NCBI GenBank assembly: GCA_937906475.1 | Contig: CALCZA010000054.1 | Location: 1-64,000 of the forward strand | DNA: 64,000 bases | Reading direction: 5' to 3' | DNA from: an uncultured bacterium | GTDB taxonomy: Bacteria; Planctomycetota; UBA1135; UBA2386 | Part shown: positions 1 through 64,000 of the stretch, piece after piece | Numbering within the stretch: position 1 is the first letter of the stretch | How the letters are laid out: every line of letters starts with the position of its first letter | Notes under the pieces: generated by a model | Database searches by the model: none | Seen by the model: only the letters and a program-made list of their open reading frames with translations | Told to the model about the DNA's origin: nothing | Program-made: the position numbers and the translations under genes

Positions 1-130
1 CGGCGGCGAGCAAGGCGGCGGTCGCGGTGGCCGTGGTGGCCGTGGCGGAAACCGTGAAGGCGGCGGCGGCGGCGGCAACAGCGGCGGCGGCAACAGTGGC
101 GGCGGCGGTGGTGGCGGCGGCGGTCGCTAA
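1..130 (+). CDS. C-terminal end of a Gly/Arg-rich protein (partial)
   Basis: The last 42 codons of a gene that begins before the window; the stop is TAA at 128-130. The tail is almost entirely Gly with scattered Arg, Asn and Ser, including GRGG-type boxes. Such tails are known on RNA-binding proteins (DEAD-box helicases, RRM proteins, some SSB and Rho proteins), but nothing of a folded domain is visible, so no function is assigned. The run is built from GGC/GGT codons and is itself a simple-sequence repeat at the DNA level. Confidence 0.7.
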   Translation, partial: GGEQGGGRGGRGGRGGNREGGGGGGNSGGGNSGGGGGGGGGR

Positions 131-263
131 GCGACAGCCTCTCAGCACCAGTTGCTAGCAAGAGCGGCCGTGCCCGGTGAGCTTCCGTGATGGAGCTGCC
201 AGGTACGGCCGCTTTTGTATTGGCGCTGCGGTGCTGATTCAGCCTCGATGCTTTTGCGATCAC

Positions 264-1883
264 ATGGCTCGCATCCCTTGCGCGCTCGACTCGAAACGCG
301 ACGATGTTCGTGTGGCGCGTAACTCCATCGACCCGGTCAAGCTTGAGGTCTTCCATCACCTGCTCTCTGCGTATTGCGAGGAGGCGGGAGTGCGCCTGCG
401 ACTGAGTGCGATTAGCCCCAATATTCGCGAACGCGCGGACTACTCGGTTGCGGTCTTCGATCGCGAAGCGCGTCTAGTTGCCCAGGCGGCGCACATTCCG
501 GTGCACCTTGGCAGCGCGGGCGAAGCGGTTCACGCCGTTCGTCGCGAACTCGAACTCGCACCCGGCGACGTGGCGATCCTCAATGACCCCTACTGCGGCG
601 GCACCCATCTACCTGACGTAACCATAGTTCGCCCGGTGTTCGCGAAAGGCGCTAGTCAGCCGGAGTGGTTTGTAGTCAATCGTGCGCATCACGCGGACAT
701 CGGCGGCGCGACACCGGGTTCGATGGGCATCGAGCGTGACTTGTTCGCCGAAGGGCTCGTCATCCCGCCGGTGCACCTGCGCCGCCGCGGTGTCCTGCAG
801 AAAGATTTGATGCGTTTGCTGGCGCGTAACGTGCGCGGTGCCGACGAACGTTTGATTGACCTTGCGGCTCAAGAGGCCAGCCTGGCACAACTCGAACAAC
901 GCTTGCATGCACTGGTCGCCGAGCACGGCTTGTCGACCGTGCGCCGCACGACGTCGGCGTTGATGGACTACACCGAGCGCGCTGGTCGGGCGCTGGTGCG
1001 AACCTTGAAGAGCGGCATGTATCGCGCCAACGACCACCTTGATGGCGATGGCCTCGGTGGTGGCAAGCTGCACATCGATCTGAAGTTGCAGATCTTCCAG
1101 GAACACGCCGAGTTCGATTGGACCGGCACGTGCGATCAAGCAAAGGGCGGTGTCAACGCCAACCCGGGCATCGCTCTCGCCGCGTGTGTCTACTCGCTGC
1201 GTTGCCTGTGTCCCGGTCGCCTGCCGACCAACGACGGGCTGTTCCGCTTGCTGAAGTTGGTGACGCGTCCCGGCAGTCTGGTTGATCCTCGTTCGCCGGC
1301 GCCGGTAGCGGGCGGCAACGTCGAAACTAGCCAGCGCCTGGTGGACATCTGTCTCAGTGCATTGTCTTCCTCGGCGCCCGATCGCGTCCCGGCGGCTTCG
1401 GCTGGCACGATGAGCAACTTGACGTTTGGCGGCACGATGCAGGGTGGTCGTGAGTTCGCGAGTTACGAGACGTTGCCTGGTGGGGCCGGTGCGAGCGCTA
1501 ACAGTGCTGGGCAGTCGGCGATCCAAACGCACATGACCAACACGCGGAACACGCCGATCGAAGAGTTTGAACAGCGCGCGCCGCTGCGCATTCGCGGGCT
1601 ATCGGTGCGGCGCGGTAGTGGCGGTCGCGGCAAGCACCGAGGTGGCGATGGCCTGCGCAAGGAAATTGAAGTGCTCGAGCCATTGCGTGGTGCGTTCCTT
1701 GGCGAGCGGCATGAGGCCGGACCTCCTGGGTCAGCCGGCGGCCATGATGGTGCGCCGGGCCGACTGTCTATTGCACATGGCGGCAAGCAAAAGCGGTTGC
1801 CGGCGAAGACGTCGTTTGACCTGGCGAAGGGCGACGTATTGATCGTCGAAACGCCGGGAGGAGGAGGCCATGGCAAGATCTGA
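264..1883 (+). CDS. Hydantoinase B / 5-oxoprolinase-type subunit (HyuB family)
   Basis: A 539-residue protein with the full HyuB pattern: a DPVKLEVF start to the core (residues 23-30), SPNIRERADYS (51-61), AQAAHIPVHLGS (73-84), NDPYCGGTHLPD, then a Gly-rich C-terminus ending GGGGHG. Family members act with an ATP-using HyuA subunit to open hydantoin or 5-oxoproline rings; no hyuA is visible, so it may lie upstream or the subunit may work with a distant partner. ATG 264 was chosen over an upstream in-frame GTG at 177 because homology begins only around residue 21; no clear Shine-Dalgarno decides it. Length is normal for the family. Its end overlaps the next gene by 14 bp, so the two are probably co-transcribed. 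The exact substrate cannot be read from sequence. Confidence 0.85.
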   Translation: MARIPCALDSKRDDVRVARNSIDPVKLEVFHHLLSAYCEEAGVRLRLSAISPNIRERADYSVAVFDREARLVAQAAHIPVHLGSAGEAVHAVRRELELAPGDVAILNDPYCGGTHLPDVTIVRPVFAKGASQPEWFVVNRAHHADIGGATPGSMGIERDLFAEGLVIPPVHLRRRGVLQKDLMRLLARNVRGADERLIDLAAQEASLAQLEQRLHALVAEHGLSTVRRTTSALMDYTERAGRALVRTLKSGMYRANDHLDGDGLGGGKLHIDLKLQIFQEHAEFDWTGTCDQAKGGVNANPGIALAACVYSLRCLCPGRLPTNDGLFRLLKLVTRPGSLVDPRSPAPVAGGNVETSQRLVDICLSALSSSAPDRVPAASAGTMSNLTFGGTMQGGREFASYETLPGGAGASANSAGQSAIQTHMTNTRNTPIEEFEQRAPLRIRGLSVRRGSGGRGKHRGGDGLRKEIEVLEPLRGAFLGERHEAGPPGSAGGHDGAPGRLSIAHGGKQKRLPAKTSFDLAKGDVLIVETPGGGGHGKI

Positions 1884-2340
1884 TCTGCGTTGCGCAACCG
1901 TTCTGTTGCTGCTTCTCGTCGGGTCTTGCTCGGCTGCTGGCTACAGCGCGTATCCGCTCGATCTCGCACACAAACTGCCGCCCGACGCGTTTGCGCGATG
2001 CCGCGCGGTGTTGCTGAATCACTACGACACGTTGGCGTTCTCGGATGTCGAGAGCTTCCGGTTGGAAACCGAATGGTTGCCGACTGCCGATCCGCCTGGC
2101 GAGCGTCGTGCGACGGTTTATCGCGACGTGACTAGGCCCGCCTCACTTGCGGTCGTCGTCGAACTGCGAAGGCTGGCGGTGCCGCTGATTGGGTTGCCGC
2201 ATTGGACCACGGCACGCGGTGACGCTTACTCCGAACGGCAACTCGCAGAATGGCTGCGTGAGTCCCTTAGTGAGCCCGAAGGGGTGGGTGAATTGGTGGG
2301 GGATGGGCAGCAGGCCGCCGCAGAATCGGGCGACAAGTAG
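1870..2340 (+). CDS. Small predicted lipoprotein, unknown function
   Basis: A 156-residue protein whose N-terminus has a positively charged start, a Leu-rich core and a lipobox VGSC, so it should be exported and lipidated at the Cys near residue 20. The mature part has no motif I recognise; it contains a RYR-free alpha/beta-looking stretch and a Ser/Ala/Glu-rich end. The start ATG lies within the 3' end of the hydantoinase gene and is preceded by GGGAGGAGG, a strong ribosome binding site located in that gene's Gly codons. This supports translational coupling. It could be a chance pairing of function; no role is proposed. Confidence 0.65.
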   Translation: MARSDLRCATVLLLLLVGSCSAAGYSAYPLDLAHKLPPDAFARCRAVLLNHYDTLAFSDVESFRLETEWLPTADPPGERRATVYRDVTRPASLAVVVELRRLAVPLIGLPHWTTARGDAYSERQLAEWLRESLSEPEGVGELVGDGQQAAAESGDK

Positions 2341-2387
2341 CGTTTGTCACAGTCCGCGGTGCGTCTTGGTCCTCCGCTCTTTGCAAC

Positions 2388-3389
2388 CTAGGCGTCGGTC
2401 GCGATGGCGAGCGCCTGCCGGATCTCGGTATTTCGCGGCCAGCGGTTGGCGGTGCGGCGCAGTAAGCGAATAGCGGCGTCGATCTTGCCGCGCAATTCGA
2501 GCACCCGAGCACGTGCCAAGACCACGGCCGCACGCGGTGCGCCACAGACCAAACGTACGGCGCGGAGTGCGCGTAGCGCGGCGCCGGGATCGCGTTCGCT
2601 GCAGCATGCTTCGAACAACCACAGCCACGCCGGCACCGACTCCGGTTGCAACGCGACCGCTTGCTCAAGCAGCGCCCGCGGTGTCATCCCAGCGCTGCAG
2701 CGGCGTCGGTTCCATGGTCGCAAGGCGCGGCGCACTCGCTGCGTGGCTGGCTGCACCGGGAATCGACCGGCGAGTCGGTGAAGGCGAGCCTGGCGCCGAT
2801 CGACGTCCGGAGCGGGTCGCCGCTCGAGCAGTCGCACGGCGCCCTGTTCTTGCAGCAGGTCGGCGGCCAGGCCAGTCAGTGCCTCGACGACCCGCGCTTG
2901 CCAGAAACTCTGCTGCTCGACGTCCCAGCCGAGTCGCGCGGCCAGCACATCTAGCTGGCCGCGCAGGTCACGGCGGGCGATCCCGGCGGCGCGAACACTG
3001 GCTGTGATGTTGGCGCGGCCGTTGTTGAGGGCCACCAGCGGTGGGATTTGCACAGTAAGTTCGGCCTGGGGAGCACTAATCGGCAGCGCCGGCTCATCGG
3101 CGGCCAGTTGCTGGGGGGCCAGGTGGCGGCGGTGCCGGTAGATGACCCTCTCGGCATGGCGCATCCAGCGGGCGTGCCGTTCGCGTTCGGGCATGCTGAC
3201 AATGGCCATGGCGTGTTCTACGCAGTCAACCGCCAGTTCCTGCAGCACATCGTCGAGCCAGTCTCTCAGCAGGGGCCGCGGGATGCCTTTCCAGCTGGCA
3301 ATGCGGCGCAGGGCTCCCGGCAGGATCCGGCGCTGGAATTGGCTAAGAAGCTTGAGGGCGGTGGTGCGGTCGGATTCCGTGCGGCTCAT
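2388..3389 (-). CDS. Conserved-looking protein with TPR-like C-terminus, unknown
   Basis: A 333-residue leftward gene. The start is placed at ATG 3389 because GGGAGAG sits just upstream at good spacing; an in-frame ATG 13 codons further out lacks this. The first 100 residues are rich in Arg, Leu and Trp and predicted helical. The last 80 residues read as helix-turn-helix pairs of the TPR kind (ALLEQAVALQPESVPAWLW, then ALRALRAVRLV). There is no signal peptide. It runs head-to-head with purA across a 77-bp gap, so the two may share a regulatory region. I do not recognise the family. Confidence 0.55.
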   Translation of the reverse strand: MSRTESDRTTALKLLSQFQRRILPGALRRIASWKGIPRPLLRDWLDDVLQELAVDCVEHAMAIVSMPERERHARWMRHAERVIYRHRRHLAPQQLAADEPALPISAPQAELTVQIPPLVALNNGRANITASVRAAGIARRDLRGQLDVLAARLGWDVEQQSFWQARVVEALTGLAADLLQEQGAVRLLERRPAPDVDRRQARLHRLAGRFPVQPATQRVRRALRPWNRRRCSAGMTPRALLEQAVALQPESVPAWLWLFEACCSERDPGAALRALRAVRLVCGAPRAAVVLARARVLELRGKIDAAIRLLRRTANRWPRNTEIRQALAIATDA

Positions 3390-3466
3390 GGTCGTCTCTC
3401 CCAAGCTTGAGTGGTGTTCCGGGGGCAAGTCGTTATGCTCGCCGCCCTTTTCCGCAGCACTGAATC

Positions 3467-4747
3467 ATGCCGACAACCTGTGTCGTGGGCATCCTCTGGG
3501 GTGACGAAGGCAAGGGCAAAGTCATTGACTACCTTGCCGCTGAGACGGACTACGTCGTTCGTTTTGGTGGAGGCCACAATGCTGGTCACACCCTTGTGTT
3601 ACCGCCCGAGATTGCCGGCGAAGGCAAGCTCGTACTTCACCTGGTGCCATCTGGCATCGTGCACTCGCATACCGTGAATGTGATTGGCAACGGCGTCGTT
3701 GTCGATCCGATTCATCTGTGCCAGGAGATTGAGAAGCTGCAAAAGCGCGGCATCTCGATCGAGCTTGGTCGCAATATGCTGGTCAGCGAGCGAGCCCATG
3801 TGATTCTTGAGGCGCATCAGCGTCAGGATCAGTTGGCCGAGTCCGGCCGCAATAGCAAGATCGGGACTACCGGTCGCGGCATTGGCCCGGCTTACAGCGA
3901 TCGCTGCGGTCGCATCGGCTTGCGGGTCGGCGACCTGATCCGTCCGGACACACTGCGCCAAGCACTGACCGCACTCGCCGTGCAAAAGAACGTGCTGTTC
4001 GAGCCGGCCGGCATGGCACCGCTCGACGTCGACGCGACGTTCGATCAACTGGTGGCTGCTGGTGAAAAGCTGCGCCCGGCGATCGTCGACGCGGGCCTCG
4101 TGCTGCGTCAGGCTCGCAATGCAGGCAAGCGCATCCTGCTCGAAGGCGCGCAGGGATGCCTGCTCGATCTCGAGCACGGCACCTACCCGTTCGTCACTAG
4201 TTCGCACGCCACCACCGGTGGCGCGTACAGTGGCACCGGGATGCCGCCGCACGAGATGCTCACGGTTGGCATCGTCAAGGCGTATGCAACGCGCGTCGGT
4301 GAAGGGCCGTTCCCGACGGAGTTGTTCGACGAGACTGCCGAGCAACTGCGCGCCGCCGGCAAAGAGTATGGTTCGACGACCGGACGACCACGCCGCATCG
4401 GTTGGTTCGACACGGTTGCCGTTCGATACTCAGGTGGCATCTCCGGCGCGCACGAACTCGTGTTGACGAGCCTCGATGTGCTGCAGGGGTTCCCGCTGAA
4501 GCTCGCCGTCGACTACAAGTTGGCCGATGGCACGTTGACCAAGAACTTGCCTGCGTTCGACCTTGATAAGGTCGAGCCACAGTTCCTCGAGATGCCTGGC
4601 TTCGACGAGAACATCTGTGACGTGCGCGATTTCGATGCACTGCCGCAGAACGCCAAGAACTACGTCACGGCGATCGAAGAGCACACTGGTTTGCGTGTTG
4701 GCACGATCTCAGTTGGCCCAGGTCGCGATCAATTGATCAAGCGGTAG
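3467..4747 (+). CDS. purA: Adenylosuccinate synthetase
   Basis: Cytoplasmic enzyme joining IMP and aspartate with GTP to give adenylosuccinate, the first committed step to AMP. The 426-residue length matches the family. Visible motifs: the P-loop WGDEGKGK (11-18) with catalytic Asp13, GGGHNAGHT with His41, TTGRGIGPAYSDR, EGAQGCLLDLEHGTYPFVTSS, and TTGRPRRIGWFD. One small deviation is GGGHNAGHT where QGGNNAGHT is more usual. It starts a run with uppS (14-bp gap) and cdsA (overlap), which suggests one transcript linking purine and envelope-lipid synthesis. Confidence 0.97.
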   Translation: MPTTCVVGILWGDEGKGKVIDYLAAETDYVVRFGGGHNAGHTLVLPPEIAGEGKLVLHLVPSGIVHSHTVNVIGNGVVVDPIHLCQEIEKLQKRGISIELGRNMLVSERAHVILEAHQRQDQLAESGRNSKIGTTGRGIGPAYSDRCGRIGLRVGDLIRPDTLRQALTALAVQKNVLFEPAGMAPLDVDATFDQLVAAGEKLRPAIVDAGLVLRQARNAGKRILLEGAQGCLLDLEHGTYPFVTSSHATTGGAYSGTGMPPHEMLTVGIVKAYATRVGEGPFPTELFDETAEQLRAAGKEYGSTTGRPRRIGWFDTVAVRYSGGISGAHELVLTSLDVLQGFPLKLAVDYKLADGTLTKNLPAFDLDKVEPQFLEMPGFDENICDVRDFDALPQNAKNYVTAIEEHTGLRVGTISVGPGRDQLIKR

Positions 4748-4761
4748 CACGAGGACCATTC

Positions 4762-5499
4762 GTGAAGAAGGGCCTTAACAACAGCGCTGCGGACGAGATC
4801 ATCGTGCCGCGCAGCGTTGCCGTCATCATGGATGGCAACGGGCGCTGGGCCAAGAAGGCCGGCTTTGAGCGTATTCGCGGTCATGAGCGCGGCATCGATG
4901 CGGTGCGCACGACGGTGACCGAATGCGCTAGGCTCGGCGTCGAGGCGTTGGTGCTCTACGCGTTCTCTGAAGAGAACTGGGCCAGGCCGAAGCGCGAGAT
5001 CAACATGCTGTTCAAGCTGTTGAAGCGCTTCCTGCTCGATGAGCGCGGCACGTTGATGGACAACAACGTGCGTCTGCTGCACTCCGGCCGGCGTGCCCGT
5101 CTGGCTCCCGATGTGCTCGAATTGCTCGACGAGACCATTGCGTTGACGGCCAGCAACGATGGCATGCAGCTAAGCTTGGCGATCAGTTACGGTGGCCGCC
5201 AAGAGTTGGTCGACGCGACCCAGAAGCTCGCCAAGCGCGTGCAGGCGGGGGAACTCGCTCCCGAAGCGATCGACGAACAGTCCATTCACGATGCTCTCTA
5301 CCAACCCTCGCTACCGGATCCGGATGTTCTGATCCGAACGGCGGGGGAAATGCGCATCAGCAACTTCCTGCTGTGGCAGGTCAGTTACTCGGAGATCTAC
5401 GTGCACGACATCTGTTGGCCGGATTTCGGCAAGGACCAACTGCACGAGGCCTTCCGTGATTACGGTCGTCGCGAACGCAAGTTCGGAAAGGTGCTCTAA
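4762..5499 (+). CDS. uppS: Undecaprenyl diphosphate synthase
   Basis: Cis-prenyltransferase that builds the C55 lipid carrier for peptidoglycan and other surface glycans, at the inner face of the membrane. In its 245 residues: IMDGNGRWA with the catalytic Asp24, GHERGID, SEENWARP, SYGGRQE and DPDVLIRTAGE followed by SNFLLWQ. Two mild departures from consensus are Ser18 where many members have His, and AGEMR in place of GGExR. The stop overlaps the start of cdsA (TAATG), a common pairing (uppS-cdsA) across bacteria, so translation is probably coupled. Confidence 0.96.
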   Translation: MKKGLNNSAADEIIVPRSVAVIMDGNGRWAKKAGFERIRGHERGIDAVRTTVTECARLGVEALVLYAFSEENWARPKREINMLFKLLKRFLLDERGTLMDNNVRLLHSGRRARLAPDVLELLDETIALTASNDGMQLSLAISYGGRQELVDATQKLAKRVQAGELAPEAIDEQSIHDALYQPSLPDPDVLIRTAGEMRISNFLLWQVSYSEIYVHDICWPDFGKDQLHEAFRDYGRRERKFGKVL

Positions 5500-6347
5500 T
5501 GAGTGATTTGAAGACGCGTGCGGTGCTTGCGCCGACGATGCTCACGATCATCGCAGTCATCTACTGGCTCGACGTGTCGGGCACCCTCGGCCTCAAGTCG
5601 GGCGCCTTGTCTGCCGGTTTGCTAGGTTTGCTCGGTGTCGGCGGCGCGTGGGAGTTTGCCAATTTGCTGCGTGGCGGCGGCTTTGCCGTAGGCAAGCGAA
5701 CGCTGGTCGTCGCCACCGCGATCTTGCTCGGCAGCGCGTTTGCCTTCGGTTGGATTGACCTCGACCGCGAACTCTACCCGCTGGTTATTGGCACGCTGCT
5801 GCTGTTGTTCCCGCTGGCCTTACGCTCTCTCGGCCGCGGTGACATGCATCACGGACTCGAACGCCAAGGCGCCACCCTGCTAGGGTTCATCATGGTCGCG
5901 TGGCCGATGTACCTGGCGATGGGCATTTGCTTCCGTTGCTTGCCGTCGATGCTCTACGTCGTGTTGATCTGCAAGGGCGGTGACATCGGTGGCTACTGCT
6001 TCGGCCGCCTGTTCGGTAAGCACAAACTGATCCCGCACATTAGCCCCGGCAAGACCATCGAGGGCGCACTCGGTAGCTTGGCCACTTCGGTTGCGCTCGC
6101 CTATTTCCTCAATGGCCCGATGTTGCACGGGGTGGTCGACCTTCCCGTCTGGGGTGCGCTGGTGGCCGGTGTTGTTCTGAACTTCACTACCCAAACCGGC
6201 GACCTGATCGAGTCCCTGCTGAAGCGCCGCTGCAACGCCAAGGACAGTTCCAACCTGCTCCCCGCGCACGGCGGCATCCTCGACCTCGTCGACAGCCTCC
6301 TGTTCTCTTTCTGCGCCTGGTTCGTAGTCCTAATCCTACTCACCTAG
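5499..6347 (+). CDS. cdsA: Phosphatidate cytidylyltransferase (CDP-diacylglycerol synthase)
   Basis: Integral membrane enzyme making CDP-diacylglycerol from phosphatidate and CTP. The 282-residue protein has 7-8 hydrophobic segments and the family signature near the C-terminus: SLLKRR, KDSSNLLPAHGGILD, then a VDSLLF end. In the PROSITE signature the last part reads DRxD; here it is DLVD, so the Arg is missing while both Asp residues remain. The upstream GRLFGKHKL and SPGKTIEG boxes are typical. It is translated from an ATG overlapping the uppS stop and closes the purA-uppS-cdsA run. Confidence 0.95.
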   Translation: MSDLKTRAVLAPTMLTIIAVIYWLDVSGTLGLKSGALSAGLLGLLGVGGAWEFANLLRGGGFAVGKRTLVVATAILLGSAFAFGWIDLDRELYPLVIGTLLLLFPLALRSLGRGDMHHGLERQGATLLGFIMVAWPMYLAMGICFRCLPSMLYVVLICKGGDIGGYCFGRLFGKHKLIPHISPGKTIEGALGSLATSVALAYFLNGPMLHGVVDLPVWGALVAGVVLNFTTQTGDLIESLLKRRCNAKDSSNLLPAHGGILDLVDSLLFSFCAWFVVLILLT

Positions 6348-6377
6348 GTGTCCGTGCGGTGCCTGGACCATACGAAC

Positions 6378-7451
6378 ATGCATGACGTACTGGTTGTTGG
6401 CGGTGGCATTCACGGGCTGTGCTCGGCGTTTGCTTTGCGGCGGCGGGGGCGTGATGTCGTGGTACTCGATCGGTTTGAGAAAGGACATGATCGTGGTGGC
6501 TCGCATGGTGCGGCGCGCATCACGCGGTCGTCCTACCATGAACGAAAATACGTGCGGTTGGCGCAGCAGGCGCGGCGCAGCGGTTGGCCGTTGTTGTCGG
6601 CGATGCTTGGCCGACAGTTTGTGCACGCAACACCGGGCGTGTTCTTTGGCCCGCCGGAAGGTCTGTTCGCTGAGTTTATGGCCGCGACGTTGGGGGCCGG
6701 GGTTCAGGTCGAGCAGATCGATGTGGCTGCCGCAGTTCGTGCGTTCCCCTTGTTGCGATTCGAGGCTGGTGATGCGGTCATGCTTGACCACACGGCTGGC
6801 GTGTTGGCTGCCGAAGAAGCGATGACCGGACTGCGTGAATGGTTGCACGATAACGGGGTCGAGATCGTCTATGGCGAGGCGGCGATGCGTTTGCAGGCCG
6901 ATGCTGCCGCGATCACCGTCGAAACGTCGCTCGAAAAACGATGCGCTCGCGCCGTAGTGGTCGCCACCGGTGCCTGGTTGGGCGAGTTGCTGCCAGAGTG
7001 GCGCGCGCCATTGCGGGCGATTCGGCAACAGGTTGGCTACGTGCAAGTCGCAGCACCGCCAGCAACCACACAGGTTGGCACGTTCCCCGTTTGGTGCCGC
7101 ATCGGGAAGACCGCCGCCGACTTTGTCTATGGTCTGCCGCAGTTTGGCCGGCCCGGCCTCAAACTCGCGCATCATCGTACGCTTGGTTTGCCGGATGACG
7201 CGAATGCGTTGCCCGAACCGATCGATCCAGGTCCGCTGGAAGAGTTGGCGCGTCAGCGGCTAACCGCGCCGTTCGAAGCCGTGCTGTCGTCCGAGAACTG
7301 CATGTATGCAGTTGCGCCAAACGAAGAACTGCACGTCGTGCGCAGCGACATGGATCCGCGCATCATTGCCGTCGCGGCCTGCAGCGGTCACGGCTTCAAG
7401 TTTGGCCCGGTGATCGGTGAAGACGTCGCCGATCTGGTCGCACCGCGCTGA
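6378..7451 (+). CDS. Monomeric sarcosine oxidase / N-methyltryptophan oxidase-like flavoenzyme
   Basis: A 357-residue FAD-dependent amine oxidase. Residues 4-12 form the dinucleotide-binding VLVVGGGIHG, followed by GGSHGAARITR, which in this family carries basic residues near the flavin. Cys308 in ENCMYAVAP matches the cysteine that covalently binds FAD in monomeric sarcosine oxidase and SolA, so covalent flavin is expected. ATG 6378 gives the N-terminus directly at the first beta strand; an in-frame GTG at 6348 would add ten unlikely residues. The likely reaction is oxidative demethylation of an N-methyl amino acid, but the substrate is not readable. It sits 30 bp after cdsA and may be read from the same transcript. 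Confidence 0.85.
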   Translation: MHDVLVVGGGIHGLCSAFALRRRGRDVVVLDRFEKGHDRGGSHGAARITRSSYHERKYVRLAQQARRSGWPLLSAMLGRQFVHATPGVFFGPPEGLFAEFMAATLGAGVQVEQIDVAAAVRAFPLLRFEAGDAVMLDHTAGVLAAEEAMTGLREWLHDNGVEIVYGEAAMRLQADAAAITVETSLEKRCARAVVVATGAWLGELLPEWRAPLRAIRQQVGYVQVAAPPATTQVGTFPVWCRIGKTAADFVYGLPQFGRPGLKLAHHRTLGLPDDANALPEPIDPGPLEELARQRLTAPFEAVLSSENCMYAVAPNEELHVVRSDMDPRIIAVAACSGHGFKFGPVIGEDVADLVAPR

Positions 7452-7512
7452 GATTCGCCGCGGTTCGCGCAGGAACGTCGCTTGTCGCCGCGTGTCGGGC
7501 TACATCTAACGT

Positions 7513-7956
7513 ATGAAAGCCTCCGTCCTGAGTTCGTTGTGCCTCGCGTTGACGTTGTTCGCCTCCTGTGCCTCGCCGACGCACGACCTTGTCGCCGCTG
7601 GTAGTTCACCCGTCTTCTACAACCTGCAGTTGACGATCAAGGATGGCCAGCAAGAAGCCTTCGCCACGCTCATGGCCGAGATGGTCGCGGCGACCAAGCA
7701 GGAATCCGGCACGATGGTCTACGAGTGGTATCTCGGCGCCGACGGCAAGACGTGTCACATCCACGAACTGTTCGCGGATACCGCTGCCTACAAGGTGCAC
7801 TCGGCCAACTTTGGTGCGAACTTCGCCGAGCGCTTCATGCCGTTGCTCGACATCACTGGGCTGACCGCTTACGGCAACTCGGATCCGGAAGCGCGCGACA
7901 TGATGAAGATGCTCGACCCGGTGTTCTTTGAAGCCCTTGGCGGCTTCCGGCGGTAG
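7513..7956 (+). CDS. Lipoprotein with an ABM (antibiotic biosynthesis monooxygenase-like) domain
   Basis: A 147-residue predicted lipoprotein: a hydrophobic N-terminus and lipobox FASC, then a short linker and one ABM-fold domain (approximately residues 35-120) with the family's spaced features (YNLQLTIKDG, ESGTMVYEWYLG, HELFADTAAYKVH). ABM domains such as YgiN are small ferredoxin-like dimers, some of them quinol or haem oxygenases. An exported lipid-anchored version is unusual and its substrate is unknown. It ends 3 bp from the convergent amidohydrolase gene. Confidence 0.75.
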   Translation: MKASVLSSLCLALTLFASCASPTHDLVAAGSSPVFYNLQLTIKDGQQEAFATLMAEMVAATKQESGTMVYEWYLGADGKTCHIHELFADTAAYKVHSANFGANFAERFMPLLDITGLTAYGNSDPEARDMMKMLDPVFFEALGGFRR

Positions 7957-7959
7957 CGG

Positions 7960-9540
7960 TTACCGGGCCTTGACGGCCTTTGCACGCTCATCTTTTTGCT
8001 TCTGCACCATCGCGGCGACGTCCGCCAGTAATCGCTTGGCGTCGTAGACGATGCCGTCCTTGATCGTGTAGCGAACGCCACCGACGCGCCTGACCTGGTC
8101 GGTTTCGTCGTCGAGTTCGACCGCGCCCGTGCCGTAGAGCACCTTCAGGTTCTTCAGCGGGTTGCGCTCGACCAAGATCATGTCGGCGAGCATGCCCTTC
8201 TTGATCGTGCCGAACTCAGGCCGCTTGCCCGTCGGTTCCATCAGGGTCTTGGCGCCGTTCATCGTCGCGCACTGCAAGACTTCAAGCGGATGGAAGCCCG
8301 CTTCTTGCAGCAACTCGAGTTCCTCGATGTAGCCAAAGCCATACGTCTTGTAGATGAAGCCCGAATCCGAACCGCACGTGATGCGCCCGCCGAGCTTCTT
8401 GTAGTCGTTCACCAACCGCATCCACACGTGGTAGAAGTTGCGCCACGCGATTTCGTCCTCGGTTGTCCAGTAGAACCAGAACGAACCGTGCCGCTTGCGA
8501 CTCGGCGAGAAGAAGTCCATTAGCGACGGCAGCGTGTATTCGTCGTGCCACTCCGCCGTGCGCGCCCGCATCAAGTCGCGGCCGGCCGAGTAGATCGTCA
8601 TCGTCGGATCGAACACCGTGCCGAGTTCGATGTGCTCCTTCAGATACGCCTGCCACTCTGGGCTGCCTGGAGGATGGATCTTGTCCCACAGTCGTGCGAC
8701 CTGGCCGAAGCGATACTGCTCATCTGAGTAGTTCATGTCGACCGGCCACGGCTGCACGACGTAGTCCTTCAACAGTGCCTCGAAGTGACCGTAGTAATGC
8801 GTCACCGTGTCGAGCCCGAGCCGCGCCGCGTCGAGCGCGTTCATCTGGGCCACGCCGAGCTGGGCCAGGTGGGCGACGGTGCCGAGTTCATGCATGCGCG
8901 CGGACACGAGCAGAGCCTGCATCACCTCTGGTTCGTAGGCGCCGAGTTTGAGGCCGTCGATGCCGTCCTTGGCCATGCGCGCGACCCACTTGCGCGCATC
9001 TTCTGGCGTGTGCACGCGCGGCCGCTGGTAGTTGAAGATACGCGGTGCGGTGATTTCGTTCGCGGCGCTGCGTGTTTGTTCGCGCTTGGTCCACGCGTGG
9101 CTGCCGAGCGGCACCCCGCGCACCGTGGTGACGCCGTGGGCCAGCCACAGCTTGTAGACATACTCCGCTTCGGGTGCCTTGGTCTTGCCGCCGCAGTGCG
9201 CGTGCATGTCGACGAAGCCGGGCATCAAATACATGCCACGGCAATCGATGACGCGGTCGGGCTTCAGTGATGGACCACCGACGGCCGTAATGCGATTGCC
9301 GCTGACCGTGATGTTCATCGGGCCGCGCGGTGGCGCGCCGGTGCCGTCGATGACGATTGCGCCGCGCAAGATCAGGCGACTGAACGGACCTTCGCCTTCG
9401 CCCTCAGGTCGGTCCGGAGCCGGCGCCGCGTCCTGGGCGGCGAGCAGCGAAGCCAACACCGTAGTGATGACGGAGAACTTTAGGGCGGAAGACCAGCGGA
9501 ACGAGTTGTGCATGGCGTCGTGGTTGTGGGGGAGCCGCAT
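7960..9540 (-). CDS. Secreted metal-dependent amidohydrolase
   Basis: A 526-residue leftward gene. A signal peptide occupies about residues 10-36 (hydrophobic VITTVLASLLA, then AQDAAPAP). The amidohydrolase-superfamily core begins with RGAIVIDGTG, has DMHAHCGG (the HxH metal pair), a THYYGHFE segment, and CGSDSGF with the late Asp, and finishes with GTIKKGMLADMILVERNP, the usual return to the beta-sandwich. Members include imidazolonepropionase-like and prolidase-like hydrolases; the substrate is not determinable. Start 9540 follows GGGGAGGT closely (about 4-nt spacing); ATG 9513 is the alternative and would still leave the signal peptide intact. Divergent from phoH across 115 bp. Confidence 0.85.
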   Translation of the reverse strand: MRLPHNHDAMHNSFRWSSALKFSVITTVLASLLAAQDAAPAPDRPEGEGEGPFSRLILRGAIVIDGTGAPPRGPMNITVSGNRITAVGGPSLKPDRVIDCRGMYLMPGFVDMHAHCGGKTKAPEAEYVYKLWLAHGVTTVRGVPLGSHAWTKREQTRSAANEITAPRIFNYQRPRVHTPEDARKWVARMAKDGIDGLKLGAYEPEVMQALLVSARMHELGTVAHLAQLGVAQMNALDAARLGLDTVTHYYGHFEALLKDYVVQPWPVDMNYSDEQYRFGQVARLWDKIHPPGSPEWQAYLKEHIELGTVFDPTMTIYSAGRDLMRARTAEWHDEYTLPSLMDFFSPSRKRHGSFWFYWTTEDEIAWRNFYHVWMRLVNDYKKLGGRITCGSDSGFIYKTYGFGYIEELELLQEAGFHPLEVLQCATMNGAKTLMEPTGKRPEFGTIKKGMLADMILVERNPLKNLKVLYGTGAVELDDETDQVRRVGGVRYTIKDGIVYDAKRLLADVAAMVQKQKDERAKAVKAR

Positions 9541-9655
9541 GCTACCTCCCCGGTGGCATACCACCTCAACTGGCGATGGATCTGTAGGCGCAGGGCTTGC
9601 GATCATTCCTGGGGGGCAGTTTGATTCCGTGCGCTTCCGCTTAGACTCGGAAGCA

Positions 9656-10633
9656 ATGAGTGACGCGGATATCAATATCCCAGTGCAGTCGGTTGACGAA
9701 GCACGCACGCTGCTAGGTCCGTTGGACTGCAATGCCCGGTTGATCCGCGAGCTACATGGCGTCAGCGTGCTGGCGCGCGCCGGTGGTTTGCGTTTGCTCG
9801 GCGATGCGGAGCACACGACCGTGGTGCAGTCCGTGCTCGAGGAGTGTCTGCGGCGCATGCGCATTGGCCATAAGGTCAGCACTCAGGACGTCGCGACCGA
9901 GTTGCGCAAGACGCTCGGCATGATGAGTGCCGATGGTGGCACCGAGCACGAGCGCCCGGTGCGTCCGACGGGTTCCGGTGTCGTGCGCGCCCGCACCGAG
10001 GGCCAGCAGGCCTACCTCGACATGATCGATAAGAACGACGTCGTATTCGGCGTCGGTCCGGCGGGCACCGGCAAGACCTACCTTGCGGTTGCCAAGGCGA
10101 TCGAAGCGATGAAGGAAGGCGGCGTGCAGCGCCTCGTGTTGGTGCGACCGGCTGTCGAAGCGGGCGAGAAACTCGGCTTCTTGCCGGGTGATTACCAAGC
10201 CAAGATCGACCCGTATCTGCGGCCGATGCACGACGCCCTTTCGGACTTGCTCGATCCCAGGACGCGAAATCGTTGGTTGGAGAGCGAAGTTGTCGAAGTT
10301 TGTCCTCTCGCGTACATGCGCGGGCGAACCCTCAACCAGGCGTTCGTGATCCTCGACGAGGCACAGAATACGACGGTGCAACAGATGCTGATGTTCCTCA
10401 CTCGTCTTGGGGAAAGTTCTCGCATGGTTGTGACTGGTGACCCGTCGCAGGTCGACTTGCCAGGCAACATTCGTTCGGGACTCGGCGACGCGTTACATCG
10501 CTTGCAGGACGTCGAGGGTGTTGGCATCGCGCGCCTTGGCGTGGCCGACGTGGTGCGTCACAAAGTCGTTGGCCGCATCGTGACGGCATACGAAAAGTTC
10601 GACCGTGAGCAGCAGTCCCGCAGCCCAGATTGA
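9656..10633 (+). CDS. phoH: PhoH-like ATPase
   Basis: A 325-residue cytoplasmic P-loop ATPase of the PhoH family, related to superfamily I helicases and linked in many genomes to RNA metabolism with YbeY. Visible: a KH-like N-terminal domain, Walker A GPAGTGKT (134-141), LVRPAVEAGEKLGFLPGD, then Walker B FVILDEAQN and VVTGDPSQ. A long in-frame open extension upstream crosses the divergent gene and lacks homology, so ATG 9656 is taken as the start. Its stop lies 2 bp before the ybeY ATG, so the phoH-ybeY pair is conserved and likely co-translated. Confidence 0.95.
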   Translation: MSDADINIPVQSVDEARTLLGPLDCNARLIRELHGVSVLARAGGLRLLGDAEHTTVVQSVLEECLRRMRIGHKVSTQDVATELRKTLGMMSADGGTEHERPVRPTGSGVVRARTEGQQAYLDMIDKNDVVFGVGPAGTGKTYLAVAKAIEAMKEGGVQRLVLVRPAVEAGEKLGFLPGDYQAKIDPYLRPMHDALSDLLDPRTRNRWLESEVVEVCPLAYMRGRTLNQAFVILDEAQNTTVQQMLMFLTRLGESSRMVVTGDPSQVDLPGNIRSGLGDALHRLQDVEGVGIARLGVADVVRHKVVGRIVTAYEKFDREQQSRSPD

Positions 10634-10635
10634 TC

Positions 10636-11055
10636 ATGCTTGAGATCACTGATCGATTCCGCCCGCATACGGAACGCGCGTTGGTCGAACGGGTTGTGGC
10701 AGCTGTGCGCGACTACGTCGAACGCCCTGGGCTCGAAGTGTCGCTGCTGTTGACCGACGACAAAGAGATCGCTGAGTTGCATGAACAGTTCCTTGGTGAT
10801 CCGTCACCGACCGACGTGATCTCGTTCGAAATGGACTACGGATCAGAGCTTGTTGTCAGTGTGGAAACTGCGCAGCGCGTTGCGATCGAGGCAGGTCACG
10901 CAGTCGAAGCAGAGGTCGCGCTCTACATTGTGCATGGAGTGCTGCACACGGTTGGGTTTGACGACATTGATGACGATGACCGACGTCGCATGCGTGATGC
11001 AGAGCGTGCGATCATGCAGCGACTGCAATTGACAGTGCGCGCAGTCGACTCTTGA
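10636..11055 (+). CDS. ybeY: Endoribonuclease YbeY (rRNA maturation factor), third metal ligand replaced
   Basis: A 139-residue zinc-dependent single-strand endoribonuclease acting in 16S rRNA 3'-end processing and ribosome quality control. SPTDVISF (57-64) and the metal motif are clear. The usual motif has three His (HGxLHxxGxDH); here it reads H100-G-V-L-H104 then GFDD, with Asp110 where the third His belongs. Asp is a plausible metal ligand, and similar substitutions occur in some lineages, so activity is not excluded. Directly downstream of phoH. After it comes a 322-bp gap. Confidence 0.92.
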   Translation: MLEITDRFRPHTERALVERVVAAVRDYVERPGLEVSLLLTDDKEIAELHEQFLGDPSPTDVISFEMDYGSELVVSVETAQRVAIEAGHAVEAEVALYIVHGVLHTVGFDDIDDDDRRRMRDAERAIMQRLQLTVRAVDS

Positions 11056-11377
11056 GTTGCGTTGACAAACACAACACGACGTTGCACCGCATGTAGTGTT
11101 CGTGATACCGTACGGGCGTTCGCATCTTTGCAATTCGCGTGACGGTCGTTGTCCGCACTTCCATGACACGTGTCGCATTCACTCTTCGTGATGCAACACG
11201 AGCTATCAGCATCGAGTTGCCCAACAGTTTGTTGGCAAGCGAAGCTACTCGCATGTGTGCACAGCAACCTCGGTGCTAGGCCTCTTGGTTCTAGCTCGAA
11301 ACCATCACGCGCGGCGTTCGGATCGCGAGCCTGGTTCGTACAACACTCGTCGAATCAGTCTCAGTGACAGGTACTAC
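11056..11377 (+). other. Non-coding stretch upstream of the sigma factor gene
   Basis: About 320 bp without a supportable gene between ybeY and the sigma factor. It looks less GC-rich than the flanking genes and has more ACAAC/TTG words. A TTGACA at 11062-11067 has no -10 box at 16-18 bp. Probably holds the sigma gene's promoter and leader, but I cannot place them. No hairpin followed by a T-run was seen. Confidence 0.4.
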
Positions 11378-12166
11378 ATGGTAGGCAAACCCGCTGCAGG
11401 TGAATCTTCGGTGCGATCGCGCAAGCGAGTGCCGGTGAACGCCACAACCGAGCAGTTAATCGATCGTTATCGATTACGCCGTTCTGGTGCGATTCTCGAC
11501 GAAGTCGTCGAGCGTCATCGTGCCGCTGTCGACGCGATGGCATTTGCTCTCGTCGCCAAGCTTCCTCGCAGTGTCGATGTGCAAGATCTTGCGCATGCCG
11601 GCATGTGGGGATTGATGCAAGCCATCGGATCCTATCGGCCTGAACGCTGCGACTCATTCGAGTCGTTTATGCGGATTCGGGTGCGCGGAGCGATGCTCGA
11701 TGAGTTGCGTCACTTGGATTTCTTGCCGCGGTTGTTCCGCCGGCAGGTGCGCAACCGCGACGCGGCGAGCGCCAGATTGCGGATGCAACTCGAACGTGAA
11801 CCGACCAGCACCGAGCTGGCGGAGGCCTTAGGCATCACCGAGGAGGCATTGATTCGCTGCCCGGAGTCCAAGGTGATGCGTTCGGTGCACTGGCGCGAGT
11901 CGGATGCCGATGAAGATGAGTTCGATCATCTGCCCGACGACGCGATTGAATCGCCGATCGACATCCTCTCCCGGCAAGAACTTGTGGACCAAGTCCGCAA
12001 GCAGCTAGCGCCGATCGAGTGGAAGGTGCTGAAGTTGCACTACCTCGATGGTTTGACGGGGCGACAGGTTGCCCAGCGTCTGCATTTGTCGGCATCGCGG
12101 ATCTGTCAAATCCACGTGGCGGTTCTCGATCGACTGAAGCAGCAGTTCCCGGCGACGGCCGTCTAG
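11378..12166 (+). CDS. Sigma-70 family factor of the FliA/WhiG (sigma-28) type
   Basis: A 262-residue alternative sigma factor. Region 2 is clear (VDVQDLAHAGMWGLMQAI, then FESFMRIRVRGAMLDELR), and RGAMLDELRHLDFLPR is the hallmark of the FliA/WhiG/SigB class. Region 3 and the region 4 helix-turn-helix (LTGRQVAQRLHLSASRICQ) follow. In other bacteria this class runs flagellar or stress regulons; no flagellar genes are in the window, so its regulon is open. ATG 11378 follows an AGG at short spacing; upstream codons that stay open are not conserved-looking. The lysA start lies 17 bp downstream. Confidence 0.9.
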   Translation: MVGKPAAGESSVRSRKRVPVNATTEQLIDRYRLRRSGAILDEVVERHRAAVDAMAFALVAKLPRSVDVQDLAHAGMWGLMQAIGSYRPERCDSFESFMRIRVRGAMLDELRHLDFLPRLFRRQVRNRDAASARLRMQLEREPTSTELAEALGITEEALIRCPESKVMRSVHWRESDADEDEFDHLPDDAIESPIDILSRQELVDQVRKQLAPIEWKVLKLHYLDGLTGRQVAQRLHLSASRICQIHVAVLDRLKQQFPATAV

Positions 12167-12183
12167 CGCGCGGCAACGTCCTG

Positions 12184-13455
12184 ATGGCTGAGCGCGCGCA
12201 GTGCCCGGGATCCGGGTCTCCTGACTTCTACCTGCACGGCGGGGAACTTCACTGCGAGCAGGTTCCGGTTCGCGAACTGGTCGAGCGCTTCGGCAGCCCA
12301 CTGTATATCTACAGCGCGGCGACCATCCGAGAACGTGCCAAGCGGGTGCGTGTGGCGTTCGGTGATACAGCGCGAATCTGCTACGCGGTCAAGGCGAACC
12401 CCAATCTGAGCGTCTTGCGGTTGCTGCACGAAGCGGGCTGTGGCTTTGACCTCGTCAGCGGCGGCGAACTCGAACGTCTGGCTGTGGCCTGCTTACCGAC
12501 AGACCAAGCGGTGTTCGCTGGGGTTGGCAAGCAGCGGTGGGAGATTGAAGCGGCGGTCGCGGCGGGGTTGTTGTTCTTCAACGTCGAGTCTCCGTACGAG
12601 TTACCGCTGTTGGCTGCCGCGGGCGAGGCTGCTGGCAAGCCGGTTGCGGTGGCCTTGCGGCTCAATCCCAATGTCGAGGCCAACACCCACGCCTACATCA
12701 GTACCGGCAAAGACGAGAACAAGTTTGGCGTCGCGATCGATCGGGCCGCGGCCGTTGTCGACGAGATTGTCGCCAACCCCTGGTTGTCGTTGGTCGGATA
12801 CCACGTGCATCTTGGCAGTCAGTTACGCGCCGTCGGTCCGTATGTGCAGGCCTTCGAGCGGGTTGCCGCGTTCGTCGATGGCGATGCGAAGCGCAGCGAC
12901 GGCGTCCGCTACTACGACCTTGGTGGTGGCTTCGGCATTAGTTACGGCGAAGGTGATCCGCTCGATGTCGCTGCGGTTGCTGCGGCCCTACTGCCGCGCC
13001 TGCAAGAGCGCGGTTGGATACCGGTCGTCGAGCCTGGTCGCTTCATCGTCGGTGATGCAGGCATCTTGGTGACCTCTGTACTAGGGGAGAAGTTGCAGGG
13101 TCGCGCGAAGTTCCTGCTTGTCGATGCGGCGATGAACGACCTAATGCGTCCTGCTCTTTACCAGGCGGAGCATCCCATCGTGCCGGTGTTATCGCGTCCC
13201 GACGCGGAAATGCGCACGGTCGACGTGGTCGGTCCGGTCTGCGAGACCGGCGACTTCCTCGGTCGCGCCCGCAGTTTACCGAGGTGTCAACGCGGAGACC
13301 TGCTGGCGGTGTTGGCGACGGGAGCGTACGGTGCCAGCATGGCATCGAACTACAATTCTCGATGTCGTCCAGCCGAGGTGCTCGTCGATGGCGAGCAAGC
13401 ACGTTTGGTTTGTCGGCGCGAGTCGTTCGCGCAACTGTTGCAACGCGAGATCTAG
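12184..13455 (+). CDS. lysA: Diaminopimelate decarboxylase
   Basis: PLP enzyme converting meso-diaminopimelate to lysine, the last step of the pathway. In 423 residues: YAVKANPN with the PLP lysine Lys70, HVHLGSQ, the GGGFGISY phosphate-binding loop, EPGRFIVGDAG, the catalytic CETGDF segment, and the C-terminal AYGASMASNYN. Length is normal. The start ATG 12184 was chosen because homology begins around residue 14; a longer open frame reaches back inside the sigma gene. The neighbouring small lipoprotein gene follows after 2 bp. Confidence 0.96.
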   Translation: MAERAQCPGSGSPDFYLHGGELHCEQVPVRELVERFGSPLYIYSAATIRERAKRVRVAFGDTARICYAVKANPNLSVLRLLHEAGCGFDLVSGGELERLAVACLPTDQAVFAGVGKQRWEIEAAVAAGLLFFNVESPYELPLLAAAGEAAGKPVAVALRLNPNVEANTHAYISTGKDENKFGVAIDRAAAVVDEIVANPWLSLVGYHVHLGSQLRAVGPYVQAFERVAAFVDGDAKRSDGVRYYDLGGGFGISYGEGDPLDVAAVAAALLPRLQERGWIPVVEPGRFIVGDAGILVTSVLGEKLQGRAKFLLVDAAMNDLMRPALYQAEHPIVPVLSRPDAEMRTVDVVGPVCETGDFLGRARSLPRCQRGDLLAVLATGAYGASMASNYNSRCRPAEVLVDGEQARLVCRRESFAQLLQREI

Positions 13456-13457
13456 TT

Positions 13458-13679
13458 ATGACGCGAAATCCCACCCGCAGTGAGTGCCGCACCGGCGAAC
13501 CCACTTCCGTGCAGGCCAAGAACTGCATCACGATCTTGGGCCGTGCGACGCTCCTACTGTTCGCTCTATCGCTCAGTTCGTGCAGGATCTTGGCGGATGA
13601 GTTCATGTGGCTGAACCGCGCGGGGCCGATTGCCGAACCGCAGGACCAGCCACCATCGCCGATCGTGGATCGCGGTTAA
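13458..13679 (+). CDS. Small predicted lipoprotein downstream of lysA
   Basis: A 73-residue protein with a long positively charged N-terminus (about 28 residues), a hydrophobic segment and a lipobox LSSC near residue 42, leaving only about 31 mature residues rich in Pro. Its ATG lies 2 bp after the lysA stop, implying the same transcript. I do not recognise it. The long n-region before the hydrophobic core is atypical; a later start is possible but no in-frame ATG offers one. Confidence 0.5.
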   Translation: MTRNPTRSECRTGEPTSVQAKNCITILGRATLLLFALSLSSCRILADEFMWLNRAGPIAEPQDQPPSPIVDRG

Positions 13680-13691
13680 CGTCGTCACGTC

Positions 13692-14042
13692 ATGGTGACG
13701 GCAGCCCTGAAGGTCGTGCTCGAGCGCGGCTTTGGCGTCGGCGAACTCACTGGTGAGGACGTCGGCAGTGGCTTTGCTGAGCACCCGATCTGTGGCGACC
13801 GCGTGCAATTGAGTGTGCAGCATGCGGGGGGGGTGGTGCGTGAGGTGCGCTGGCGTGCGGACGGTTGTCCGGCATCGATGGCGATTGCTGCGTTGGCTGC
13901 CGAAGTGCTTGTCGATGTCCCCGTGACAGACCTCGAAGACGTATTGCATCAGGCGATCGGCTCGCACGGTGGCCTTGCTCGCCATGAACACCACGCCGAG
14001 GGGATGGTGGTGCGCGCCTTGCACGAGGCCATCGGGGGCTGA
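13692..14042 (+). CDS. NifU/SufU-type Fe-S scaffold-like protein lacking the third Cys
   Basis: A 116-residue protein of the IscU/SufU/NifU-N fold. HPICGDRV carries Cys34 and Asp36, and DGCPASMA carries Cys59, matching the first two cluster ligands and the conserved Asp. The third ligand, normally in an RxxC segment before the last helix, is not there: that region reads ARHEHHAEGMVVRAL, with a His cluster. So it either binds metal with His, or it no longer builds clusters. No sufS/iscS neighbour is present. It is 6 bp upstream of the sigma-54 activator, so the two are probably co-expressed. Confidence 0.75.
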   Translation: MVTAALKVVLERGFGVGELTGEDVGSGFAEHPICGDRVQLSVQHAGGVVREVRWRADGCPASMAIAALAAEVLVDVPVTDLEDVLHQAIGSHGGLARHEHHAEGMVVRALHEAIGG

Positions 14043-14048
14043 TCGCGC

Positions 14049-15635
14049 ATGGCACGTTGGACAAACTTCCTTGCTAGATTGCGCGGTGACGGGGGCGATG
14101 GCGAGCGTCAACGCTGGCTCGCGATCCTTGGGCTGAATCGTCAACTCGCGACCGCAAACAGTCGCGCTGCGGTGTTGACGGTGCTCGTCGACGAGTCCGT
14201 GCGCTTATTTGGCGCCGAGCGCGGCTTCTTGATTGCGCGTGCCGAAGAGGCACCGGGATTTCGGGTTGAAGTTGCGCGCAGTCTCGATCGCGAACCGGTT
14301 GCAAATCCTGATCGCAAACTGTCGCTGACGATTGCGCAGCGTGTGCTTGAGCAAGGCGAAGGTCTTTACAGCGAAGACGCGCAAACCGACCTCTTGACCG
14401 CATCTCAGAGCGTTGCCGACCTGCGCTTGCGTTCTGTTCTGTGCATGCCGTTGCGCGTCGGCGACCAGGTGCTCGGGCTTCTATATCTCGATCACCGGTT
14501 CCAGTCTGGAGCCTTCGGCGAAGACGATCTGCCGTGGTTGATGGCGTTCGCCGATCAAGGCGCGATCGTGCTGCACCTGCACGGACTGATCGCTGAGAAT
14601 CGTCAGCAGGCGGAGCAGTTGACCGAACAGAACGCCGGTTTGCGTGCCACAGTCGCAGCGCAAGCGCGCGTGTTGTCGGATGCCGAGCCGGTTCCCGGCC
14701 GGAACGAATTGCGCAATGCTATGCCGGCGATGATCGGCAACTCCAAGGCGCTGCTGCGCACGTTGCATGTGTTAGATCGTGTCGCCGATACTGACCTGCC
14801 AGTGTTGTTGACTGGCGAAAGCGGCACTGGCAAGGAAGTGGCTGCGCGCACGCTGCACACGTCGAGCGCGCGGCGACGCGGTCAGTTTGTCGGCATCAAT
14901 GTAGCGGCGATTCAGGGTGAGTTGCTGGCAAGCGAGTTGTTTGGCCACGTCAAGGGCGCGTTCACCGGTGCCGATCGCGAGCGGCCGGGCCTGTTGCGTA
15001 AAGCCGCGGGCGGTACGCTGTTCTTGGATGAAGTCACCGAGATGGATCTCGAACTTCAGGCCAAGTTGTTGCGCGCACTGGCAGAACGCAAAGTGCGGCC
15101 GGTCGGCAGCGATCGCGAGTTTGCGATTGATGTGCGCGTAATCGCGGCAAGCAATCGGGATCCACGCGCAGCGATCGCCGATGGCCGCCTGCGCGAAGAT
15201 CTCTACTTCCGACTTGCGGTGGTCACCTTGCATCTGCCGCCGTTGCGTGAGCGCAGTGACGACCTAGTCGCGTTGGCGCAGCACTTTGTGGCCCAGTTCG
15301 CGGCGGAGCAGGGGGTTCCGACTCCAGAACTATCGGAGGACTTCGTGGCGGCATTGCGCGCGCGTTCGTGGCCCGGCAACGTCCGGCAGTTGCGCAACGA
15401 GTTGCAGCGGGTGTGGGCGTTGGCTGACGGGGCGGCACTAAAGGCGCAGTGGTTGTCGCCGGCAGATGAGTTGCCGGCCACGCAAGCCGCGCCAACCGAC
15501 TTGGCCCAGTTGGAGCAGTGGGCGATCGATCGGGCCCTGGAACAGGCCGGGGGCAACAAGGCGGAGGCCGCTCGCTTGTTGGGGATCGGGCGGCGCACGC
15601 TCTATGACAAGTTGGCCAATCGCCAGCAGTCGTAG
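14049..15635 (+). CDS. Sigma-54-dependent transcriptional activator, GAF-AAA+-Fis
   Basis: A 528-residue enhancer-binding protein. A GAF sensor domain spans about 35-180, a coiled linker about 180-215, and the AAA+ domain follows with Walker A GESGTGKE (256-263), the sigma-54-contact loop GAFTGA (303-308), and Walker B GTLFLDEV; the C-terminus has a Fis-type helix-turn-helix ([21 protein letters not shown], about 500-520). All motifs needed to activate the sigma-54 polymerase are intact. The GAF domain implies control by a small ligand or redox signal, not by phosphorylation. A consensus -24/-12 promoter lies about 130 bp after its stop, in front of the next gene, which is a candidate target. 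Confidence 0.95.
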
Positions 15636-15666
15636 GCCTTGTCCCGGCATGGGCGGGTTGCCAGAT

Positions 15667-15685
15667 GTGTGCGGATTCCGCACAC
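15667..15685. repeat. Perfect 8-bp inverted repeat (3-nt loop)
   Basis: GTGTGCGG and CCGCACAC flank ATT in the gap between the activator gene and the sigma-54-type promoter. There is no following T-run, so it is not a standard terminator. Its symmetry and its place about 100 bp upstream of a -24/-12 promoter suit an activator binding site (a Fis-type dimer site), but a simple hairpin is equally possible. Confidence 0.5.
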
Positions 15686-15720
15686 GTGGGCGGCCAGCGC
15701 ACGCCGTGCCGGTGGCTTCC

Positions 15721-15748
15721 TTGTGCTTAACATCAAGTAAAATATAGC
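15721..15748 (+). promoter_or_regulatory. Possible sigma-70-type promoter
   Basis: TTGTGC at 15721-15726 and TATAGC at 15743-15748, separated by 16 bp, in an unusually A/T-rich patch. It lies just before the -24/-12 promoter of the same gene. The match to consensus is moderate. Confidence 0.3.
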
Positions 15749-15767
15749 TTTAGAGATATGTACCAGT

Positions 15768-15784
15768 TTGGCACCGCGATTGCT
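15768..15784 (+). promoter_or_regulatory. Sigma-54 (-24/-12) promoter
   Basis: TTGGCAC, five bases, TTGCT: GG at 15770-15771 and GC at 15782-15783 are exactly 10 bp apart, as sigma-54 polymerase requires. Every conserved consensus position matches. Transcription would begin near 15795, just before ATG 15800 and about 30 bases before an in-frame ATG at 15827. The gene for a sigma-54 activator ends about 130 bp upstream. Confidence 0.75.
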
Positions 15785-15799
15785 CTAGTCCCTGCCACG

Positions 15800-17596
15800 A
15801 TGCGGCGACTCACCACAACGAAGCAGATGCTTGGCGCGGGCCTTTTGGTTCAGTTGCTGGCGTTGCCGTTGCTTGGGCAGGCATCTGGGCAGGCCGTTAA
15901 GGGCGCGCCGAAGTTGCTTGACTGCATTGAGGCGCCTTACGCATACGTCGCTCTCGACGGCGCTGCCCTCGGAAGCGATGTAATCGGAAGCGATGGTAAG
16001 AGCGGCAGCACCGTTCAGAAGCTGCTCGCCGACCCTTCGCTTGATGCGATCTTTGGTGGTGGCGATGCTGCCGCTGCTCAAAGCAGTTCGCGTCAGTCGC
16101 TGTCGCTCGTGCGCAGCATGTTGCGACGCGGTGCTAGCGAACTCGAGTTGGCGATGACGGGCATCGTGGCTCGCAAGGGCCAGCCGTTGTTGGTGCTTCG
16201 CGCGCGCCTCCGCCAAGACGCTGCCAACGCGTTGCGTCTCAGTCTCGAAGGTGCTGCTAGCGTCGCGGTGCCGTACCGTCAACTCGGCGGTCACCAAACC
16301 TACACGATGCCTTCGAGCAGTCGTGGGCGGCGCCCTGGAGCCGGCGACGTCGTCGAAATCGCATTGATCGGCAACGACCTCGTTGTCGCCAACGACACTT
16401 TAGCAATGCGCGAAGTGCTCGTGCCAGTACCCAACCGGACCGGCGTGCAGCCGGCTCGAAAAGTGTTGTCATCCGACCCACGCTTTAACGCGCTCCGCAA
16501 GCGCCTGGATGTGCCGGCAGGTTCGTTGATCGCCTACGGTGATTGGCAGCGACTTGGCCGTCGGCTGGAGTCCTACCTAGGTAGTGTGCCAACTCAGTTG
16601 TTGAACTCCAGTGGGCTCGGATCTGCCCGCTCGGTCATGATGACGCTGGCACCTGCTAAGCAGGATTTCGCAGCGACGTTGTTGCTCGACTTTGAGCTTT
16701 CGAATGCTGCTGCTGGCCGTGGTGCTGCTGGCCGTGGTGTTGTTGGCCGTGGTGTTGTTGGTCAGCAAGAGGGTGCCGGCATCGATGGTTGGTTTGCCGC
16801 GACCGAACCGGTCTCCGCCAAGACCTTGCTGCGCGAATTGCCGCGCTCGGGGTTGGGTGGAATGGTTCTTTCCGTGGACTTGGCGGCTGTTGCCGACTGT
16901 TCCCCGCGTAGCGCGTGCATGGTCTGGGACCTGCGTGATGCGTATAGCACGTTTGGCTTGAGCTACGAGCGCAACGTGCTCGCTCGGTTGGCCTCGCGCG
17001 GCACGGTGCAGTTGCATTTCGATCCTGCTGCTAGTAGCGCGAACAGCACCAACGAAGCCTCTAAAGAAACAGCGGCCGGTGGCGACATTGCCGTCGCTTC
17101 GGTGTCCCCTGTTTATAGCGTGCGTGCCAACAGTCGCACCGCCGCCGAAGACCTCTTCAGCGACATGCGTCGAGTGGTCACCAAGACGACTTTTGGTGAG
17201 TTCCTCACGGTCAAGGATGCCAAGGGTAAGCGCCTTACGGACGTCATCCATCTACACGGCAAGAAGGGCCAGTTGTCCGCCTACGTATGCGTTAGCGGCG
17301 ACTCCGTCTTGCTTGCCGAAGACCAAGACACGCTCGTGCAAGTGCATCAAGAACTGCGTCGCAGCAAGCCACGCAGTCGTCGCGATCAAATCGCGGGCAA
17401 AGCAATTAAAGCGATTGGCGGTGACCGCGTCGCAGGTCTGTTTGACCTCGATCTCGATCCGCTGTTTCAACGCATCACGTCGGCGCTGCATGGCGTTGAT
17501 CTTTCTTCTCTTCCGAAGCGCCACATTGGTTATCTCGACACGGATCGTCAGGTAGATGGAGTTGTGGTGCGCATCCGGGTGTTGTCATCGAAGTGA
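15800..17596 (+). CDS. Large secreted protein of unknown function
   Basis: About 598 residues. The first 30 form a signal peptide: charged start, then a Leu-rich core, and cleavage likely after a QASGQA segment. The rest alternates beta-strand and helix stretches with no motif I know; repeated AYVALDG/GLFDLDLDP-like statements and repeated MRRV.. segments suggest an internal duplication. A Gly-Arg-Gly-Ala/Val tandem repeat lies at about residues 304-321. ATG 15800 is chosen over ATG 15758 because the signal peptide starts there and the sigma-54 promoter would sit inside the longer frame; ATG 15827 is also possible. Expression is probably sigma-54 dependent. Confidence 0.7.
   Translation: MRRLTTTKQMLGAGLLVQLLALPLLGQASGQAVKGAPKLLDCIEAPYAYVALDGAALGSDVIGSDGKSGSTVQKLLADPSLDAIFGGGDAAAAQSSSRQSLSLVRSMLRRGASELELAMTGIVARKGQPLLVLRARLRQDAANALRLSLEGAASVAVPYRQLGGHQTYTMPSSSRGRRPGAGDVVEIALIGNDLVVANDTLAMREVLVPVPNRTGVQPARKVLSSDPRFNALRKRLDVPAGSLIAYGDWQRLGRRLESYLGSVPTQLLNSSGLGSARSVMMTLAPAKQDFAATLLLDFELSNAAAGRGAAGRGVVGRGVVGQQEGAGIDGWFAATEPVSAKTLLRELPRSGLGGMVLSVDLAAVADCSPRSACMVWDLRDAYSTFGLSYERNVLARLASRGTVQLHFDPAASSANSTNEASKETAAGGDIAVASVSPVYSVRANSRTAAEDLFSDMRRVVTKTTFGEFLTVKDAKGKRLTDVIHLHGKKGQLSAYVCVSGDSVLLAEDQDTLVQVHQELRRSKPRSRRDQIAGKAIKAIGGDRVAGLFDLDLDPLFQRITSALHGVDLSSLPKRHIGYLDTDRQVDGVVVRIRVLSSK
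16709..16762 (+). repeat. 15-bp tandem repeat inside the secreted protein gene
   Basis: About 3.6 copies of a 15-bp unit, in frame, encoding five-residue units of the form AAGRG then VVGRG. Two alternating versions (GCTGCT and GTTGTT) show recent copying. Length variation between strains would change the protein without a frameshift. Confidence 0.8.
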
Positions 17597-17705
17597 TTTC
17601 ATGTCGGGCTGTGTAGTCCGACGTAGTCCGCTCGTAGCAACACACGTTCTTTAACAGTTCAACAGTCTACGGTGAGGATCGACGCTTGGGCGTCGTCTCT
17701 TTGCC

Positions 17706-17807
17706 GCGGATGCATGGGTGTCAAACAGTCTCGGGCCGACCTATTTACTTGGGGCAGGCAAGGTCGACCTGAGCCTTTCGCGTGTGTTGCGCGGGCCATG
17801 CATCCGC
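17706..17807 (+). ncRNA. Structured RNA element, copy 1 (three-way junction)
   Basis: Helix P1 pairs 17706-17717 with 17796-17807 (12 bp, perfect). P2 pairs 17730-17742 with 17761-17773 (13 positions, one mismatch, one G-U), capped by an 18-nt loop at 17743-17760 that ends TACTTGGGGCAGGCA. P3 is 17779-17783 with 17789-17793, loop GTGTT. The layout equals copy 2 downstream, with paired changes in P1 and P2. No known riboswitch consensus that I know fits. It could be a cis-regulatory leader of lon or an independent RNA. Confidence 0.7.
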
Positions 17808-17816
17808 ATCTTTACA

Positions 17817-17919
17817 GGGCGCATGGGTCATTTTGTCCCGTGCCGTCGTTCCGAATACTTGGGGCAGGCAGGAACGATGGTGTGGAACGCGTGGTGTCAC
17901 GCGAATGGTCCATGCGCCC
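17817..17919 (+). ncRNA. Structured RNA element, copy 2 (three-way junction)
   Basis: P1 pairs 17817-17832 with 17904-17919 (16 bp including two G-U pairs). P2 pairs 17838-17852 with 17871-17885 (15 bp, four G-U pairs, no mismatch), capped by the 18-nt loop 17853-17870 whose last 15 bases are identical to copy 1. P3 pairs 17888-17893 with 17898-17903, loop GTGT. The G-U pairs would be A-C mismatches if the other strand were transcribed, so the RNA runs rightward, toward lon. Nine bases separate it from copy 1. Confidence 0.75.
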
Positions 17920-18073
17920 ACATTTTTGTACTGAGAGTTTGTTTGCCGGCGACGGCCAGGATTGCTTGGCTAGCCGCCAATTGGGGCGAAGTCGGCCCGC
18001 ACTAGGGCGGTACTAGGCAAGCACTCTTGCGGTTGCACTCGTTTTTTGCCGAGCGTGGTCTACAACGATCAGC
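17920..18073 (+). other. Remainder of the lon leader region
   Basis: 154 bp between the tandem RNA elements and the lon ATG. It holds an imperfect hairpin at 17948-17978, and a GCCC (17995-17998) that can pair with either GGGC just upstream (17984-17987) or GGGC just downstream (18005-18008), a mutually exclusive choice. A T6 run at 18044-18049 follows only a weak 5-bp hairpin, so termination there is doubtful. No good Shine-Dalgarno precedes the ATG. The 109 bp before copy 1 (17597-17705) show nothing recognisable. Confidence 0.4.
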
Positions 18074-20959
18074 ATGCTCGACGGCCGCCCCAATGATCGT
18101 GACGCAGATCCCGACGGAATCCCCACGGATGGTGGGTCGGCCGATGCGGGCCAGTCGAATGTCTTCAGCGAAGCCGGATCCGGTTCGGGCAACTCCGATG
18201 GAGCGAGCGGCGGCAGCGATGCGTTTGGCGATGGCACGACCGATAACTCAGGAACTGGAGGCCCAGATGCCGATGCCCCAGGATCCGGTGACTCGGGCGA
18301 CTCTGGCGACTCGGGCGACTCCGGTGACTCGGGCGACTCCGGTGACTCGGGTGACGATAATTCTGGCGGCAGTGTTTCCGACGAAGACATCTTCTTCGGC
18401 GAGAAGGCCGGTGATCACGACGGACCATCGTTGGTGATTGACGACGGCAAGAGCCATAACTCCGTCGTCGTGCAGGACACGCTGCCTGACACGATGTTCG
18501 CGTTCCCGCTGCAGAAGTCGGTGCCGTTCCCGAACCTGATGATGCCGCTGCTGCTCGATTCGCAGCAGGCGAAGGACGTCGTCGCCAAGGCTGAAGCGCA
18601 CAACGGCTACGTGTTCTTGGTGCTTCAACGTGACCCGGAGGCCGAGGTCAAGAAGATCGCCGAGTTGCACGAGGTCGGCGTGATTACGCGCATCGTCAAA
18701 ACCCTGAAGCTGCCGGACGGCACTATGTCGGCGATGACGCAAGGGGCGCGCCGCGCCAAGCGCGTCAAGGTCATACGCGAGCAACCGCACCTGGTCGTTC
18801 GCGTGAAGCAGTTGGTTGAGATCCCGGCGCAGGGAGATCGCGCGGAGTCGTTGTTCCGCTTGTTGCAAAAGCAACTGCAGGAACTCGCGGCGCTGCAAGA
18901 GCACGTCGACCCAGGCTTCGCAACGGCGTTGCTCAATGTCGAAGATCCCGGCCAGCTAGCTGACTTCTCGGCGGGCATTGTACGCAAGGTCGTGGATCGC
19001 CAGCGTCTGCTGGCGGAAGCAGATGTCGGCAAGCGCTGCGAACTCGCACTGCAGTTTGCGATGGCCGAGAGCGAGTTAGCGGCGCTCGACCAGAAGATCC
19101 AAGAAGAGATGCGGCAGAAGGCAGAGAAGGCGCAGAAGGACTATTTCCTGCGCGAGCAACTGAAGATCATTCGTCGCGAACTCGGCGAAGAAGAGGATCC
19201 ACGTGCGATGGAATTGGCGCGTCTTACGAAGGCCGTTGCCGACGCCAACATGCCCGACGACGCCAAGAGTCGGGCCGACGAAGAACTGACCCGTTTGCAA
19301 ACGACCCCGGTGGAATCAGGGGAATACAGCGTCATCCGCAACTACCTCGACTGGTTGGTGGCATTGCCGTGGTCGAAGTCAACCCGGGATCATACTGACC
19401 TGGCCCGCGCGGGCCGCGTTCTGCGCGACGACCACTACGGCCTCGATGAGGTTAAAGAACGCATTCTCGAGTTCCTCGCCGTGCGTAAATTGCGTCCGGG
19501 CCAGGGCGGGTCGATCCTGTGCTTCAGCGGTCCTCCCGGCGTCGGCAAGACGAGTCTCGGCCGGAGCATTGCGCGCGCGATGGGTCGCAAGTTCTTCCGC
19601 TTCTCGTTGGGCGGCATGCGCGACGAAGCGGAGATCAAGGGGCATCGGCGCACCTATGTCGGTGCGTTGCCGGGTCGCATCCTGCAAGGCCTGAAGACTT
19701 GCGGCAGCAACAATCCGGTGATGCTGCTCGATGAGATCGATAAACTCGGCAGCGACTTCCGCGGTGACCCGAGTTCGGCGTTGCTCGAGGTGCTCGATCC
19801 CGAGCAGAACCACAACTTTCAGGACCACTATCTCGACGTGCCGTTCGACTTGTCGAAGGTCATGTTCTTGGCGACCGCGAACGTCTTGTCGGCGATCCCT
19901 GAACCGCTGCGGGATCGCATGGAGATCCTTGAGATTCCCGGCTACTTGGTCGAGGAGAAGGTCGAGATTGCTCGTCGTCACCTGTTGCCCAAGCAGATCG
20001 AACGGCACGGACTGACGAGCAGCAACCTGTCGATCACCCTGCCTGTCTGGCAGCGTATCGTGCCGAACTACACGCGCGAAGCGGGCGTGCGCGGCCTCGA
20101 TAAAGTCATTAGCCGTTTGTGCCGCAAGGTCGCGCGCCAAGTCGCCCGCGGCAAGAAGGGCCCGGCGCGCCTGAGTCTGTCGGAGATGGAGCACTTGCTC
20201 GGTCGGGCCCGCTTCAAGGCGGACGAACGCCGTAAGAAGCGCTTGCCTGGCGTTGTGCAAGGCCTGGCGTGGACGCCCTTCGGCGGCGATGTGCTTTACA
20301 TCGAGGCGGTGCGCAGTCAGGGCAAGCCTACGTTACAGTTGACCGGCAGCCTTGGCGATGTCATGAGTGAGTCGGCGCGCGTGGCTTTGAGCTATCTGCG
20401 CAGTCGCCACAAGCGTTTCGGAATCGACCTGGCGCGCCTCGACAACAGCAACCTGCACTTGCACTTCCCGAGCGGTGCGATCCCGAAGGATGGACCGTCG
20501 GCTGGCATTGCGATCGCTTGCGCGTTCTTGTCATCGTTGACTGATCAGCCTGTGCCGACCGATATCGCGATGACCGGCGAGTTGACGGTTGTTGGTGAAG
20601 TGCTACCGATTGGTGGCGTGCGCGAGAAGGTTCTCGCGGCGAAGAACTTTGGCCTGCAACGCGTGCTGTTGCCGAAGGGTAACGAACCAGATGCCAAGGA
20701 ACTGAAGCGCGAGTTGGTGCGCGGTTTGAAGATCTACTTCGTCGAGCATTTTGATGAGGTGTTCGACATCGTCTTCGGTGGTGGGGGAGCGCCACGCTCG
20801 AAGTCGCGACGGCGCGGTGCCAAGCCAGTCGCGAAGAAGACCGCGAAGAAGCCGGCGAAGAAGCCGGCGAAGAAGACCGCGAAGAAGCCGGTGGCGAGAA
20901 AGGCCAAGAAGGCCGCGAAGAAGACTAAGAAGTCTTTGTCTAAGTCGAAGTCCGCATGA
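18074..20959 (+). CDS. lon: Lon protease with acidic repeat head and lysine-rich tail
   Basis: A 961-residue ATP-dependent protease that degrades damaged and regulatory proteins in the cytoplasm. The Lon substrate domain begins near residue 138, the AAA+ domain has Walker A GPPGVGKT (486-493) and Walker B VMLLDEIDK, and the protease has the catalytic dyad Ser809 (PKDGPSAG) and Lys852 (GVREKVLAA), so it should be active. Two additions are unusual: residues 1-137 are acidic and low-complexity with seven GDS units (72-92), and about 56 residues at the end are basic with KKPAKK/KKTAKK units, 20 Lys in the last 46 residues, like histone H1 tails. No closer in-frame start gives a better N-terminus. 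Preceded by a structured RNA leader. Confidence 0.95.
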   Translation: MLDGRPNDRDADPDGIPTDGGSADAGQSNVFSEAGSGSGNSDGASGGSDAFGDGTTDNSGTGGPDADAPGSGDSGDSGDSGDSGDSGDSGDSGDDNSGGSVSDEDIFFGEKAGDHDGPSLVIDDGKSHNSVVVQDTLPDTMFAFPLQKSVPFPNLMMPLLLDSQQAKDVVAKAEAHNGYVFLVLQRDPEAEVKKIAELHEVGVITRIVKTLKLPDGTMSAMTQGARRAKRVKVIREQPHLVVRVKQLVEIPAQGDRAESLFRLLQKQLQELAALQEHVDPGFATALLNVEDPGQLADFSAGIVRKVVDRQRLLAEADVGKRCELALQFAMAESELAALDQKIQEEMRQKAEKAQKDYFLREQLKIIRRELGEEEDPRAMELARLTKAVADANMPDDAKSRADEELTRLQTTPVESGEYSVIRNYLDWLVALPWSKSTRDHTDLARAGRVLRDDHYGLDEVKERILEFLAVRKLRPGQGGSILCFSGPPGVGKTSLGRSIARAMGRKFFRFSLGGMRDEAEIKGHRRTYVGALPGRILQGLKTCGSNNPVMLLDEIDKLGSDFRGDPSSALLEVLDPEQNHNFQDHYLDVPFDLSKVMFLATANVLSAIPEPLRDRMEILEIPGYLVEEKVEIARRHLLPKQIERHGLTSSNLSITLPVWQRIVPNYTREAGVRGLDKVISRLCRKVARQVARGKKGPARLSLSEMEHLLGRARFKADERRKKRLPGVVQGLAWTPFGGDVLYIEAVRSQGKPTLQLTGSLGDVMSESARVALSYLRSRHKRFGIDLARLDNSNLHLHFPSGAIPKDGPSAGIAIACAFLSSLTDQPVPTDIAMTGELTVVGEVLPIGGVREKVLAAKNFGLQRVLLPKGNEPDAKELKRELVRGLKIYFVEHFDEVFDIVFGGGGAPRSKSRRRGAKPVAKKTAKKPAKKPAKKTAKKPVARKAKKAAKKTKKSLSKSKSA
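18287..18349 (+). repeat. 9-bp tandem repeat encoding (Gly-Asp-Ser)7
   Basis: Seven in-frame 9-bp units (GGC/GGT GAC TCG/TCT/TCC) in the acidic head of Lon. Third-base variation between units indicates that the reading frame is maintained. Slippage here would change protein length in steps of three residues. Confidence 0.85.
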
Positions 20960-21130
20960 GTCGCGGCCCGAGTCACTTGACGCATCTCGTATAAGGTCAC
21001 GATCCAAGGGATGCTTAGCTGACGCAGATCGTCGGGCCGGACTACACCGCGACGCGCATGCGATGATTCGAAGCTGATGCGTGCCGTCGCAGTAAGCCCA
21101 GGCGCGTATCGTTCTGACGTTCGTTCTCGG

Positions 21131-21790
21131 CTAGCGCGCGCGCCTGCGCTTTTCTTCCGCTCGCCGCGCCTTGCTCATCGCCCACGAGCAAATCGTGCAC
21201 ACTTCCGGATCGTGACGCATCGCCGGGCACGTCGTGCGCCCGAACCAGATGAACTGCAGGTGCAGTTCGTTCCATCGCTCCTTCGGGAACGTGCGCACCA
21301 AATCGCGTTCGGTCTGCTCGACACTCTTGCCGTTGCTCAATCCCCAGCGCCATGCGCAGCGATGGATGTGCGTGTCGACCGGCATCGAGGGCACGCCGAA
21401 TGCCTGCGCCATGACCACGCTCGCCGTTTTGTGGCCGACTCCCGGTAGCTTCTCCAGTTCGGCCAGGGTCTTTGGCACTTCGCCGTCGTGGTCGTCGAGC
21501 AGGAGGCGCGACAACCCGGAGATCGCCTTGGCTTTCTGCGGCGAGAGCCCACATGGGCGAATGATCGTGCGAATTTCTGCGACTGGCACATCGACCATCA
21601 ACTCTGGAGTGTGCGCCCTCGCGAATAACGCCGGCGTCACCTGGTTGACCCGGACATCGGTGCATTGAGCCGAGAGAAGCACCGCCACCAGTAGCGTGAA
21701 CGGGTCGTCGTGGTCGAGCGGGATCGCTGGCTTGGGGAAGCGTTCGTCGAGGATCGCCTGGATGCGTGCTGCCTTGTCCTGCCGTTTCAT
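21131..21790 (-). CDS. nth: Endonuclease III-like DNA glycosylase, atypical Fe-S site
   Basis: A 219-residue base-excision repair enzyme removing oxidised pyrimidines. The helix-hairpin-helix LPGVGHKTA carries the catalytic Lys, and VDTHIHR has the catalytic Asp. The C-terminal cluster site differs from the usual Cx6Cx2Cx5C: here it is C, nine residues, C, two residues, C (in TTCPA and EVCTICSW) and no fourth Cys follows before a basic end. So the [4Fe-4S] cluster is either three-Cys, differently ligated or absent. ATG 21790 gives the family N-terminus; a longer open frame overlaps the divergent gene and is rejected. Convergent with lon. Confidence 0.9.
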   Translation of the reverse strand: MKRQDKAARIQAILDERFPKPAIPLDHDDPFTLLVAVLLSAQCTDVRVNQVTPALFARAHTPELMVDVPVAEIRTIIRPCGLSPQKAKAISGLSRLLLDDHDGEVPKTLAELEKLPGVGHKTASVVMAQAFGVPSMPVDTHIHRCAWRWGLSNGKSVEQTERDLVRTFPKERWNELHLQFIWFGRTTCPAMRHDPEVCTICSWAMSKARRAEEKRRRAR

Positions 21791-21853
21791 TGCTCTCACG
21801 GATACCGCGTTGTAGTCATCGTTCCAACCTGTGGTAGTTTGGACGTGCCCATA

Positions 21854-22522
21854 ATGAGTGACCCGGTGTTCAGTGATTGGTTCGAAGCGTTGTGGACAGA
21901 TCGAGAGGATCGTGTCTACCGCTCCCTGTTTGGAGACCTCGGTCCCGGCGTATTTACCGCTGGAGAAAAGGTATATGAGCGCTATGGCAAGGAGGCGCAT
22001 CCAGGTTGGCACAATCACGGGGTGTTCGCGTGCCCGCCGCATGAGGAGCGCGAGTCGTGGATTTATGTCACCTCGGGACTAAGCAACCCTTGGAACCTCG
22101 ACAAGCCCGGCAAGGATCCGAGCGGCTTCGCGGGTCTCGGCTTCGAATTGGTTGTTGAGTCAACCAACGAGTCGGACTGGGCCGTGCCGTTGCTGCACAA
22201 CCTGATGGCGTATGAACTTCTGGTCGCCGTCGGCAAGTATGAAGGGGCCGAACTGTTTGAGTATGGCAATCGCATCCCGCTCAGTGAATCGATCACGCCG
22301 ACTTTTGAGAGCGCGATTCGTTGGTTGTTGGTCGAGCAACCGAAGCACTACCCGTCATCGTTCGAGATTGCTGCGGGCCGCGTCGACTTGTTCCACCTCG
22401 TAGGGGCAACCGATCCCGAAGTAGAACTCGCTCGCAATCAGGACCAGGACAAGTTGGTCGCGATGCTGCAAGAGAAGGGCGTGTATCCGCTTACGAACGC
22501 GGATCGCCAAAGCACCTGCTGA
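21854..22522 (+). CDS. Suppressor-of-fused (SUFU) domain protein
   Basis: A 222-residue protein with the SUFU-domain pattern: a central FAGLGFELVVE strand, a hydrophobic helix (VPLLHNLMAYELLVAVG), and RIPLSESITP, then FHLVGATDPEVELARNQ. Bacterial SUFU proteins are often immunity or accessory proteins of toxin systems, but no toxin is adjacent here, so a role is not proposed. There is no signal peptide. It is divergent from nth across 63 bp; ATG 21854 is the first start that avoids the nth reading frame. Confidence 0.7.
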   Translation: MSDPVFSDWFEALWTDREDRVYRSLFGDLGPGVFTAGEKVYERYGKEAHPGWHNHGVFACPPHEERESWIYVTSGLSNPWNLDKPGKDPSGFAGLGFELVVESTNESDWAVPLLHNLMAYELLVAVGKYEGAELFEYGNRIPLSESITPTFESAIRWLLVEQPKHYPSSFEIAAGRVDLFHLVGATDPEVELARNQDQDKLVAMLQEKGVYPLTNADRQSTC

Positions 22523-23039
22523 CCAGCGCGCGTCCTGGCGGGGCCGATTGCGGAGTCGGAGTCCGTTTGTCTCCCGCAAGTTTCGAGCCACTTCGAGCCA
22601 CTTCGAGTGACTCATGAATGCAGCCAGGGCTGGAGGCTCGAACGACACGGGTGGTTCCATTCTTGTTCTCTCAACGGTCGCTTGTAGCACCCACGATGGC
22701 CCAGTCAGCCGGCGCTTGGCGATCCGCGACCAGGTGCTCGAACTGTGCTCCGTCTGGCGCGGATTGCTGCCAGGCGGCATGATGGCTCACCCCGGCCGTT
22801 CGCGGCTGGGTTGCCCCGGCGGTCATTTGTTTGCCTGCCCCGGCCGCTGGGGCATTTACTTTTTCTGCGCACACCGAGGCCTGAAGTCTCGATCCCGAGA
22901 GCCTCGATCCTGAGCGTCTCGTCCCGGGTCGACATCCTATGCCGACACTGCAGGGGGGATTCCTGCGCAGAATGCATCGCTGGCCACATCCAATCTGGAC
23001 CGGACCACTGCGCACCGGCACGATGTTGGCCGCCGCACA
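22523..23039. other. 517-bp non-coding stretch with short repeats
   Basis: No supportable gene. It holds a 10-bp direct repeat of CGAGCCACTT (around 22583-22604), several CTCGATCC/CTCGTCCC words around 22890-22925, GC-rich hairpins, and one terminator-like hairpin (listed separately). Short open frames on both strands lack start signals and codon pattern. The final part probably carries the promoter of the gene at 23040. Confidence 0.4.
22836..22866 (+). terminator. Possible intrinsic terminator
   Basis: TGCCCC / GGGGCA stem (6 bp, 7-nt loop) at 22836-22854, followed by TTTACTTTTTCT. The distance from the SUFU gene stop is about 310 bp, so its source transcript is uncertain. Confidence 0.4.
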
Positions 23040-24005
23040 ATGCCCGACCCGACCCCAGAAGCCGATCCACGTCCGCTCCACATCCGCCCGCTTGCCGAGC
23101 GCCGCAACCTTGTGCAGAAGGAAGACTTCGCCAAGGTGCTGCCGCCGGTGGAGGGTTTCCTGACGTGGTTCGAAGCGTTGCCGGACATCTACGGCAGCAA
23201 ATCACTGAAGGCGGTCGTGTCCGAGATCGTGACTGCTCGCGAGAACGGTAGGGAAGTAGGCGTGCAACTCGGAGCACACGTGCTCAAGGTCGGCTTGTCG
23301 CCGCTGATCATCGACTTGATGCGCCGCGGACTGATTACGCACGTGGCCACCAACGGCGCGTCCGCGATCCACGATTGGGAGATGGCGTATCAGGGCGCGA
23401 CCAGCGAAGACGTCAGCGAGAACTTGCCGGACGGATCGTTTGGTTTCTGGCGCGAAACCATGGAGGCACTCAACGGTGCCGCCAAACGCGCGCAGGACAA
23501 CGGCGAGGGCTACGGCGAAGCCGTCGGCAAGCAGATCCTCGAGGACGAACTGCCGCACCGTGACCTGTCGGTGTTTGCTGAGGCCGCCCGCCTCGGCATT
23601 CCGGCGACGGTTCACGTCGCTTTCGGCTGCGATATCACACACATGGATCCGGACCTCGATGGCGCGGCCCTTGGCGCCGCGACGCAGAAGGACTTCTGGA
23701 CGTTCGCCGATAGCATCGGCCGGCTCGAGAAGGGCGTGTGGCTGAACGTCGGCTCGGCGGTGATCATGCCTGAGGTGTTCTTGAAGGCCGTGTCGATTGC
23801 GCGCAACCGTGGCCAGTTGACCGACGACTTCATGACCTGCAACTTCGACATGCTGCAGCAATACCGAGCGTTCACCAACGTCGTGCAGCGGCCGCCTAAG
23901 AATGGTCGTTCGATCCTTGCGATGCATGAGATCGTATTGCCGCTCTTGCACCAGGCATTGATCTGCACCGCTAAGAGCCGGGGTTGCTTGCAGGAGGCGC
24001 GCTGA
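23040..24005 (+). CDS. Deoxyhypusine synthase-like conserved protein next to hldE
   Basis: A 321-residue protein. The segments GVQLGAHVLKVGLSPLIIDLMRRGLI, HVATNGASAIHDWE and GATSEDVSENLPDGSFGF resemble the NAD-binding Rossmann-like fold of deoxyhypusine synthase homologues found in bacteria without hypusine. The ATHGAxxIHD-type motif (here ATNGASAIHD) is its most telling mark. The gene overlaps hldE by one base (TGATG) and shares its ribosome-binding context, so a link to ADP-heptose or surface sugar chemistry is likely. The true substrate is unknown; the fold assignment is from motif memory and moderate in certainty. Confidence 0.65.
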   Translation: MPDPTPEADPRPLHIRPLAERRNLVQKEDFAKVLPPVEGFLTWFEALPDIYGSKSLKAVVSEIVTARENGREVGVQLGAHVLKVGLSPLIIDLMRRGLITHVATNGASAIHDWEMAYQGATSEDVSENLPDGSFGFWRETMEALNGAAKRAQDNGEGYGEAVGKQILEDELPHRDLSVFAEAARLGIPATVHVAFGCDITHMDPDLDGAALGAATQKDFWTFADSIGRLEKGVWLNVGSAVIMPEVFLKAVSIARNRGQLTDDFMTCNFDMLQQYRAFTNVVQRPPKNGRSILAMHEIVLPLLHQALICTAKSRGCLQEAR

Positions 24006-25492
24006 TGTCTGCTTCGCTTGGTAATGAGAATAGGCGCCTCGCCGACGTGTTGTCGGGACTGCCGCGCACGCGCATTCTGGTTGTGGGGGACTTGATCCTC
24101 GACCGCTACGCTGATGGCAAGGCGCAGCGCGTTTCGCCGGAAGCCCCGGTGCTGGTCTTCGACTTCGAACGCGATCGCTACCTGCTTGGCGGTGCTTGTA
24201 ACGTTGGCGCCAACCTCAGCACGTTGGGGGCATCGGCTTCGGTGCTCGGTGTCATTGGTGATGACGAGCCGGGAGCACGGTTGCGCTCGTTGCTGACCGA
24301 TGCCGACATTGACACGCAAGCGCTCGTTGTTGACGAGTCGCGGCCGACCACTCGCAAGACTCGTTACGTCGCCAAGACTCTGCAGGTGCTGCGGGTCGAT
24401 CAGGAATCGCGAGCTCCGGTTTCGGGCGGAGCCGAGCAACGCATGCTCGATCTGCTCAACCAGCGACCGTTCCCGTGGCAGAGCGTGTTGCTCAGTGATT
24501 ACGGCAAGGGTGTCTTGACGCGCCCGGTGATTCAGGCCGCAGTTGCCGCTGCAAAGAGCGTCGGTGGCGTCACGGTGGTGGATCCGAAGGGCAACGACTA
24601 CTCGATCTACGAAGGCGTCGACTTGTTGACGCCGAACCGTTCGGAGGCCGAAGCGGCAACCGGCATTTCGATTGAGTCGACCGAGGACATGCACCGAGTC
24701 GCGCAGCGTTTGCGTGAGATCACCGGGGTCCAGACCGCGGTCATCACGCTCGGCAAGGACGGCATCTTCTTCGAAACGGGTGACGGTTCGCACCGCATCA
24801 TCCCGACCGAAGCGCGCCAGGTCTTTGATGTGACCGGCGCTGGTGACACCGTCGTGGCGGTGCTCACCTACTGTCGCGCGGCCGGCCTGCCACTCGATGA
24901 CTCGTTGAAGTTGGCCAACCACGCCGCCGGCATCACGGTGGCCAAGCACGGCACCTGGGCGCCGTCGCGCCGCGAGGTGTTGGCACGTCTCGGCGATACG
25001 TCGCCGGAGAGTATCGGCAAGGTGCTCAGTCACGAACAAGCCGTTGAGGTCGGCGCCCGTTTACGCGCCGAAGGCCGTCGCCTGGTGTTTACCAACGGTT
25101 GCTTCGACATCTTGCACGCCGGTCACTGCGACTACTTGCAGAAGTCTCGTTCGTATGGCGACGCGTTGATGGTTGCCGTGAATACCAACGAATCGGTGCA
25201 ACGCCAGGAGAAGGGCAAGGGCCGGCCGTTCAATACACTCGAAGACCGCATGGCCGTGCTGGCGGCGCTTGAAGCGGTCGACTTCGTGGTGCCGTTTGGC
25301 GACGACACGCCAAAGGCCGTCATCGAAGCGATTACCCCGCACGTGCTTGCCAAGGGCGAGGATTGGCGCGACAAGGGCGTTGTCGGCCGCGAATGGGTTG
25401 AGGGTCAAGGCGGCCAGGTCGTGCTGGTGCCGTTGGTCGCGGGCCGTTCGACGAGCAACGTCGTCAAGAAGATCCTTGCGAGCAATGAGTAG
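24005..25492 (+). CDS. hldE: Bifunctional heptose-7-phosphate kinase / heptose-1-phosphate adenylyltransferase
   Basis: A 495-residue two-domain enzyme of ADP-heptose synthesis for lipopolysaccharide core. Residues about 15-340 are a PfkB-type kinase (GGACNVGANL near the start, and DVTGAGDT with the catalytic Asp), and about 365-495 are a cytidylyltransferase-like domain (FTNGCFDILHAGHCDYL with the HxGH motif). Start ATG 24005 follows AGGAGG at good spacing and overlaps the previous stop. Other LPS heptose genes are not in the window apart from a second stand-alone adenylyltransferase at 29412. Gives good evidence for a Gram-negative type of outer membrane. Confidence 0.95.
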   Translation: MSASLGNENRRLADVLSGLPRTRILVVGDLILDRYADGKAQRVSPEAPVLVFDFERDRYLLGGACNVGANLSTLGASASVLGVIGDDEPGARLRSLLTDADIDTQALVVDESRPTTRKTRYVAKTLQVLRVDQESRAPVSGGAEQRMLDLLNQRPFPWQSVLLSDYGKGVLTRPVIQAAVAAAKSVGGVTVVDPKGNDYSIYEGVDLLTPNRSEAEAATGISIESTEDMHRVAQRLREITGVQTAVITLGKDGIFFETGDGSHRIIPTEARQVFDVTGAGDTVVAVLTYCRAAGLPLDDSLKLANHAAGITVAKHGTWAPSRREVLARLGDTSPESIGKVLSHEQAVEVGARLRAEGRRLVFTNGCFDILHAGHCDYLQKSRSYGDALMVAVNTNESVQRQEKGKGRPFNTLEDRMAVLAALEAVDFVVPFGDDTPKAVIEAITPHVLAKGEDWRDKGVVGREWVEGQGGQVVLVPLVAGRSTSNVVKKILASNE

Positions 25493-25657
25493 CGTGACTT
25501 GCCGTATCGTTGCTAGGCGCTTCGACCGTCTCAAGCTTCGCTAGCGCGAGCAACGAGAGCGAATCTCGGATCCGTTCGCGGTCGTTGTCAAATTGCTGAA
25601 CCGACTGGATCTGGTCAACCAGTCGCATGCAAACCCATCGCCCCGCATACTGCGGCC

Positions 25658-26587
25658 ATGCAGCCACCTGAACCCGCGATCCTGTCGCCTGGCACGAAGA
25701 TCGTGACCGTGGTCGACTTGCATGGCGAGCATGGCGGCGTGCGCGTCCCGCGCGGCGCGGTTGGCTCGATCCTGAAGTCGCCGAACGATGCGACCCACGC
25801 GTATCGGGTGCGCTTGGTCGAGGGCGGCGAAGTCTCGTTGCGTCGTGAGCAACTGGTCATGTTGGCCCGCTACAAAGATCGTGAACTGAATGGCGAGCCG
25901 ACGGGGTGGTCGTTGTTCGACCGGGTCATCCTCAAAGTCGTCATCGGTTCACGTGCCTATGGCCTCGAAGAGCCTGGCAGCGATACCGACCGGCGCGGCG
26001 TGTTCTTGCCGACCGCCGAGCAGCATTGGTCGCTGTATGGCGTGCCGCAGCAGATCGATGACGACCCGGCACAGGAGACCTACTGGGAATTGCAGAAGCT
26101 GTGCGTGCTCGGTCTGAAAGCCAACCCGAACGTGCTTGAGTGCCTATGGTCGCCGTTGGTGGAGCATGCCACGCCACTCGGTCATGAACTGTTGGCAATG
26201 CGCGACGCGTTCTTGTCGCAGTTGGTGTTCCAGACCTACTCCGGCTACGTCGCATCGCAGTTCCGCAAGATTGAAGCCGACGTCCGTCAGCACGGCGAGC
26301 CGAAGTGGAAGCATGTGATGCATCTGGTTCGTCTGATGCACGCCGGCATCGGTGTCTTGTCGACTGGTGAAGTGCCCGTGCATGTCGGCGCCCATCGCGA
26401 CTACTTACTAGCAGTGCGTCGGGGCCAGGTTGCTTGGCCGGAGATCGCAGCGTTGCGTCAAGAACTGCATCGCGACTTTGAAGCTGCGGCCGAGTCGACC
26501 TCGCTGCCCGAACGCCCGGATTATGAGCGTGTCGACTTGTTCTTGCGCCGGGCACGGCGCTTGGCGATGGACGAGCAGTTGCCGTGA
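25658..26587 (+). CDS. Stand-alone nucleotidyltransferase (RlaP-type, polymerase beta fold)
   Basis: A 309-residue protein. Residues about 15-70 form a small beta-rich domain (IVTVVDLHGEHGGVRVPRG, then RVRLVEGGEVSLRREQL). The nucleotidyltransferase follows, with VIGSRAYGLEEPGSDTD, the GS and DxD active-site motif of polymerase-beta-type enzymes, and a helical C-terminus. RlaP-type proteins are known near RNA-repair ligases in other bacteria; here no ligase, kinase or methyltransferase is adjacent. Whether it modifies RNA or another target is unknown. The 165 bp before it show no gene. Confidence 0.75.
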   Translation: MQPPEPAILSPGTKIVTVVDLHGEHGGVRVPRGAVGSILKSPNDATHAYRVRLVEGGEVSLRREQLVMLARYKDRELNGEPTGWSLFDRVILKVVIGSRAYGLEEPGSDTDRRGVFLPTAEQHWSLYGVPQQIDDDPAQETYWELQKLCVLGLKANPNVLECLWSPLVEHATPLGHELLAMRDAFLSQLVFQTYSGYVASQFRKIEADVRQHGEPKWKHVMHLVRLMHAGIGVLSTGEVPVHVGAHRDYLLAVRRGQVAWPEIAALRQELHRDFEAAAESTSLPERPDYERVDLFLRRARRLAMDEQLP

Positions 26588-26797
26588 GGCCGCTGGGTCA
26601 CAACCGCAGCGACAGACGGATTAGCAGTCCGGGCAACAGGGGGCAAATAGTGTGGCCGCGGATGATGCTGCCAGCGTCTGCACGCCCGCCCGAAATGGAT
26701 GGCGCAGATCGGTCGCTACCGCAGGCGATACATCGTCGTCACTGAAGACTGTCTGTTCTCAGGAGGACGATGGAGTTTGTTCGCTAGGATGGTGGCA

Positions 26798-29254
26798 ATG
26801 CGAGTAGTCCTCCTCGTTCCCTTCTTGGCTTCGGCCGTATTGTCGTCCTTCGTTGTCCGTGCCCAAGAGGTCACGCAATCCGGCGAAGAACAGCAAGATA
26901 CCTATGGCCATTCACGCCACGGCGAAACCTTCGATGAAGGTCCGCGGTCGGCTGCCTACTTGATGCCCGGTCTTGGTGACGCCGTGCACTTCCCAGTCGT
27001 TGGCCTCAGCGACGAAGCGCAAAAGTTCTTCAACCAAGGCATCACGCAGCAGCACGGCTTTTGGCACTTCGAAGCCGAACGCAGCTTCCGTCAGGTCGCC
27101 TTGCTGCATCCGGAGTGCGCGATGGCGTACTGGGGCATGGCGCGCGCCAACGATGAACACGCCGAGCGTGCCGCTGGCTTCCTTGCCAGCGCTGTGCAGC
27201 GCAGCAAGGACGCGCCGAAGCGCGAGCAAGCGTGGATCGATGCGTGGGCCGCCTACTACCAGATCGATGCCAAGCAGCGCAAAGAACTGCAGTCGGGCGA
27301 CAAAAAGCGCGTTGAGGCAGCGGTCAAGGTGGTCGTCGAGAAGAGCAAGGACCGCAAGAATGACCGGCTCAACAAGCTCGACAAGAAGTTACTGAAGGAT
27401 CTCGGCACCATCGTGTTCGATTACCCGGACGACATCGAGGCGAAGGCGTTCTTGGTGATCCAGAACTGGCTCGCGTATCGCTGGGGTGGTGGCGTGCAGA
27501 TCGTTTCGCATACTGCGGTCAACGCGCTGCTTGATCAGGTGTTCGCCAAGCAACCGCTGCACCCGGCTCATCACTACCGCATCCACCTTTGGGATCGTGA
27601 AGATGGGCGTCGCGCGCTCGACTCCGCGTCGAAGAACGGCTTCAGCGCGCCGGCGATCGCGCACCAGTGGCACATGCCGGGTCACATCTACGCCAAGCTG
27701 AATCGTCACTACGACGCGGCATGGCAGCAGGAAGCGTCAGGTCGCGCTGACCACGCGCATATGATGCGCGATGGCGTGATGCCGTTCTTGATCCATAACT
27801 ACGGCCACAACCAGGAGTGGATGGCGCGCAGCATGGCGCACTCCGGTCGCACCGACGAGGCGTTGCGCATTGCGATGAACCTCGCCGAGTTGCCGCGTCA
27901 CCCGGAATACAACCAGATCACTTCGGGTGGTTCGATCGCGGGCTATGGCCAGAAGCGTCTGGTGCAGATCTGTGAAGATCACGGCTTGTGGCAGCGCGCG
28001 ATCGATCTGGTCGACCAGGGCTTTCTTGAGAGGAGTGACGAGATCAGTAGCGAAGTGCAGCGCCTTGGTCTGCTTGGGCGCGCTTACTACCGCCTGGATC
28101 GCAAGGGCGATGCGACCCGCATCGTTGCCGAAGTGGGGCAGTTGCTCGCCAGGGCGCGCGCGCAGCGAGCGACGGCGGTCGACAAAGCCGAAGAGACGGC
28201 CTTCAGCGAGCGCAAGAAGCGCGATGATATGTTGGCGGCCGTTACCGATGCCGGCCGCAAGCCGACCAGTTCCGTGCAGTCCATTTTGAGTCTGCAGCGG
28301 GAATTGAGGGGCGAACGATTGCTTGCCGACGGCGATGCAAAGGCGGCGCTGAAGGAGATTGATGGTGTGCGCGGTATTCCGATGCCGTTGATGGCGGGGC
28401 TGCGTGTTGCGGCTGGCGAGACTAAGAAGGCCATCGAACAGCTTGAGAAGGCCAACAAGAAGAACCCTAATCGGGCCGCGACCATGGTGGCGTTGGCGAA
28501 GGCCTACCAAGCGCATGGCTCCGAGTCGGAGCCGAAGCTCCGTCAGCTTGTGCCCGACCTTGCCGAGGTCGCCGGCAGCGACTTCCTGGCGAAGGTTGGC
28601 ATCCCGCTGACCGACGACGACGAGCCGCTGTTTCCCGATGTCCGGCATGGTCCGGACTTTGGTGATCGTCCGTCGTTGCAGGACATTGGTCCGCGCTGCT
28701 GGGCTCCCGTCGCGAACCGCGGCTTCGACCTGGTCTCTGCGGCGACCGACGGCGTCATCGCCTACGGCAATAAGAAGGCCTCGATGGCCCTCAACTCCAA
28801 TGGCTCGACCATCCTCCGCGGCGGCGCTACTGGCGAACGCACCGAGACTGGTCGCGCCAAGTTGGTCGTGTTCTATCTCGGCTTCGGTTGCCTGCACTGC
28901 GTCGAGCAACTGCACCTGCTGCGCCCGGCCCATGCGCAATTCGCCGAGCTGGGCGTCGACATTGTCGCGATTGGTTCCGATACCGCGCCAAACATCCATC
29001 AAGCGAGCCTCGATCTTCCGGCCGCCGAACGCATGCCGTTCCCGATGCTGGCCGATCCGAAGCTGAAGGCGTTCAAGGCCTGGCGCTGCCACGACGACTT
29101 CGAAAACATGCCGTTGCATGGCACCTTCCTGATCGACGCAAAGGGCCGGGTTCGCTGGCAGGACATCTCCTACGAGCCTTTCACCAAGATCGATTGGCTG
29201 CTGAAGGAATCGCGTCGCCTGCTGGCTCTGCCAGTGGTGGCGGCAACCCGCTAG
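26798..29254 (+). CDS. Exported TPR protein with a C-terminal thioredoxin-like (AhpC/TSA) domain
   Basis: An 818-residue protein with signal peptide (residues 1-22). Repeats of helical pairs run through about residues 50-600 with typical TPR residues (MAYWGMARAND, ADGDAKAALKEID). The end (about 660-810) is a redoxin fold: VFYLGFGCLHCVEQL has a CxxC, and there are DIVAIGSDTAP and HGTFLIDAKGRVRW. So it looks like a periplasmic scaffold with a disulphide or peroxide-handling end. AGGA eight bases before ATG 26798 decides the start; ATG 26789 is an alternative. It is followed, after about 157 bp, by the RfaE2-like gene. Confidence 0.75.
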   Translation: MRVVLLVPFLASAVLSSFVVRAQEVTQSGEEQQDTYGHSRHGETFDEGPRSAAYLMPGLGDAVHFPVVGLSDEAQKFFNQGITQQHGFWHFEAERSFRQVALLHPECAMAYWGMARANDEHAERAAGFLASAVQRSKDAPKREQAWIDAWAAYYQIDAKQRKELQSGDKKRVEAAVKVVVEKSKDRKNDRLNKLDKKLLKDLGTIVFDYPDDIEAKAFLVIQNWLAYRWGGGVQIVSHTAVNALLDQVFAKQPLHPAHHYRIHLWDREDGRRALDSASKNGFSAPAIAHQWHMPGHIYAKLNRHYDAAWQQEASGRADHAHMMRDGVMPFLIHNYGHNQEWMARSMAHSGRTDEALRIAMNLAELPRHPEYNQITSGGSIAGYGQKRLVQICEDHGLWQRAIDLVDQGFLERSDEISSEVQRLGLLGRAYYRLDRKGDATRIVAEVGQLLARARAQRATAVDKAEETAFSERKKRDDMLAAVTDAGRKPTSSVQSILSLQRELRGERLLADGDAKAALKEIDGVRGIPMPLMAGLRVAAGETKKAIEQLEKANKKNPNRAATMVALAKAYQAHGSESEPKLRQLVPDLAEVAGSDFLAKVGIPLTDDDEPLFPDVRHGPDFGDRPSLQDIGPRCWAPVANRGFDLVSAATDGVIAYGNKKASMALNSNGSTILRGGATGERTETGRAKLVVFYLGFGCLHCVEQLHLLRPAHAQFAELGVDIVAIGSDTAPNIHQASLDLPAAERMPFPMLADPKLKAFKAWRCHDDFENMPLHGTFLIDAKGRVRWQDISYEPFTKIDWLLKESRRLLALPVVAATR

Positions 29255-29411
29255 CGCCCGACACTGCTGGGGCCGGTGCTCATGCCGCTCTTACCGGGTC
29301 CTGACGATGCCTTTGCGGGCTTCGAGACTCGGATCTCTCGTTGCCGTGGGCGTGTTGGCGTGGCATCCTTCCACCCTTCTCATTTCGCATAAGGCAACCC
29401 GGGAGGTTCGC

Positions 29412-29924
29412 TTGGTAGTTGTGCCGCGTAAGCAGCGATCGAAAGACAAGGTAATCACCGACAAGAAGAGCCTCGCGGCGATTCTGAACGGACTCCGCAC
29501 CAGTGGCAAGAATGTCGTCTTGACCAACGGTGTCTTCGATCTTCTCCATGTAGGTCATCTGCGCTGTCTTGAAGACGCGCGTTCCCGCGGGGACATGTTG
29601 GTTGTAGCCGTCAACTCGGACAAGTCGGCTGAGGCTTTGAAGGGTAAGGGCCATCCGGTCATCCCGTGCGCTGAGCGCATGGAGATGCTGTCGGGCTTGG
29701 CGTTCGTCGACTACGTGACGACGTTCGATGAAGAGACCGCCGACGAGTTGTTGCGTCAGCTGCATCCATCGATGTATGCGAAAGGCACCGACTACACGCT
29801 CAAGACGCTGCCGGAAAAGCCGGTCCTCAAGGAGCTCGAAGTCAAGGCGCTGTTCGTTGGTGGCAAGAAGGATCACTCGACGAGCAAGCTGGTCACCAAG
29901 ATCGCGAAGCTCAAGAAGAAGTAG
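29412..29924 (+). CDS. RfaE2-like nucleotidyltransferase (HldE C-domain type)
   Basis: A 170-residue protein with TNGVFDLLHVGHLRCL (HxGH motif) and SAEALKGKGHPVIP, then MYAKGTDY. It corresponds to the adenylyltransferase half of HldE and occurs in addition to the complete hldE at 24005, so it may serve another sugar or alcohol phosphate. TTG 29412 is chosen because GGGAGG lies five bases upstream; an in-frame ATG at 29307 would add 35 residues with no homology and has no ribosome-binding site. The C-terminus (KLVTKIAKLKKK) is basic. Confidence 0.8.
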   Translation: MVVVPRKQRSKDKVITDKKSLAAILNGLRTSGKNVVLTNGVFDLLHVGHLRCLEDARSRGDMLVVAVNSDKSAEALKGKGHPVIPCAERMEMLSGLAFVDYVTTFDEETADELLRQLHPSMYAKGTDYTLKTLPEKPVLKELEVKALFVGGKKDHSTSKLVTKIAKLKKK

Positions 29925-29931
29925 TGAGCGC

Positions 29932-31311
29932 ATGAACCGGCTGCACGCGACGTTCGTCTTTCTCGTGTGCAGCTCGTTCTGCTTGGCGCAGTCTGCGAAC
30001 GACATCAACGTTCGCGCCTACGAGAAGAAGCTGAAGGAAGAGCTGCTCCAAACGGGGCAGCGTCACGTCGACCTCGGTTGGGGGTTACGCAAATCTGGTT
30101 TGATCCCGCAGTGCACCTACCAATTGGTGCTGGCGGTTGAACTTTCCGAAGGCCAGCACGCTGGCGCCAAGATGGTGTTGAACACCGTGCGTACCTACAA
30201 GGACGCCTTCTGGAAGTCGAAGCGCAAGAAACCGATGCTCGGCGCGCAGAAGAGCTACGAGAAGAAGGCCGCGGGCCTGGTTAAGAAGGACATGTTGGGC
30301 CAGGTCAAGCTCGCGCGCGCCGCGAACAAGGCGAAGCTGACCGGTAAGATGACGGCGCATCTGGTCAAGGTGATGCGCTATGGGGGCAAGATCACGTTCA
30401 ACAAGAGCGGCGCCAAGATCGAAGGCTTCAAGGTCGAGGACGAACTCGCCAAGTGGTTGTCCGAGCAGACAGTTACCCTCAAGAACGGCGAACGCCGCTT
30501 CGAACCGGCGGGCAAAGGCGCGCCGCGGCTTGAAGGGCTGGAGGAAGTCGCCGACGCACATCTGATCGTTCGCACTGACCTCGATGCCGCGGCAGCCAAA
30601 GAACTGCACGCACTGGGTAGCGCCTTGTGGTCGCCGTTACAGAAACGCCTTGCCGGCGCTCCGACGCGGGCGCTGCGACTTATCGTGTTCGCCAAGAAGG
30701 TCGACTACGACGCCTACCTCAAGGCAACCGGCTACGGCGGTGTAACGAGCAAGGGACTGTGCGACTACGGCACCTTCCAGACGTTGGTCTGCGCGGAGGG
30801 TCTCGAAAGCGGCAGCTTGAACGCGCTGGTGCTGCACGAATTGTCCCACCTGTTCTTTTTCGGCAGTTCGCCAGTTGCGATGCCAGACTGGTACTCGGAG
30901 GGATTTGCCGAGTCATTTGGCGGCCAAGGCACGTTTGCGTGGAATGGCAAGGCACTAACGGTGGGCGGACTGATTCGGAGTGACCGTCTCGACGCCATCC
31001 AGAAAGATCCCATGACTCTGGCGCAGATCCTGGCGGGCAACGCCATGAATCTTCTCAGTCAAAACCATGAGAAGGCGATGCGCTTCTATGCGATGTCGTG
31101 GGCTCTCCAGCGTTTCCTGATGACTGGGGACAACCAGTTGCGGAAGCGGTTCCTCGACTGGGAAGCCAAGTGTCGCGGGGAGTTGCTCGGTAGCCAGTCG
31201 ACTTGGAATTTTGGCTCGGCTGGTTCGGCTACGAAAGCCTTCTTGGCTGAGTTCCGTAGGGACATGCCTCTAACGGAAAAGGCGTTTCAGGCGTGGCTGG
31301 CTGATCTTTAG
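29932..31311 (+). CDS. Secreted zinc metallopeptidase (HExxH type)
   Basis: A 459-residue exported protein (signal peptide about residues 1-20, ending LAQS). The catalytic motif HELSH lies at 302-306 and a downstream Glu323 in WYSEGFAES supplies the third zinc ligand, as in gluzincins of the MA clan. The N-terminal half is Lys-rich and helical, without a known domain. It starts 7 bp after the preceding nucleotidyltransferase, so they share a transcript. The substrate is unknown. Proteins of this shape are common as exported hypothetical proteases in planctomycetes. Confidence 0.8.
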   Translation: MNRLHATFVFLVCSSFCLAQSANDINVRAYEKKLKEELLQTGQRHVDLGWGLRKSGLIPQCTYQLVLAVELSEGQHAGAKMVLNTVRTYKDAFWKSKRKKPMLGAQKSYEKKAAGLVKKDMLGQVKLARAANKAKLTGKMTAHLVKVMRYGGKITFNKSGAKIEGFKVEDELAKWLSEQTVTLKNGERRFEPAGKGAPRLEGLEEVADAHLIVRTDLDAAAAKELHALGSALWSPLQKRLAGAPTRALRLIVFAKKVDYDAYLKATGYGGVTSKGLCDYGTFQTLVCAEGLESGSLNALVLHELSHLFFFGSSPVAMPDWYSEGFAESFGGQGTFAWNGKALTVGGLIRSDRLDAIQKDPMTLAQILAGNAMNLLSQNHEKAMRFYAMSWALQRFLMTGDNQLRKRFLDWEAKCRGELLGSQSTWNFGSAGSATKAFLAEFRRDMPLTEKAFQAWLADL

Positions 31312-31407
31312 AGTCTGCTTTGGTCGATCGCTGCGGGAACCGCGATCGCGAAGACTCGGCCAAGCGATGTCGAGGTGGAGCAAGCCTTAATCGTCTCAGC
31401 CTAGGCG

Positions 31408-32058
31408 CTAGGTAGGGGCGGGTTTCGCGAATGCTTGCCAGAACACGTCGGCGCCCTCGGCTCGCAGTGCCGCCGGATCGCCATAGCCAAATAGGCACGC
31501 GACCGTACGGACGCCCAAGCGTTTGCCCGAACGCACGTCTTGCAAACCATCACCGACCATCGTTGCGCCATCGCTCGAACTGCCGAGCTGCTCGAGTGCG
31601 TAGCGCAGCATCGCCGGGTCAGGTTTTTTGGTCGGCAAGGTGTCGCCGCTAACGATGATCGACGTGAACGCATCGAGTCCGAGAAACTTCACCACTGGCA
31701 CGGCGAACTGCTCGGGTTTGTTGGTGACTACCGCAATCGCATGGCCGGCTTCGCGCAGTTGCTCTAAGTGCTCGTGGGCTCCTGGAAACAGCCGCGTATG
31801 CACCGTGCACTGCGCACGGTGGTGTTCGATGTAGGTCGCGAACGCAGCCTCGATGGCTTGCGCATCTGGCTCGTGCTCGGCTAGTGCCCGTTGTAGCAAC
31901 GTTCGTGCCCCGTCGCCGATGTAGCTGCGCACCGTCGCGTCATCGACCGCGGCTAAGCCGTTCTGCTCGCGAACGTAATTGGTGCTCGCCGCCAGGTCTG
32001 GCAAGGTGTCCGCAAGGGTGCCATCGAGATCAAACAGGAATGCGGGCTTGGAAGTCAC
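31408..32058 (-). CDS. HAD-superfamily phosphatase, phosphoglycolate phosphatase-like
   Basis: A 216-residue haloacid dehalogenase enzyme with all motifs: FDLDGTLADT (nucleophile Asp), VVTNKP (motif II), KKPDP (motif III Lys), and VGDGLQDV (motif IV). It resembles Gph, which clears 2-phosphoglycolate. The likely start is GTG 32058; a longer open frame upstream crosses the divergent lipoprotein gene and has no conserved residues. Divergent from the lipoprotein gene across 27 bp. Confidence 0.85.
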   Translation of the reverse strand: MTSKPAFLFDLDGTLADTLPDLAASTNYVREQNGLAAVDDATVRSYIGDGARTLLQRALAEHEPDAQAIEAAFATYIEHHRAQCTVHTRLFPGAHEHLEQLREAGHAIAVVTNKPEQFAVPVVKFLGLDAFTSIIVSGDTLPTKKPDPAMLRYALEQLGSSSDGATMVGDGLQDVRSGKRLGVRTVACLFGYGDPAALRAEGADVFWQAFAKPAPT

Positions 32059-32085
32059 GGCTACCGATATACTCGCCGACCCCTC

Positions 32086-32580
32086 ATGAAGCTCGCACCC
32101 TTGTTGTTGCTGTTCTCGCTGTTCGCATCTTGCGGTTCCATCCGTCAGTGGCGCGAATTGCAAACTGAGCCGATGTCGATTGGCGAAGCTTACGGCGGCT
32201 TCGTCGCGATCGCGACTGCGCGCGGCGGTTGGCGTGTCGACGAAAGCGCGGCCGATCGTGGCAATGGCATTTGGGAGTCGCGTTGGCGCAAGCGCGAGAT
32301 GGAGCGTAACTTCCCGATCCGTAATCGCCTCCGGATGGAGATCCTTCTCGACGAAGGTTCGCGCGCAGAAGGGTGGTGGGTGCGCTACGTGATTGAGCAA
32401 GAGAAGGTCAAGGACCTACGCCGCCACGCGCAACCTCGCGAAGAGGATTGGTCCGCCAATGGCCAGGACCAAGAAGGCGAAGCGATTCTTGGCGAGCGCT
32501 TGCTGCGACGACTGGCGCCGAAGTCGGTGCAGATTCAGGAGCGGCGCGATCCCAAGGATCGTTGGTCCCGGAATCGCTGA
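32086..32580 (+). CDS. Predicted lipoprotein, unknown function
   Basis: A 164-residue protein: signal peptide with a Leu-rich core and lipobox FASC at residues 13-16, then a mature part rich in Arg, Glu and Trp with a repeated Trp/Arg pattern (WESRWRKREMERNF). No family is recognised. The stop codon sits in the first of two 31-bp tandem copies. Confidence 0.6.
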   Translation: MKLAPLLLLFSLFASCGSIRQWRELQTEPMSIGEAYGGFVAIATARGGWRVDESAADRGNGIWESRWRKREMERNFPIRNRLRMEILLDEGSRAEGWWVRYVIEQEKVKDLRRHAQPREEDWSANGQDQEGEAILGERLLRRLAPKSVQIQERRDPKDRWSRNR

Positions 32581-32622
32581 CGCGAATCCGCGTTGGTCCC
32601 GGAATCGCTGACGCGAATCCGC
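32561..32622 (+). repeat. 31-bp tandem duplication over the end of the lipoprotein gene
   Basis: Two identical 31-bp units beginning GTTGGTCCCGG; the first contains the last codons and the TGA of the lipoprotein gene, the second duplicates that end outside the gene. Each unit ends with a small CGCG hairpin. The lack of divergence suggests a recent duplication or an assembly artefact. Confidence 0.8.
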
Positions 32623-32834
32623 GTCTCGGAAGACCGGCTGATGAGCGGCGTGCACCGATTAGGTTGTCGGGCCTGCGGGCCAGTGAATCTTGCACGGCGA
32701 CCGCACAGATCCTCTACCGATGAGATTCTGCTGCGACCCATGGCAACGAAGCTTGCCTGCAAGTTGGCAACTGCTTGAGGCTTGTGCTTTCCTTGTCGGT
32801 CGCCAAGTGTCGATTTGAGCTTGGTATCCGCGCC

Positions 32835-34061
32835 ATGCCAGAGCTGTCCGTACTCATTGTCAACTACAACTCCTGGCGCGAGTGCGTGCAGGCGATTGCG
32901 ACGTTGCGCGAGTTCGGCCCGACGCGTGCCGATGGCAGTGCGATACCGTTCGAAGTCATCGTTGTCGACAACCTGTCGCCGAAGCAGCAACCGCGGCTGA
33001 TCAAGGCTGTCGAGCGCGAACTGGAACTACTCTGTGAACAACAGGGCGACGACCAGGCCGGCGTGCTGATCATGCACACCGAGAACGGTGGCTACTCAAA
33101 GGGCATGAACCTGGCGATGTCGCATAGCCGCGGCAAGCAGATCCTGGTCAGCAACCCCGACGTGCTGTTCAACGACGGCCTGGTTAGCAAGTTGCTGCAG
33201 CACCTTGAGAGCGACCCGAAAATCGGCATCGTGGTGCCGAAGGGCTTCTGGGATACCGGCCATTCGGGTCACTTGCCGCCGAACACGTTGCCGTCGATTG
33301 GTGACGCGTGGGGCGAGGTGTTTGGCAGTTACTCAAGTCTCATCCGTCGTTGGCGCGTCAACCGTCTGGTCAAGCAGTGGCAGAACGTCTGGCAGGCTGA
33401 CAAGCCGATTGCGTTGCCGATGATGTCGGGTTGTCTGTTCTTGGTCGATCGTGACTACTTCGAATCGATCGGCAAGTTCGATGAGCGCTACCCGCTCTAC
33501 TACGAAGACGCGGATCTGTCGGTGAAGATCCTCAATAGCGGCCGCACCATCACACAAGTCCCCGATGCGCATCTGGTACACTTCGTCAATCGCTCAGGCA
33601 TGAGTGATATGGAGACGATGTGGGCGCGCCATGCCAAGAGCCGCGAGAAGTACTTTCGCAAGTGGCATCCTATACTTGGCAAGCTGACGCTGTCGTTGAC
33701 GGGGTGGTTGTTGAAGAGCAAGCTACTGGCGTGCTTCCGGCCGGTGCATTCGCGTAATCCCTACACCGATCTTGGCCAGTCATCGAAGCCACCGGTGCTG
33801 AAGTTGCCGCGCAATTGCGAGCGCTTTTTGGTGCTGATGTCACTCGACTTACGGTTCTTCTTGGCTGCGGGCACCTATGGCAGCGGCGATCATTGGACGC
33901 CCAGTGACAAGGCGTTCGAAGTATTCGTCAATGCGAACTTCTTCTTCTGCGTGTTCGACATCTCGAACGACAAGCACGAGTTCTTGGGCACTTGGCACTA
34001 CCACTGCATGTCGCACCTCGGCGTTCCAGTTCCGATGCCCGAGGCAGGGGGTCAGTCGTGA
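32835..34061 (+). CDS. Family-2 glycosyltransferase
   Basis: A 408-residue GT-A type transferase with LSVLIVNYNSW, VIVVDNLSPKQ, then SNPDVLF as the DXD-like site, and the acceptor-side EDADL. The last 130 residues are extra and no transmembrane segment is obvious. It opens the polysaccharide cluster and overlaps the next gene by four bases (GTGA). The 254 bp before it are non-coding apart from the 31-bp tandem repeat. Confidence 0.88.
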   Translation: MPELSVLIVNYNSWRECVQAIATLREFGPTRADGSAIPFEVIVVDNLSPKQQPRLIKAVERELELLCEQQGDDQAGVLIMHTENGGYSKGMNLAMSHSRGKQILVSNPDVLFNDGLVSKLLQHLESDPKIGIVVPKGFWDTGHSGHLPPNTLPSIGDAWGEVFGSYSSLIRRWRVNRLVKQWQNVWQADKPIALPMMSGCLFLVDRDYFESIGKFDERYPLYYEDADLSVKILNSGRTITQVPDAHLVHFVNRSGMSDMETMWARHAKSREKYFRKWHPILGKLTLSLTGWLLKSKLLACFRPVHSRNPYTDLGQSSKPPVLKLPRNCERFLVLMSLDLRFFLAAGTYGSGDHWTPSDKAFEVFVNANFFFCVFDISNDKHEFLGTWHYHCMSHLGVPVPMPEAGGQS

Positions 34062-34996
34062 GTGCTACCGAAACCAACGCACCGGTGCTGTCAGTCGTCG
34101 TGCTCAGCTGGAATACTCAGCCGCTGACGCTTGCTTGCCTGACAGCGCTGTACGCCGAGATCCCTAAGCACACGCGCGAGATCATCGTCGTCGACAACGG
34201 CAGCGAAGATGGTTCGGCCGACGCCATTGAGAAGCAGTTTCCAGAAGTGCGCGTGCTGCGCAACCAGGACAACCGTTTGTATGCCGAGGGCAACAACCAA
34301 GGCGCTGCGATGGCTCGCGGTCAGTTTATTGTCACACTCAACTCGGATACTGAAGTACGCGAAGGCGCGCTCGATCAGTTGGTCGATTATCTGCGCGAAC
34401 ACGATGACTACGGCGCCGTGGCGCCGCGTTTGAGTGATCCCGATGGCAGTGTGCAGCACGCTTGCCAACGCTTTCCGACCCTGATGACCGCGTTGTGCTT
34501 TGACTCGTGGTTCGGCTCGTTCTGGCCGGGTTCACATCTCGTCAATCGCTACAACATGCGCGACTTTGACCACCTCACATCGCGCGACGTCGACCAGCCA
34601 CCCGGTGCCGTCTGCATGTTGCGCACCAAGGAGTGGCGCGAGCTCGGCGGCTTCGATGAACAACTTGCGTTGTTCTACAACGACGTCGATCTGTGCAAGC
34701 GACTCGGGCAACAGAAGCGCAAGATTCGCTACCTGGCCGAAGCCGAGGTGATGCACCATCGCGGGGCGAGTACCCGTAACTTCGCCAAGATGCTGGTCAT
34801 CTGGCACAAGAATCGACTGGCCTACTACCGGAAGCACTACGGCGTGTTCGGCGGCATGTGGGTTCGCATGTGTGTGCGGCTACGGATTTGGGAAGAGTGG
34901 TGGCGCATCGGGCGGCGCAACAAGAAGGATCCGGGCCGCAAGAAGGTCGAACGTGATCACCTGCGCGCTTCGCAACGGGAGTTGTGGTCGTCGTGA
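34058..34996 (+). CDS. Family-2 glycosyltransferase
   Basis: A 312-residue transferase with VVVLSWNTQPLTLACLTAL, IVVDNGSEDGS, LNSDTEV (metal site) and NDVDLCKRL (acceptor site). Start GTG 34058 overlaps the previous stop and has a GGCAGGGGG upstream. Similar in order to the rhamnosyl/O-antigen GT2 enzymes. Confidence 0.9.
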   Translation: MSATETNAPVLSVVVLSWNTQPLTLACLTALYAEIPKHTREIIVVDNGSEDGSADAIEKQFPEVRVLRNQDNRLYAEGNNQGAAMARGQFIVTLNSDTEVREGALDQLVDYLREHDDYGAVAPRLSDPDGSVQHACQRFPTLMTALCFDSWFGSFWPGSHLVNRYNMRDFDHLTSRDVDQPPGAVCMLRTKEWRELGGFDEQLALFYNDVDLCKRLGQQKRKIRYLAEAEVMHHRGASTRNFAKMLVIWHKNRLAYYRKHYGVFGGMWVRMCVRLRIWEEWWRIGRRNKKDPGRKKVERDHLRASQRELWSS

Positions 34997-36213
34997 AGGT
35001 CTGCTTCGTGACCGCCAATTACCCGCCCGAGGCTGCTGGCGGCACCGAGCAGGTGGTGGTGGCGTTGGCGCGCGAACTGCGCGCACGCGGGGTGCAAATC
35101 GCGGCGATCAGTGGCAGTGACGTTGCCCACCGCGGTGACGATTCGTGTAGCGAGACCTTTGAAGACGTCGACGTGCTACGTGTCTTCACCAAGGCTGCTG
35201 AGTTTGGCCACACCGAGTTCGTGCGGCCCCGATTGCTGGCCCAAGTGCGGCGGTGGTTGCTCGCGCAGCAACCGGATGTTGTGCACATCCACTCGTTCTC
35301 CGGGTTGGGGCTCGGCATCACTGGCGTCTGCCGTGAACTCGGGCTTCCAGTAGTCGTTACGTTCCACGACCTCTGGGCAACGTGCGCGCGCTTCTTTCGG
35401 CTGCCCAAGGGCTCTGTGACATGCCCGACTGATTCCGACCGAACGGCGTGTGTCACCTGCATTGCCGCGACGCTGCCGATGGACGAAGCACTGATCTTGC
35501 AAGGCTTGCTGCGACGCGATGAACTCGTAGTTGCTGAGTTGGCTGCCGCGGACGTTTGCACGGCGCCGAGCCAGGCCGCGGTGAAGGCCGTGGCAAGTTC
35601 GTTGCGGTTCTCGGGCGCGATCGAAGTTGTGCCACACGGGTTGCTGCGCGAGATTCCGACCGAGCACGCTGCCGAGCAACCTGTTGCTGGACCGCTACGC
35701 ATCGGAACCTTCGGCGGTCTAGTGCCCGAGAAGGGACTGCGCGAATTGGTTGACGCTTGTATCGCGGTGGTCACCGCCGGTCACGCCTGCGAACTGCACC
35801 TCTCTGGGCCTTGGTATGACCTCGAGTTCGCCGAGCAGTTGCGCCAGCTTGCCAAGAACGGCGGCCTCGATCTGGTCGAACACGGTCGCTATGGTCGAGA
35901 AGACCGCCATCCAGCGCGCGATCTGCACTTGGCGGTGTTCCCGTCGAAGTGCCAAGAGACCTACGGCTTGGTCGTCGAAGAAGCGCTTGCGCACGGTGTG
36001 CCGGTCGTCGTTTCCAACGTCGGTGCACTCGCCGAACGCTCGGTGACACAGGGTGTTGTCGTGACGGAACTCGATGTATTGGCGAACGTGCTGGGTGAAC
36101 TGGTAGCTTCTCCGGAGCGCTTGTCGGCATTGCGCGAAGCGATTCCTCAGCGACTGTCGACGATGGCTGTCTCTGCCCAACGTCACCTCGACATCTACCA
36201 ATCGCTGCGATGA
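34993..36213 (+). CDS. Family-4 glycosyltransferase
   Basis: A 406-residue GT-B enzyme: N-terminal KVCFVTANYPPEAAGGTEQV typical of GT4, FHDLWATC, then the C-terminal nucleotide-sugar domain with FGGLVPEKGL and the EX7E-type VFPSKCQETYGLVVEEALAHGVPVV. GTG 34993 overlaps the previous stop in the same GTGA pattern; GTG 34984 is an alternative. Retaining transferase; donor sugar unknown. Confidence 0.88.
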   Translation: MKVCFVTANYPPEAAGGTEQVVVALARELRARGVQIAAISGSDVAHRGDDSCSETFEDVDVLRVFTKAAEFGHTEFVRPRLLAQVRRWLLAQQPDVVHIHSFSGLGLGITGVCRELGLPVVVTFHDLWATCARFFRLPKGSVTCPTDSDRTACVTCIAATLPMDEALILQGLLRRDELVVAELAAADVCTAPSQAAVKAVASSLRFSGAIEVVPHGLLREIPTEHAAEQPVAGPLRIGTFGGLVPEKGLRELVDACIAVVTAGHACELHLSGPWYDLEFAEQLRQLAKNGGLDLVEHGRYGREDRHPARDLHLAVFPSKCQETYGLVVEEALAHGVPVVVSNVGALAERSVTQGVVVTELDVLANVLGELVASPERLSALREAIPQRLSTMAVSAQRHLDIYQSLR

Positions 36214-36968
36214 ATCACCTATTCTCTCCCCTGTTGCCGCGCGATCCCCTTGAGGGGCCAGTGTTGGTCTTGGCTGCGCATCCGGATGACGAAGTGATCG
36301 GGGCCGGGAGCATGCTTGCTTACCACGCGAGTCGCGGCCACGCCGTCACCGTGGTGCACGCGACCGATGGTGCCGCCGGGGATCCCAACAACCGTGAGGC
36401 TGGCGACATTCGCGATGTGCGGCGCGCCGAGGGCATTGAAGCCTTGCGGCGGCTAGGGGTCGAACCGGCCCGCCACTGGGATTTGCCGGACGGGCAATTG
36501 CCGGAAAGCCTCGCCGACGTGACCCCGCGCATCGAGGCGGTGATCCGCGAGATCCAACCTCGTACGCTGTATTCGTTCCACGCTGGCGAAGCGCACCGAG
36601 ATCACCGCGCGCTTGCCAAGGCGACCGCCGACGCCGCGCACGCCTTGCCCGAAGCGTGCCGCTGCTTGCTCTACGGAGTCAACTTCGTGCCGTCCGGCGG
36701 CACGCTGTTCGACACCACGGACATGTATCCCAAGCTCTACGAGGCGCTGAAGGCCTACGGTAGCCAAAACGCGTACATCGATTTGCCTGGCATGAGCGAG
36801 CACCGCAACCGTGCCGCGACCGTCAATCTTGATATTGGTGGCGTGCTCTACGGCGAGATGTTCTTGGATGTGTTGCCACACGAGATTGCGGAACTGCATG
36901 CGCTGCACGATCGGCTGCATCGGTTTGTGCAGCGGGATCCGACTTTGAACGACGGAGCGGGCACGTGA
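36210..36968 (+). CDS. PIG-L / LmbE-type N-acetylsugar deacetylase
   Basis: A 252-residue zinc hydrolase: AAHPDDEVIGAG near residue 23-34 (His and Asp-Asp metal site) and HRDHRA (third ligand and catalytic region). Such enzymes remove acetyl from N-acetylglucosamine units. Its place between glycosyltransferases suggests deacetylation of the growing glycan or of a lipid-linked sugar. ATG 36210 overlaps the preceding stop. Confidence 0.87.
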   Translation: MNHLFSPLLPRDPLEGPVLVLAAHPDDEVIGAGSMLAYHASRGHAVTVVHATDGAAGDPNNREAGDIRDVRRAEGIEALRRLGVEPARHWDLPDGQLPESLADVTPRIEAVIREIQPRTLYSFHAGEAHRDHRALAKATADAAHALPEACRCLLYGVNFVPSGGTLFDTTDMYPKLYEALKAYGSQNAYIDLPGMSEHRNRAATVNLDIGGVLYGEMFLDVLPHEIAELHALHDRLHRFVQRDPTLNDGAGT

Positions 36969-37927
36969 CGGATGCGAGCAACGAAACCCCGAGAGTGAAC
37001 GTGAGCGGCAAGAAGACCGTCAGCCTCGTCATCTCCGTGTGGAACCGCAAGGACGACCTGCGCGAGAACTTGGCCACGATTCGTCAGCAGACAGTGCCGG
37101 CCGATCAGGTCATCGTCGTCGACAACAACAGTTCGGACGGCACGCCCGAGATGGTGATCGCCGAGTTCCCCGAGGTGCAGTTGATCCGCATGCCGCACTC
37201 GGACTATGGTGCCTGCGAGACCTTCAATGTCGGTTTCTCTAGCGCCAAGGGCGACTTTGTCGGCATCCTCGATGACGATGTGATCTTGCCGGTGACGTTC
37301 GTCGAACACATGGTCAACAAGTTCGCCGAAGAGCCCGACTCGACGGCGATTCTGTCGCCGAAGGTCGTCGAACCAGAGATGCCCGAATGGTATCTGACTT
37401 CGGAGACGATCAATCGCGAGCGCTACCTGTCGACGTTCCGCGGCTGCGGTTCGATGGCGCGCGCCGACGCGATTCGCAAGGCCAACTGGTACGATATCCG
37501 GTTCTTCATCTTCGGCAACGAACGCGATCTGACGACACGGCTGCTCAATCTTGGCTTCCGGGTGAAGATGTTCCCGACGGTGGAGGTCTTCCACAAGGCG
37601 CCGTTCGGCATGCGGCACGGCAAGCGCAGCCTCTACTACCACGTCCGCAACTTCTGGCTCTACGCGTTCAAGTATCTGCCGTGGAGCCAGGTGCTGATGT
37701 TCCCGTTCCGCTTCCTTAAGAAGGGACTCGGCGGCAAGAACAAGTCGGATGGTGGTGAGATCGCCGATGCGGTTGGCACGATCGGCCTGTTCGACAACAT
37801 CAAGGGCGTCAAGATGGGGTGGTGGATCTGCATCAAGGCGACTATCGCCGCGGTCTGGAACCTGCCCTACTGCATCCGCCACCGCGAAGTCTGCAAGCAC
37901 CCGGACTTCGAACCGCCGCTCAAGTAG
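36965..37927 (+). CDS. Family-2 glycosyltransferase
   Basis: A 320-residue transferase with LVISVWNRKDDL, VIVVDNNSSDGTP, ILDDDVILP (DXD), and a C-terminal hydrophobic/basic stretch suggesting membrane contact. GTG 36965 overlaps the previous stop. It is the last gene of the tightly overlapping part of the cluster. Confidence 0.88.
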   Translation: MTDASNETPRVNVSGKKTVSLVISVWNRKDDLRENLATIRQQTVPADQVIVVDNNSSDGTPEMVIAEFPEVQLIRMPHSDYGACETFNVGFSSAKGDFVGILDDDVILPVTFVEHMVNKFAEEPDSTAILSPKVVEPEMPEWYLTSETINRERYLSTFRGCGSMARADAIRKANWYDIRFFIFGNERDLTTRLLNLGFRVKMFPTVEVFHKAPFGMRHGKRSLYYHVRNFWLYAFKYLPWSQVLMFPFRFLKKGLGGKNKSDGGEIADAVGTIGLFDNIKGVKMGWWICIKATIAAVWNLPYCIRHREVCKHPDFEPPLK

Positions 37928-38236
37928 GCGAAATCTCCGCCTGGCAGGCAAGAAGTGCCGCTGTGATCGCCCCGCCGGATTTTTTCTCCGATTGTTCCGG
38001 CCATCGGTTCCGAACCGTCGCCTGTGCTTTTGTTCAGGTGACGCGAGTCGCCCAGTAGTGGCGCATCGATCTGTTTGACCGACCAGTTGCCTCGGGACGG
38101 TGCGTCTGAAACGTCAAGCAGGGGTGGGTGGGCGTCTCTTAACCGGGCGGCCATGCCGATTTTTTGGGCACCCTTGGTGCGCAGGGGATCCTTGGGTTCA
38201 CTTGCACTGCGGACATCGGTAGTTCCCGTCGCTACC
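37928..38236 (+). other. 309-bp intergenic stretch with T-runs
   Basis: Between two glycosyltransferase genes. Two T6 runs follow short GC stems (around 37974-37986 and at 38148-38165), so termination followed by a new promoter is likely here. Nothing coding is supported. Confidence 0.4.
38148..38165 (+). terminator. Weak intrinsic terminator candidate
   Basis: CGGC-CAT-GCCG stem then A and T6. The stem is only 4 bp, so this is tentative. Confidence 0.3.
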
Positions 38237-39307
38237 ATGCCAGCCTCTCTCGTGGTCAGCGCAGTCGTCATCAATTGGAACGGGCAGGACTATCTGCCCG
38301 AGTGCATCGACGCACTTCTGGCCCAGGATCCGCCGCCAGCGGAGGTTGTCGTGGTCGACAACCACTCGGATGACGAGTCGCGTGCGGTCGTCTCGGAGCG
38401 CTATCCCCAGGTGAGGCTGATCGATACCGGCTTCAATGGCGGACCGTGCCACGCCCGCAACGTCGGGGCGAAAGCCGCCAACTGCGAGCGGGTGTTGTTC
38501 CTCGACAACGATGTCGTGCTTGAGCCAGGCGGCTTGGCGAAGCTTGGCTCGTGCATGGACGAGGACGACTCGATCGCGATGGTGCAGGCGCGTTCGGTGT
38601 GTGGTGACGACCACAGCATTGTGCATTACGACGGCGGCGAACTGCACTTCCTCGGCACCTTGGTGTTGCGCAACTGGTATCGCGCTCGCAGTGAGGCCGA
38701 CGATGCACCCGGGCCGATTGGCGCCGCCATCGCGCTGTGCTTCTTGGCCAAGAAGAGCGTCTACCAAGAGGTCGGTGGGTTCGACGAGAACCTATTCATC
38801 CTCTACGAGGACAACGAGTTCTCCTACAAACTGCGCATGCGTGGCCACACGATCCGGTTGTGTGCGCAAGCGGTGTGCGTTCATAAGGCTGGCACCGTGG
38901 GCCTGAGTGTGCGCGGTGAAGCTAGATACCCAGGCAAGCGCACCTACCTGCACAGCAAGAACCGTTGGTATGTGCTGTTCACCTGCATGCGGTGGCGAAC
39001 GTTGTTGCTGACGGTGCCGGCGCAACTTGTCTACGGAATTGTTTACGCGGCGTTCGGCGTTGGTCGTGGCCATCTCGGCTCGTGGCTCAAGGGCAAATGG
39101 GAACTTCTGTGTCTGCTGCCCCAGGCGATTCGCGCGCGTGGTCCGGCACAGAAGGGACGCACGGTTCCCGATCGCGACCTGCTGGTCGCGTTGCCGATGA
39201 CGTTGAACCCGGGGCTCGCGGACAAGGGCGCAGGTGCCGCATTGCGCCGCACCATGGACCGTTTCTTCTCGGTATATTGGCGCTTGGTGCGAGGCCTGTG
39301 TGGCTGA
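38237..39307 (+). CDS. Family-2 glycosyltransferase
   Basis: A 356-residue transferase: VSAVVINWNGQDYLPECIDAL, VVVVDNHSDDES, LFLDNDVVLE, and the acceptor-site motif LYEDNEFSYKL. The C-terminal 100 residues contain a hydrophobic helix (about 265-285). ATG 38237 was taken as the start since homology begins there; two earlier in-frame ATGs exist but no ribosome-binding site supports them. Overlaps the next gene by eight bases. Confidence 0.85.
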   Translation: MPASLVVSAVVINWNGQDYLPECIDALLAQDPPPAEVVVVDNHSDDESRAVVSERYPQVRLIDTGFNGGPCHARNVGAKAANCERVLFLDNDVVLEPGGLAKLGSCMDEDDSIAMVQARSVCGDDHSIVHYDGGELHFLGTLVLRNWYRARSEADDAPGPIGAAIALCFLAKKSVYQEVGGFDENLFILYEDNEFSYKLRMRGHTIRLCAQAVCVHKAGTVGLSVRGEARYPGKRTYLHSKNRWYVLFTCMRWRTLLLTVPAQLVYGIVYAAFGVGRGHLGSWLKGKWELLCLLPQAIRARGPAQKGRTVPDRDLLVALPMTLNPGLADKGAGAALRRTMDRFFSVYWRLVRGLCG

Positions 39308-40277
39308 CGCATCGCCGGCAGCAGCAGGAAGTTCTTCAAGCTCTGCCGGCCGGCCGGTTGTCGCGGCGCTGCTGCTGAACTACCGCGGTGCTGATATGAC
39401 GCTGCAGTGTGCGCGCGACTTGTTGGCCATTACGGATGTAATGCTCAGCATCGTCGTGCTCGACAACAACTCAGGCGCCGGCGAGGTTGCTCAATTGCAG
39501 CAGGGCATCGCTGACATGCCGCGCGGCCAGCACGAATTACATGTGCTGCCGTTTGCCGAGAACTTTGGCTTCGCCGGTGGCATGAATCGCGGCATTGAGT
39601 TCGCGGCGCGCGAGAAGATCCCGTTCGTGCTCGTGCTCAACAACGACATGCGGTTGCCGAGTGACTTTGTGCTGCCGCTGCTCGACGTGTTGCGCAATGA
39701 CCCGGCCGTGGGCGCTGTCGGCCCGACGGTAGTGCATCCAGATGGCACGGTGTGGGCCGAAGGTGGCGAGCTTGGGTTTGTGCCCAATGGTCTGCGGTTG
39801 ATTCGCCACGGCCAAAAGCCGAGCGACGTCACCGATGGCCCAGCAGAGGTCGGCTTCTTGACTGGGGCCTGCATGATGATGCGCACCGAGGTGGCGGGGG
39901 GCGTAGGCGGCTTTGATCGCAACTACTTCATGTATTGGGAAGACGTCGCGATTAGCAGCAAGTTGCGGCGGCGCGGTCTGCGCATCGTTTGGTTGCCGTG
40001 GGTGCGCGTCGAGCACCTCGGTGGTCAATCGTCAGGTGGCGGCCGCTCGCCGCTGCGCAAATTCTTGATGGCGTGCAACGCCGTGCGTTACTTGAAGGCG
40101 CACGGTTCGGTCAAGGCGTGGGCCGGTTGGTTGCTGTTCGATGTGCTGCTATGGCCGATCACTTTCGTGATGGGGCCCGCAGCGGCGTGGGCGAAGATGC
40201 GCGGCACGATGGCCGGATTGTCGGGGCACACTGCGAACGCCAACGATGTTGCGCGCTTTCTCGGCGAGAAGGCCTGA
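39300..40277 (+). CDS. Family-2 glycosyltransferase
   Basis: A 325-residue enzyme with ALLLNYRGADMTLQCARDL, IVVLDNNSGAGE, LVLNNDMRLP, and FMYWEDVAISSKL. A hydrophobic segment lies near residues 275-300. GTG 39300 lies inside the previous gene's end. It is the last gene of the glycan cluster and ends 4 bp from the convergent Rho-like gene. Confidence 0.88.
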   Translation: MADASPAAAGSSSSSAGRPVVAALLLNYRGADMTLQCARDLLAITDVMLSIVVLDNNSGAGEVAQLQQGIADMPRGQHELHVLPFAENFGFAGGMNRGIEFAAREKIPFVLVLNNDMRLPSDFVLPLLDVLRNDPAVGAVGPTVVHPDGTVWAEGGELGFVPNGLRLIRHGQKPSDVTDGPAEVGFLTGACMMMRTEVAGGVGGFDRNYFMYWEDVAISSKLRRRGLRIVWLPWVRVEHLGGQSSGGGRSPLRKFLMACNAVRYLKAHGSVKAWAGWLLFDVLLWPITFVMGPAAAWAKMRGTMAGLSGHTANANDVARFLGEKA

Positions 40278-40281
40278 CGCC

Positions 40282-41535
40282 TTACTTTGAGTCGCTCATC
40301 GCTGCGACCCAATGTGCCGCGCGATCGTGATGCGGCAGTGCCGCCAGGTCGGTGCGAAGTTGGCGTAGCTTTTCGGCTAGCACTGCCAGCGCTGGGTTGT
40401 GCTCGTCTCGGGTCTGTGTTGCGGAGACGTCGAAGCAGAGTCCCTGGCACGTTGTGGCGGTTGCATCGATTACGACATCGCTATTGGTTAGCGCTACGAA
40501 CTCACGTTCGATGGCCTCGTCGATGGTGCCGGTCTCGCTAGTCGTCACGGTCGCGATCACCGTCAACGAACCTCCGTGTTCGCATTCTATCGTGCTGGCG
40601 AGCACGTTTTTGGCGAGCAGGATGGCCTTCGCGTCGAGTCCTGGTTGGATCCACGATCCCGAAGGAGCGCTCGAACGGCTCCGCGCCCGCGTCAATGCGG
40701 TTAGCGAATCGATTAGCAGGATGACGTCGTGGCCTTGCTCGACCTGACGCATGCAGCGTTGCCACGCGAGTTCCGCCACTATGACGTGGCGTTCTGGTGG
40801 CGCTGCGAAGGCTGTGCTGACCAGGCACGTGCCCGAAGCGGTGAGGCCCGAAGCGATCATGTCCCGAGCGGTGACGATGTCTTCCGGCCTCTGGTCTAGC
40901 AAGCAAACAGTGATGTCTGCATCTGCGTGCTGCTCCTGCAAAGAGCAGGCTAGCGTCGTAAGAAAACGTGCGCGCGGCCACCTCGCTGGAGCATGCACCA
41001 GCATGCGGCTGCCGAATGACATTGGTGCGAGCGTCTGCATCGCGTGCAACATGAGTTGCGTGTCATCATTGGCTGTCGGTTGGACGTCGGTGAACAGCAG
41101 CGGCCGGCTGGTCGCGATCGCCGTGCGACTTCTGAATCCCGTCACGCTCATCAATTGCTCGGGTGGCGTGTCTTGCACGAGGTCGACATGCACCAGGGCA
41201 AGCGTGTGTTCGTTACTGCGCGGGATACAAAGTTCGCCGCGGATGCGATGACCCGATTGCAGGTTGAGGCTGCGCACCTGGTTGGCGCTGACGTAGGCGT
41301 CTACGGCTGTGATTTGGAAATCGAGCGCCACTATGCGGATGAATCCAAAGCCATCTGGCAGAACATCTAGCACACCATCCGCGGTGACCGTCTCGCCGTT
41401 CTCCATCATGTTGGTGGCGATGGCTTGCACCAGTTCGTCGTGCTGCAAGTGGGGTCGCAAGCCGATGCTGCGCTCGGTTGCCGTGGTCAGCAATTGCTCA
41501 CGGGTGAGATCAAGCAGGTCGGTGAGCGAGGTCAT
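40282..41535 (-). CDS. Rho paralogue with a destroyed ATPase site
   Basis: A 417-residue protein with Rho architecture: a Rho_N-like helical start (LTDLLDLTREQLL), a cold-shock-type RNA-binding part (GVLDVLPDGFGFIR, 54-67, then YVSANQVRSLNLQSGHRIRG), and a RecA-like core that keeps Walker B (VILLIDSLTALTRA, Asp276), HGGSLTVIAT and the surrounding strands. Walker A, normally APPKAGKT, reads APARWPRA at 182-189: Gly, Lys and Thr are replaced by Pro187, Arg188, Ala189. The catalytic Glu segment DERPEE reads DQRPED. So it probably cannot hydrolyse ATP. It overlaps coaE by four bases. It may regulate the active Rho or act as an RNA-binding protein; the working rho must lie elsewhere. Confidence 0.88.
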   Translation of the reverse strand: MTSLTDLLDLTREQLLTTATERSIGLRPHLQHDELVQAIATNMMENGETVTADGVLDVLPDGFGFIRIVALDFQITAVDAYVSANQVRSLNLQSGHRIRGELCIPRSNEHTLALVHVDLVQDTPPEQLMSVTGFRSRTAIATSRPLLFTDVQPTANDDTQLMLHAMQTLAPMSFGSRMLVHAPARWPRARFLTTLACSLQEQHADADITVCLLDQRPEDIVTARDMIASGLTASGTCLVSTAFAAPPERHVIVAELAWQRCMRQVEQGHDVILLIDSLTALTRARSRSSAPSGSWIQPGLDAKAILLAKNVLASTIECEHGGSLTVIATVTTSETGTIDEAIEREFVALTNSDVVIDATATTCQGLCFDVSATQTRDEHNPALAVLAEKLRQLRTDLAALPHHDRAAHWVAAMSDSK

Positions 41536-42176
41536 GCGCTGGGGTCTAGTTGCAGAAGAAGGTCGTCGACTGCTTGTTCGGTTGCCGACAGGTCGCCGTT
41601 GTTGTCGATTATGTACTGCGAGCGGGCTCGCTTGTCAGCGAGCGGAAGTTGGTTCTGTTCTCGTCGTATCAGTTCGTCGTCGGCCCAGCCGCGGCTGCGA
41701 GCACGCTCGGCGCGGGCTTCGTCGCTGGCCTCGACGAACACGACCGTGTCGCAGATTTCGAATAGTCCCGCCTCGAACAGCAGTGGCACGTCGAGCAGCG
41801 CCGAGTCGCCCCGCTGCCGGGCGGAGTCTAGCGCGGTTGTGATCCGTTGGCGCACCCTCGGATGCATGATCGCCTCCAGTCGCGCCTTCGCTTCGGGCAC
41901 CCGAAAAACGTGATCTCCGAGTGCTGCCCGGTCGAGTTGGCCACCCTGGACGAACCGGTCGCCAAGCTGCGCGGCCACTTCCGCGAGCGCCTGAGGGTCC
42001 TCGGCGACCGCTTTCGCATGGAAATCCGCATCTACATGAAGGAATCCGCGGGCGCCAAATAGGCCCGCGACCTTCGATTTTCCGGCCGCGATGCCGCCCA
42101 CCAGTCCGACGACTAGAGGGGGTTGGGGTCGAAAAGGGCCATTTGGGCCCGGATTCCCGGTAGGGGGTGCCGGCAT
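41532..42176 (-). CDS. coaE: Dephospho-CoA kinase
   Basis: A 214-residue enzyme performing the last step of coenzyme A synthesis. Walker A GGIAAGKSKVA (28-38), then ADFHAKAV, the lid region with HPRVRQRI, and LLFEAGLFE. An N-terminal proline/glycine-rich extension of about 20 residues precedes the P-loop. Its stop overlaps the start of the Rho-like gene (ATGA), so the two are translationally coupled. Confidence 0.93.
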   Translation of the reverse strand: MPAPPTGNPGPNGPFRPQPPLVVGLVGGIAAGKSKVAGLFGARGFLHVDADFHAKAVAEDPQALAEVAAQLGDRFVQGGQLDRAALGDHVFRVPEAKARLEAIMHPRVRQRITTALDSARQRGDSALLDVPLLFEAGLFEICDTVVFVEASDEARAERARSRGWADDELIRREQNQLPLADKRARSQYIIDNNGDLSATEQAVDDLLLQLDPSA

Positions 42177-42230
42177 GGGGTCATCGTGGCGGAGAGTTCT
42201 CGGCTAGGCAAGTCAGCCGTATACGCGACC

Positions 42231-42258
42231 TTGACCGGGGCCGTCCGAAACCTAAGAT
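42231..42258 (+). promoter_or_regulatory. Sigma-70-type promoter candidate for the coiled-coil protein gene
   Basis: TTGACC at 42231-42236 and TAAGAT at 42253-42258, spacing 16 bp, about 170 bp upstream of ATG 42429. The stretch between the two divergent genes (252 bp) has no gene. Confidence 0.4.
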
Positions 42259-42428
42259 CTGCGGACCCCCTGTGGTGGCTCGTGCCCTCGTGTCACTAGC
42301 CCTACGCTTTCGAGTCCGACTTAGAAAGCCCCTCATCCTCCCCGACGCTTCGTCCCTGCGGTTTCTGTTCGCCTTCCCAGGCCTAGCAGAACAGCGCACA
42401 CAGCACAGACCCCTTGGAGTTGGTTCAG

Positions 42429-43700
42429 ATGCACAATCGCCAGACCGGTGCCGCCCACGTCCCGATCATGTTCTTCCTTATCCTCCTGGTCATGTTCCTG
42501 GGGGCCCTCGGGTTTGCCTATGTGCAACAGACCGAGAATGCAGAAGTCGTGAAGGCTAAGCGCGTGGCCGTTGAAGAAGCCCGCCTGCTGAAGCAGAAGG
42601 AACTGCTGATCACGCACTACATCGAAGACTGGGGCAAGGTCATCAACAAGCCCGGCAAGTATGTCGGTCGCCCCGGTTCGGCCAAGCTCTACGGCGATGC
42701 CACGCTGCAATACGACGGCTTGATGAACCCAGACGAGATCAAGGAAGTCATCGACCAGGCCGTCACCAACGCTCAGGTGTCAGTTGCCAGTTCGTTGGAG
42801 GGCTTGCTTGGTTCGTTGATCACGAAACTCAACACGCAAAGCCAGCGCATCGCGGACGTCACGCTCGAGAAGGACAAGGCGCTTTCGGACAAGGAGTCCG
42901 GCGACAGCCGCTTTACGACCGTCTCGAACGATGCCCAGAAGACCGCCGCCGAAACGTCGACCAACCTCGGCCAAGCGGTTGCGGACTTCGATTCGGCCAA
43001 GTCCGATCGTGACCGCCGCATCACCGCGCTTCAGGAAAACCTGAAGTCGAAGGACGATGAGTTGACCACCTACAAGGAAGACGCACTTGTCCGCGAGAAG
43101 GCGTTCAACGGCCGCATCGGCCTGCTGCAAACCCAGCTCTCGGCCATGTCCGAGAAGATGGCGATGCGTCAGCCGCCGAACGTTGCCGACGGCAAGGTTC
43201 TGGTTGCCAAGAACGGCATCCCGACCGCGTTCATCAACTTGGGCCGCAAGGACATGTTGCAGCCGGGCACCGTGTTCCGCATGAGGGCCGCCAGCGGTGG
43301 TCCGGTGAAGGGTTACTGCGAAGTCACCCGCATCGAAGACGAGCGCGCCGAAGTGCGCCTCTACAACTTCAGCGATCCGGTCGCGAACTACGCGACCGAA
43401 GGCGACCTGCTGTTCAACGACCTCTACACGCCGCGCGTCACCCGCACGATGTTCTTGATGGGTCGCTTCAGCGCCCCATACCAAAAGGATCAGGTCACGA
43501 ACCTGCTCCGTCGTCTCGGCAACCGCGTCGTGACCAAGATGGGCCCCGGTGTTGACACCGTGCTACTCGGCAACAACCCGGTCAACGAAGCTGGTGACGG
43601 CTTCGCTTCGGTCCAGGACAGCCCCGCGTTCAAGCTGGCCAACGAACTGCGGGTCGAGTTCACCTACCTGTCGAAGATTGCGGACCTGATCAAGCTGTAG
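42429..43700 (+). CDS. Membrane-anchored coiled-coil protein, unknown
   Basis: A 423-residue protein with one N-terminal membrane segment (PIMFFLILLVMFLGALGFAY, residues about 12-31), a long heptad-rich coiled coil (about 100-240), and a C-terminal folded part with KVLVAKNGIPTAFINLGR, GTVFRMRAA, and a strand-rich end. It starts at ATG 42429, preceded by GGAG; TTG 42414 is an alternative. It is a single-gene unit ended by a strong terminator. The arrangement suggests a periplasm-spanning or cytoplasm-facing scaffold. Function unknown. Confidence 0.75.
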   Translation: MHNRQTGAAHVPIMFFLILLVMFLGALGFAYVQQTENAEVVKAKRVAVEEARLLKQKELLITHYIEDWGKVINKPGKYVGRPGSAKLYGDATLQYDGLMNPDEIKEVIDQAVTNAQVSVASSLEGLLGSLITKLNTQSQRIADVTLEKDKALSDKESGDSRFTTVSNDAQKTAAETSTNLGQAVADFDSAKSDRDRRITALQENLKSKDDELTTYKEDALVREKAFNGRIGLLQTQLSAMSEKMAMRQPPNVADGKVLVAKNGIPTAFINLGRKDMLQPGTVFRMRAASGGPVKGYCEVTRIEDERAEVRLYNFSDPVANYATEGDLLFNDLYTPRVTRTMFLMGRFSAPYQKDQVTNLLRRLGNRVVTKMGPGVDTVLLGNNPVNEAGDGFASVQDSPAFKLANELRVEFTYLSKIADLIKL

Positions 43701-43787
43701 AACTGCGCTCTCCAGCCTCGTCTTGGTTGTTTGCTGAAGTCAGCGGGCGCTAGGACGGGATAACTGGCAGCTACGACAACCAAGATT

Positions 43788-43812
43788 GGCGACCCTTTGG
43801 GTCGCCGTTTTT
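43788..43812 (+). terminator. Strong intrinsic terminator
   Basis: GGCGACCC-TTT-GGGTCGCC (8-bp perfect stem) followed by G and T5. It closes the transcript of the coiled-coil protein gene, 88 bp after its stop. Confidence 0.92.
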
Positions 43813-43935
43813 GGTTTTGGGGCGGTAGTACGGTGCCAGGACCAGAGGCAACCTCTTCGCGGTGTGGCGGTGACAGAGTTCTTCTCGGAAGAAAGGAAAA
43901 CGTGGGGGACTGAGCGTCGTTAGACTGCCGATCCG

Positions 43936-44898
43936 ATGGTGCAGCTAGACGACCCGATGATTGGCGAGGCGCTCGACGACGGTGCTCCGTTGCCGCGGAT
44001 GTCGTTTGGTGATCACCTTGATGAACTGCGTAAGCGCGTCATCAGGTCCCTGATTGCGATCGTGGTCGCGGTGTGCGCGGTGTTCCCGTTCAAGACCCAA
44101 GTGCAGGGCATTGTGATCGAGCCATACCGGACGCAGTGGCGCATCGGGTTTACGGAATACGTCACCAATCTGCAGGCAGAGAAAGATTCTGGAGCTCTGG
44201 AGGGCGATGAACTCGGGCTGAAGTATCTGGAGTTCTGCGTCACCGAGAAGGACAAGATCTTCGAAGGCGGCTTCCGTTGGTCGTACTCGATGAAGCAACA
44301 CACCGGCTACCCGGTGCCATACAACCTGTATGCGACGGGCGGGCTTGAAGACTTCCTGTCGTTCATGTGGGTGGCGTTCACGTTTGCGCTGATTCTCGCG
44401 AGCCCCGTGGTGATCTGGCAGATTTGGTCCTTCATTGCGGCAGGGCTCTACAAACATGAGCGCAAGGTATTCCTGCGCTACTTCCCGTTCATGATCCTGC
44501 TGGTGGCGGCAGGGGTGGGGTTTGGCTATCGCTTTGCGTTGCCCTACAGCCTCGGGTTCTTGATCGGCATGATGGATCCGACCATGGTTGGCGCGCTGTT
44601 CAGCGTCAGCCAGTTCTTGTCGCTGTTGTTCATGACGACGGCGGCGATGGGCGTGGTCTTTCAAGTGCCACTCGTAATGCTCGCCTTGCAGAAGGTCGGC
44701 TTGGTGCGGCATAAGGCATTCATCAAGCACTGGCGCATGACGATCCTGATCATGTTCATGGTCTCAGCGATCTTTACGCCGCCCGAGCCTGTCTCGATGT
44801 TGATGATGTCGACGCCGATGATGCTGCTCTACGGCCTCGGGCTGGTTCTGACTGGTATGGGCCAGAAGAACGAAGCACCGCTGCCGGAGGTCAAGTGA
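43936..44898 (+). CDS. tatC: Sec-independent translocase protein TatC, enlarged first periplasmic loop
   Basis: A 320-residue inner-membrane protein that recognises twin-arginine signal peptides. Motifs: FGDHLDELRKRVI (24-36) before TM1, LASPVVIWQIWSFIAAGLYKHERK (about 154-176), and FGYRFALPYSLGFLIG in later helices. Six membrane segments are visible. The loop between TM1 and TM2 covers about residues 53-138, some 60 residues more than in E. coli. No tatA is adjacent. It starts a pair with cinA (GTGA overlap). Confidence 0.92.
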   Translation: MVQLDDPMIGEALDDGAPLPRMSFGDHLDELRKRVIRSLIAIVVAVCAVFPFKTQVQGIVIEPYRTQWRIGFTEYVTNLQAEKDSGALEGDELGLKYLEFCVTEKDKIFEGGFRWSYSMKQHTGYPVPYNLYATGGLEDFLSFMWVAFTFALILASPVVIWQIWSFIAAGLYKHERKVFLRYFPFMILLVAAGVGFGYRFALPYSLGFLIGMMDPTMVGALFSVSQFLSLLFMTTAAMGVVFQVPLVMLALQKVGLVRHKAFIKHWRMTILIMFMVSAIFTPPEPVSMLMMSTPMMLLYGLGLVLTGMGQKNEAPLPEVK

Positions 44899-46151
44899 CC
44901 AGGGGCACGCTCCGCGCCGAGATCATTTCGATTGGCGATGAGCTTGTGCATGCCGGCTTGGTCGACACCAATAGTTCCTACATCTCCCAGCAACTCGGGG
45001 CACTTGGAGTGGCGGTGCAGCGCTTCACTGTGGTCGGGGATGGTCCCGACGATCTGCAAGATGCGATCGCTGGCGCCTGCCGCCGCGCCGATGTTGTGAT
45101 CGCTAGCGGCGGCCTTGGCCCGACGCTGGATGACCGCACGCGCGAAGTAGTGGCGAAGGTGCTGCAAGAACCGCTGCGCTTCGACGATGACAGTTGGCAG
45201 CAGGTTCTCGCCTGGTTTGCCCGTCACATTCGCACGGTGCCCGATAGCAACCGCCGCCAGGCTGAATTGCCGCAGTCGGCGACTGCGTTGGCGAACTCCG
45301 TCGGCACGGCGCCAGGGTTTCGGGTGACAGTGCACGGCGCGGAACTGTTTGTATTGCCGGGAGTGCCGCGAGAGATGAAGGTCCTGCTCGCCGATCACGT
45401 GCTTCCTGCACTCCAGCATCTCGGTGCTTTGCAGCCGACGGCGCAGGCATGCTTGCGTGTAATGGGGCCGTCCGAAGCGTTGCTCGGCGAACGTTTGGGC
45501 GAGTTCATGTTGCCCGGCCGGAACCCGGCCGTTGGCATTACCGCATCCGGCGGCATGTTGTCGGTGCGCTTGGTGGGCACCGCCGATAGCGAAGCAGCTG
45601 CCGCTACCTTGTGTGAACAGACCGCCGCCGAGTTGCGCCCCATGCTAGGCGAGTGGTTGTTCGCCGAAGGTCTCAAGGAAGTTCCCGAACTGGTGCTTGA
45701 GCGGTTGGTCGGGCAGCAACGCACGATTGCGTTTGCCGAGTCCTGCACCGGCGGACTGTGTGCGGCTCGCCTGACAGATCTACCAGGTTCTTCGCAGGCT
45801 TTTCAGGGTGGCGTGGTCGCCTACAGCAACGCCGCCAAACTGGAACTTCTGGGCGTGCCCAAGGCCCTGCTCGAAGAGCATGGTGCCGTTAGTGAGCCGG
45901 TCGCAGCAGCGATGGCTGCGGGCGCCAGAGAGCGCTTCTCTGCGGACTGTGCCATTGCGACCACCGGGATCGCTGGCCCGGCGGGCGGCACGGACGATAA
46001 ACCAGTCGGAACCGTTTGCTTCGCGCTCGCGACTGCGGATGACTCCGGTTCTACCGATAGCAAGGCTTGGACGGTGCGCATTCCGGATCTCGGTCGCCTG
46101 TCCGTTCGCAATCGAGCCGTTTACGAAGTGTGGCGAACTCTGCTTCTGTGA
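44895..46151 (+). CDS. cinA: CinA-type protein (MoCF-like plus NMN amidase domain)
   Basis: A 418-residue protein. N-terminal MoCF-like part: EIISIGDELVHAGLVDTNS, ASGGLGPTLDD; C-terminal CinA domain (about 265-418): FAESCTGGLCAARLTDLPGSS, VAYSNAAK, and ATTGIAGPAGGTD, with the Ser and Cys-Thr of the amidase site. Full-length CinA proteins recycle pyridine nucleotides (ADP-ribose pyrophosphatase and NMN deamidase). GTG start overlaps the tatC stop. Confidence 0.92.
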   Translation: MTRGTLRAEIISIGDELVHAGLVDTNSSYISQQLGALGVAVQRFTVVGDGPDDLQDAIAGACRRADVVIASGGLGPTLDDRTREVVAKVLQEPLRFDDDSWQQVLAWFARHIRTVPDSNRRQAELPQSATALANSVGTAPGFRVTVHGAELFVLPGVPREMKVLLADHVLPALQHLGALQPTAQACLRVMGPSEALLGERLGEFMLPGRNPAVGITASGGMLSVRLVGTADSEAAAATLCEQTAAELRPMLGEWLFAEGLKEVPELVLERLVGQQRTIAFAESCTGGLCAARLTDLPGSSQAFQGGVVAYSNAAKLELLGVPKALLEEHGAVSEPVAAAMAAGARERFSADCAIATTGIAGPAGGTDDKPVGTVCFALATADDSGSTDSKAWTVRIPDLGRLSVRNRAVYEVWRTLLL

Positions 46152-46215
46152 GAGCTTGCCCGGGATCCGCGTATGATGTTACTACCGCGGCTAGTCCTGG
46201 CTCGCGATCGAACAC

Positions 46216-49200
46216 GTGAAGATCTGCCTGTCATGTGAGGGTGTGACCGATACGCAAGCCCACCGTTGTGGGTATTGCGATGCGCCGCTGCTGTCTACCG
46301 ATTCGGTGCACTACCCCGCGCGTCGTGGCGAGCTGGATGCTGGCAATCCGCTGCTTGGCACCGTCATCGATGGCAAATATCGACTGCAGTCCGTTCTCGG
46401 TCGTGGCGGCCTGGGCACGGTGTTTCGTGCCCAGCACATTGGTTCGCTGGTGACGGTCGCCTTGAAGCTGCTGCACCCACGATTCTCCGAGAAGCCCGAA
46501 TACCGTCGCTCGTTGCTACCGGAGGCCAGGCGAGCGGCCACCGTCGTGCACGAACACTGCGCGCGTTTGCTCGATGTTGGCGAGGGGGATGAGGGCGTTA
46601 CATACTTGGCGATGGAACTGGTCGAGGGCCAGACGCTTGATGAAGTGCTGCAGCAAGGCGCGCTTGCACCTTCGCACGTGGTGGATCTGCTGCTGCAGGT
46701 GACGGCCGCACTCAGTGCGGTTCACGAAGTTGGCCTGGTGCACTGTGATCTATCCCCGCGCAATGTGATGGTTTCTTCGCGGTCGGGACGCCTTGAAGCC
46801 AAGGTGCTCGACTTCGGTATCGCGCGCAGCATGACCCTCGCTGGCCGCCAGCATGCTCAAGGAGAATTGTGGGGCTTCGCGAACCCGGCCTTTTCCGCGC
46901 CGGAACTCTTGGTTGGAGGCGAGGTCGATCCCCGCGCTGACCTCTACTCGTTGGGCACGCTCGGCTGGCTGATGCTGACCGGCACCATGCCCGTCGATGA
47001 CACCGATGCCGAACGTGCTGCAACGGCTGTTCGCGAGGGGTCGTTGTCGTCGTGGCCTTCGGGCACTCGCGTGCCGAAACGTCTGGCGAACTTGGTGCAG
47101 CGCTGTCTGCGATATGAGCCAGAGGAGCGGCCGGCATCCGCCGAGGATGTGCACCGTCAGTTGCAGGCCGTGCGCGCGAAGCGCGGTCCTGGATTCGCTC
47201 GACTCGCGGCGTTCGTCGGAGGCGTTGCATTGATTGTGACGTTGGCAGTCAGCGATGCACCTTCGCCATCGTTCTCGGGGCTGCCTTCCGCACCGTTGCA
47301 GCTAACGGATCAAGAACTGACCGAGAACATTCGGACCCAGCACCTGCGTCCGCAGGATCTGACCAACATCGTTTGTTACTACTCTGGCTTCGCGAGGCAT
47401 CGCTTGCGCGCGGCGCTCGCCCGCAGCGGCACGGTGCTGGCGTCCTTCGATCTGCAGCCGCCGGTTGGCAAGTCGGCGGGAACGCTATTGTTGACCGACG
47501 CGCAGCCTGGCTGGCACAACGTCGTCGAGAGCCTGTTGCGCGCCAGCAAGAAGGGGCCTGTTGAGCTCGTGCTCGTTGTGCCGGGAACGTCGTTGGTTCG
47601 TGCTGCACGCGTGCGAGTCGATGAGCAGCCGCCGACGGTCAGTGGCCAGCTTGGCACGCCCGATCGTGGTTTGTGCGCCGATACGCAGCTCGAGTTCGAT
47701 TTGGCGGATGACATCGCGGTCACGAGGGCGGAGTTGCTCGTTACGTTTGATAGCGGCGACGAGCATCGTTTGCAGTTGCCGACCAGGTCGGGTTCGTTCG
47801 CGCTTGGTGCGGCGCTGGCTCCGGTTGTGTCGAGTGGTGAGCAGTTGCAGGGTGGTTCGTTGGTGATTACCGCATCCGATGCCGCGGGCAACGTGCGCCA
47901 ATCCCAACGGCTGACGTTTGCGTCGGCGGATGTGCGCGTTCCGCATGTCTTGGACATCACTGGTCCGGATGGGCAGCGCAGTCTGGCTCGTCACGGCGAT
48001 CGATTGCGCCTGCGGGTGCAGTTGTCGAGTGGCGAGCCAGACTGCTCGTTGCGGTGCTGGACAACGGATCCCGAGCAGGCCGTCATCAAACAGTTGCCGG
48101 AGGAGTCTAGTAGTTCGCCAGTTTGGTATACGTTAGACATGCCCGTCGGCTCGCTGGTCGGCACCTCGAACGATATTTCCCTGCACTTGGCCGTGGTCGA
48201 TGCAGTTGGCAATCTCGAAGAGCGCGAGTTTGCGACGACGGTCATCAACCGCAGCCCGGAAATCGAGATTCAGACCGTGGCACGCCCAGGCGCAGGCCCA
48301 AGTCTGTGGACCGGCACTGAGTTGGTGATTGGCCCGACCGGTGGCGTTGTCAGTGTTCTAGCACCGTTTCCTTATGGCGTCGTTGCGACGCGCCTGAAGC
48401 GATCTGGGCAGCCGATCGATCCGTCGTCGATCATCGTCATCAAGCGACCGCTCCATGCGGAATTGCAGATCGCGGCCTTGTCAGAAGGATCTTACGAGTT
48501 GTTCGTGGATCTTGCCGAAGCGGCCGACGAACAGCTCGAGCCGCTCGTGCGGTCGATTGCGCTGCGAGTGTTGCCTACGCAAATCCAGGTAGGCCTGCCA
48601 TCGAGTTCGGGTCGCTACCTGAAGCAGGTCGTTGAAGATGGCGTTCTCGAGAAGAGCGGCGATGGCTACCGCGAAGGGCGCGGTTGGCGAATAGATAGCA
48701 GCCTACGCAGGTATGTCGCTGGGGACGTGTGGATCGGCGAGTTCGCGTCAGAGATTCCGCTCGCAAGTGGTGGCTTGTTGCCAGATGTGGTGCCGGTGCG
48801 TGGCCGCAACGTTCTGGCGGTGCGTCTTCATGACGTGCTCGGCAGACCGGTAAGTCTCGTCGATGAGTCCGGTGCCGAAGTCGCGAGTCGTCGAGGCCGG
48901 CAGATCGTTGCGGACTTCTGGTGGAGTGACGCAGATCCCCAACTGATCCGTGAGTTGCTGTTGGAGCATGGCCAGCGTGCGCGCGTGAGCTTGCGCATGC
49001 CGTTGCCGTTCTTGGCAGAGGAGCAGGACGCGATGCTCTTGATCCTGCCCAACGGCGTCGAGGTTCAGGGCAAGGTGAAACCCGATGCCTCGCGCTCGGT
49101 TGTGTCGTTCGATTTGCAGTTTTCTGATTGGAGTGCGGCGGCACGACTATCTGGTGAGTCGCGCGAGGCCTTTGCGGTGGGACTGACCAGCACTATCCGA

Positions 49201-50346
49201 GCGCTGCTGACGACGCCAGCGACCTCGGAGCGCAAGTTCTCGTTGGACTTGCAGACGACCCGAAGCACATTGCGGCCGATGCGGTTGGGTGATGTTGTGG
49301 AGGTGCCGGAAGGCCTCGCGGATCTGCTGTTGTTGCCGGTGTTGGCGCCGGCTGGCCTGTTTGTCGAGCCGTTCTCTAAGCTGTTCCCACCTCGCTATAC
49401 CTTCCGGCCGCAAGCGCCAATCAACGTGCGCAGCATGCCCGATATCATGTTGCAGAATCGCGAGATCAATTGGCGGGAAGCGCGTGCGTTGCAAGATTTC
49501 GCGACGGCCATTAGCGATCCGTTGGTTCAGGCTACGTGCGTGCACTTCTTTGATCCTTTGGGCAACGAGCGACTGCAACCGCGCAACCTCTTGCCGCAGG
49601 TCGAGGCGGGCGATCGAACCGCACCGCCGGATGACGCGGTGCTTGCTGGAGCCGACTTCTTTCAGGCGTGGACGTGTACCCGCTTGCTGGGGCTCGCCGT
49701 CGGCAACGATGCAAATCTGTTCCGCTTGCCGTTCGGTTGCGAACTGGAGTTGGCAGCCTACGCCGGTAACGGCGGGACTGCGTGTCACGCGGTAAGTGCA
49801 CGCGGTGGCGCGGTGCTGGCCTCTGCCTTCCGAGCCGGTGCCGCGCCGGTAGCCCCATGGACCGCCGCGCAGACCCGGTCGTTCGGTGACTACATCAAAA
49901 CGTCGTACGGCCTCGGCTACGAGTTTGTAGGACTCGACTTTGGCGTTCAGGAATGGGTGTTGGATTTGCCACACATGCGCAATTCCGACTTGGTATTGAT
50001 CGAGTGGACCAGCGACCACAACAAGCACTTGGAGCGAGTGATGGGCATGTCGATTGGTAGGCAGGAGATGCTGCCTGATGCACTTGGTTTGATTCGTCAG
50101 TTTGGAGTCGTTCGCGGTCTCGCATTTGGCGAAAGCAGCGGCGCGATTGATAGTGCGGGCAAGCCACTGCAGCTGGCAGGGATTCGTGTGTTGCCGGGGA
50201 CTGTGCCCGGTGTCTTGCGCACCGAGCAGCTGAGCCGCGACGGCAAGGATCTGCTCGGCAGTGGTCGTGAACCGCGCTTGCAGCGAGTTGGTTTCCGGGT
50301 TGCCGGGAATGCGCAGGAGTTGGCGGGGAAATGGGGGTTTCGATGA
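46216..50346 (+). CDS. Membrane Ser/Thr kinase with zinc ribbon and extracellular FGE-like domain
   Basis: A 1376-residue receptor-type kinase. A zinc ribbon (Cys4, Cys7, Cys18, Cys21) is followed by a Hanks kinase domain about 55-320: VALK Lys84, catalytic loop H176-C-D178-L-S-P-R-N183, and DFG at 199-201. The loop has Cys for Arg and Ser for the Lys of HRDLKxxN, but Asp and Asn remain, so activity is plausible. One membrane helix is at 327-346. Outside lie beta-sandwich segments (about 360-1050) and, from about 1085, a C-terminal part resembling formylglycine-generating-enzyme sulfatase-modifying domains (RLPFGCELELAAYAG at 1170, then QEWVLDLP, and VGFRV at the end). The stop overlaps the next gene. 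It is likely co-expressed with a PP2C partner. Confidence 0.85.
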   Translation: MKICLSCEGVTDTQAHRCGYCDAPLLSTDSVHYPARRGELDAGNPLLGTVIDGKYRLQSVLGRGGLGTVFRAQHIGSLVTVALKLLHPRFSEKPEYRRSLLPEARRAATVVHEHCARLLDVGEGDEGVTYLAMELVEGQTLDEVLQQGALAPSHVVDLLLQVTAALSAVHEVGLVHCDLSPRNVMVSSRSGRLEAKVLDFGIARSMTLAGRQHAQGELWGFANPAFSAPELLVGGEVDPRADLYSLGTLGWLMLTGTMPVDDTDAERAATAVREGSLSSWPSGTRVPKRLANLVQRCLRYEPEERPASAEDVHRQLQAVRAKRGPGFARLAAFVGGVALIVTLAVSDAPSPSFSGLPSAPLQLTDQELTENIRTQHLRPQDLTNIVCYYSGFARHRLRAALARSGTVLASFDLQPPVGKSAGTLLLTDAQPGWHNVVESLLRASKKGPVELVLVVPGTSLVRAARVRVDEQPPTVSGQLGTPDRGLCADTQLEFDLADDIAVTRAELLVTFDSGDEHRLQLPTRSGSFALGAALAPVVSSGEQLQGGSLVITASDAAGNVRQSQRLTFASADVRVPHVLDITGPDGQRSLARHGDRLRLRVQLSSGEPDCSLRCWTTDPEQAVIKQLPEESSSSPVWYTLDMPVGSLVGTSNDISLHLAVVDAVGNLEEREFATTVINRSPEIEIQTVARPGAGPSLWTGTELVIGPTGGVVSVLAPFPYGVVATRLKRSGQPIDPSSIIVIKRPLHAELQIAALSEGSYELFVDLAEAADEQLEPLVRSIALRVLPTQIQVGLPSSSGRYLKQVVEDGVLEKSGDGYREGRGWRIDSSLRRYVAGDVWIGEFASEIPLASGGLLPDVVPVRGRNVLAVRLHDVLGRPVSLVDESGAEVASRRGRQIVADFWWSDADPQLIRELLLEHGQRARVSLRMPLPFLAEEQDAMLLILPNGVEVQGKVKPDASRSVVSFDLQFSDWSAAARLSGESREAFAVGLTSTIRALLTTPATSERKFSLDLQTTRSTLRPMRLGDVVEVPEGLADLLLLPVLAPAGLFVEPFSKLFPPRYTFRPQAPINVRSMPDIMLQNREINWREARALQDFATAISDPLVQATCVHFFDPLGNERLQPRNLLPQVEAGDRTAPPDDAVLAGADFFQAWTCTRLLGLAVGNDANLFRLPFGCELELAAYAGNGGTACHAVSARGGAVLASAFRAGAAPVAPWTAAQTRSFGDYIKTSYGLGYEFVGLDFGVQEWVLDLPHMRNSDLVLIEWTSDHNKHLERVMGMSIGRQEMLPDALGLIRQFGVVRGLAFGESSGAIDSAGKPLQLAGIRVLPGTVPGVLRTEQLSRDGKDLLGSGREPRLQRVGFRVAGNAQELAGKWGFR

Positions 50347-51419
50347 AGGCATGGCTTTGCTGCATCGCGTTGCTGTTGTTGACGTCGTGCGCCGGCACGG
50401 ATGACTTGCGTGGCATTGCTGCGAAGTCGCCGTTGGATCGCGCCGTGTTGGTGACTGGCGGAGCGTTCTTCTCGTCATTGGCTGGCGCCAAGGGCACGTT
50501 CGACTTGCCTGATCTTGATGCGCCCGCGCAGCTCCCTGATTCGAGCAAGGAAGCGATTCCGTTTTCGGCCATCTTGGACGTGCTTCAACGCGGCCGGGTC
50601 TTCCAGCACGTGGTTGGCGATACGGATGCGGAACGGCGTCGGCAACTTCGCCAGCAACTGCGGCTCCGCAGCGATGAGGGCGGCTTGTCCGACTTCTTGC
50701 AGCAGGCGCGTGAGGGTGGCTTCGATCTGTTGGTGCTCGTCGAAGAGTTACGCGATGGCCCGATCGAAAATCAAGGCACCAACAACCGCTGGCCAGTCAC
50801 CTTCGCAACTTGGCTGCTGCTGGGCGTTGGCGCTCTGATCCCGGATCGCACCTTTGAGTCGCGTGCGACCTTGCGGGTGTCGTTGCGCGAATTGCAGAGT
50901 GGTCGTGAGATCGCCAGCCTTGAGGTCGATTCCGGTCCGATTGAACTCGCGCTGACCGAGCGCACGGGTCTTCTCGGTGTGATCGCGTCGATCATCGTGC
51001 CGCCGTTCTGGGTTTCTGATGACCGTGAGGCGGTGGCGGCGTCGGTGCGCGCAACGACCGAACGACGGCTGTTGTTGTCGCTGGCAAGCAAGCTGAAGAG
51101 TGAATTGTTCCGCCGCCGCATCGCTGACCTAGCAGCAGCGGATATCCAGTTGGTGTCGTCGCCCGAAGGCACGCGGGTCGCCGTTCGATCGCTCGAGAGT
51201 CTTAGTGTCGTTCGCCTTAAAGGGCCTGGCTACCGTGATGCATCCGTGTCTGATCGCTTCGCGTCCGACCTCATAGGTTCGCGCGATCTGCAGCGCATTC
51301 ACTTCCACTACGAAGCTCTATTGCCGAAGCCGGCCGCCGGCGGTTCATTCCAAATCATGGTCGGAACGCTGCGAGGAGGCGTCGCGTCGGCGACGTTTGC
51401 CGAGGAGAGTCTTCGATGA
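50343..51419 (+). CDS. Predicted lipoprotein between the kinase and the phosphatase
   Basis: A 358-residue protein: signal peptide with lipobox LTSC at about residues 13-16, and a mature part of unknown family with strand-rich segments (RVSLRELQSGREIASLEV) and a hydrophobic stretch (about 150-160). ATG 50343 overlaps the kinase stop (ATGA), and its own stop overlaps the phosphatase start. Its location makes it a likely third component of the signalling pair, for example a ligand sensor or outer-membrane contact. Confidence 0.65.
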   Translation: MKAWLCCIALLLLTSCAGTDDLRGIAAKSPLDRAVLVTGGAFFSSLAGAKGTFDLPDLDAPAQLPDSSKEAIPFSAILDVLQRGRVFQHVVGDTDAERRRQLRQQLRLRSDEGGLSDFLQQAREGGFDLLVLVEELRDGPIENQGTNNRWPVTFATWLLLGVGALIPDRTFESRATLRVSLRELQSGREIASLEVDSGPIELALTERTGLLGVIASIIVPPFWVSDDREAVAASVRATTERRLLLSLASKLKSELFRRRIADLAAADIQLVSSPEGTRVAVRSLESLSVVRLKGPGYRDASVSDRFASDLIGSRDLQRIHFHYEALLPKPAAGGSFQIMVGTLRGGVASATFAEESLR

Positions 51420-52291
51420 AGTTGCCGGCCGGACTTGCGATTGGAGTGTGTAGTCACACCGGCCTGGTTCGCGGCGCCAACGAGGATGACTACTTACTCG
51501 CGACGCCAGTCGGTGACGAACCCTCATTCCTCGCGGCGATCGCGGATGGCATGGGGGGTACCGCTGGCGGCGCAGAAGCAAGTCGCACGGCACTACGCGC
51601 GTTGGGCACGACCCTGCTCGATGCGAACACGCATGCGGAGGTCGGCAAGCGCATGCGCACCGGATTCCACGCCGCGAATGCACGCGTGTTCGAATCCGCC
51701 GCCGCGGTTCCGGCTCTTCGGGATATGGGCACGACGATGACTGCGTTGTGGTTGGATCCCTCCGGTGGCGTGTTCGGCCATGTCGGAGATTCGCGCCTAT
51801 ACCGCTTGCGTGGCGAAGTTTGCACGGCGCTAACGACCGATCACGCGGTCAAAGAAGGCGAGAGTCTGCTGACTCGGTGCATTGGTGGCGGGCAGGCCGC
51901 TTGCGATCCCGACGAGGCTCGAATTGATGTCGAAGCAGGCGACCGCTTCATTCTGTGCACAGATGGCGTCTGGAATGTGGCTCCGCCCGAGGAGTTTGCC
52001 GAGATTGTCGGTGGTCGGGATGCCCAGGAAACGGCCGAGCGGTTGATCAAATGTGCCCTCGCTGCGGGTGGCCGGGACAACGCCACGGCGCTGGTCGTCG
52101 ATGTCCTGGACCCGGTCCTGGCAGGTAGCGTCGAGATCGATTTGCCGCGCCATGAGCGCCCAGACGCCCGTTCTTTATGGCCTTCTGCGGTGTCGCTGCG
52201 GCCGGCGATCTGGTCGGTGCTGGTGCTCGTTGGGTCTATCTGCCTACTCACTTACTCGGCGATGCGGTGGTTCGGCGCCTTGCCTGGGTGA
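51416..52291 (+). CDS. PP2C-family protein phosphatase with C-terminal membrane anchor
   Basis: A 291-residue metal-dependent phosphatase: RGANEDDYLL, ADGMGG (Asp44), GTTMTAL, GHVGDSRLYR, CTDGVW, and GRDNAT, all motifs present, so it should be active. A membrane helix at about 264-283 is followed by a short end, so the catalytic domain stays in the cytoplasm, where the kinase domain also is. It is the last gene of the kinase-lipoprotein-phosphatase operon. Confidence 0.9.
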   Translation: MKLPAGLAIGVCSHTGLVRGANEDDYLLATPVGDEPSFLAAIADGMGGTAGGAEASRTALRALGTTLLDANTHAEVGKRMRTGFHAANARVFESAAAVPALRDMGTTMTALWLDPSGGVFGHVGDSRLYRLRGEVCTALTTDHAVKEGESLLTRCIGGGQAACDPDEARIDVEAGDRFILCTDGVWNVAPPEEFAEIVGGRDAQETAERLIKCALAAGGRDNATALVVDVLDPVLAGSVEIDLPRHERPDARSLWPSAVSLRPAIWSVLVLVGSICLLTYSAMRWFGALPG

Positions 52292-52391
52292 GTCAAGGTT
52301 CGCGATGTCTCGCACGTAGGCCGTTGCCCAGACTGGCTGGATGCGTAACGATGGCCTCGCCCCTCTCCCTTCTCGAGCCCAGTCGTCGTCG

Positions 52392-53555
52392 ATGCCGAAG
52401 AAACTGCAGCGCCGGAGCCCCGCTCCGAAATCGTCCCCCGCCGCAGTCGCCCGACCATCCGGTAAAGCCGGTGGTGGTGGCGGCAGTTCATTCTCCTTTG
52501 GCAGAGGTCGTGTGACCGCGAAGGTCCTCGCTGAGTTCACCAGCCAATTGGCTGTGCTACTCAACGCGGGCATTCCGATTACCAAGAGCCTGCGCATTCT
52601 CGAAGGACAGATGCCGCAGGGTTCGATGAAGCGAATCGCGGCGCAGTTGGTCGAAGACGTCGAAGGCGGCACGCCGCTTTCCGAGGCGATGGCCAAACAC
52701 GACATGGTGTTCGACGCGCTCTACACCAACATGGTGCGCGCTGGCGAGGCCGGTGGTGTGCAAGAGGAGATCCTCAATCGCTTGAGTGGCTTCTTGGTCA
52801 CTAGTGAGGCAATCAAGTCGCGTGTCAAGGGAGCGTTGGCCTACCCCGTCGCCATCCTGGTGGTCGCGATGTTGGTGTTGCTGCTCGTGTTCGCGTTCGT
52901 GATCCCAAAGTTCAAGCAGGTGTTCGCCACGTTAGGTGAAGGTAACTTGCACTGGACGACCGAGGCGGTCATGGGCATTGGCGATCACCTCAAAGTTTGG
53001 TGGTGGGCCTACATGTTGTTTGTGGTTGTGTTGCTGACCGTGCACCGCATGTTGATGGCCAAGGCGTTTGGTTATCGTCAGGTCATGCACAGGGTCGCGC
53101 TGCATCTGCCGCTGTTCGGCGGTTTGGTGCACAAGAGCCTGGTCGCTCGTTTCGCGCGTACGTTCGGAACGTTGATCCAATCCGGTGTGCCTCACTTAGA
53201 AGCGCTCGACATCCTGCACGCCTCGACGAACAACGTGCACATGAAGGCTGCCGTTGCCGACGTGCAGTCCTCGATTCGTGAAGGTGCCGGCTTTGCGGTG
53301 CCGATGGGTGAGAGCGGTATGTTTGATGACATCGTCATCAATATGGTCGACGTCGGCGAGCAGACCGGTGAACTCGACAACATGCTGTCGAAGGTCGCCG
53401 ACCGTTACGAACTCGAGGTCGACCAAACCGTCGACACCACGTTCAAACTGATTGAGCCGATCCTGTTGGTGGTCATGGCCGTCGCTGTTGGCTTCATCGT
53501 GTTTGCCTTGTTCATGCCACTCCTGACCATGATGCAGCAGATGAGTAAGCGGTAA
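52392..53555 (+). CDS. Type II secretion/type IV pilus inner-membrane protein F (PilC/GspF)
   Basis: A 387-residue protein with two repeated T2SSF domains (residues about 55-175 and 255-380), three membrane helices, and the pattern FTSQLAVLLNAGIPITKSL and FARTFGTLIQSGVPHLEALDIL. A Ser/Pro/Lys-rich N-terminal extension of about 40 residues precedes it. No ATPase or pilin genes are nearby, so it is separated from the rest of its machine. ATG 52392 is preferred to the upstream in-frame ATG at 52341, which has no conserved residues. Confidence 0.88.
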   Translation: MPKKLQRRSPAPKSSPAAVARPSGKAGGGGGSSFSFGRGRVTAKVLAEFTSQLAVLLNAGIPITKSLRILEGQMPQGSMKRIAAQLVEDVEGGTPLSEAMAKHDMVFDALYTNMVRAGEAGGVQEEILNRLSGFLVTSEAIKSRVKGALAYPVAILVVAMLVLLLVFAFVIPKFKQVFATLGEGNLHWTTEAVMGIGDHLKVWWWAYMLFVVVLLTVHRMLMAKAFGYRQVMHRVALHLPLFGGLVHKSLVARFARTFGTLIQSGVPHLEALDILHASTNNVHMKAAVADVQSSIREGAGFAVPMGESGMFDDIVINMVDVGEQTGELDNMLSKVADRYELEVDQTVDTTFKLIEPILLVVMAVAVGFIVFALFMPLLTMMQQMSKR

Positions 53556-53559
53556 CGCC

Positions 53560-55071
53560 ATGTCACTGGGGTGGCGCATTCTGCTGTTCGCGCTGCTGCT
53601 GAACGTTCTGACGGTCGGCAGCGTGCAGATTGTTGTGCATGAGGCGCAGCAGCAGTGGTTTGAGAAAGAGCGCGCGCTGCTGTCCCACTCGGTCGACCAG
53701 TCGTTTAAAGAACTCGAGCGCGTCTATACCCCCGAAGCGCTCTATGACGCGTCCAGCACCGGAGCTGTGGTTCGGCGGTTGCTGCGCAACCAGTCGTTGC
53801 AGGAGATCTACAGCGACGTCATCGTCACCAGCGGTCGGCCGCCGTTCGATAACAGCGTCTATCTGAACACGCTCGGCGCTGTGCACCGCGATCCGGACAC
53901 GTTCGACCTTCGCGAGATCGTCGAGGGCATCGGGCGCGCAGCGCGCACTGATGGCCCGTTCAAGGTGGGGGCTGGCTTCTGCCGCGCACTGCGTCAAAAC
54001 CAGCAAGTGGTCGGCTACCTGTGGTTTGTGCCGAAGATATTCCCACAACTGCCGGCTTCCTTGCCGGTGCTGACTGCCGTGCTCGGGATCTTGGCGTCGA
54101 CCATTCTGTTTGGCGCGGTGTTGTTCTGGTTGACGCGACGCACGATTGGCAGGCCGATGCAGGAGATCGGTGTGGCGGCGCAAGCGGTCGCCTCTGGCCG
54201 TTACGACGCACGCATGCCGGAATTGCACGGTGTACCTGAGTTGCAGCAGTTCGTGCTGACGTTCAATCGCATGGCTGAGCAGGTCGAGAACCACACCACG
54301 AACTTGCAAGAAGCGGTTCAGACGGCCGTAGACGCCACCGAACAGAAAGAGCGCGCACTGGTGCAGAGCACGCGCCTCGCGACCATTGGCACCTTGGCCG
54401 CGGGCGTTGCCCACGAGATCAATAACCCGATTGGTGGCATGCAGAATGCGATCAATCGTTTGCTGAAGGCGGAAGGGCTGAGCGAGAAGCAGACGGTTTA
54501 TCTCAAGCTGGTGCAGGATGGGTTGGCGCGGGTCGCCCGCACGACCCAACGCATGCTTGAGTTCGCTCCGAAGGACGCGCAGTCAGCAAGTTTCGATGTC
54601 ATTACCGCAATCGTGGGCGCGCACGCGTTGGTTGAGCATCGCTGCGAACAAGGCAATGTCGCCTTTACGATCGAGCCGCCAGAAGGTTCGTCGGAACTGC
54701 CGCTTGTGTATGGCGATGCGCATGAGATCCAACAGGTCATGCTCAACTTGTTGCTGAACTCGCTCGACGCGATTGGGGACGGCGCCCAGCCGAACTACGG
54801 CGGCAAGATCGCCGTAACCTGTTCGGCAGAAGGCGGCATGGTTCGGGTGGTCGTTGCTGACGATGGCCCAGGCTTAGAGAAAGAACTGCTCGCGCGCGTT
54901 TTCGATCCGTTTTTCAGTAAGAAGGACCGGCCCGACGCCAGTGGCTTGGGCATGTTTATCAGCTACTCGATCGTGCAAACCCACGGTGGCACGATGGTCG
55001 TGGATGCGGCTCCTGGCGAGGGGTTTCGCACGACGATTGAGTTGCCGGTCGCTCCGACCGATGCGCTGTAG
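53560..55071 (+). CDS. Membrane sensor histidine kinase (NtrB-like core)
   Basis: A 503-residue sensor kinase. Two membrane helices (about 5-25 and 170-195) enclose a periplasmic domain of about 145 residues, followed by HAMP (about 195-250), a coiled stretch, and the transmitter: His285 in AHEINNP, N-box NLLLNSLDAI, DDGPGL, FDPFFSKK, and GLGMFIS. No response regulator gene is adjacent; the diguanylate cyclase that follows convergently could be a partner but its receiver is defective. The gene starts 4 bp after the pilus-F gene. Confidence 0.9.
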   Translation: MSLGWRILLFALLLNVLTVGSVQIVVHEAQQQWFEKERALLSHSVDQSFKELERVYTPEALYDASSTGAVVRRLLRNQSLQEIYSDVIVTSGRPPFDNSVYLNTLGAVHRDPDTFDLREIVEGIGRAARTDGPFKVGAGFCRALRQNQQVVGYLWFVPKIFPQLPASLPVLTAVLGILASTILFGAVLFWLTRRTIGRPMQEIGVAAQAVASGRYDARMPELHGVPELQQFVLTFNRMAEQVENHTTNLQEAVQTAVDATEQKERALVQSTRLATIGTLAAGVAHEINNPIGGMQNAINRLLKAEGLSEKQTVYLKLVQDGLARVARTTQRMLEFAPKDAQSASFDVITAIVGAHALVEHRCEQGNVAFTIEPPEGSSELPLVYGDAHEIQQVMLNLLLNSLDAIGDGAQPNYGGKIAVTCSAEGGMVRVVVADDGPGLEKELLARVFDPFFSKKDRPDASGLGMFISYSIVQTHGGTMVVDAAPGEGFRTTIELPVAPTDAL

Positions 55072-55122
55072 TGCCGATCGCGAGCAGCGCTCCGTGTCAG
55101 CCGCACGCGTGGCTGGGCGTGA

Positions 55123-56331
55123 CTACTCTTCCGCGGCGAGTTCGCTAGTGCCCGGGTTGGTGTCCGCGCTCGGCTGCGTGGTGATGTTCTTATTGGGCTG
55201 ATCGGCATTCGAAGCGCTGCCCATCTCGGTACCGCTGTAGAGCCACACCTGATTCTTGCCGCGGCGCTTGGCCTCGTGCAGGGCTCGGTTGGCGTGGCGA
55301 CGCAGGTGGTCGACGCTGCTGGCCTTGCGGCCGTCGTAGCTGTCGACACCGATGGAGACCGTTACTTGGCGCTCAAAGTTGCCGCCGCGCACCGTCATGT
55401 CGAAGATCCGCTGGCGAATGCGAAGCGCTGTCTGTACGGCTTCGGCTGGGCTCGTTTGTGGCAGCAGCACACAGAACTCATCGCCACCGAAGCGAGCTGC
55501 AAAGTCCGTCTCGCGAATGTTGCCCTTCAGCGCGTCCGCAACGCGGTGCAGGACCTCGTCACCAAAGGCATACTCGGTTGTGTCATTGACGTCCTTGAAG
55601 TTGTCGACGTCGATCAACAGCAGGGAAAGAGGGTTTTGGTGGCGTTGCGCACGCTTCCATTCGAGCCCCATGATCTTCTTCATGTAGAGCTCGCTGGTCA
55701 GCCCGGTCTTGAAGTCGACGCTGACTTGGCTTTCGAGTTGGCGGGCACGCGTTTGCAGGCCGCGAATCCGGGTGCGAGTTTGCAGCGCGAGTTCGACGCG
55801 GTGCACGCACTCGGCCGACGAGCAAGGCTTCAGCACGAAGTCGCGGAACGGCACTTGAAGATTGCGGGCGTCGGCGAGCGCAGCCAGGTCGTCGACCAGC
55901 AGGATTACCGGGATCGGATCGTCTGCTGTCTGAATCCGTTCGAGTAGTTCTGTTTCAACGCCGTCCTCGCACAGGACCAGCGGGTTGAGCAGCACGACAT
56001 CGGGGCGGTCTTCGCTGGCGATGCGGTAGCTCTGCGCCAGCGAATCACCCAGCCGGACCTCGAAGCCATTGCGGGCGAGGGCGGTTACCAACTCGTCCAG
56101 CGGGTCCTGGTTGTGGTTCATCACCAGGACGACTTGGGAAGTCGGCTGTGATGGGGTGTTGGTCTGGTGGCGACCTAGCATGCGCTGGTTGTCTGTGCTG
56201 GACACGGGGTCTAGCGTGGGGCGCGCGCCAGAAGCGATGACGGGATCGACGAAGGTCACTGGCCGCGAGTTGGATGTCGTGTGCGATAGAATCGGAGCGG
56301 GGGGATCGTCAGTCGCGGTCTGAACTTTCAT
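55123..56331 (-). CDS. Diguanylate cyclase with a pseudo-receiver domain
   Basis: A 402-residue protein. Residues about 65-185 form a receiver-like domain whose acceptor Asp is Asn116 (DVVLLNPL) and whose acidic pair reads Asn-His (MNHN), though the LKP lysine remains; it therefore cannot be phosphorylated in the normal way. The GGDEF domain (about 200-375) is intact: RFGGDEF and the inhibitory RxxD site RETD five residues upstream. It should make c-di-GMP and be product-inhibited. GAGGGG lies six bases before ATG 56331. Convergent with the sensor kinase. Confidence 0.9.
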   Translation of the reverse strand: MKVQTATDDPPAPILSHTTSNSRPVTFVDPVIASGARPTLDPVSSTDNQRMLGRHQTNTPSQPTSQVVLVMNHNQDPLDELVTALARNGFEVRLGDSLAQSYRIASEDRPDVVLLNPLVLCEDGVETELLERIQTADDPIPVILLVDDLAALADARNLQVPFRDFVLKPCSSAECVHRVELALQTRTRIRGLQTRARQLESQVSVDFKTGLTSELYMKKIMGLEWKRAQRHQNPLSLLLIDVDNFKDVNDTTEYAFGDEVLHRVADALKGNIRETDFAARFGGDEFCVLLPQTSPAEAVQTALRIRQRIFDMTVRGGNFERQVTVSIGVDSYDGRKASSVDHLRRHANRALHEAKRRGKNQVWLYSGTEMGSASNADQPNKNITTQPSADTNPGTSELAAEE

Positions 56332-56680
56332 GCCGCGCCCCTCGCTGTCGCGAACGTGACGGATGCATCAGCGTTCATGACATCGGTGAGAGCGGATTTG
56401 TGCCGTGGCAAGCCACAGCGATCCATCCGACAGCGCCGTAATAGAGCCCCAAACCGCTCACAAGTCTATCAGGACTTATGGCAGGCGAAAGGGGGCGGAA
56501 GGGCTAGGGAAAGACACCTGTTGATTGGTCCTCCGTGCTTTTCGGTCGAGGGTCATATTAAAAATGGGTGTGCCTCCGGGCTAGATCGATGCTTGACGGC
56601 ATGGCCGCTGTCCCTACAATCCTCGCCCCATACTTCCGTAACCGAAGCCACTTTTACTAAGTGCAAGGAGCCCGCCGCAC
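56332..56680 (+). other. 349-bp intergenic region containing the rpsB leader
   Basis: No gene is supported. It holds a sigma-70 promoter (separate entry), a small hairpin CACTT-TTACT-AAGTG at about 56650-56664 in the rpsB leader, and the ribosome site AAGGAG at 56665-56670. The left half is the shared upstream of the diguanylate cyclase. Confidence 0.6.
56593..56620 (+). promoter_or_regulatory. Sigma-70 promoter of the rpsB operon
   Basis: TTGACG at 56593-56598 and TACAAT at 56615-56620 with 16-bp spacing. This is the clearest -35/-10 pair in the window and is placed 60 bp upstream of rpsB. Expected start near 56627. Confidence 0.75.
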
Positions 56681-57763
56681 GTGCCGCTCGTTACTGCGCA
56701 AGAACTGATCGACGCCGGAGTCCACTACGGCCACCAGGCCAGCCGTTGGAACCCAAAGATGAAGCCATTCATCCACGGGAAACGGCATAAGATCCACGTT
56801 ATCAATCTCGAGGAGACGATCCGCGGGTTGTACCAGGCAACGCACTTTGTGCGTTCGCTGGCTGCAACCGGTGCCCAGATCATGTTCCTCGGTACCAAGA
56901 AGCAGATCCGACCGGTGGTCGAGGCCGAGGCACAGAAGTGTCAAATGCCTTCGGTTACCGAGCGTTGGATCGGCGGAACGTTGACTAACTTCTCGACCGT
57001 TCGGGAGCGCTTGACGCGCCTCGTCGAGCTTGAGGGGCTGGAAACAACCGGTGCGATCGAAAAGTACAAGAAGAAGGACCAGTCGTCGATTCGTCGCGAG
57101 ATCAAGCGCATCCGGCGCAATCTCGACGGTGTGCGCGATCTGCACGGTCTTCCCGGTGCCCTGGTCGTGATCGACCCGCGCCGCGAAGAAAACGCCATGC
57201 GCGAAGCGAAGCGCATGAACGTGCCGGTGGTCTGCATTCTCGATACCGATTGTGATCCGTCGCTCGCCGACATCATCATTCCGGCTAACGACGATGCGAT
57301 GAGCTCCGTCCAGCTGATTCTTGGCAAGCTTGCTGAGGCAGTGATGGAAGGTCGAACGGGTTGTGATGCCGCAACTCTGCGCGATGCCCAAAAGGCCGCT
57401 CAGGACGACGTCCGCAACAAGCAAGCTCCCGGCCGTCGCAACGAGCGTGATGCTCGTGGTGGCATGCGTCGTGGTGGCCCCGGCGGTCCTGGCGGTCGCG
57501 GTGGCCCAGGTGGTGGCGGTCGCTTCCAGGCCGGAGGCCATGCCACATCGGTCTCGATTGGTGGCGACAAGACGGAAGGTGGTTCGGCGGTTGCGCCGAC
57601 GATCAAGCCGGTTGAGTCCGCTGCTCCAGCTGAGTCAGCTGCTCCAGTTGAGTCGGCCGCTCCAGTTGCTCCGGCTGAGTCAGCCGCGCCAGTTGCGGAA
57701 GCTGCACCTGCTGCTGCTCCTGCACCTGCACCAGAAGCGCCGAAGCCCGAGAGCGGCGAGTAG
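56681..57763 (+). CDS. rpsB: 30S ribosomal protein S2 with long low-complexity C-terminal tail
   Basis: A 360-residue protein. The S2 core (about 1-240) is intact: LIDAGVHYGHQASRWNPKM, FLGTKKQ, LPGALVVIDPRREENAM and NDDAM. The usual length is about 230-260. The tail has an Arg-Gly part (RRGGPGGPGGRGG, about 270-290) then Ala/Pro/Glu/Ser repeats (ESAAPVE-type, about 310-355). The start is GTG 56681 with AAGGAG ten bases upstream. It leads the rpsB-tsf-pyrH-frr cluster. The tail could bind RNA or another ribosome; this is inference. Confidence 0.96.
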   Translation: MPLVTAQELIDAGVHYGHQASRWNPKMKPFIHGKRHKIHVINLEETIRGLYQATHFVRSLAATGAQIMFLGTKKQIRPVVEAEAQKCQMPSVTERWIGGTLTNFSTVRERLTRLVELEGLETTGAIEKYKKKDQSSIRREIKRIRRNLDGVRDLHGLPGALVVIDPRREENAMREAKRMNVPVVCILDTDCDPSLADIIIPANDDAMSSVQLILGKLAEAVMEGRTGCDAATLRDAQKAAQDDVRNKQAPGRRNERDARGGMRRGGPGGPGGRGGPGGGGRFQAGGHATSVSIGGDKTEGGSAVAPTIKPVESAAPAESAAPVESAAPVAPAESAAPVAEAAPAAAPAPAPEAPKPESGE

Positions 57764-58007
57764 TAAGTAACTCGCTTGCGCCCCGTAGCTAGCTGGACCT
57801 CCAGCTAGCTTGGGCTGCAACCACGCAGCCGCACAGTTCTTCTCTCATCCCCCGCGCTGATCCAGTCATGGGGGGTGTGAATGCTGGCCACGGCCAGTAA
57901 GCCCGGCCGAACGCCGGTCAGCCGTCTTGCTACATGCGACGGCGACATCCCCGACTTCTACAATTCTCAATTGTGCTCGCCTGCGCGAGCCTGCCCGAAC
58001 CTGAACG
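57764..58007 (+). other. rpsB-tsf leader with a perfect hairpin
   Basis: 244 bp with no gene. AGCTAGCTGG-ACCT-CCAGCTAGCT (57787-57810) is a perfect 10-bp stem with a 4-base loop, followed by no T-run. A second, smaller palindrome CTGGCC-AC-GGCCAG lies near 57891. These may control or process tsf mRNA, a known type of site for ribosomal operons. Confidence 0.6.
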
Positions 58008-58610
58008 ATGACCAAGATCGACGCGAAGACCGTTAAGCAGCTTCGAGACATGACCGGAGCCCCGATGATGGACTGCAAGTCCGCACTCCAAGAAGTCGGT
58101 GGCGACGTGGAGAAGGCGCGCGATGTGCTGCGCAAGCGCGGCCAGCAAGTCGCCGACAAGGCGTCGGATCGCACCGTTTCGGAAGGCCTCATCTACGGCT
58201 ACGCCCACCACAACGGCAAGGTCGGCGTCATGGTCGAGATCGTCTGTGAGACCGACTTCGTTGCAATGAACGAAGATTTCAAGGCTTTCTGCCACGGCGT
58301 CGCCCTGAGTGTCACCGCGTTTAATCCGGCATACCTCGATAAGACTGTGGTGCCCGCCGAAGCCGTTGAAAAGGAGCGTGCCATCGTCACCGAGATGACC
58401 CGCACCAACATGGAAGGCAAGCCGGAGAACGTCATCGAAAAGGCCGTCGCCGGTCGCATGGAAAAGTGGTTCGGCGAGCAGACCCTGATGGACAAGCCGT
58501 ACGTCCCCGACGACAGCAAGACCGTCGAGCAGAAGCGCACCGAGTTGGTCGGCAAGATTGGCGAGAACATTCAAGTGCGCCGTTTCATGCGTATGGAACT
58601 CGGTGGCTAG
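58008..58610 (+). CDS. tsf: Elongation factor Ts, short form
   Basis: A 200-residue guanine nucleotide exchange factor for EF-Tu. N-terminal UBA-like domain (VKQLRDMTGAPMMDCKSAL), KADKASDRTVSEG, and VCETDFVAMNEDF, the EF-Tu contact. It is shorter than the E. coli form (about 283) and close to the Thermus-type form, so the second core repeat and dimerisation module are reduced. Follows rpsB as usual. Confidence 0.95.
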   Translation: MTKIDAKTVKQLRDMTGAPMMDCKSALQEVGGDVEKARDVLRKRGQQVADKASDRTVSEGLIYGYAHHNGKVGVMVEIVCETDFVAMNEDFKAFCHGVALSVTAFNPAYLDKTVVPAEAVEKERAIVTEMTRTNMEGKPENVIEKAVAGRMEKWFGEQTLMDKPYVPDDSKTVEQKRTELVGKIGENIQVRRFMRMELGG

Positions 58611-58625
58611 GTTAGTCTGCCCGGC

Positions 58626-59384
58626 ATGAGTAAAACTGATCCAGCCGGCGGCGCGAAGTCGGCCGGTGGTGCTGAGCCGCCGCGCCAGATCAAGCGCATC
58701 CTGCTGAAGATAAGTGGTGAGAGTCTCGGAGAAGGCGGGTCTGGCGTCTCGCCTCATACCGTCGCAGCGGTCGCTGAGCAGATCGCGGCCGTTCACCGCC
58801 TTGGTGTCGAGATAGCCATCGTTTGTGGTGGCGGCAATCTGATGCGCGGTGCCGCGTTCGCCAAGATGGGCACCAACCGGACCACTGCGGACCAGATGGG
58901 CATGCTCGGTACGGCGATCAACGCGCTTGCGTTGCAGGACGGCCTCGAGCGAGCCGGCGTCGAAACCCGCGCTGCCTGCGCCGTCGAAATGAAGACGGTG
59001 ATGGAACCCTACATCCGTCGCCGCGTGATTCGCCACCTCGAGAAGGGGCGGGCCGTCGTGCTCGCCGGCGGCACCGGCAATCCCTATTTCACGACTGATA
59101 CCGCGGCCGCTCTGCGCGCCACGGAGTTGGGCGTTGATGCGATCTTCAAGGCAACCAAGGTCGACGGCATTTACACAGCGGACCCAGCCAAGTATCCGGA
59201 CGCGAAGCGTTACGATCGCTTGGGCTTCCGCGAAGCGCTCGATCGCGACCTTGCGGTCATGGATCGCACGGCGTTCACGCTGTGCATGGAAAACACTATG
59301 CCGATCATGGTCTTCGACATGTTCCAAGAGGGGAACATGGAACGCGCGGTTCGTGGCGAAGCCATTGGCACGTGGGTGACCTGA
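58626..59384 (+). CDS. pyrH: UMP kinase
   Basis: A 252-residue enzyme converting UMP to UDP, hexameric and GTP/UTP-regulated. Motifs: RILLKISGESL, VCGGGNLMRG, TADQMGMLGTAINALAL, AGGTGNPYFTTDT, and FKATKVDGIYTADP. An N-terminal Ala/Gly-rich stretch of about 20 residues precedes the usual start. The TGA stop falls where the family ends, but the frame stays open for another 58 codons (separate entry). Confidence 0.96.
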   Translation: MSKTDPAGGAKSAGGAEPPRQIKRILLKISGESLGEGGSGVSPHTVAAVAEQIAAVHRLGVEIAIVCGGGNLMRGAAFAKMGTNRTTADQMGMLGTAINALALQDGLERAGVETRAACAVEMKTVMEPYIRRRVIRHLEKGRAVVLAGGTGNPYFTTDTAAALRATELGVDAIFKATKVDGIYTADPAKYPDAKRYDRLGFREALDRDLAVMDRTAFTLCMENTMPIMVFDMFQEGNMERAVRGEAIGTWVT

Positions 59385-59561
59385 TTGGTGACCAGTTTGG
59401 GGCAGACCGCTCCGGACGCGCACCCATGCGGAGCTACCTGCCCCGCTGAAGAAGTTTCCGCCGAAGTAGTTCCCGCCGAAGAAGTTCCCGCCGAAGTAGT
59501 CCCCGCCGAAGTAGTTCGAATGGCTGCCGCCGCGATGGATGCCTTAAAAAAAATGGCCTGA
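59385..59561 (+). other. Open frame in phase with pyrH, with a 15-bp repeat
   Basis: After the pyrH TGA (59382-59384) the same frame is open for 58 codons to TGA 59559-59561. It has a 46-bp hairpin at 59399-59444 (GGGGCAG/CTGCCCC and GCTCCG/CGGAGC with a 3x3 inner loop) and four 15-bp units plus part of a fifth at 59448-59517 that in this frame only read as EEVSA, EVVPA, EEVPA, EVVPA, EVV. It ends in an A8 run. It could be a readthrough tail or a short separate ORF starting at GTG 59388; no ribosome site supports the latter. It is not annotated as a gene. Confidence 0.5.
59448..59517 (+). repeat. 15-bp tandem repeat after pyrH
   Basis: 4.7 copies of a 15-bp unit of the form GAAGTAGTTCCCGCC or GAAGAAGTTCCCGCC. 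The period matches five codons and only one of the three frames lacks stops, so a coding history is likely. Confidence 0.85.
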
Positions 59562-59604
59562 ATGTGCGCCGTCGAAGCGACTGGCGCAACAATAGGAGAC
59601 AGAT

Positions 59605-60174
59605 ATGGAAACCTACGACTTGATCATCGAAGAGCTGAAAGAGAAGACCGAGAAGACGGTCAGGCACCTGCGCGATCAGCTCGCCAGCATCCGCACGGGG
59701 CGCGCCGCGCCGGCCCTCGTCGACACGATTCGGGCCGACTACTATGGCTCGCCGACTCCGCTCAATCAGATCGCGCACATCTCGGTGCCCGAAGCGCGTC
59801 AGCTTCTAATCAAGCCGTTCGATGGGTCGCCAGACGTCATCAAGGAGATTGAGAAGGCGATCCAGAAATCGAATCTCGGCCTCAACCCGATGTCCGACGG
59901 CAAGGCGCTGCGCCTCAACCTGCCGCCGCTATCCGGTGAGCAACGCCAAAATCTGGTCGCCAAGGTCAAAGATCTCGTCGAGCAGAACCGCGTGGCTCTG
60001 CGCAACGAGCGCCGGGATGCGAATAGGGCCGCTGACAGCATGAAGAAGGACGGCGACCTCACCGAAGACCAGTGCAAGCGCGCTCATGACCTCATTGACA
60101 AGGAACTCAAGGCGCTGGAAGGCAAGCTCGACGAGTGCCTGAAAATCAAGTCGAAGGAGATCATGGAGGACTAG
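59605..60174 (+). CDS. frr: Ribosome recycling factor
   Basis: A 189-residue factor releasing ribosomes from mRNA with EF-G after termination. LRDQLASIRTGRAAPALVDTI, ISVPEARQLLIKPFD, NLGLNPMSDGKALRLNLPPLSGEQRQ, and the C-terminal helix ALEGKLDECLKIKSKEIMED are all typical. Start ATG 59605 has AGGAG seven bases upstream. Completes the rpsB-tsf-pyrH-frr block. Confidence 0.96.
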   Translation: METYDLIIEELKEKTEKTVRHLRDQLASIRTGRAAPALVDTIRADYYGSPTPLNQIAHISVPEARQLLIKPFDGSPDVIKEIEKAIQKSNLGLNPMSDGKALRLNLPPLSGEQRQNLVAKVKDLVEQNRVALRNERRDANRAADSMKKDGDLTEDQCKRAHDLIDKELKALEGKLDECLKIKSKEIMED

Positions 60175-60181
60175 ATCCTCC
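60165..60181 (+). other. Hairpin across the frr stop codon
   Basis: GGAGGA-CTAGA-TCCTCC pairs the last frr codons with the bases after the TAG. No T-run follows. It may help end or stabilise the transcript. The 195 bp between frr and the tRNA otherwise have no gene. Confidence 0.35.
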
Positions 60182-60369
60182 GGCCCGATCTGCCGGATTG
60201 GGGGCGCACCGAGGCGCTCGCAGGCAGTTCCGGAGCAATATGACACCTCTCCCCGGAGAAATCTGGGGCAGGTTCCGGGTCGACAAGCCCTGCGGATCCT
60301 TGCACAGAAGACGGTCAGGCGGTTTCATCGCTGCCCCGCTTTGTGGCTTGAAGACGCCGGGAAGCATAT

Positions 60370-60445
60370 GGGGGCGTAGCTCAGTCGGTAGAGCAGCGGC
60401 CTTTTAAGCCGGTGGTCGCAGGTTCGAGCCCTGCCGCCCCTACCA
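60370..60445 (+). tRNA. tRNA-Lys (anticodon UUU)
   Basis: 76 nt, CCA encoded at 60443-60445. Acceptor GGGGGCG pairs with CGCCCCU (last pair G-U), D-arm GCTC/GAGC with AGTCGGTA, anticodon loop CTTTTAA with UUU, and TpsiC arm GCAGG-TTCGAGC-CCTGC. The 27-43 pair of the anticodon stem is G-G, a tolerated mismatch. A hairpin terminator follows. Confidence 0.95.
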
Positions 60446-60454
60446 TTCTTGTCG

Positions 60455-60477
60455 GCCACCTTGGTGGCGCTTTCTTC
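60455..60477 (+). terminator. Terminator-like hairpin after tRNA-Lys
   Basis: GCCACC/GGTGGC stem followed by GCTTTCTT, 10 bases after the tRNA end. Confidence 0.45.
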
Positions 60478-60543
60478 TGTGGCCGATGGCCACGGGCCCA
60501 AATCCTTCCTTGGGGTCCTATTCTGGGCTCCTGGGCCTTCTTC

Positions 60544-60795
60544 ATGATCGATCCTGAGTTCCTGGCGATGCTCGTCTGCCCGACGTCCCGGCAGCCTCTG
60601 CGTGAGGCCACGGCACCGGAAATTGAGCAGGCGAATACTGCCATCGAGCAGGGATCCGCTCGGAATCGTGGCGGTAGCCCGGTTTCTGCTTCGTTGTCTG
60701 CTGCGTTGGCAACGACGGATGGGGCCTGGCTCTATCCGGTTCAGGAAGGCATCCCCATCTTGCTCTCCGGCGAGGCCATTCCGGTTTCGGCGTAG
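60544..60795 (+). CDS. Trm112/UPF0434-like small protein
   Basis: An 83-residue protein with the Trm112 family frame: MIDPEFLAMLVCPTSRQPLRE at the start and WLYPVQEGIPILLSGEAI at the end. Trm112 proteins are methyltransferase activators with a zinc ribbon; here only the first Cys remains (CPTS), so no zinc site. Its neighbour at the right edge is a methyltransferase, but 2.8 kb away, and the link is weak. Confidence 0.7.
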   Translation: MIDPEFLAMLVCPTSRQPLREATAPEIEQANTAIEQGSARNRGGSPVSASLSAALATTDGAWLYPVQEGIPILLSGEAIPVSA

Positions 60796-60851
60796 TTCGT
60801 CCGCCCAAGTTCTGTCCTTCGATCCTCAGCCCGCAGATCTTCTGATCTTCT

Positions 60852-60887
60852 AGGTCACCGGGCCGCAATTCAGCCCCGGTCAGACCT
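60852..60887 (+). terminator. Hairpin that may terminate the Trm112-like gene
   Basis: AGGTC-ACCGGG / CCCGGT-CA-GACCT (11 bp, two-base bulge, 12-nt loop) followed by TTTA, between the Trm112-like and PpiD-like genes. Confidence 0.4.
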
Positions 60888-60966
60888 TTAGATTGCCGAT
60901 AGAGCCAAATCTGCCTTCGTGGCCCTCGCGGCAAACGTCTGACCCAGTAATCTCCTTCGCTCTGCA

Positions 60967-63357
60967 ATGTCGACCACTCCCGAAGAGTCGCAGGACACTC
61001 CTGCTCCCGAACCCGATTTCGATGAACTGACTGGTGTCTACGGCTTCTTCCGCCGTCACCAGATGAAGCTGCTCTACACGGCTGGCTTGTTCACCTTGCT
61101 GACGTTCTCGATCGGCGGATCTATCCAAGGTCTAGTCGGAGGAATCTTCAACAAGGACCGTGAGCGGGCGACGATCAGCGTCAACGGCGAGCGCGTCAAG
61201 TTGACGGATGAGGACTACACCTACGGCAGTCGGCTGTCCCGCAACGCGCGTGCGCTTCCATACGGAGTGATGCTGCAGGTGTTGCCTGGCGAAGGTGGCA
61301 GCAGCGAACTCAGCGAAGTGTTGGCGATCATGCGTCGCGCGGCCATCGCCGAAGGCATTGAGCCGTCGCTGAAGGAAGTCGATCGCGCCATCGAGGCAAC
61401 GCGCGAGGAATACAAGTCGGAGTCGGCTGCGCAGTTGGCCGTCAACGGCGGCTTTGGCTCGCTCGCTGATTACCGACAAGTCGTTTTGGAAGCGATGCGC
61501 GTTGGCATGTTTACGCGTCTGCAGTTGCTGGCGCTCGATACCAGCGATGCGGAAGCTATGCGTCAGGGCCTTCTCCATAAGGAGAAGGTTTCGTTCAAGG
61601 TCGCGACCTACGATGAGAAGGCGCGCCAGGAAGAGATGAAGGAGAAGTCGGAATTGACCGACGACGACCTCAAGAAATGGCTCGACGATCAGACGGTCAT
61701 TGAGAAAGGGCGTATGAGCGCCTTCGATCTGCCGACCGTGAAGCTGCGCTTCGCTGGTCTTCTGTGGGGCGAAGGACAGTTCAACCCGGAAGAGTGGGCC
61801 GAAGGCGTGCTCGCCGCCTACCCGATCACCGACGACCAGCTGAAGACCTACTACGACGCCGACAAGGAGTTCTTCAAAATTGAAGACAAGGACGAGTACC
61901 GTCTGTTCGAAGACGAGACTGTCAAGGCGGAGTTGACGCGCATGGTGCAAGCCGAGCGTGTCATGCTCGACCTCAACACCAAGTTGAAGGCCGCGCAACT
62001 CGCCGTTGTGCAGCCGCTGAGCGACACCGTCGCCACCAATCAAAACGACTACAACACCGCGCAGCAGACCAAGCGCACGGCGATGCAGGCGCAGGCTTTG
62101 AAGGATCGCGACCTGAACATTAAGGAAGCCGAGCTCGCGAAGGATGTAGAGAACGCCGACCTGAAGGCCTCGGTTGAGGCTCTGAAGGCCGAATTGGCGC
62201 CTCTGAAGGTTGCCTTTACGGGGGCAGAAGCGGCCGAGACAGCCATGAAGACGGCGTTGGAAGTTGCTCGGGCGGCTGAAGAAGCGGCTCGCGTAGGCTT
62301 CGATTTCGTCGCCGAGTTCAACAAGCTCGTCGAAGGCAAGAGCGGCTTCGTGCACAAGGCGCTCGACAAGCAGGTCACCGCGGAAGAGCTTAAAGACCTC
62401 GACGCACTCGGACTCGAACTTGGTTACTGGGAACGTTCGATGGTTGCCACCAGCCTTCGCAGCGTCGGCGGTATTGGCAATGGCCCAGGCCGCACCTACA
62501 AGGCCTCGATCATCTATCAAGCGCTCGAGATGGAAGCCCAGCCGCTCAAGGCCTGGGAAGATCTCAAGCCACTGTGTGAGGATGTCTACTACACCGAGAA
62601 GGCTGTTGCCGAAGGTCGCGAGAAGACCACGGCGATGGCCGACGCGCTGCTGCGCCTCGCGAAGGAGAAGATCCCTGAGTTCCTCGCCGAGCGTGAAGCG
62701 GAGCGCCAAGGGCGCATCGACACGATGGTCACCGAATGGGAGGCCGGAGTGACGGATGACGTTGCCAAGTCGAAGGAGATGCTGAAGACTCCGAACCTTG
62801 GCACCAAGGCCACGCAGGCCTGGCAAACGAAGCTCGAACGAAAGCAGCGCGAACTCGAAGGCAAGGCACAGCGAGTCGACATGATCGGCATGCAGGTCGA
62901 GCGTGAGATCAAGGGCGAGATCAAGGAAGAGGCAACCAAGTTCTTCGCCGAGGTGCTCGACGCCGCAGCTGCGGAAGTTGGCTACACGGTGACCGAGTTC
63001 GGTCCGTTCCCGCGCTTCCTGGTCCAGCGTCCGCGCTTTGATGAGGACTACGACGAGACGGTTGTCTACACGTTCACGAACCACAGCGAGATGCAGGCCG
63101 GTGACGCCATTGGTCCGGTCGCGGACGGTGCCGAGCGTCGCTCGCACGTCATCACGTGCAAGAGTGTTGTGCCGCTGACCGCCGACGACTTGACTCGTCG
63201 CGAGTTCGAATCCATCCGCAAGCGCTTCGTGGGCCGGCAGAGTGGCAACGGCCAAAGCTTCGCCTTCACCAAGGAAGCGCTTGAGGCTCGTTATCAGCTT
63301 GAGCGCCCCGCGGTAGAGCAGCCGGAAGCGGGCAGTAAGGGCAGCCAAGACGAGTAA
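60967..63357 (+). CDS. PpiD/SurA-like membrane-anchored periplasmic protein
   Basis: A 796-residue protein. A short cytoplasmic start, one membrane helix (about 37-57), then a SurA-N-like part (ISVNGERVKLTDEDY, about 68-83, and SLKEVDRAIEATREEY), a middle coiled-coil (about 325-460 with Ala/Lys/Glu repeats), and a C-terminal part with RRSHVITCKSVVPLTADDL. The order resembles PpiD: membrane anchor, SurA-type chaperone arms, and an internal segment in place of the parvulin domain; no clear parvulin motif is seen. It probably assists folding of exported proteins. ATG 60967 is taken; no strong ribosome site. Confidence 0.7.
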   Translation: MSTTPEESQDTPAPEPDFDELTGVYGFFRRHQMKLLYTAGLFTLLTFSIGGSIQGLVGGIFNKDRERATISVNGERVKLTDEDYTYGSRLSRNARALPYGVMLQVLPGEGGSSELSEVLAIMRRAAIAEGIEPSLKEVDRAIEATREEYKSESAAQLAVNGGFGSLADYRQVVLEAMRVGMFTRLQLLALDTSDAEAMRQGLLHKEKVSFKVATYDEKARQEEMKEKSELTDDDLKKWLDDQTVIEKGRMSAFDLPTVKLRFAGLLWGEGQFNPEEWAEGVLAAYPITDDQLKTYYDADKEFFKIEDKDEYRLFEDETVKAELTRMVQAERVMLDLNTKLKAAQLAVVQPLSDTVATNQNDYNTAQQTKRTAMQAQALKDRDLNIKEAELAKDVENADLKASVEALKAELAPLKVAFTGAEAAETAMKTALEVARAAEEAARVGFDFVAEFNKLVEGKSGFVHKALDKQVTAEELKDLDALGLELGYWERSMVATSLRSVGGIGNGPGRTYKASIIYQALEMEAQPLKAWEDLKPLCEDVYYTEKAVAEGREKTTAMADALLRLAKEKIPEFLAEREAERQGRIDTMVTEWEAGVTDDVAKSKEMLKTPNLGTKATQAWQTKLERKQRELEGKAQRVDMIGMQVEREIKGEIKEEATKFFAEVLDAAAAEVGYTVTEFGPFPRFLVQRPRFDEDYDETVVYTFTNHSEMQAGDAIGPVADGAERRSHVITCKSVVPLTADDLTRREFESIRKRFVGRQSGNGQSFAFTKEALEARYQLERPAVEQPEAGSKGSQDE

Positions 63358-63441
63358 GGAGGCGGTGCCGAGCACCCCAGACGCCCGCTGACGGCGTTGC
63401 ACGGTTGCCTGGCGACCGCCGGCTGCGCAACGCGAATCCTC

Positions 63442-63460
63442 AGCGGGGCGACGCCCCGCT
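63442..63460. terminator. GC-rich palindromic hairpin, possible bidirectional terminator
   Basis: AGCGGGGC-GAC-GCCCCGCT, an 8-bp perfect stem, in the gap between the PpiD-like gene and the convergent methyltransferase gene. No T-run on either side, so terminator function is only suggested. The rest of 63358-63597 has nothing coding. Confidence 0.4.
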
Positions 63461-63597
63461 TCCGAGCGGCTTGCTTGTGCGCCTTGCCAGCGTGCGCCTG
63501 GAGCGCCCATCGTTTTGCGCCGCGGCCGTGACGGAGGCGGGCCGTGTGAACTGCTGGCCGATTTACTGTGGCCTAGTGGGCGGGCTTGGTTCCTGGC

Positions 63598-64000
63598 CTA
63601 CTTCGGTTCCGCGATGACGATGATTTCGTCGTGGGGGTTGATGTAGAGGTTGCAGGCTTTGAGGAGGCCTAGGGGTTTGGCTAGGAGTCCTGGGATCTTG
63701 CCTAGGCGGCCAGCTCGTTCGGCTAGGAAGGCGAACGAGACGTACTTGCCGGCGTAGGCGGAGCCGCAGGTTAGGACCTTGTAGCCACAGTCGGAGAGCA
63801 GCCGGTCGATGGTCTGAGGGTTGAAGTGATAGAGATGCTCGTCGTGCTTGTAGTGGTGCCAGCGCTTGCCGAGTTTGTTGGCTAGGCGGGACTCGACGTT
63901 TTGGGTCTCTAGCAGCAGTTTGCCGCCTGGCTTGATCAGCTTGAGGATGCTGCTGAGCAGAGCTTGGGGGTCTGGGACGTGCTCGATGACGTCCCAGATT
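63598..64000 (-). CDS. SAM-dependent methyltransferase, class I (partial, 5' end missing)
   Basis: The last 133 codons of a leftward gene whose start lies beyond the window. Visible are WDVIEHVPDP, LLSSILKLIKPGGKLLLET (the usual helix and strand 5 of class I methyltransferases), and YHFNPQTIDRLLSDCGYKV. The acceptor is unknown; proteins of this build often sit with glycan genes. Seven of about twenty leucines are CTA and none is TTG, unlike the rest of the window, so a foreign origin or special codon use is likely. Confidence 0.8.
   Translation of the reverse strand, partial: IWDVIEHVPDPQALLSSILKLIKPGGKLLLETQNVESRLANKLGKRWHHYKHDEHLYHFNPQTIDRLLSDCGYKVLTCGSAYAGKYVSFAFLAERAGRLGKIPGLLAKPLGLLKACNLYINPHDEIIVIAEPK

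What the first reader, a model, noticed from the sequence alone, without database searches (positions are those of the whole stretch)
17706..17919. Tandem covarying three-way-junction RNA elements upstream of lon
Seen directly: two neighbouring copies fold alike (P1 closing stem, P2 hairpin with an 18-nt loop, P3 hairpin with GTGT(T) loop). The 15-base loop end TACTTGGGGCAGGCA is identical, but the stems differ with paired changes: A-U to G-C and U-A to C-G in P1, and three double changes near the P2 loop. Copy 2 has six G-U pairs and no mismatch in 31 pairs; on the other strand these would be A-C mismatches, so RNA toward lon is implied. A conserved loop with compensated stems is what ligand-binding or protein-binding RNA looks like. 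Known tandem riboswitches (glycine, mini-ykkC) do not share these sequences as far as I know. Novelty is inferred.
Basis: partly seen in the sequence, partly recalled or inferred. Interest (0 to 1): 0.88.

Follow-up and report, generated by a model that had tools for sequence, protein, structure and literature searches.

The report
New paired-module noncoding RNA in Planctomycetota
Between two genes of an uncultured Planctomycetota bacterium lies a previously uncatalogued structured RNA built of two similar folded modules that show the same 10-letter loop; related genera keep its shape through matched mutations, which shows that it is a real RNA, but it is probably an independent RNA rather than a switch for the neighbouring lon protease gene.

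Summary
Two three-way-junction modules (17706-17807 and 17817-17919) carry the identical loop end TACTTGGGGCAGGCA and match no Rfam 15 family. A covariance model from hand-aligned seeds finds the element in 25 of 34 genomes of the window's GTDB family, usually two copies about 10 nt apart at one locus. It finds none in over 400 other genomes of the order and phylum. In 41 copies, 27 of 29 base pairs show compensatory double changes (93.6% of cells paired; controls 75% shuffled, at most 46% slid). The loop GGGGCAGGCA is nearly invariant. This is a real, new, family-restricted structured RNA.

The lon reading is weakened. In nine genomes glpK is the next gene, in two others lon is 5-7 kb away, and in 18 of 24 genomes lon has a conserved TA[CG]AA promoter-like box directly before its ATG, also behind glpK. 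The RNA usually ends in a U-tract and often follows a boxA-like motif. Best reading: a stand-alone or 3'UTR-derived, intrinsically terminated ncRNA that presents two identical loops to a partner, probably a protein. Partner and transcription are untested. A family-wide antisense loop partner was not found.

The parts
17706..17807 (+). Copy 1: three-way junction RNA module (P1 17706-17717/17796-17807, P2 17727-17776, P3 17777-17795)
   Evidence: (R1, 73.4 bits)
17751..17760 (+). Invariant loop core GGGGCAGGCA of copy 1, inside the 18-nt P2 loop 17743-17760
   Evidence: 8 of 10 positions invariant in 42 hairpins
17808..17816 (+). Pyrimidine/U-containing linker between the copies (weak terminator-like tract)
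17817..17919 (+). Copy 2: three-way junction RNA module (P1 17817-17833/17903-17919, P2 17835-17888, P3 17889-17902)
   Evidence: (R1, 61.2 bits)
17861..17870 (+). Invariant loop core GGGGCAGGCA of copy 2, inside the 18-nt P2 loop 17853-17870
17920..17928 (+). U-tract (ACATTTTTG) right after P1 of copy 2: probable intrinsic terminator / RNA 3' end
   Evidence: 17 of 25 genomes have >=5 T in 10 nt; background 2.7%
17671..17705 (+). Small G+C-rich hairpin abutting copy 1; a hairpin-like stretch is also present there in relatives, sequence variable
17645..17656 (+). boxA-like motif CGTTCTTTAACA (YGYTCTTT in 13 of 26 relatives, background 0.003 per 160 nt)
15758..17596 (+). Upstream gene (612 aa, no Pfam match, called DUF612 here); upstream neighbour in most but not all genomes
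18061..18066 (+). TACAAC: promoter-like (-10-type) box conserved directly before the lon ATG; suggests lon has its own, leaderless-type start
   Evidence: 18 of 24 genomes, background 0.4%
18074..20959 (+). lon protease ORF (context, not part of the RNA)

Best explanation
The element is a family-specific, structured noncoding RNA of about 200-280 nt made of two homologous modules. Each module is a closed three-way junction whose P2 hairpin presents the same single-stranded loop GGGGCAGGCA; P1 of the second module plus a U-tract ends the RNA. It works as a discrete, intrinsically terminated transcript, either from its own promoter or cut from the 3' end of the upstream gene's mRNA. It acts in trans, with the two identical loops bound by the same partner, most likely a dimeric or multivalent RNA-binding protein that it sequesters or scaffolds. 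Shown: structure, strand, conservation, one locus per genome, U-tract, independence from either neighbouring gene. Inferred: transcription, trans action and the protein partner.
For: Covariation: 27 of 29 pairs have double changes, with 0 of 500 shuffles reaching any observed measure. Hits in 25 of 34 genomes of the family, nearly always two copies at one locus, and hairpin-only hits confined to that locus apart from G014, where the single hairpin lies before glpK, which argues against a riboswitch regulon. The loop is invariant while stems change. Copy number varies 1 to 4 with the same loop. A U-tract follows the last module. The RNA persists without DUF612 (G004, G011, G013, G023) and without adjacent lon (G010, G016). 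lon and several glpK genes have promoter-like boxes directly before their ATGs. A boxA-like motif lies upstream in about half the genomes.
Against: No transcript data exist. No promoter was found for the RNA, and alignment of the upstream DNA showed no conserved promoter. No partner was found. glpK or lon starts within about 40-150 nt of the RNA in most genomes, so read-through leadership is not excluded. The terminator U-tract is poor in several genomes.
Confidence: 0.5

Rival explanations
1. Cis-acting 5' leader of lon (or of glpK-lon): the tandem modules are an attenuator or riboswitch in which binding to the loops stabilises P1 plus U-tract and stops transcription into the gene.
For: lon, directly or behind glpK, follows on the same strand in most genomes; the RNA stays with lon when DUF612 is lost; glpK starts 38 nt after the RNA in G007 and G021; P1 plus U-tract resembles an expression platform.
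Against: lon has its own conserved promoter-like box before its ATG, also when glpK intervenes. In G010 the next gene is convergent and in G016 lon is 5.4 kb away. There is one locus per genome only. No conserved alternative pairing was seen.
Confidence: 0.22
2. 3' end element of the upstream gene: tandem terminators or a 3'UTR stabiliser of the DUF612 mRNA, with the loop bound by a termination or processing factor.
For: The element starts about 60-140 nt after the DUF612 stop in most genomes; the single-hairpin form in G016 looks like a plain terminator with the same loop; the boxA-like motif lies between the stop codon and the element.
Against: The element persists where DUF612 is absent (G004, G011, G013, G023, G014) behind unrelated genes. 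An ordinary terminator needs neither a three-way junction nor an invariant loop.
Confidence: 0.2
3. Base-pairing sRNA whose loops pair with a complementary RNA (UGCCUGCCCC), for example a kissing-loop partner.
For: An exact 10-nt complement lies in the loop of a terminator-like hairpin about 5 kb downstream in G000 (22813-22853) and at the matching place in G003.
Against: Absent at that place in G002, G001 and the other genera. In six further genomes the complement sites that were read lie mostly in long open frames and form no conserved hairpin or orthologous set.
Confidence: 0.07
4. DNA-level or mobile repeat (REP-like) with no RNA function.
For: It is an imperfect tandem repeat with palindromic stems.
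Against: Confined to one orthologous locus per genome; strand-biased G-U pairing and compensatory changes; invariant asymmetric loop.
Confidence: 0.01

Closest known systems
pan motif (Weinberg et al. 2010, PMC2864571)
   Same: Small stem elements that mostly occur in tandem and are read by its authors as a dimeric protein-binding site.
   Different: pan is a simple stem with bulged As upstream of pantothenate genes in three phyla; here the units are three-way junctions with a conserved apical loop, one locus per genome, in one family, and no Rfam match.
CsrB/RsmZ-type sponge RNAs
   Same: Several hairpins present the same single-stranded motif, ending in a terminator; copy number varies (comparison from own knowledge).
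   Different: The Csr code is GGA in loops; the loop core here is GGGGCAGGCA without GGA, and no Rfam match.
6C RNA of Actinobacteria
   Same: Stand-alone RNA with two hairpins bearing identical homogeneous loops (own knowledge).
   Different: 6C loops are C-rich; these are G-rich, inside three-way junctions; no Rfam match.
Tandem glycine and mini-ykkC (guanidine-II) riboswitches
   Same: Two adjacent similar modules with conserved elements.
   Different: No Rfam match; no gene regulon; adjacent genes have their own promoter-like boxes.
Intrinsic terminator hairpins
   Same: G+C-rich stem followed by a U-tract.
   Different: Elaborate covarying three-way junction and invariant 10-nt loop.

Membership tests
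Structured bacterial ncRNA (Rfam-type candidate) | Helices supported by compensatory changes in homologues | tested here: met
   27/29 pairs; shuffled and slid controls clearly lower; the alignment was fitted to the model, so it leans towards it
Any of 4227 Rfam 15 families | Score above or near the gathering threshold | tested here: not met
   (E up to 5) and 5: nothing over 17600-18000
Glycine riboswitch / mini-ykkC | Match to the family covariance model | tested here: not met
Riboswitch in general | Lies in the 5' leader of the gene it controls, often several genes of one pathway per genome | tested here: inconclusive
   one locus per genome, downstream gene varies, lon/glpK have own promoter-like boxes; read-through not excluded
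Riboswitch in general | Direct ligand binding | not testable with these tools
   needs in-line probing
Csr/Rsm sponge RNA | Multiple GGA motifs in hairpin loops | tested here: not met
   loop core GGGGCAGGCA invariant, copy 1 loop has no GGA
pan motif | Match to the family model | tested here: not met
   no match, assuming the motif is in Rfam 15 (not verified); downstream genes are lon/glpK
Intrinsic terminator | G+C-rich stem followed by U-tract | tested here: met
   17/25 genomes with >=5 T in 10 nt after the last P1, background 2.7%
Rhodopirellula-1 motif (Weinberg 2010) | Sequence/structure of that motif | not tested
   its alignment is in supplements not held; it is reported in Proteobacteria and Planctomycetes, whereas R1 finds this RNA only in one family

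The most novel reading that the evidence does not exclude
The RNA is the sponge or scaffold of a still unknown global RNA-binding regulator of this planctomycete family, with recognition code GGGGCAGGCA in a hairpin loop: a functional analogue of CsrB/6S-type RNAs with a different code and partner.
Probability: 0.3. Interest if true: 0.8.

Novelty: new variant of a known kind. Interest (0 to 1): 0.62.

Why it matters
Few noncoding RNAs are described in Planctomycetota (a 2022 survey counts 8 annotated sRNAs for the whole PVC group, PMC9029176). This one is supported by strong covariation across at least 12 genera, has a nearly invariant loop that invites a pulldown, and would give a handle on post-transcriptional regulation in bacteria for which none is known to me.

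Tried and rejected
Rfam at gathering and E<=5 thresholds: no match. Dispersed regulon: a hairpin-only model finds no sites away from this locus except the glpK-adjacent single hairpin of G014; a lookalike at 60246-60282 did not score and is treated as chance. Phylum-wide search: no hit outside the family (stricter filters, so weak relatives could be missed). Antisense loop partner: found only in G000 and G003. Coding function of the loop: rejected because all positions, wobble ones included, are conserved while the flanking stems vary in length. rRNA boxA comparison in the same genome: no 16S gene in this assembly. A mini-hairpin inside the loop (CUUG/CAGG in the MFE): not supported, since the 5' side varies while CAGG is invariant. 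A pairing between loop and 23S rRNA (8 nt, from memory) was considered and set aside as not significant. A viral-contig search was started with a wrong frame and dropped as irrelevant.

Full report
What is there. The two copies exist as described, with the identical 15-nt loop end, and fold as three-way junctions. Copy 1 is 17706-17807 and copy 2 is 17817-17919, 9 nt apart, on the strand of lon. The region is far more stable than shuffled sequence (z -4.1). No Rfam family matches.

Relatives. The exact loop was found in two congeneric genomes, both upstream of lon, and a DNA search showed related pairs in other genera of the family. A covariance model from nine hand-aligned seeds found the element in 25 of 34 genomes of the family and in none of 117 genomes from other families of the order, nor outside the family in a phylum sample of 392 genomes. 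Most genomes have exactly two copies. Others have one (G013, G004), one plus a reduced hairpin (G008, G022), an extra hairpin (G009, G024), or only short hairpins with the same loop: four in G010, one in G016 and one in G014. G002, of the same genus, keeps copy 2 but has a degenerate copy 1.

Structure. On 41 aligned copies, 93.6% of cells pair (shuffled 74.8%, slid 24-46%), and 27 of 29 pairs show changes on both sides. The alignment was fitted to the model, which inflates the percentage, but the compensatory pair types (for example the fourth pair of P1: A-U in 20, G-C in 20) are visible by eye. The loop core GGGGCAGGCA is almost invariant (8 positions invariant in 42 hairpins). Copies 1 of different genomes are 71% alike and copies 2 60%, while copies 1 and 2 of different genomes are 57% alike, so the duplication is older than most of the species (inference).

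Context. The order is NifU - sigma-54 activator - DUF612 - RNA - (glpK) - lon - nth. Three facts argue against a lon leader. First, glpK is the next gene in nine genomes (eight, G014; lon was seen behind it in six, the other contigs end first), and in G010 and G016 lon is 7 and 5 kb away. Second, 18 of 24 lon genes have TA[CG]AA within 18 nt of the ATG (background 0.4%), often with CCCTTT about 20 nt further up, the layout of a leaderless promoter, and this is present behind glpK as well. Several glpK genes have a similar box (AGAATG, GACAAT). Third, there is only one locus per genome. The RNA also survives loss of DUF612 (G004, G011, G013, G023), so it belongs to neither neighbour. A U-rich tract follows the last module in 17 of 25 genomes (background 2.7%) and a weaker pyrimidine tract follows the first. 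A boxA-like YGYTCTTT lies 50-140 nt upstream in 13 of 26 genomes (background 0.003 per 160 nt). Nus factors bind boxA (PMC5725501), but its role here is untested, and in some genomes it could be the U-tract of a DUF612 terminator.

Mechanism. I read it as a discrete terminated RNA with two identical binding loops. Conserved sequence in the loop with freely changing stems means that the loop is what is recognised. Two or more identical loops in fixed register suggest a dimeric or multivalent protein, as was argued for the tandem pan motif (PMC2864571). A base-pairing partner was tested. An exact complement sits in a terminator loop at 22813-22853 and at the matching place in G003, but not in other genomes, so it is at most a two-species peculiarity.

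Limits. All genomes are drafts (mostly MAGs). No expression data could be reached. The phylum-wide searches used stricter filters. The promoter of the RNA was not found.

Noticed in passing
window 22813-22853 (+): Terminator-like hairpin whose loop TGCCTGCCCC is an exact 10-nt complement of the RNA's loop; also at the orthologous place in G003, not in G002, G001 or other genera.
   Followed up: yes
window 18050-18076 and relatives: lon is preceded by a conserved CCCTTT-about 20 nt-TACAA(C)-6 to 8 nt-ATG layout across the family, suggesting leaderless lon mRNA; glpK shows a similar box (AGAATG/GACAAT before ATG).
   Followed up: partly
window 18074-20959: This Lon has an acidic GDSGDSGDS-rich N-terminal extension and a lysine/alanine-rich, histone H1-like C-terminal tail (AKKTAKKPAKK...).
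   Followed up: no
window 60246-60282 (+): Intergenic hairpin CCCCGG-AGAAATCTGGGGCAGGTT-CCGGG upstream of a tRNA gene resembles the RNA's loop, but did not score with the hairpin model.
   Followed up: partly
L365 (G020:C20:150701-151310): TGCCTGCCCC stands just before a strong terminator (AGCCCGCGAGGTCGTTTGACCTCGCGGGCTTTTT) in G020; single occurrence.
   Followed up: no
window 15758-17596: 612-aa protein without any Pfam match, conserved in the family and usually directly upstream of the RNA.
   Followed up: no
L054 (G022) and L058 (G008): The second module is reduced to one long hairpin with loop GTTGTCGGGCAGGC before a U-tract, an apparent loss of P3.
   Followed up: no

Follow-up and report, generated by a model that had tools for sequence, protein, structure and literature searches.

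A coaE-linked Rho orthologue, predicted to be motor-dead, is conserved across a family of Planctomycetota

Introduction

Rho is among the most conserved bacterial motors. The 64,000-nucleotide stretch of DNA analysed here (the window) carries, at 40282..41535 on the reverse strand, a gene for a Rho homologue in which the Walker A motif has been replaced, and this raises the question of what such a protein is, and what it could do. Rho ATPase residues are described as strongly conserved, divergent Rhos included (PMC8828861). No paper on a Rho without Walker A was found in the literature searched, outside which most subscription journals lie, so that priority is not established. The initial annotation had seen in the gene a paralogue of the real Rho which might still function without hydrolyzing ATP.

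Results

The window gene encodes a Rho fold with altered motor motifs

The open reading frame begins with an ATG codon and encodes a protein of 417 amino acids, listed here as a motor-dead Rho (RhoA*). The protein contains a PF07497 Rho_RNA_bind domain (62.6 bits, gathering score 27) and matches PF00006 at 33.1 bits. It scored 218 bits (E 2e-64) against TIGR00767 rho, below the curated cut-off of 509 bits, and 128 bits against NF041509 paralog_Rho2, for which the curated cut-off is 628 bits. AlphaFold2 modeled it as a complete Rho (pLDDT 88.0, pTM 0.89) with a RecA-type core fold. The top PDB matches of the model were all Rho, the closest being chain B of E. coli Rho 6wa8 (Z 45.5, rmsd 2.5 over 405 residues). 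The RNA-binding and RecA-like folds recognized by the initial annotation are thereby borne out, as are the motif changes that it listed (APARWPRA, Gln215 for Glu, Walker B kept), which were seen again upon alignment.

For the E. coli Rho sites used here other than K184, E211, R212, the Arg finger and K326, we assume the roles that are generally known; the roles of those named follow PMC8828861. Alignment to 13 and 84 Rhos placed residues 182–189 (APARWPRA; 40969..40992, reverse strand, as are all features below) at the former Walker A, where R188 occupies the position of the Walker A Lys (E. coli K184) and no GKT is found. The catalytic Glu (E. coli E211) is replaced by Q215 (40891..40893), and the adjoining Arg valve is kept as R216 (E. 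coli R212). Both the Walker B Asp, D276 (E. coli D265; motif at 40705..40728), and the Arg finger, R376 (E. coli R366; 40408..40410), are present in the alignment and site table. The Lys residues of the secondary site are gone, with Ser for K283 in the Q-loop (40633..40668) and Thr for K326 in the R-loop, and the equivalents of E. coli R269 and R353 are also lost. As neither Walker A, nor the catalytic Glu, nor the secondary-site Lys residues are found, the name "Rho termination factor" is unsuitable for this protein.

The cold-shock-type primary RNA-binding domain (residues 48–127; 41155..41394), located by the PF07497 match and the site table, retains GFGFIR, D79-Y81 and E109, and with them the equivalents of E. 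coli F62, F64, R66, D78, Y80 and E108. The primary site is imperfect in this copy, having Thr for Y110 and His for R109.

Loss of the P-loop Lys extends across the family

We searched 34 genomes of the window's GTDB family (phylum Planctomycetota) and found a coaE-type Rho in 32. The P-loop was readable in 31 copies, comprising 28 full copies in the site table and fragments from G015, G023 and G030; a fragment from G032 ends before the P-loop and was left out of the 31. The P-loop Lys was missing from all 31 readable copies (31 of the 34 genomes), every one of them an open frame. At the same locus, the other families of the order have APPRTGKT and DERPEE, save for part of one family (f6, described below), and GKT and DERPEE are likewise intact in all named outgroups. 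Among 79 genomes drawn across the phylum, the only full-length Rho matches scoring below 300 bits, leaving out those cut by contig ends, were two members of the window's family.

The full copies fall into two groups. In the less-changed group Arg stands for Lys in 10/10 copies (APPGSGRT, SPPHSSRT, APPNSRRN); DERPEE, E211 and Walker B are kept in all ten, R269 and T338 are missing in all ten, and R353 is retained in one. In the more-changed group of 18 copies, which includes the window's, GKT is erased (whole in the window's genus), Arg occupies the Lys position in 12/18, and E211 has become Gln in 16 copies and Ala in two. The sequence of loss is Lys-to-Arg first, followed by Glu-to-Gln and the loss of the secondary-site Lys residues. 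Across the family hardly any copy keeps R353 or T338, whereas the Arg finger R366 is retained in every copy that reaches its position, and N340 and D265 are also kept despite the lost ATP site. In the primary site, F/Y62 was found in 27/27 readable copies and E108 in 28/28.

The same losses are thus shared by the homologues, as the initial annotation had suggested checking, and with loss family-wide and the frames open, a lone mutation or single-strain pseudogene is ruled out. An assembly artefact is ruled out by the family-wide loss together with constant coaE linkage in independent genomes.

The gene is not universal. Two family genomes (G001 and G009) have coaE with the rho gone, and G042, of family f6, also has coaE and no rho; the dead rho is dispensable in this sense. 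In the surrounding DNA that was read, coaE stands without rho at L160/L181 (G001), L163/L182 (G009) and L166/L180 (G042), and in each of the three genomes RhoB, the second Rho described below, lies on another contig. The reading frame of a further copy (L011, in G002) is shortened.

The dead copy occupies the ancestral coaE-rho locus

The upstream partner of the window gene is coaE, encoding dephospho-CoA kinase (41532..42176; PF01121, 141.9 bits, and synteny). The two genes share an ATGA, confirming the 4-bp overlap first noted from the sequence, and the same overlap was found in 4/4 members of the window's genus. It suggests, from gene layout, translational coupling of rho to coaE. The modeled rho start lies about 127–461 bp past the coaE stop in the less-changed copies; in most of the more-changed copies it overlaps coaE by 1–16 bp, and in four it lies 11–140 bp beyond. 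On its other side, the dead rho is convergent with a glycosyltransferase-like open reading frame, the two ends being 4 bp apart (window 40277–40282).

Directly upstream and on the same strand, coaE was present in 28/28 family copies with a readable flank. It is also upstream of intact rho in Phycisphaerae, Chlamydiota, Kiritimatiellae, Methylacidiphilaceae and Desulfobulbaceae. The dead copy therefore sits at the ancestral coaE-rho locus, as the positional orthologue of ordinary rho, and in the tree the dead Rhos of the family form one clade with support of 100. The initial annotation had taken the gene for a derived offshoot of the real Rho; synteny and tree rule this out, and it is the intact copy that belongs to another lineage.

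One coaE-linked Rho of another family (L050, f8; G098:C64:2468-3688) has an intact Walker A and is broken by one in-frame TAG, which may mark a copy breaking in that genome or an assembly error.

A second, intact Rho belongs to a separate lineage

An intact rho was also to be looked for elsewhere in the window's genome, and was found at G000:C26:2-1204, with VAPPRSGKT and LLIDERPEE present and the N-terminus cut by the contig end. Hence neither of two outcomes that the initial annotation had set against its own reading, a genome with no intact rho or a lone mutation, occurred. This second Rho (RhoB) forms a separate clade (support 100), had no coaE linkage in the stretches read and is only about 31% identical to the window protein. 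Against NF041509 it scored 363 bits, also under the 628-bit cut-off. Two Rho genes are common in Planctomycetota, one full-length and one shorter with an altered primary RNA-binding site, and in the family RhoBs that were read this site is degenerate, with F62, E108 and Y110 missing. RhoB and the Rho2 short form (NF041509) resemble the window gene in being one of two rho genes in a genome; RhoB, however, combines an intact motor with a degenerate primary site, the opposite of what is seen in the window gene.

The N-termini of family RhoBs (L001:2-100, L032, L034) start with a long Gly-rich stretch, ahead of which L032 and L034 carry an Arg/Gly-rich run (RGGRRRRRRRGGGG). This region is possibly an alternative RNA-binding or phase-separating region.

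Constraint has shifted toward the RNA-binding domain

When intact coaE-linked Rhos from the order were compared pairwise, identity was 0.39 in the RNA-binding domain (CSD) and 0.72 in the RecA core, a ratio of 0.54. The corresponding ratio was 0.85 for the named intact Rhos and 0.66 for RhoB. In the two dead-Rho groups it was 1.22 (95% 1.09–1.36) and 1.07 (0.90–1.24). Judged by these identities, constraint has moved: the motor is the better conserved part in intact Rhos, whereas in dead Rhos the RNA-binding domain equals or exceeds it in conservation.

The dead rho is also, at the sequence level, under purifying selection, with dN/dS of about 0.25–0.37 in both domains within the window's genus, where dS is near saturation. 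Third codon positions vary the most. It evolves fast nonetheless: the window protein and its counterpart in G003, of the same genus, share 48% identity, as against 87% for RhoB.

Motor loss also occurs within a second family

In family f6, three Rhos (L046 in G052, L165 in G049 and L164 in G061) lack the P-loop and stop short of the Arg finger. All three retain GFGFLR and YVSP, and CSD identity exceeds RecA identity (0.67 and 0.53 for L164 vs L165; 0.57 and 0.42 for L046 vs the intact L043), whereas the intact pair L043 and L044 gave 0.73 in both domains. The best tree grouped these dead Rhos with f6, apart from the window's family (f1). That the dead Rhos of f1 and f6 go back to one shared loss was considered and set aside, as they lie apart in the best tree and intact copies occur in f6 as well; in the AU test a joint clade was not formally rejected (p 0.06). 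Motor loss in f6 was probably independent of that in the window's family, with the same domain kept.

Discussion

We conclude with high confidence, from the sequence evidence, that the window gene encodes a conserved motor-dead Rho orthologue which has kept its RNA-binding domain, in a genome where a second Rho is intact. It is like E. coli Rho (TIGR00767/PF07497) in tree descent, coaE-rho synteny, fold, primary RNA-binding domain, Walker B Asp and Arg finger, and unlike it in having lost Walker A, the catalytic Glu, the Q- and R-loop Lys residues, R269 and R353, and in sharing its genome with another, intact Rho. M. tuberculosis Rho likewise has a natural Thr at the R-loop Lys (K326) position, with motor activity that is weakened yet still present (PMC8828861). 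Unlike the window protein, it keeps Walker A and the catalytic Glu along with the Arg valve, and it is the essential Rho of its host (PMC8828861).

As to what the protein does, we lean toward a pseudo-Rho that binds RNA without translocating along it and modulates the action of RhoB on C-rich RNA. In this family, which also has RhoB, the ancestral coaE-linked rho would have lost its ATPase before the members diverged, leaving a protein with the Rho fold and primary site, presumably without normal ATP binding or hydrolysis and so unable to pull RNA through the ring. Such a protein may grip C-rich nascent RNA through its primary site, may be produced together with CoaE through translational coupling, and could shift where RhoB can load or act. 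We infer in this way RNA binding, oligomerization, the coupling to coaE, the absence of ATPase activity and the way in which RhoB is affected. The early proposal of a function without ATP hydrolysis survives in part: the conservation pattern favors N-terminal RNA binding, and translocation through a ring is disfavored because the Q-loop and R-loop Lys are lost as well. Psu and Rof would be comparable in that they restrain Rho without being a termination motor, but they are unrelated proteins that bind Rho itself, whereas the candidate regulator here is a Rho (PMC11718236, PMC11018607).

Slow decay would explain the fast evolution of the dead rho, its complete disappearance from G001, G009 and G042, the C-terminal truncation in f6 and the shortened frame in G002. 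RhoB would have taken over, and the coaE-linked gene, now doing little, would persist through its tie to coaE and the slowness of loss. We consider this unlikely, since a dead P-loop stands in an open frame in 31 of the 34 genomes of a deep family, with the G032 fragment in addition, and since dN/dS is low in both domains and variation greatest at third codon positions. Against decay there is also the RNA-binding domain, which has been held back from change in both families, and the Rho fold that AlphaFold2 still predicts with confidence.

Instead of modulating RhoB from outside, the dead protein might join it in a mixed ring, in which it would supply its Arg finger and also the primary RNA-binding site missing from the RhoB motor. 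The complementary state of the two proteins and the retention of R366, N340 and D265 beside a ruined ATP site fit such a ring. We did not accept Arg-finger retention as proof of it: the more-changed copies retain 34 and have lost 31 of the 99 sites that intact Rho conserves, so that keeping R366 is unremarkable when one third of conserved sites are kept regardless. Against co-assembly stand the loss of R353 and T338 from almost every copy, the truncation of the f6 dead Rhos ahead of the Arg finger, the survival of RhoB by itself in G001 and G009, and the low identity between the two proteins, all of which make a mixed ring quite improbable. We give a similarly poor chance to a Rho split over two genes, in which a primary-site protein and a motor protein would act as a two-component or mixed-ring terminator. 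Unusual use of ATP, with Arg replacing the P-loop Lys, can draw on the Arg found in every less-changed copy beside DERPEE and Walker B, and is very improbable given that the window's genus has lost GKT entirely and has Gln in place of the catalytic Glu, with R269 and R353 lost in the window protein too.

An ancestral rho that is motor-dead across a whole family and yet selected, together with a probable second origin, offers a natural test of the functions that a Rho can have by RNA binding only. RfaH is a specialized paralogue of NusG. If the pseudo-Rho reading is true, the window gene would provide a comparable case, a regulator of Rho that is itself derived from Rho.
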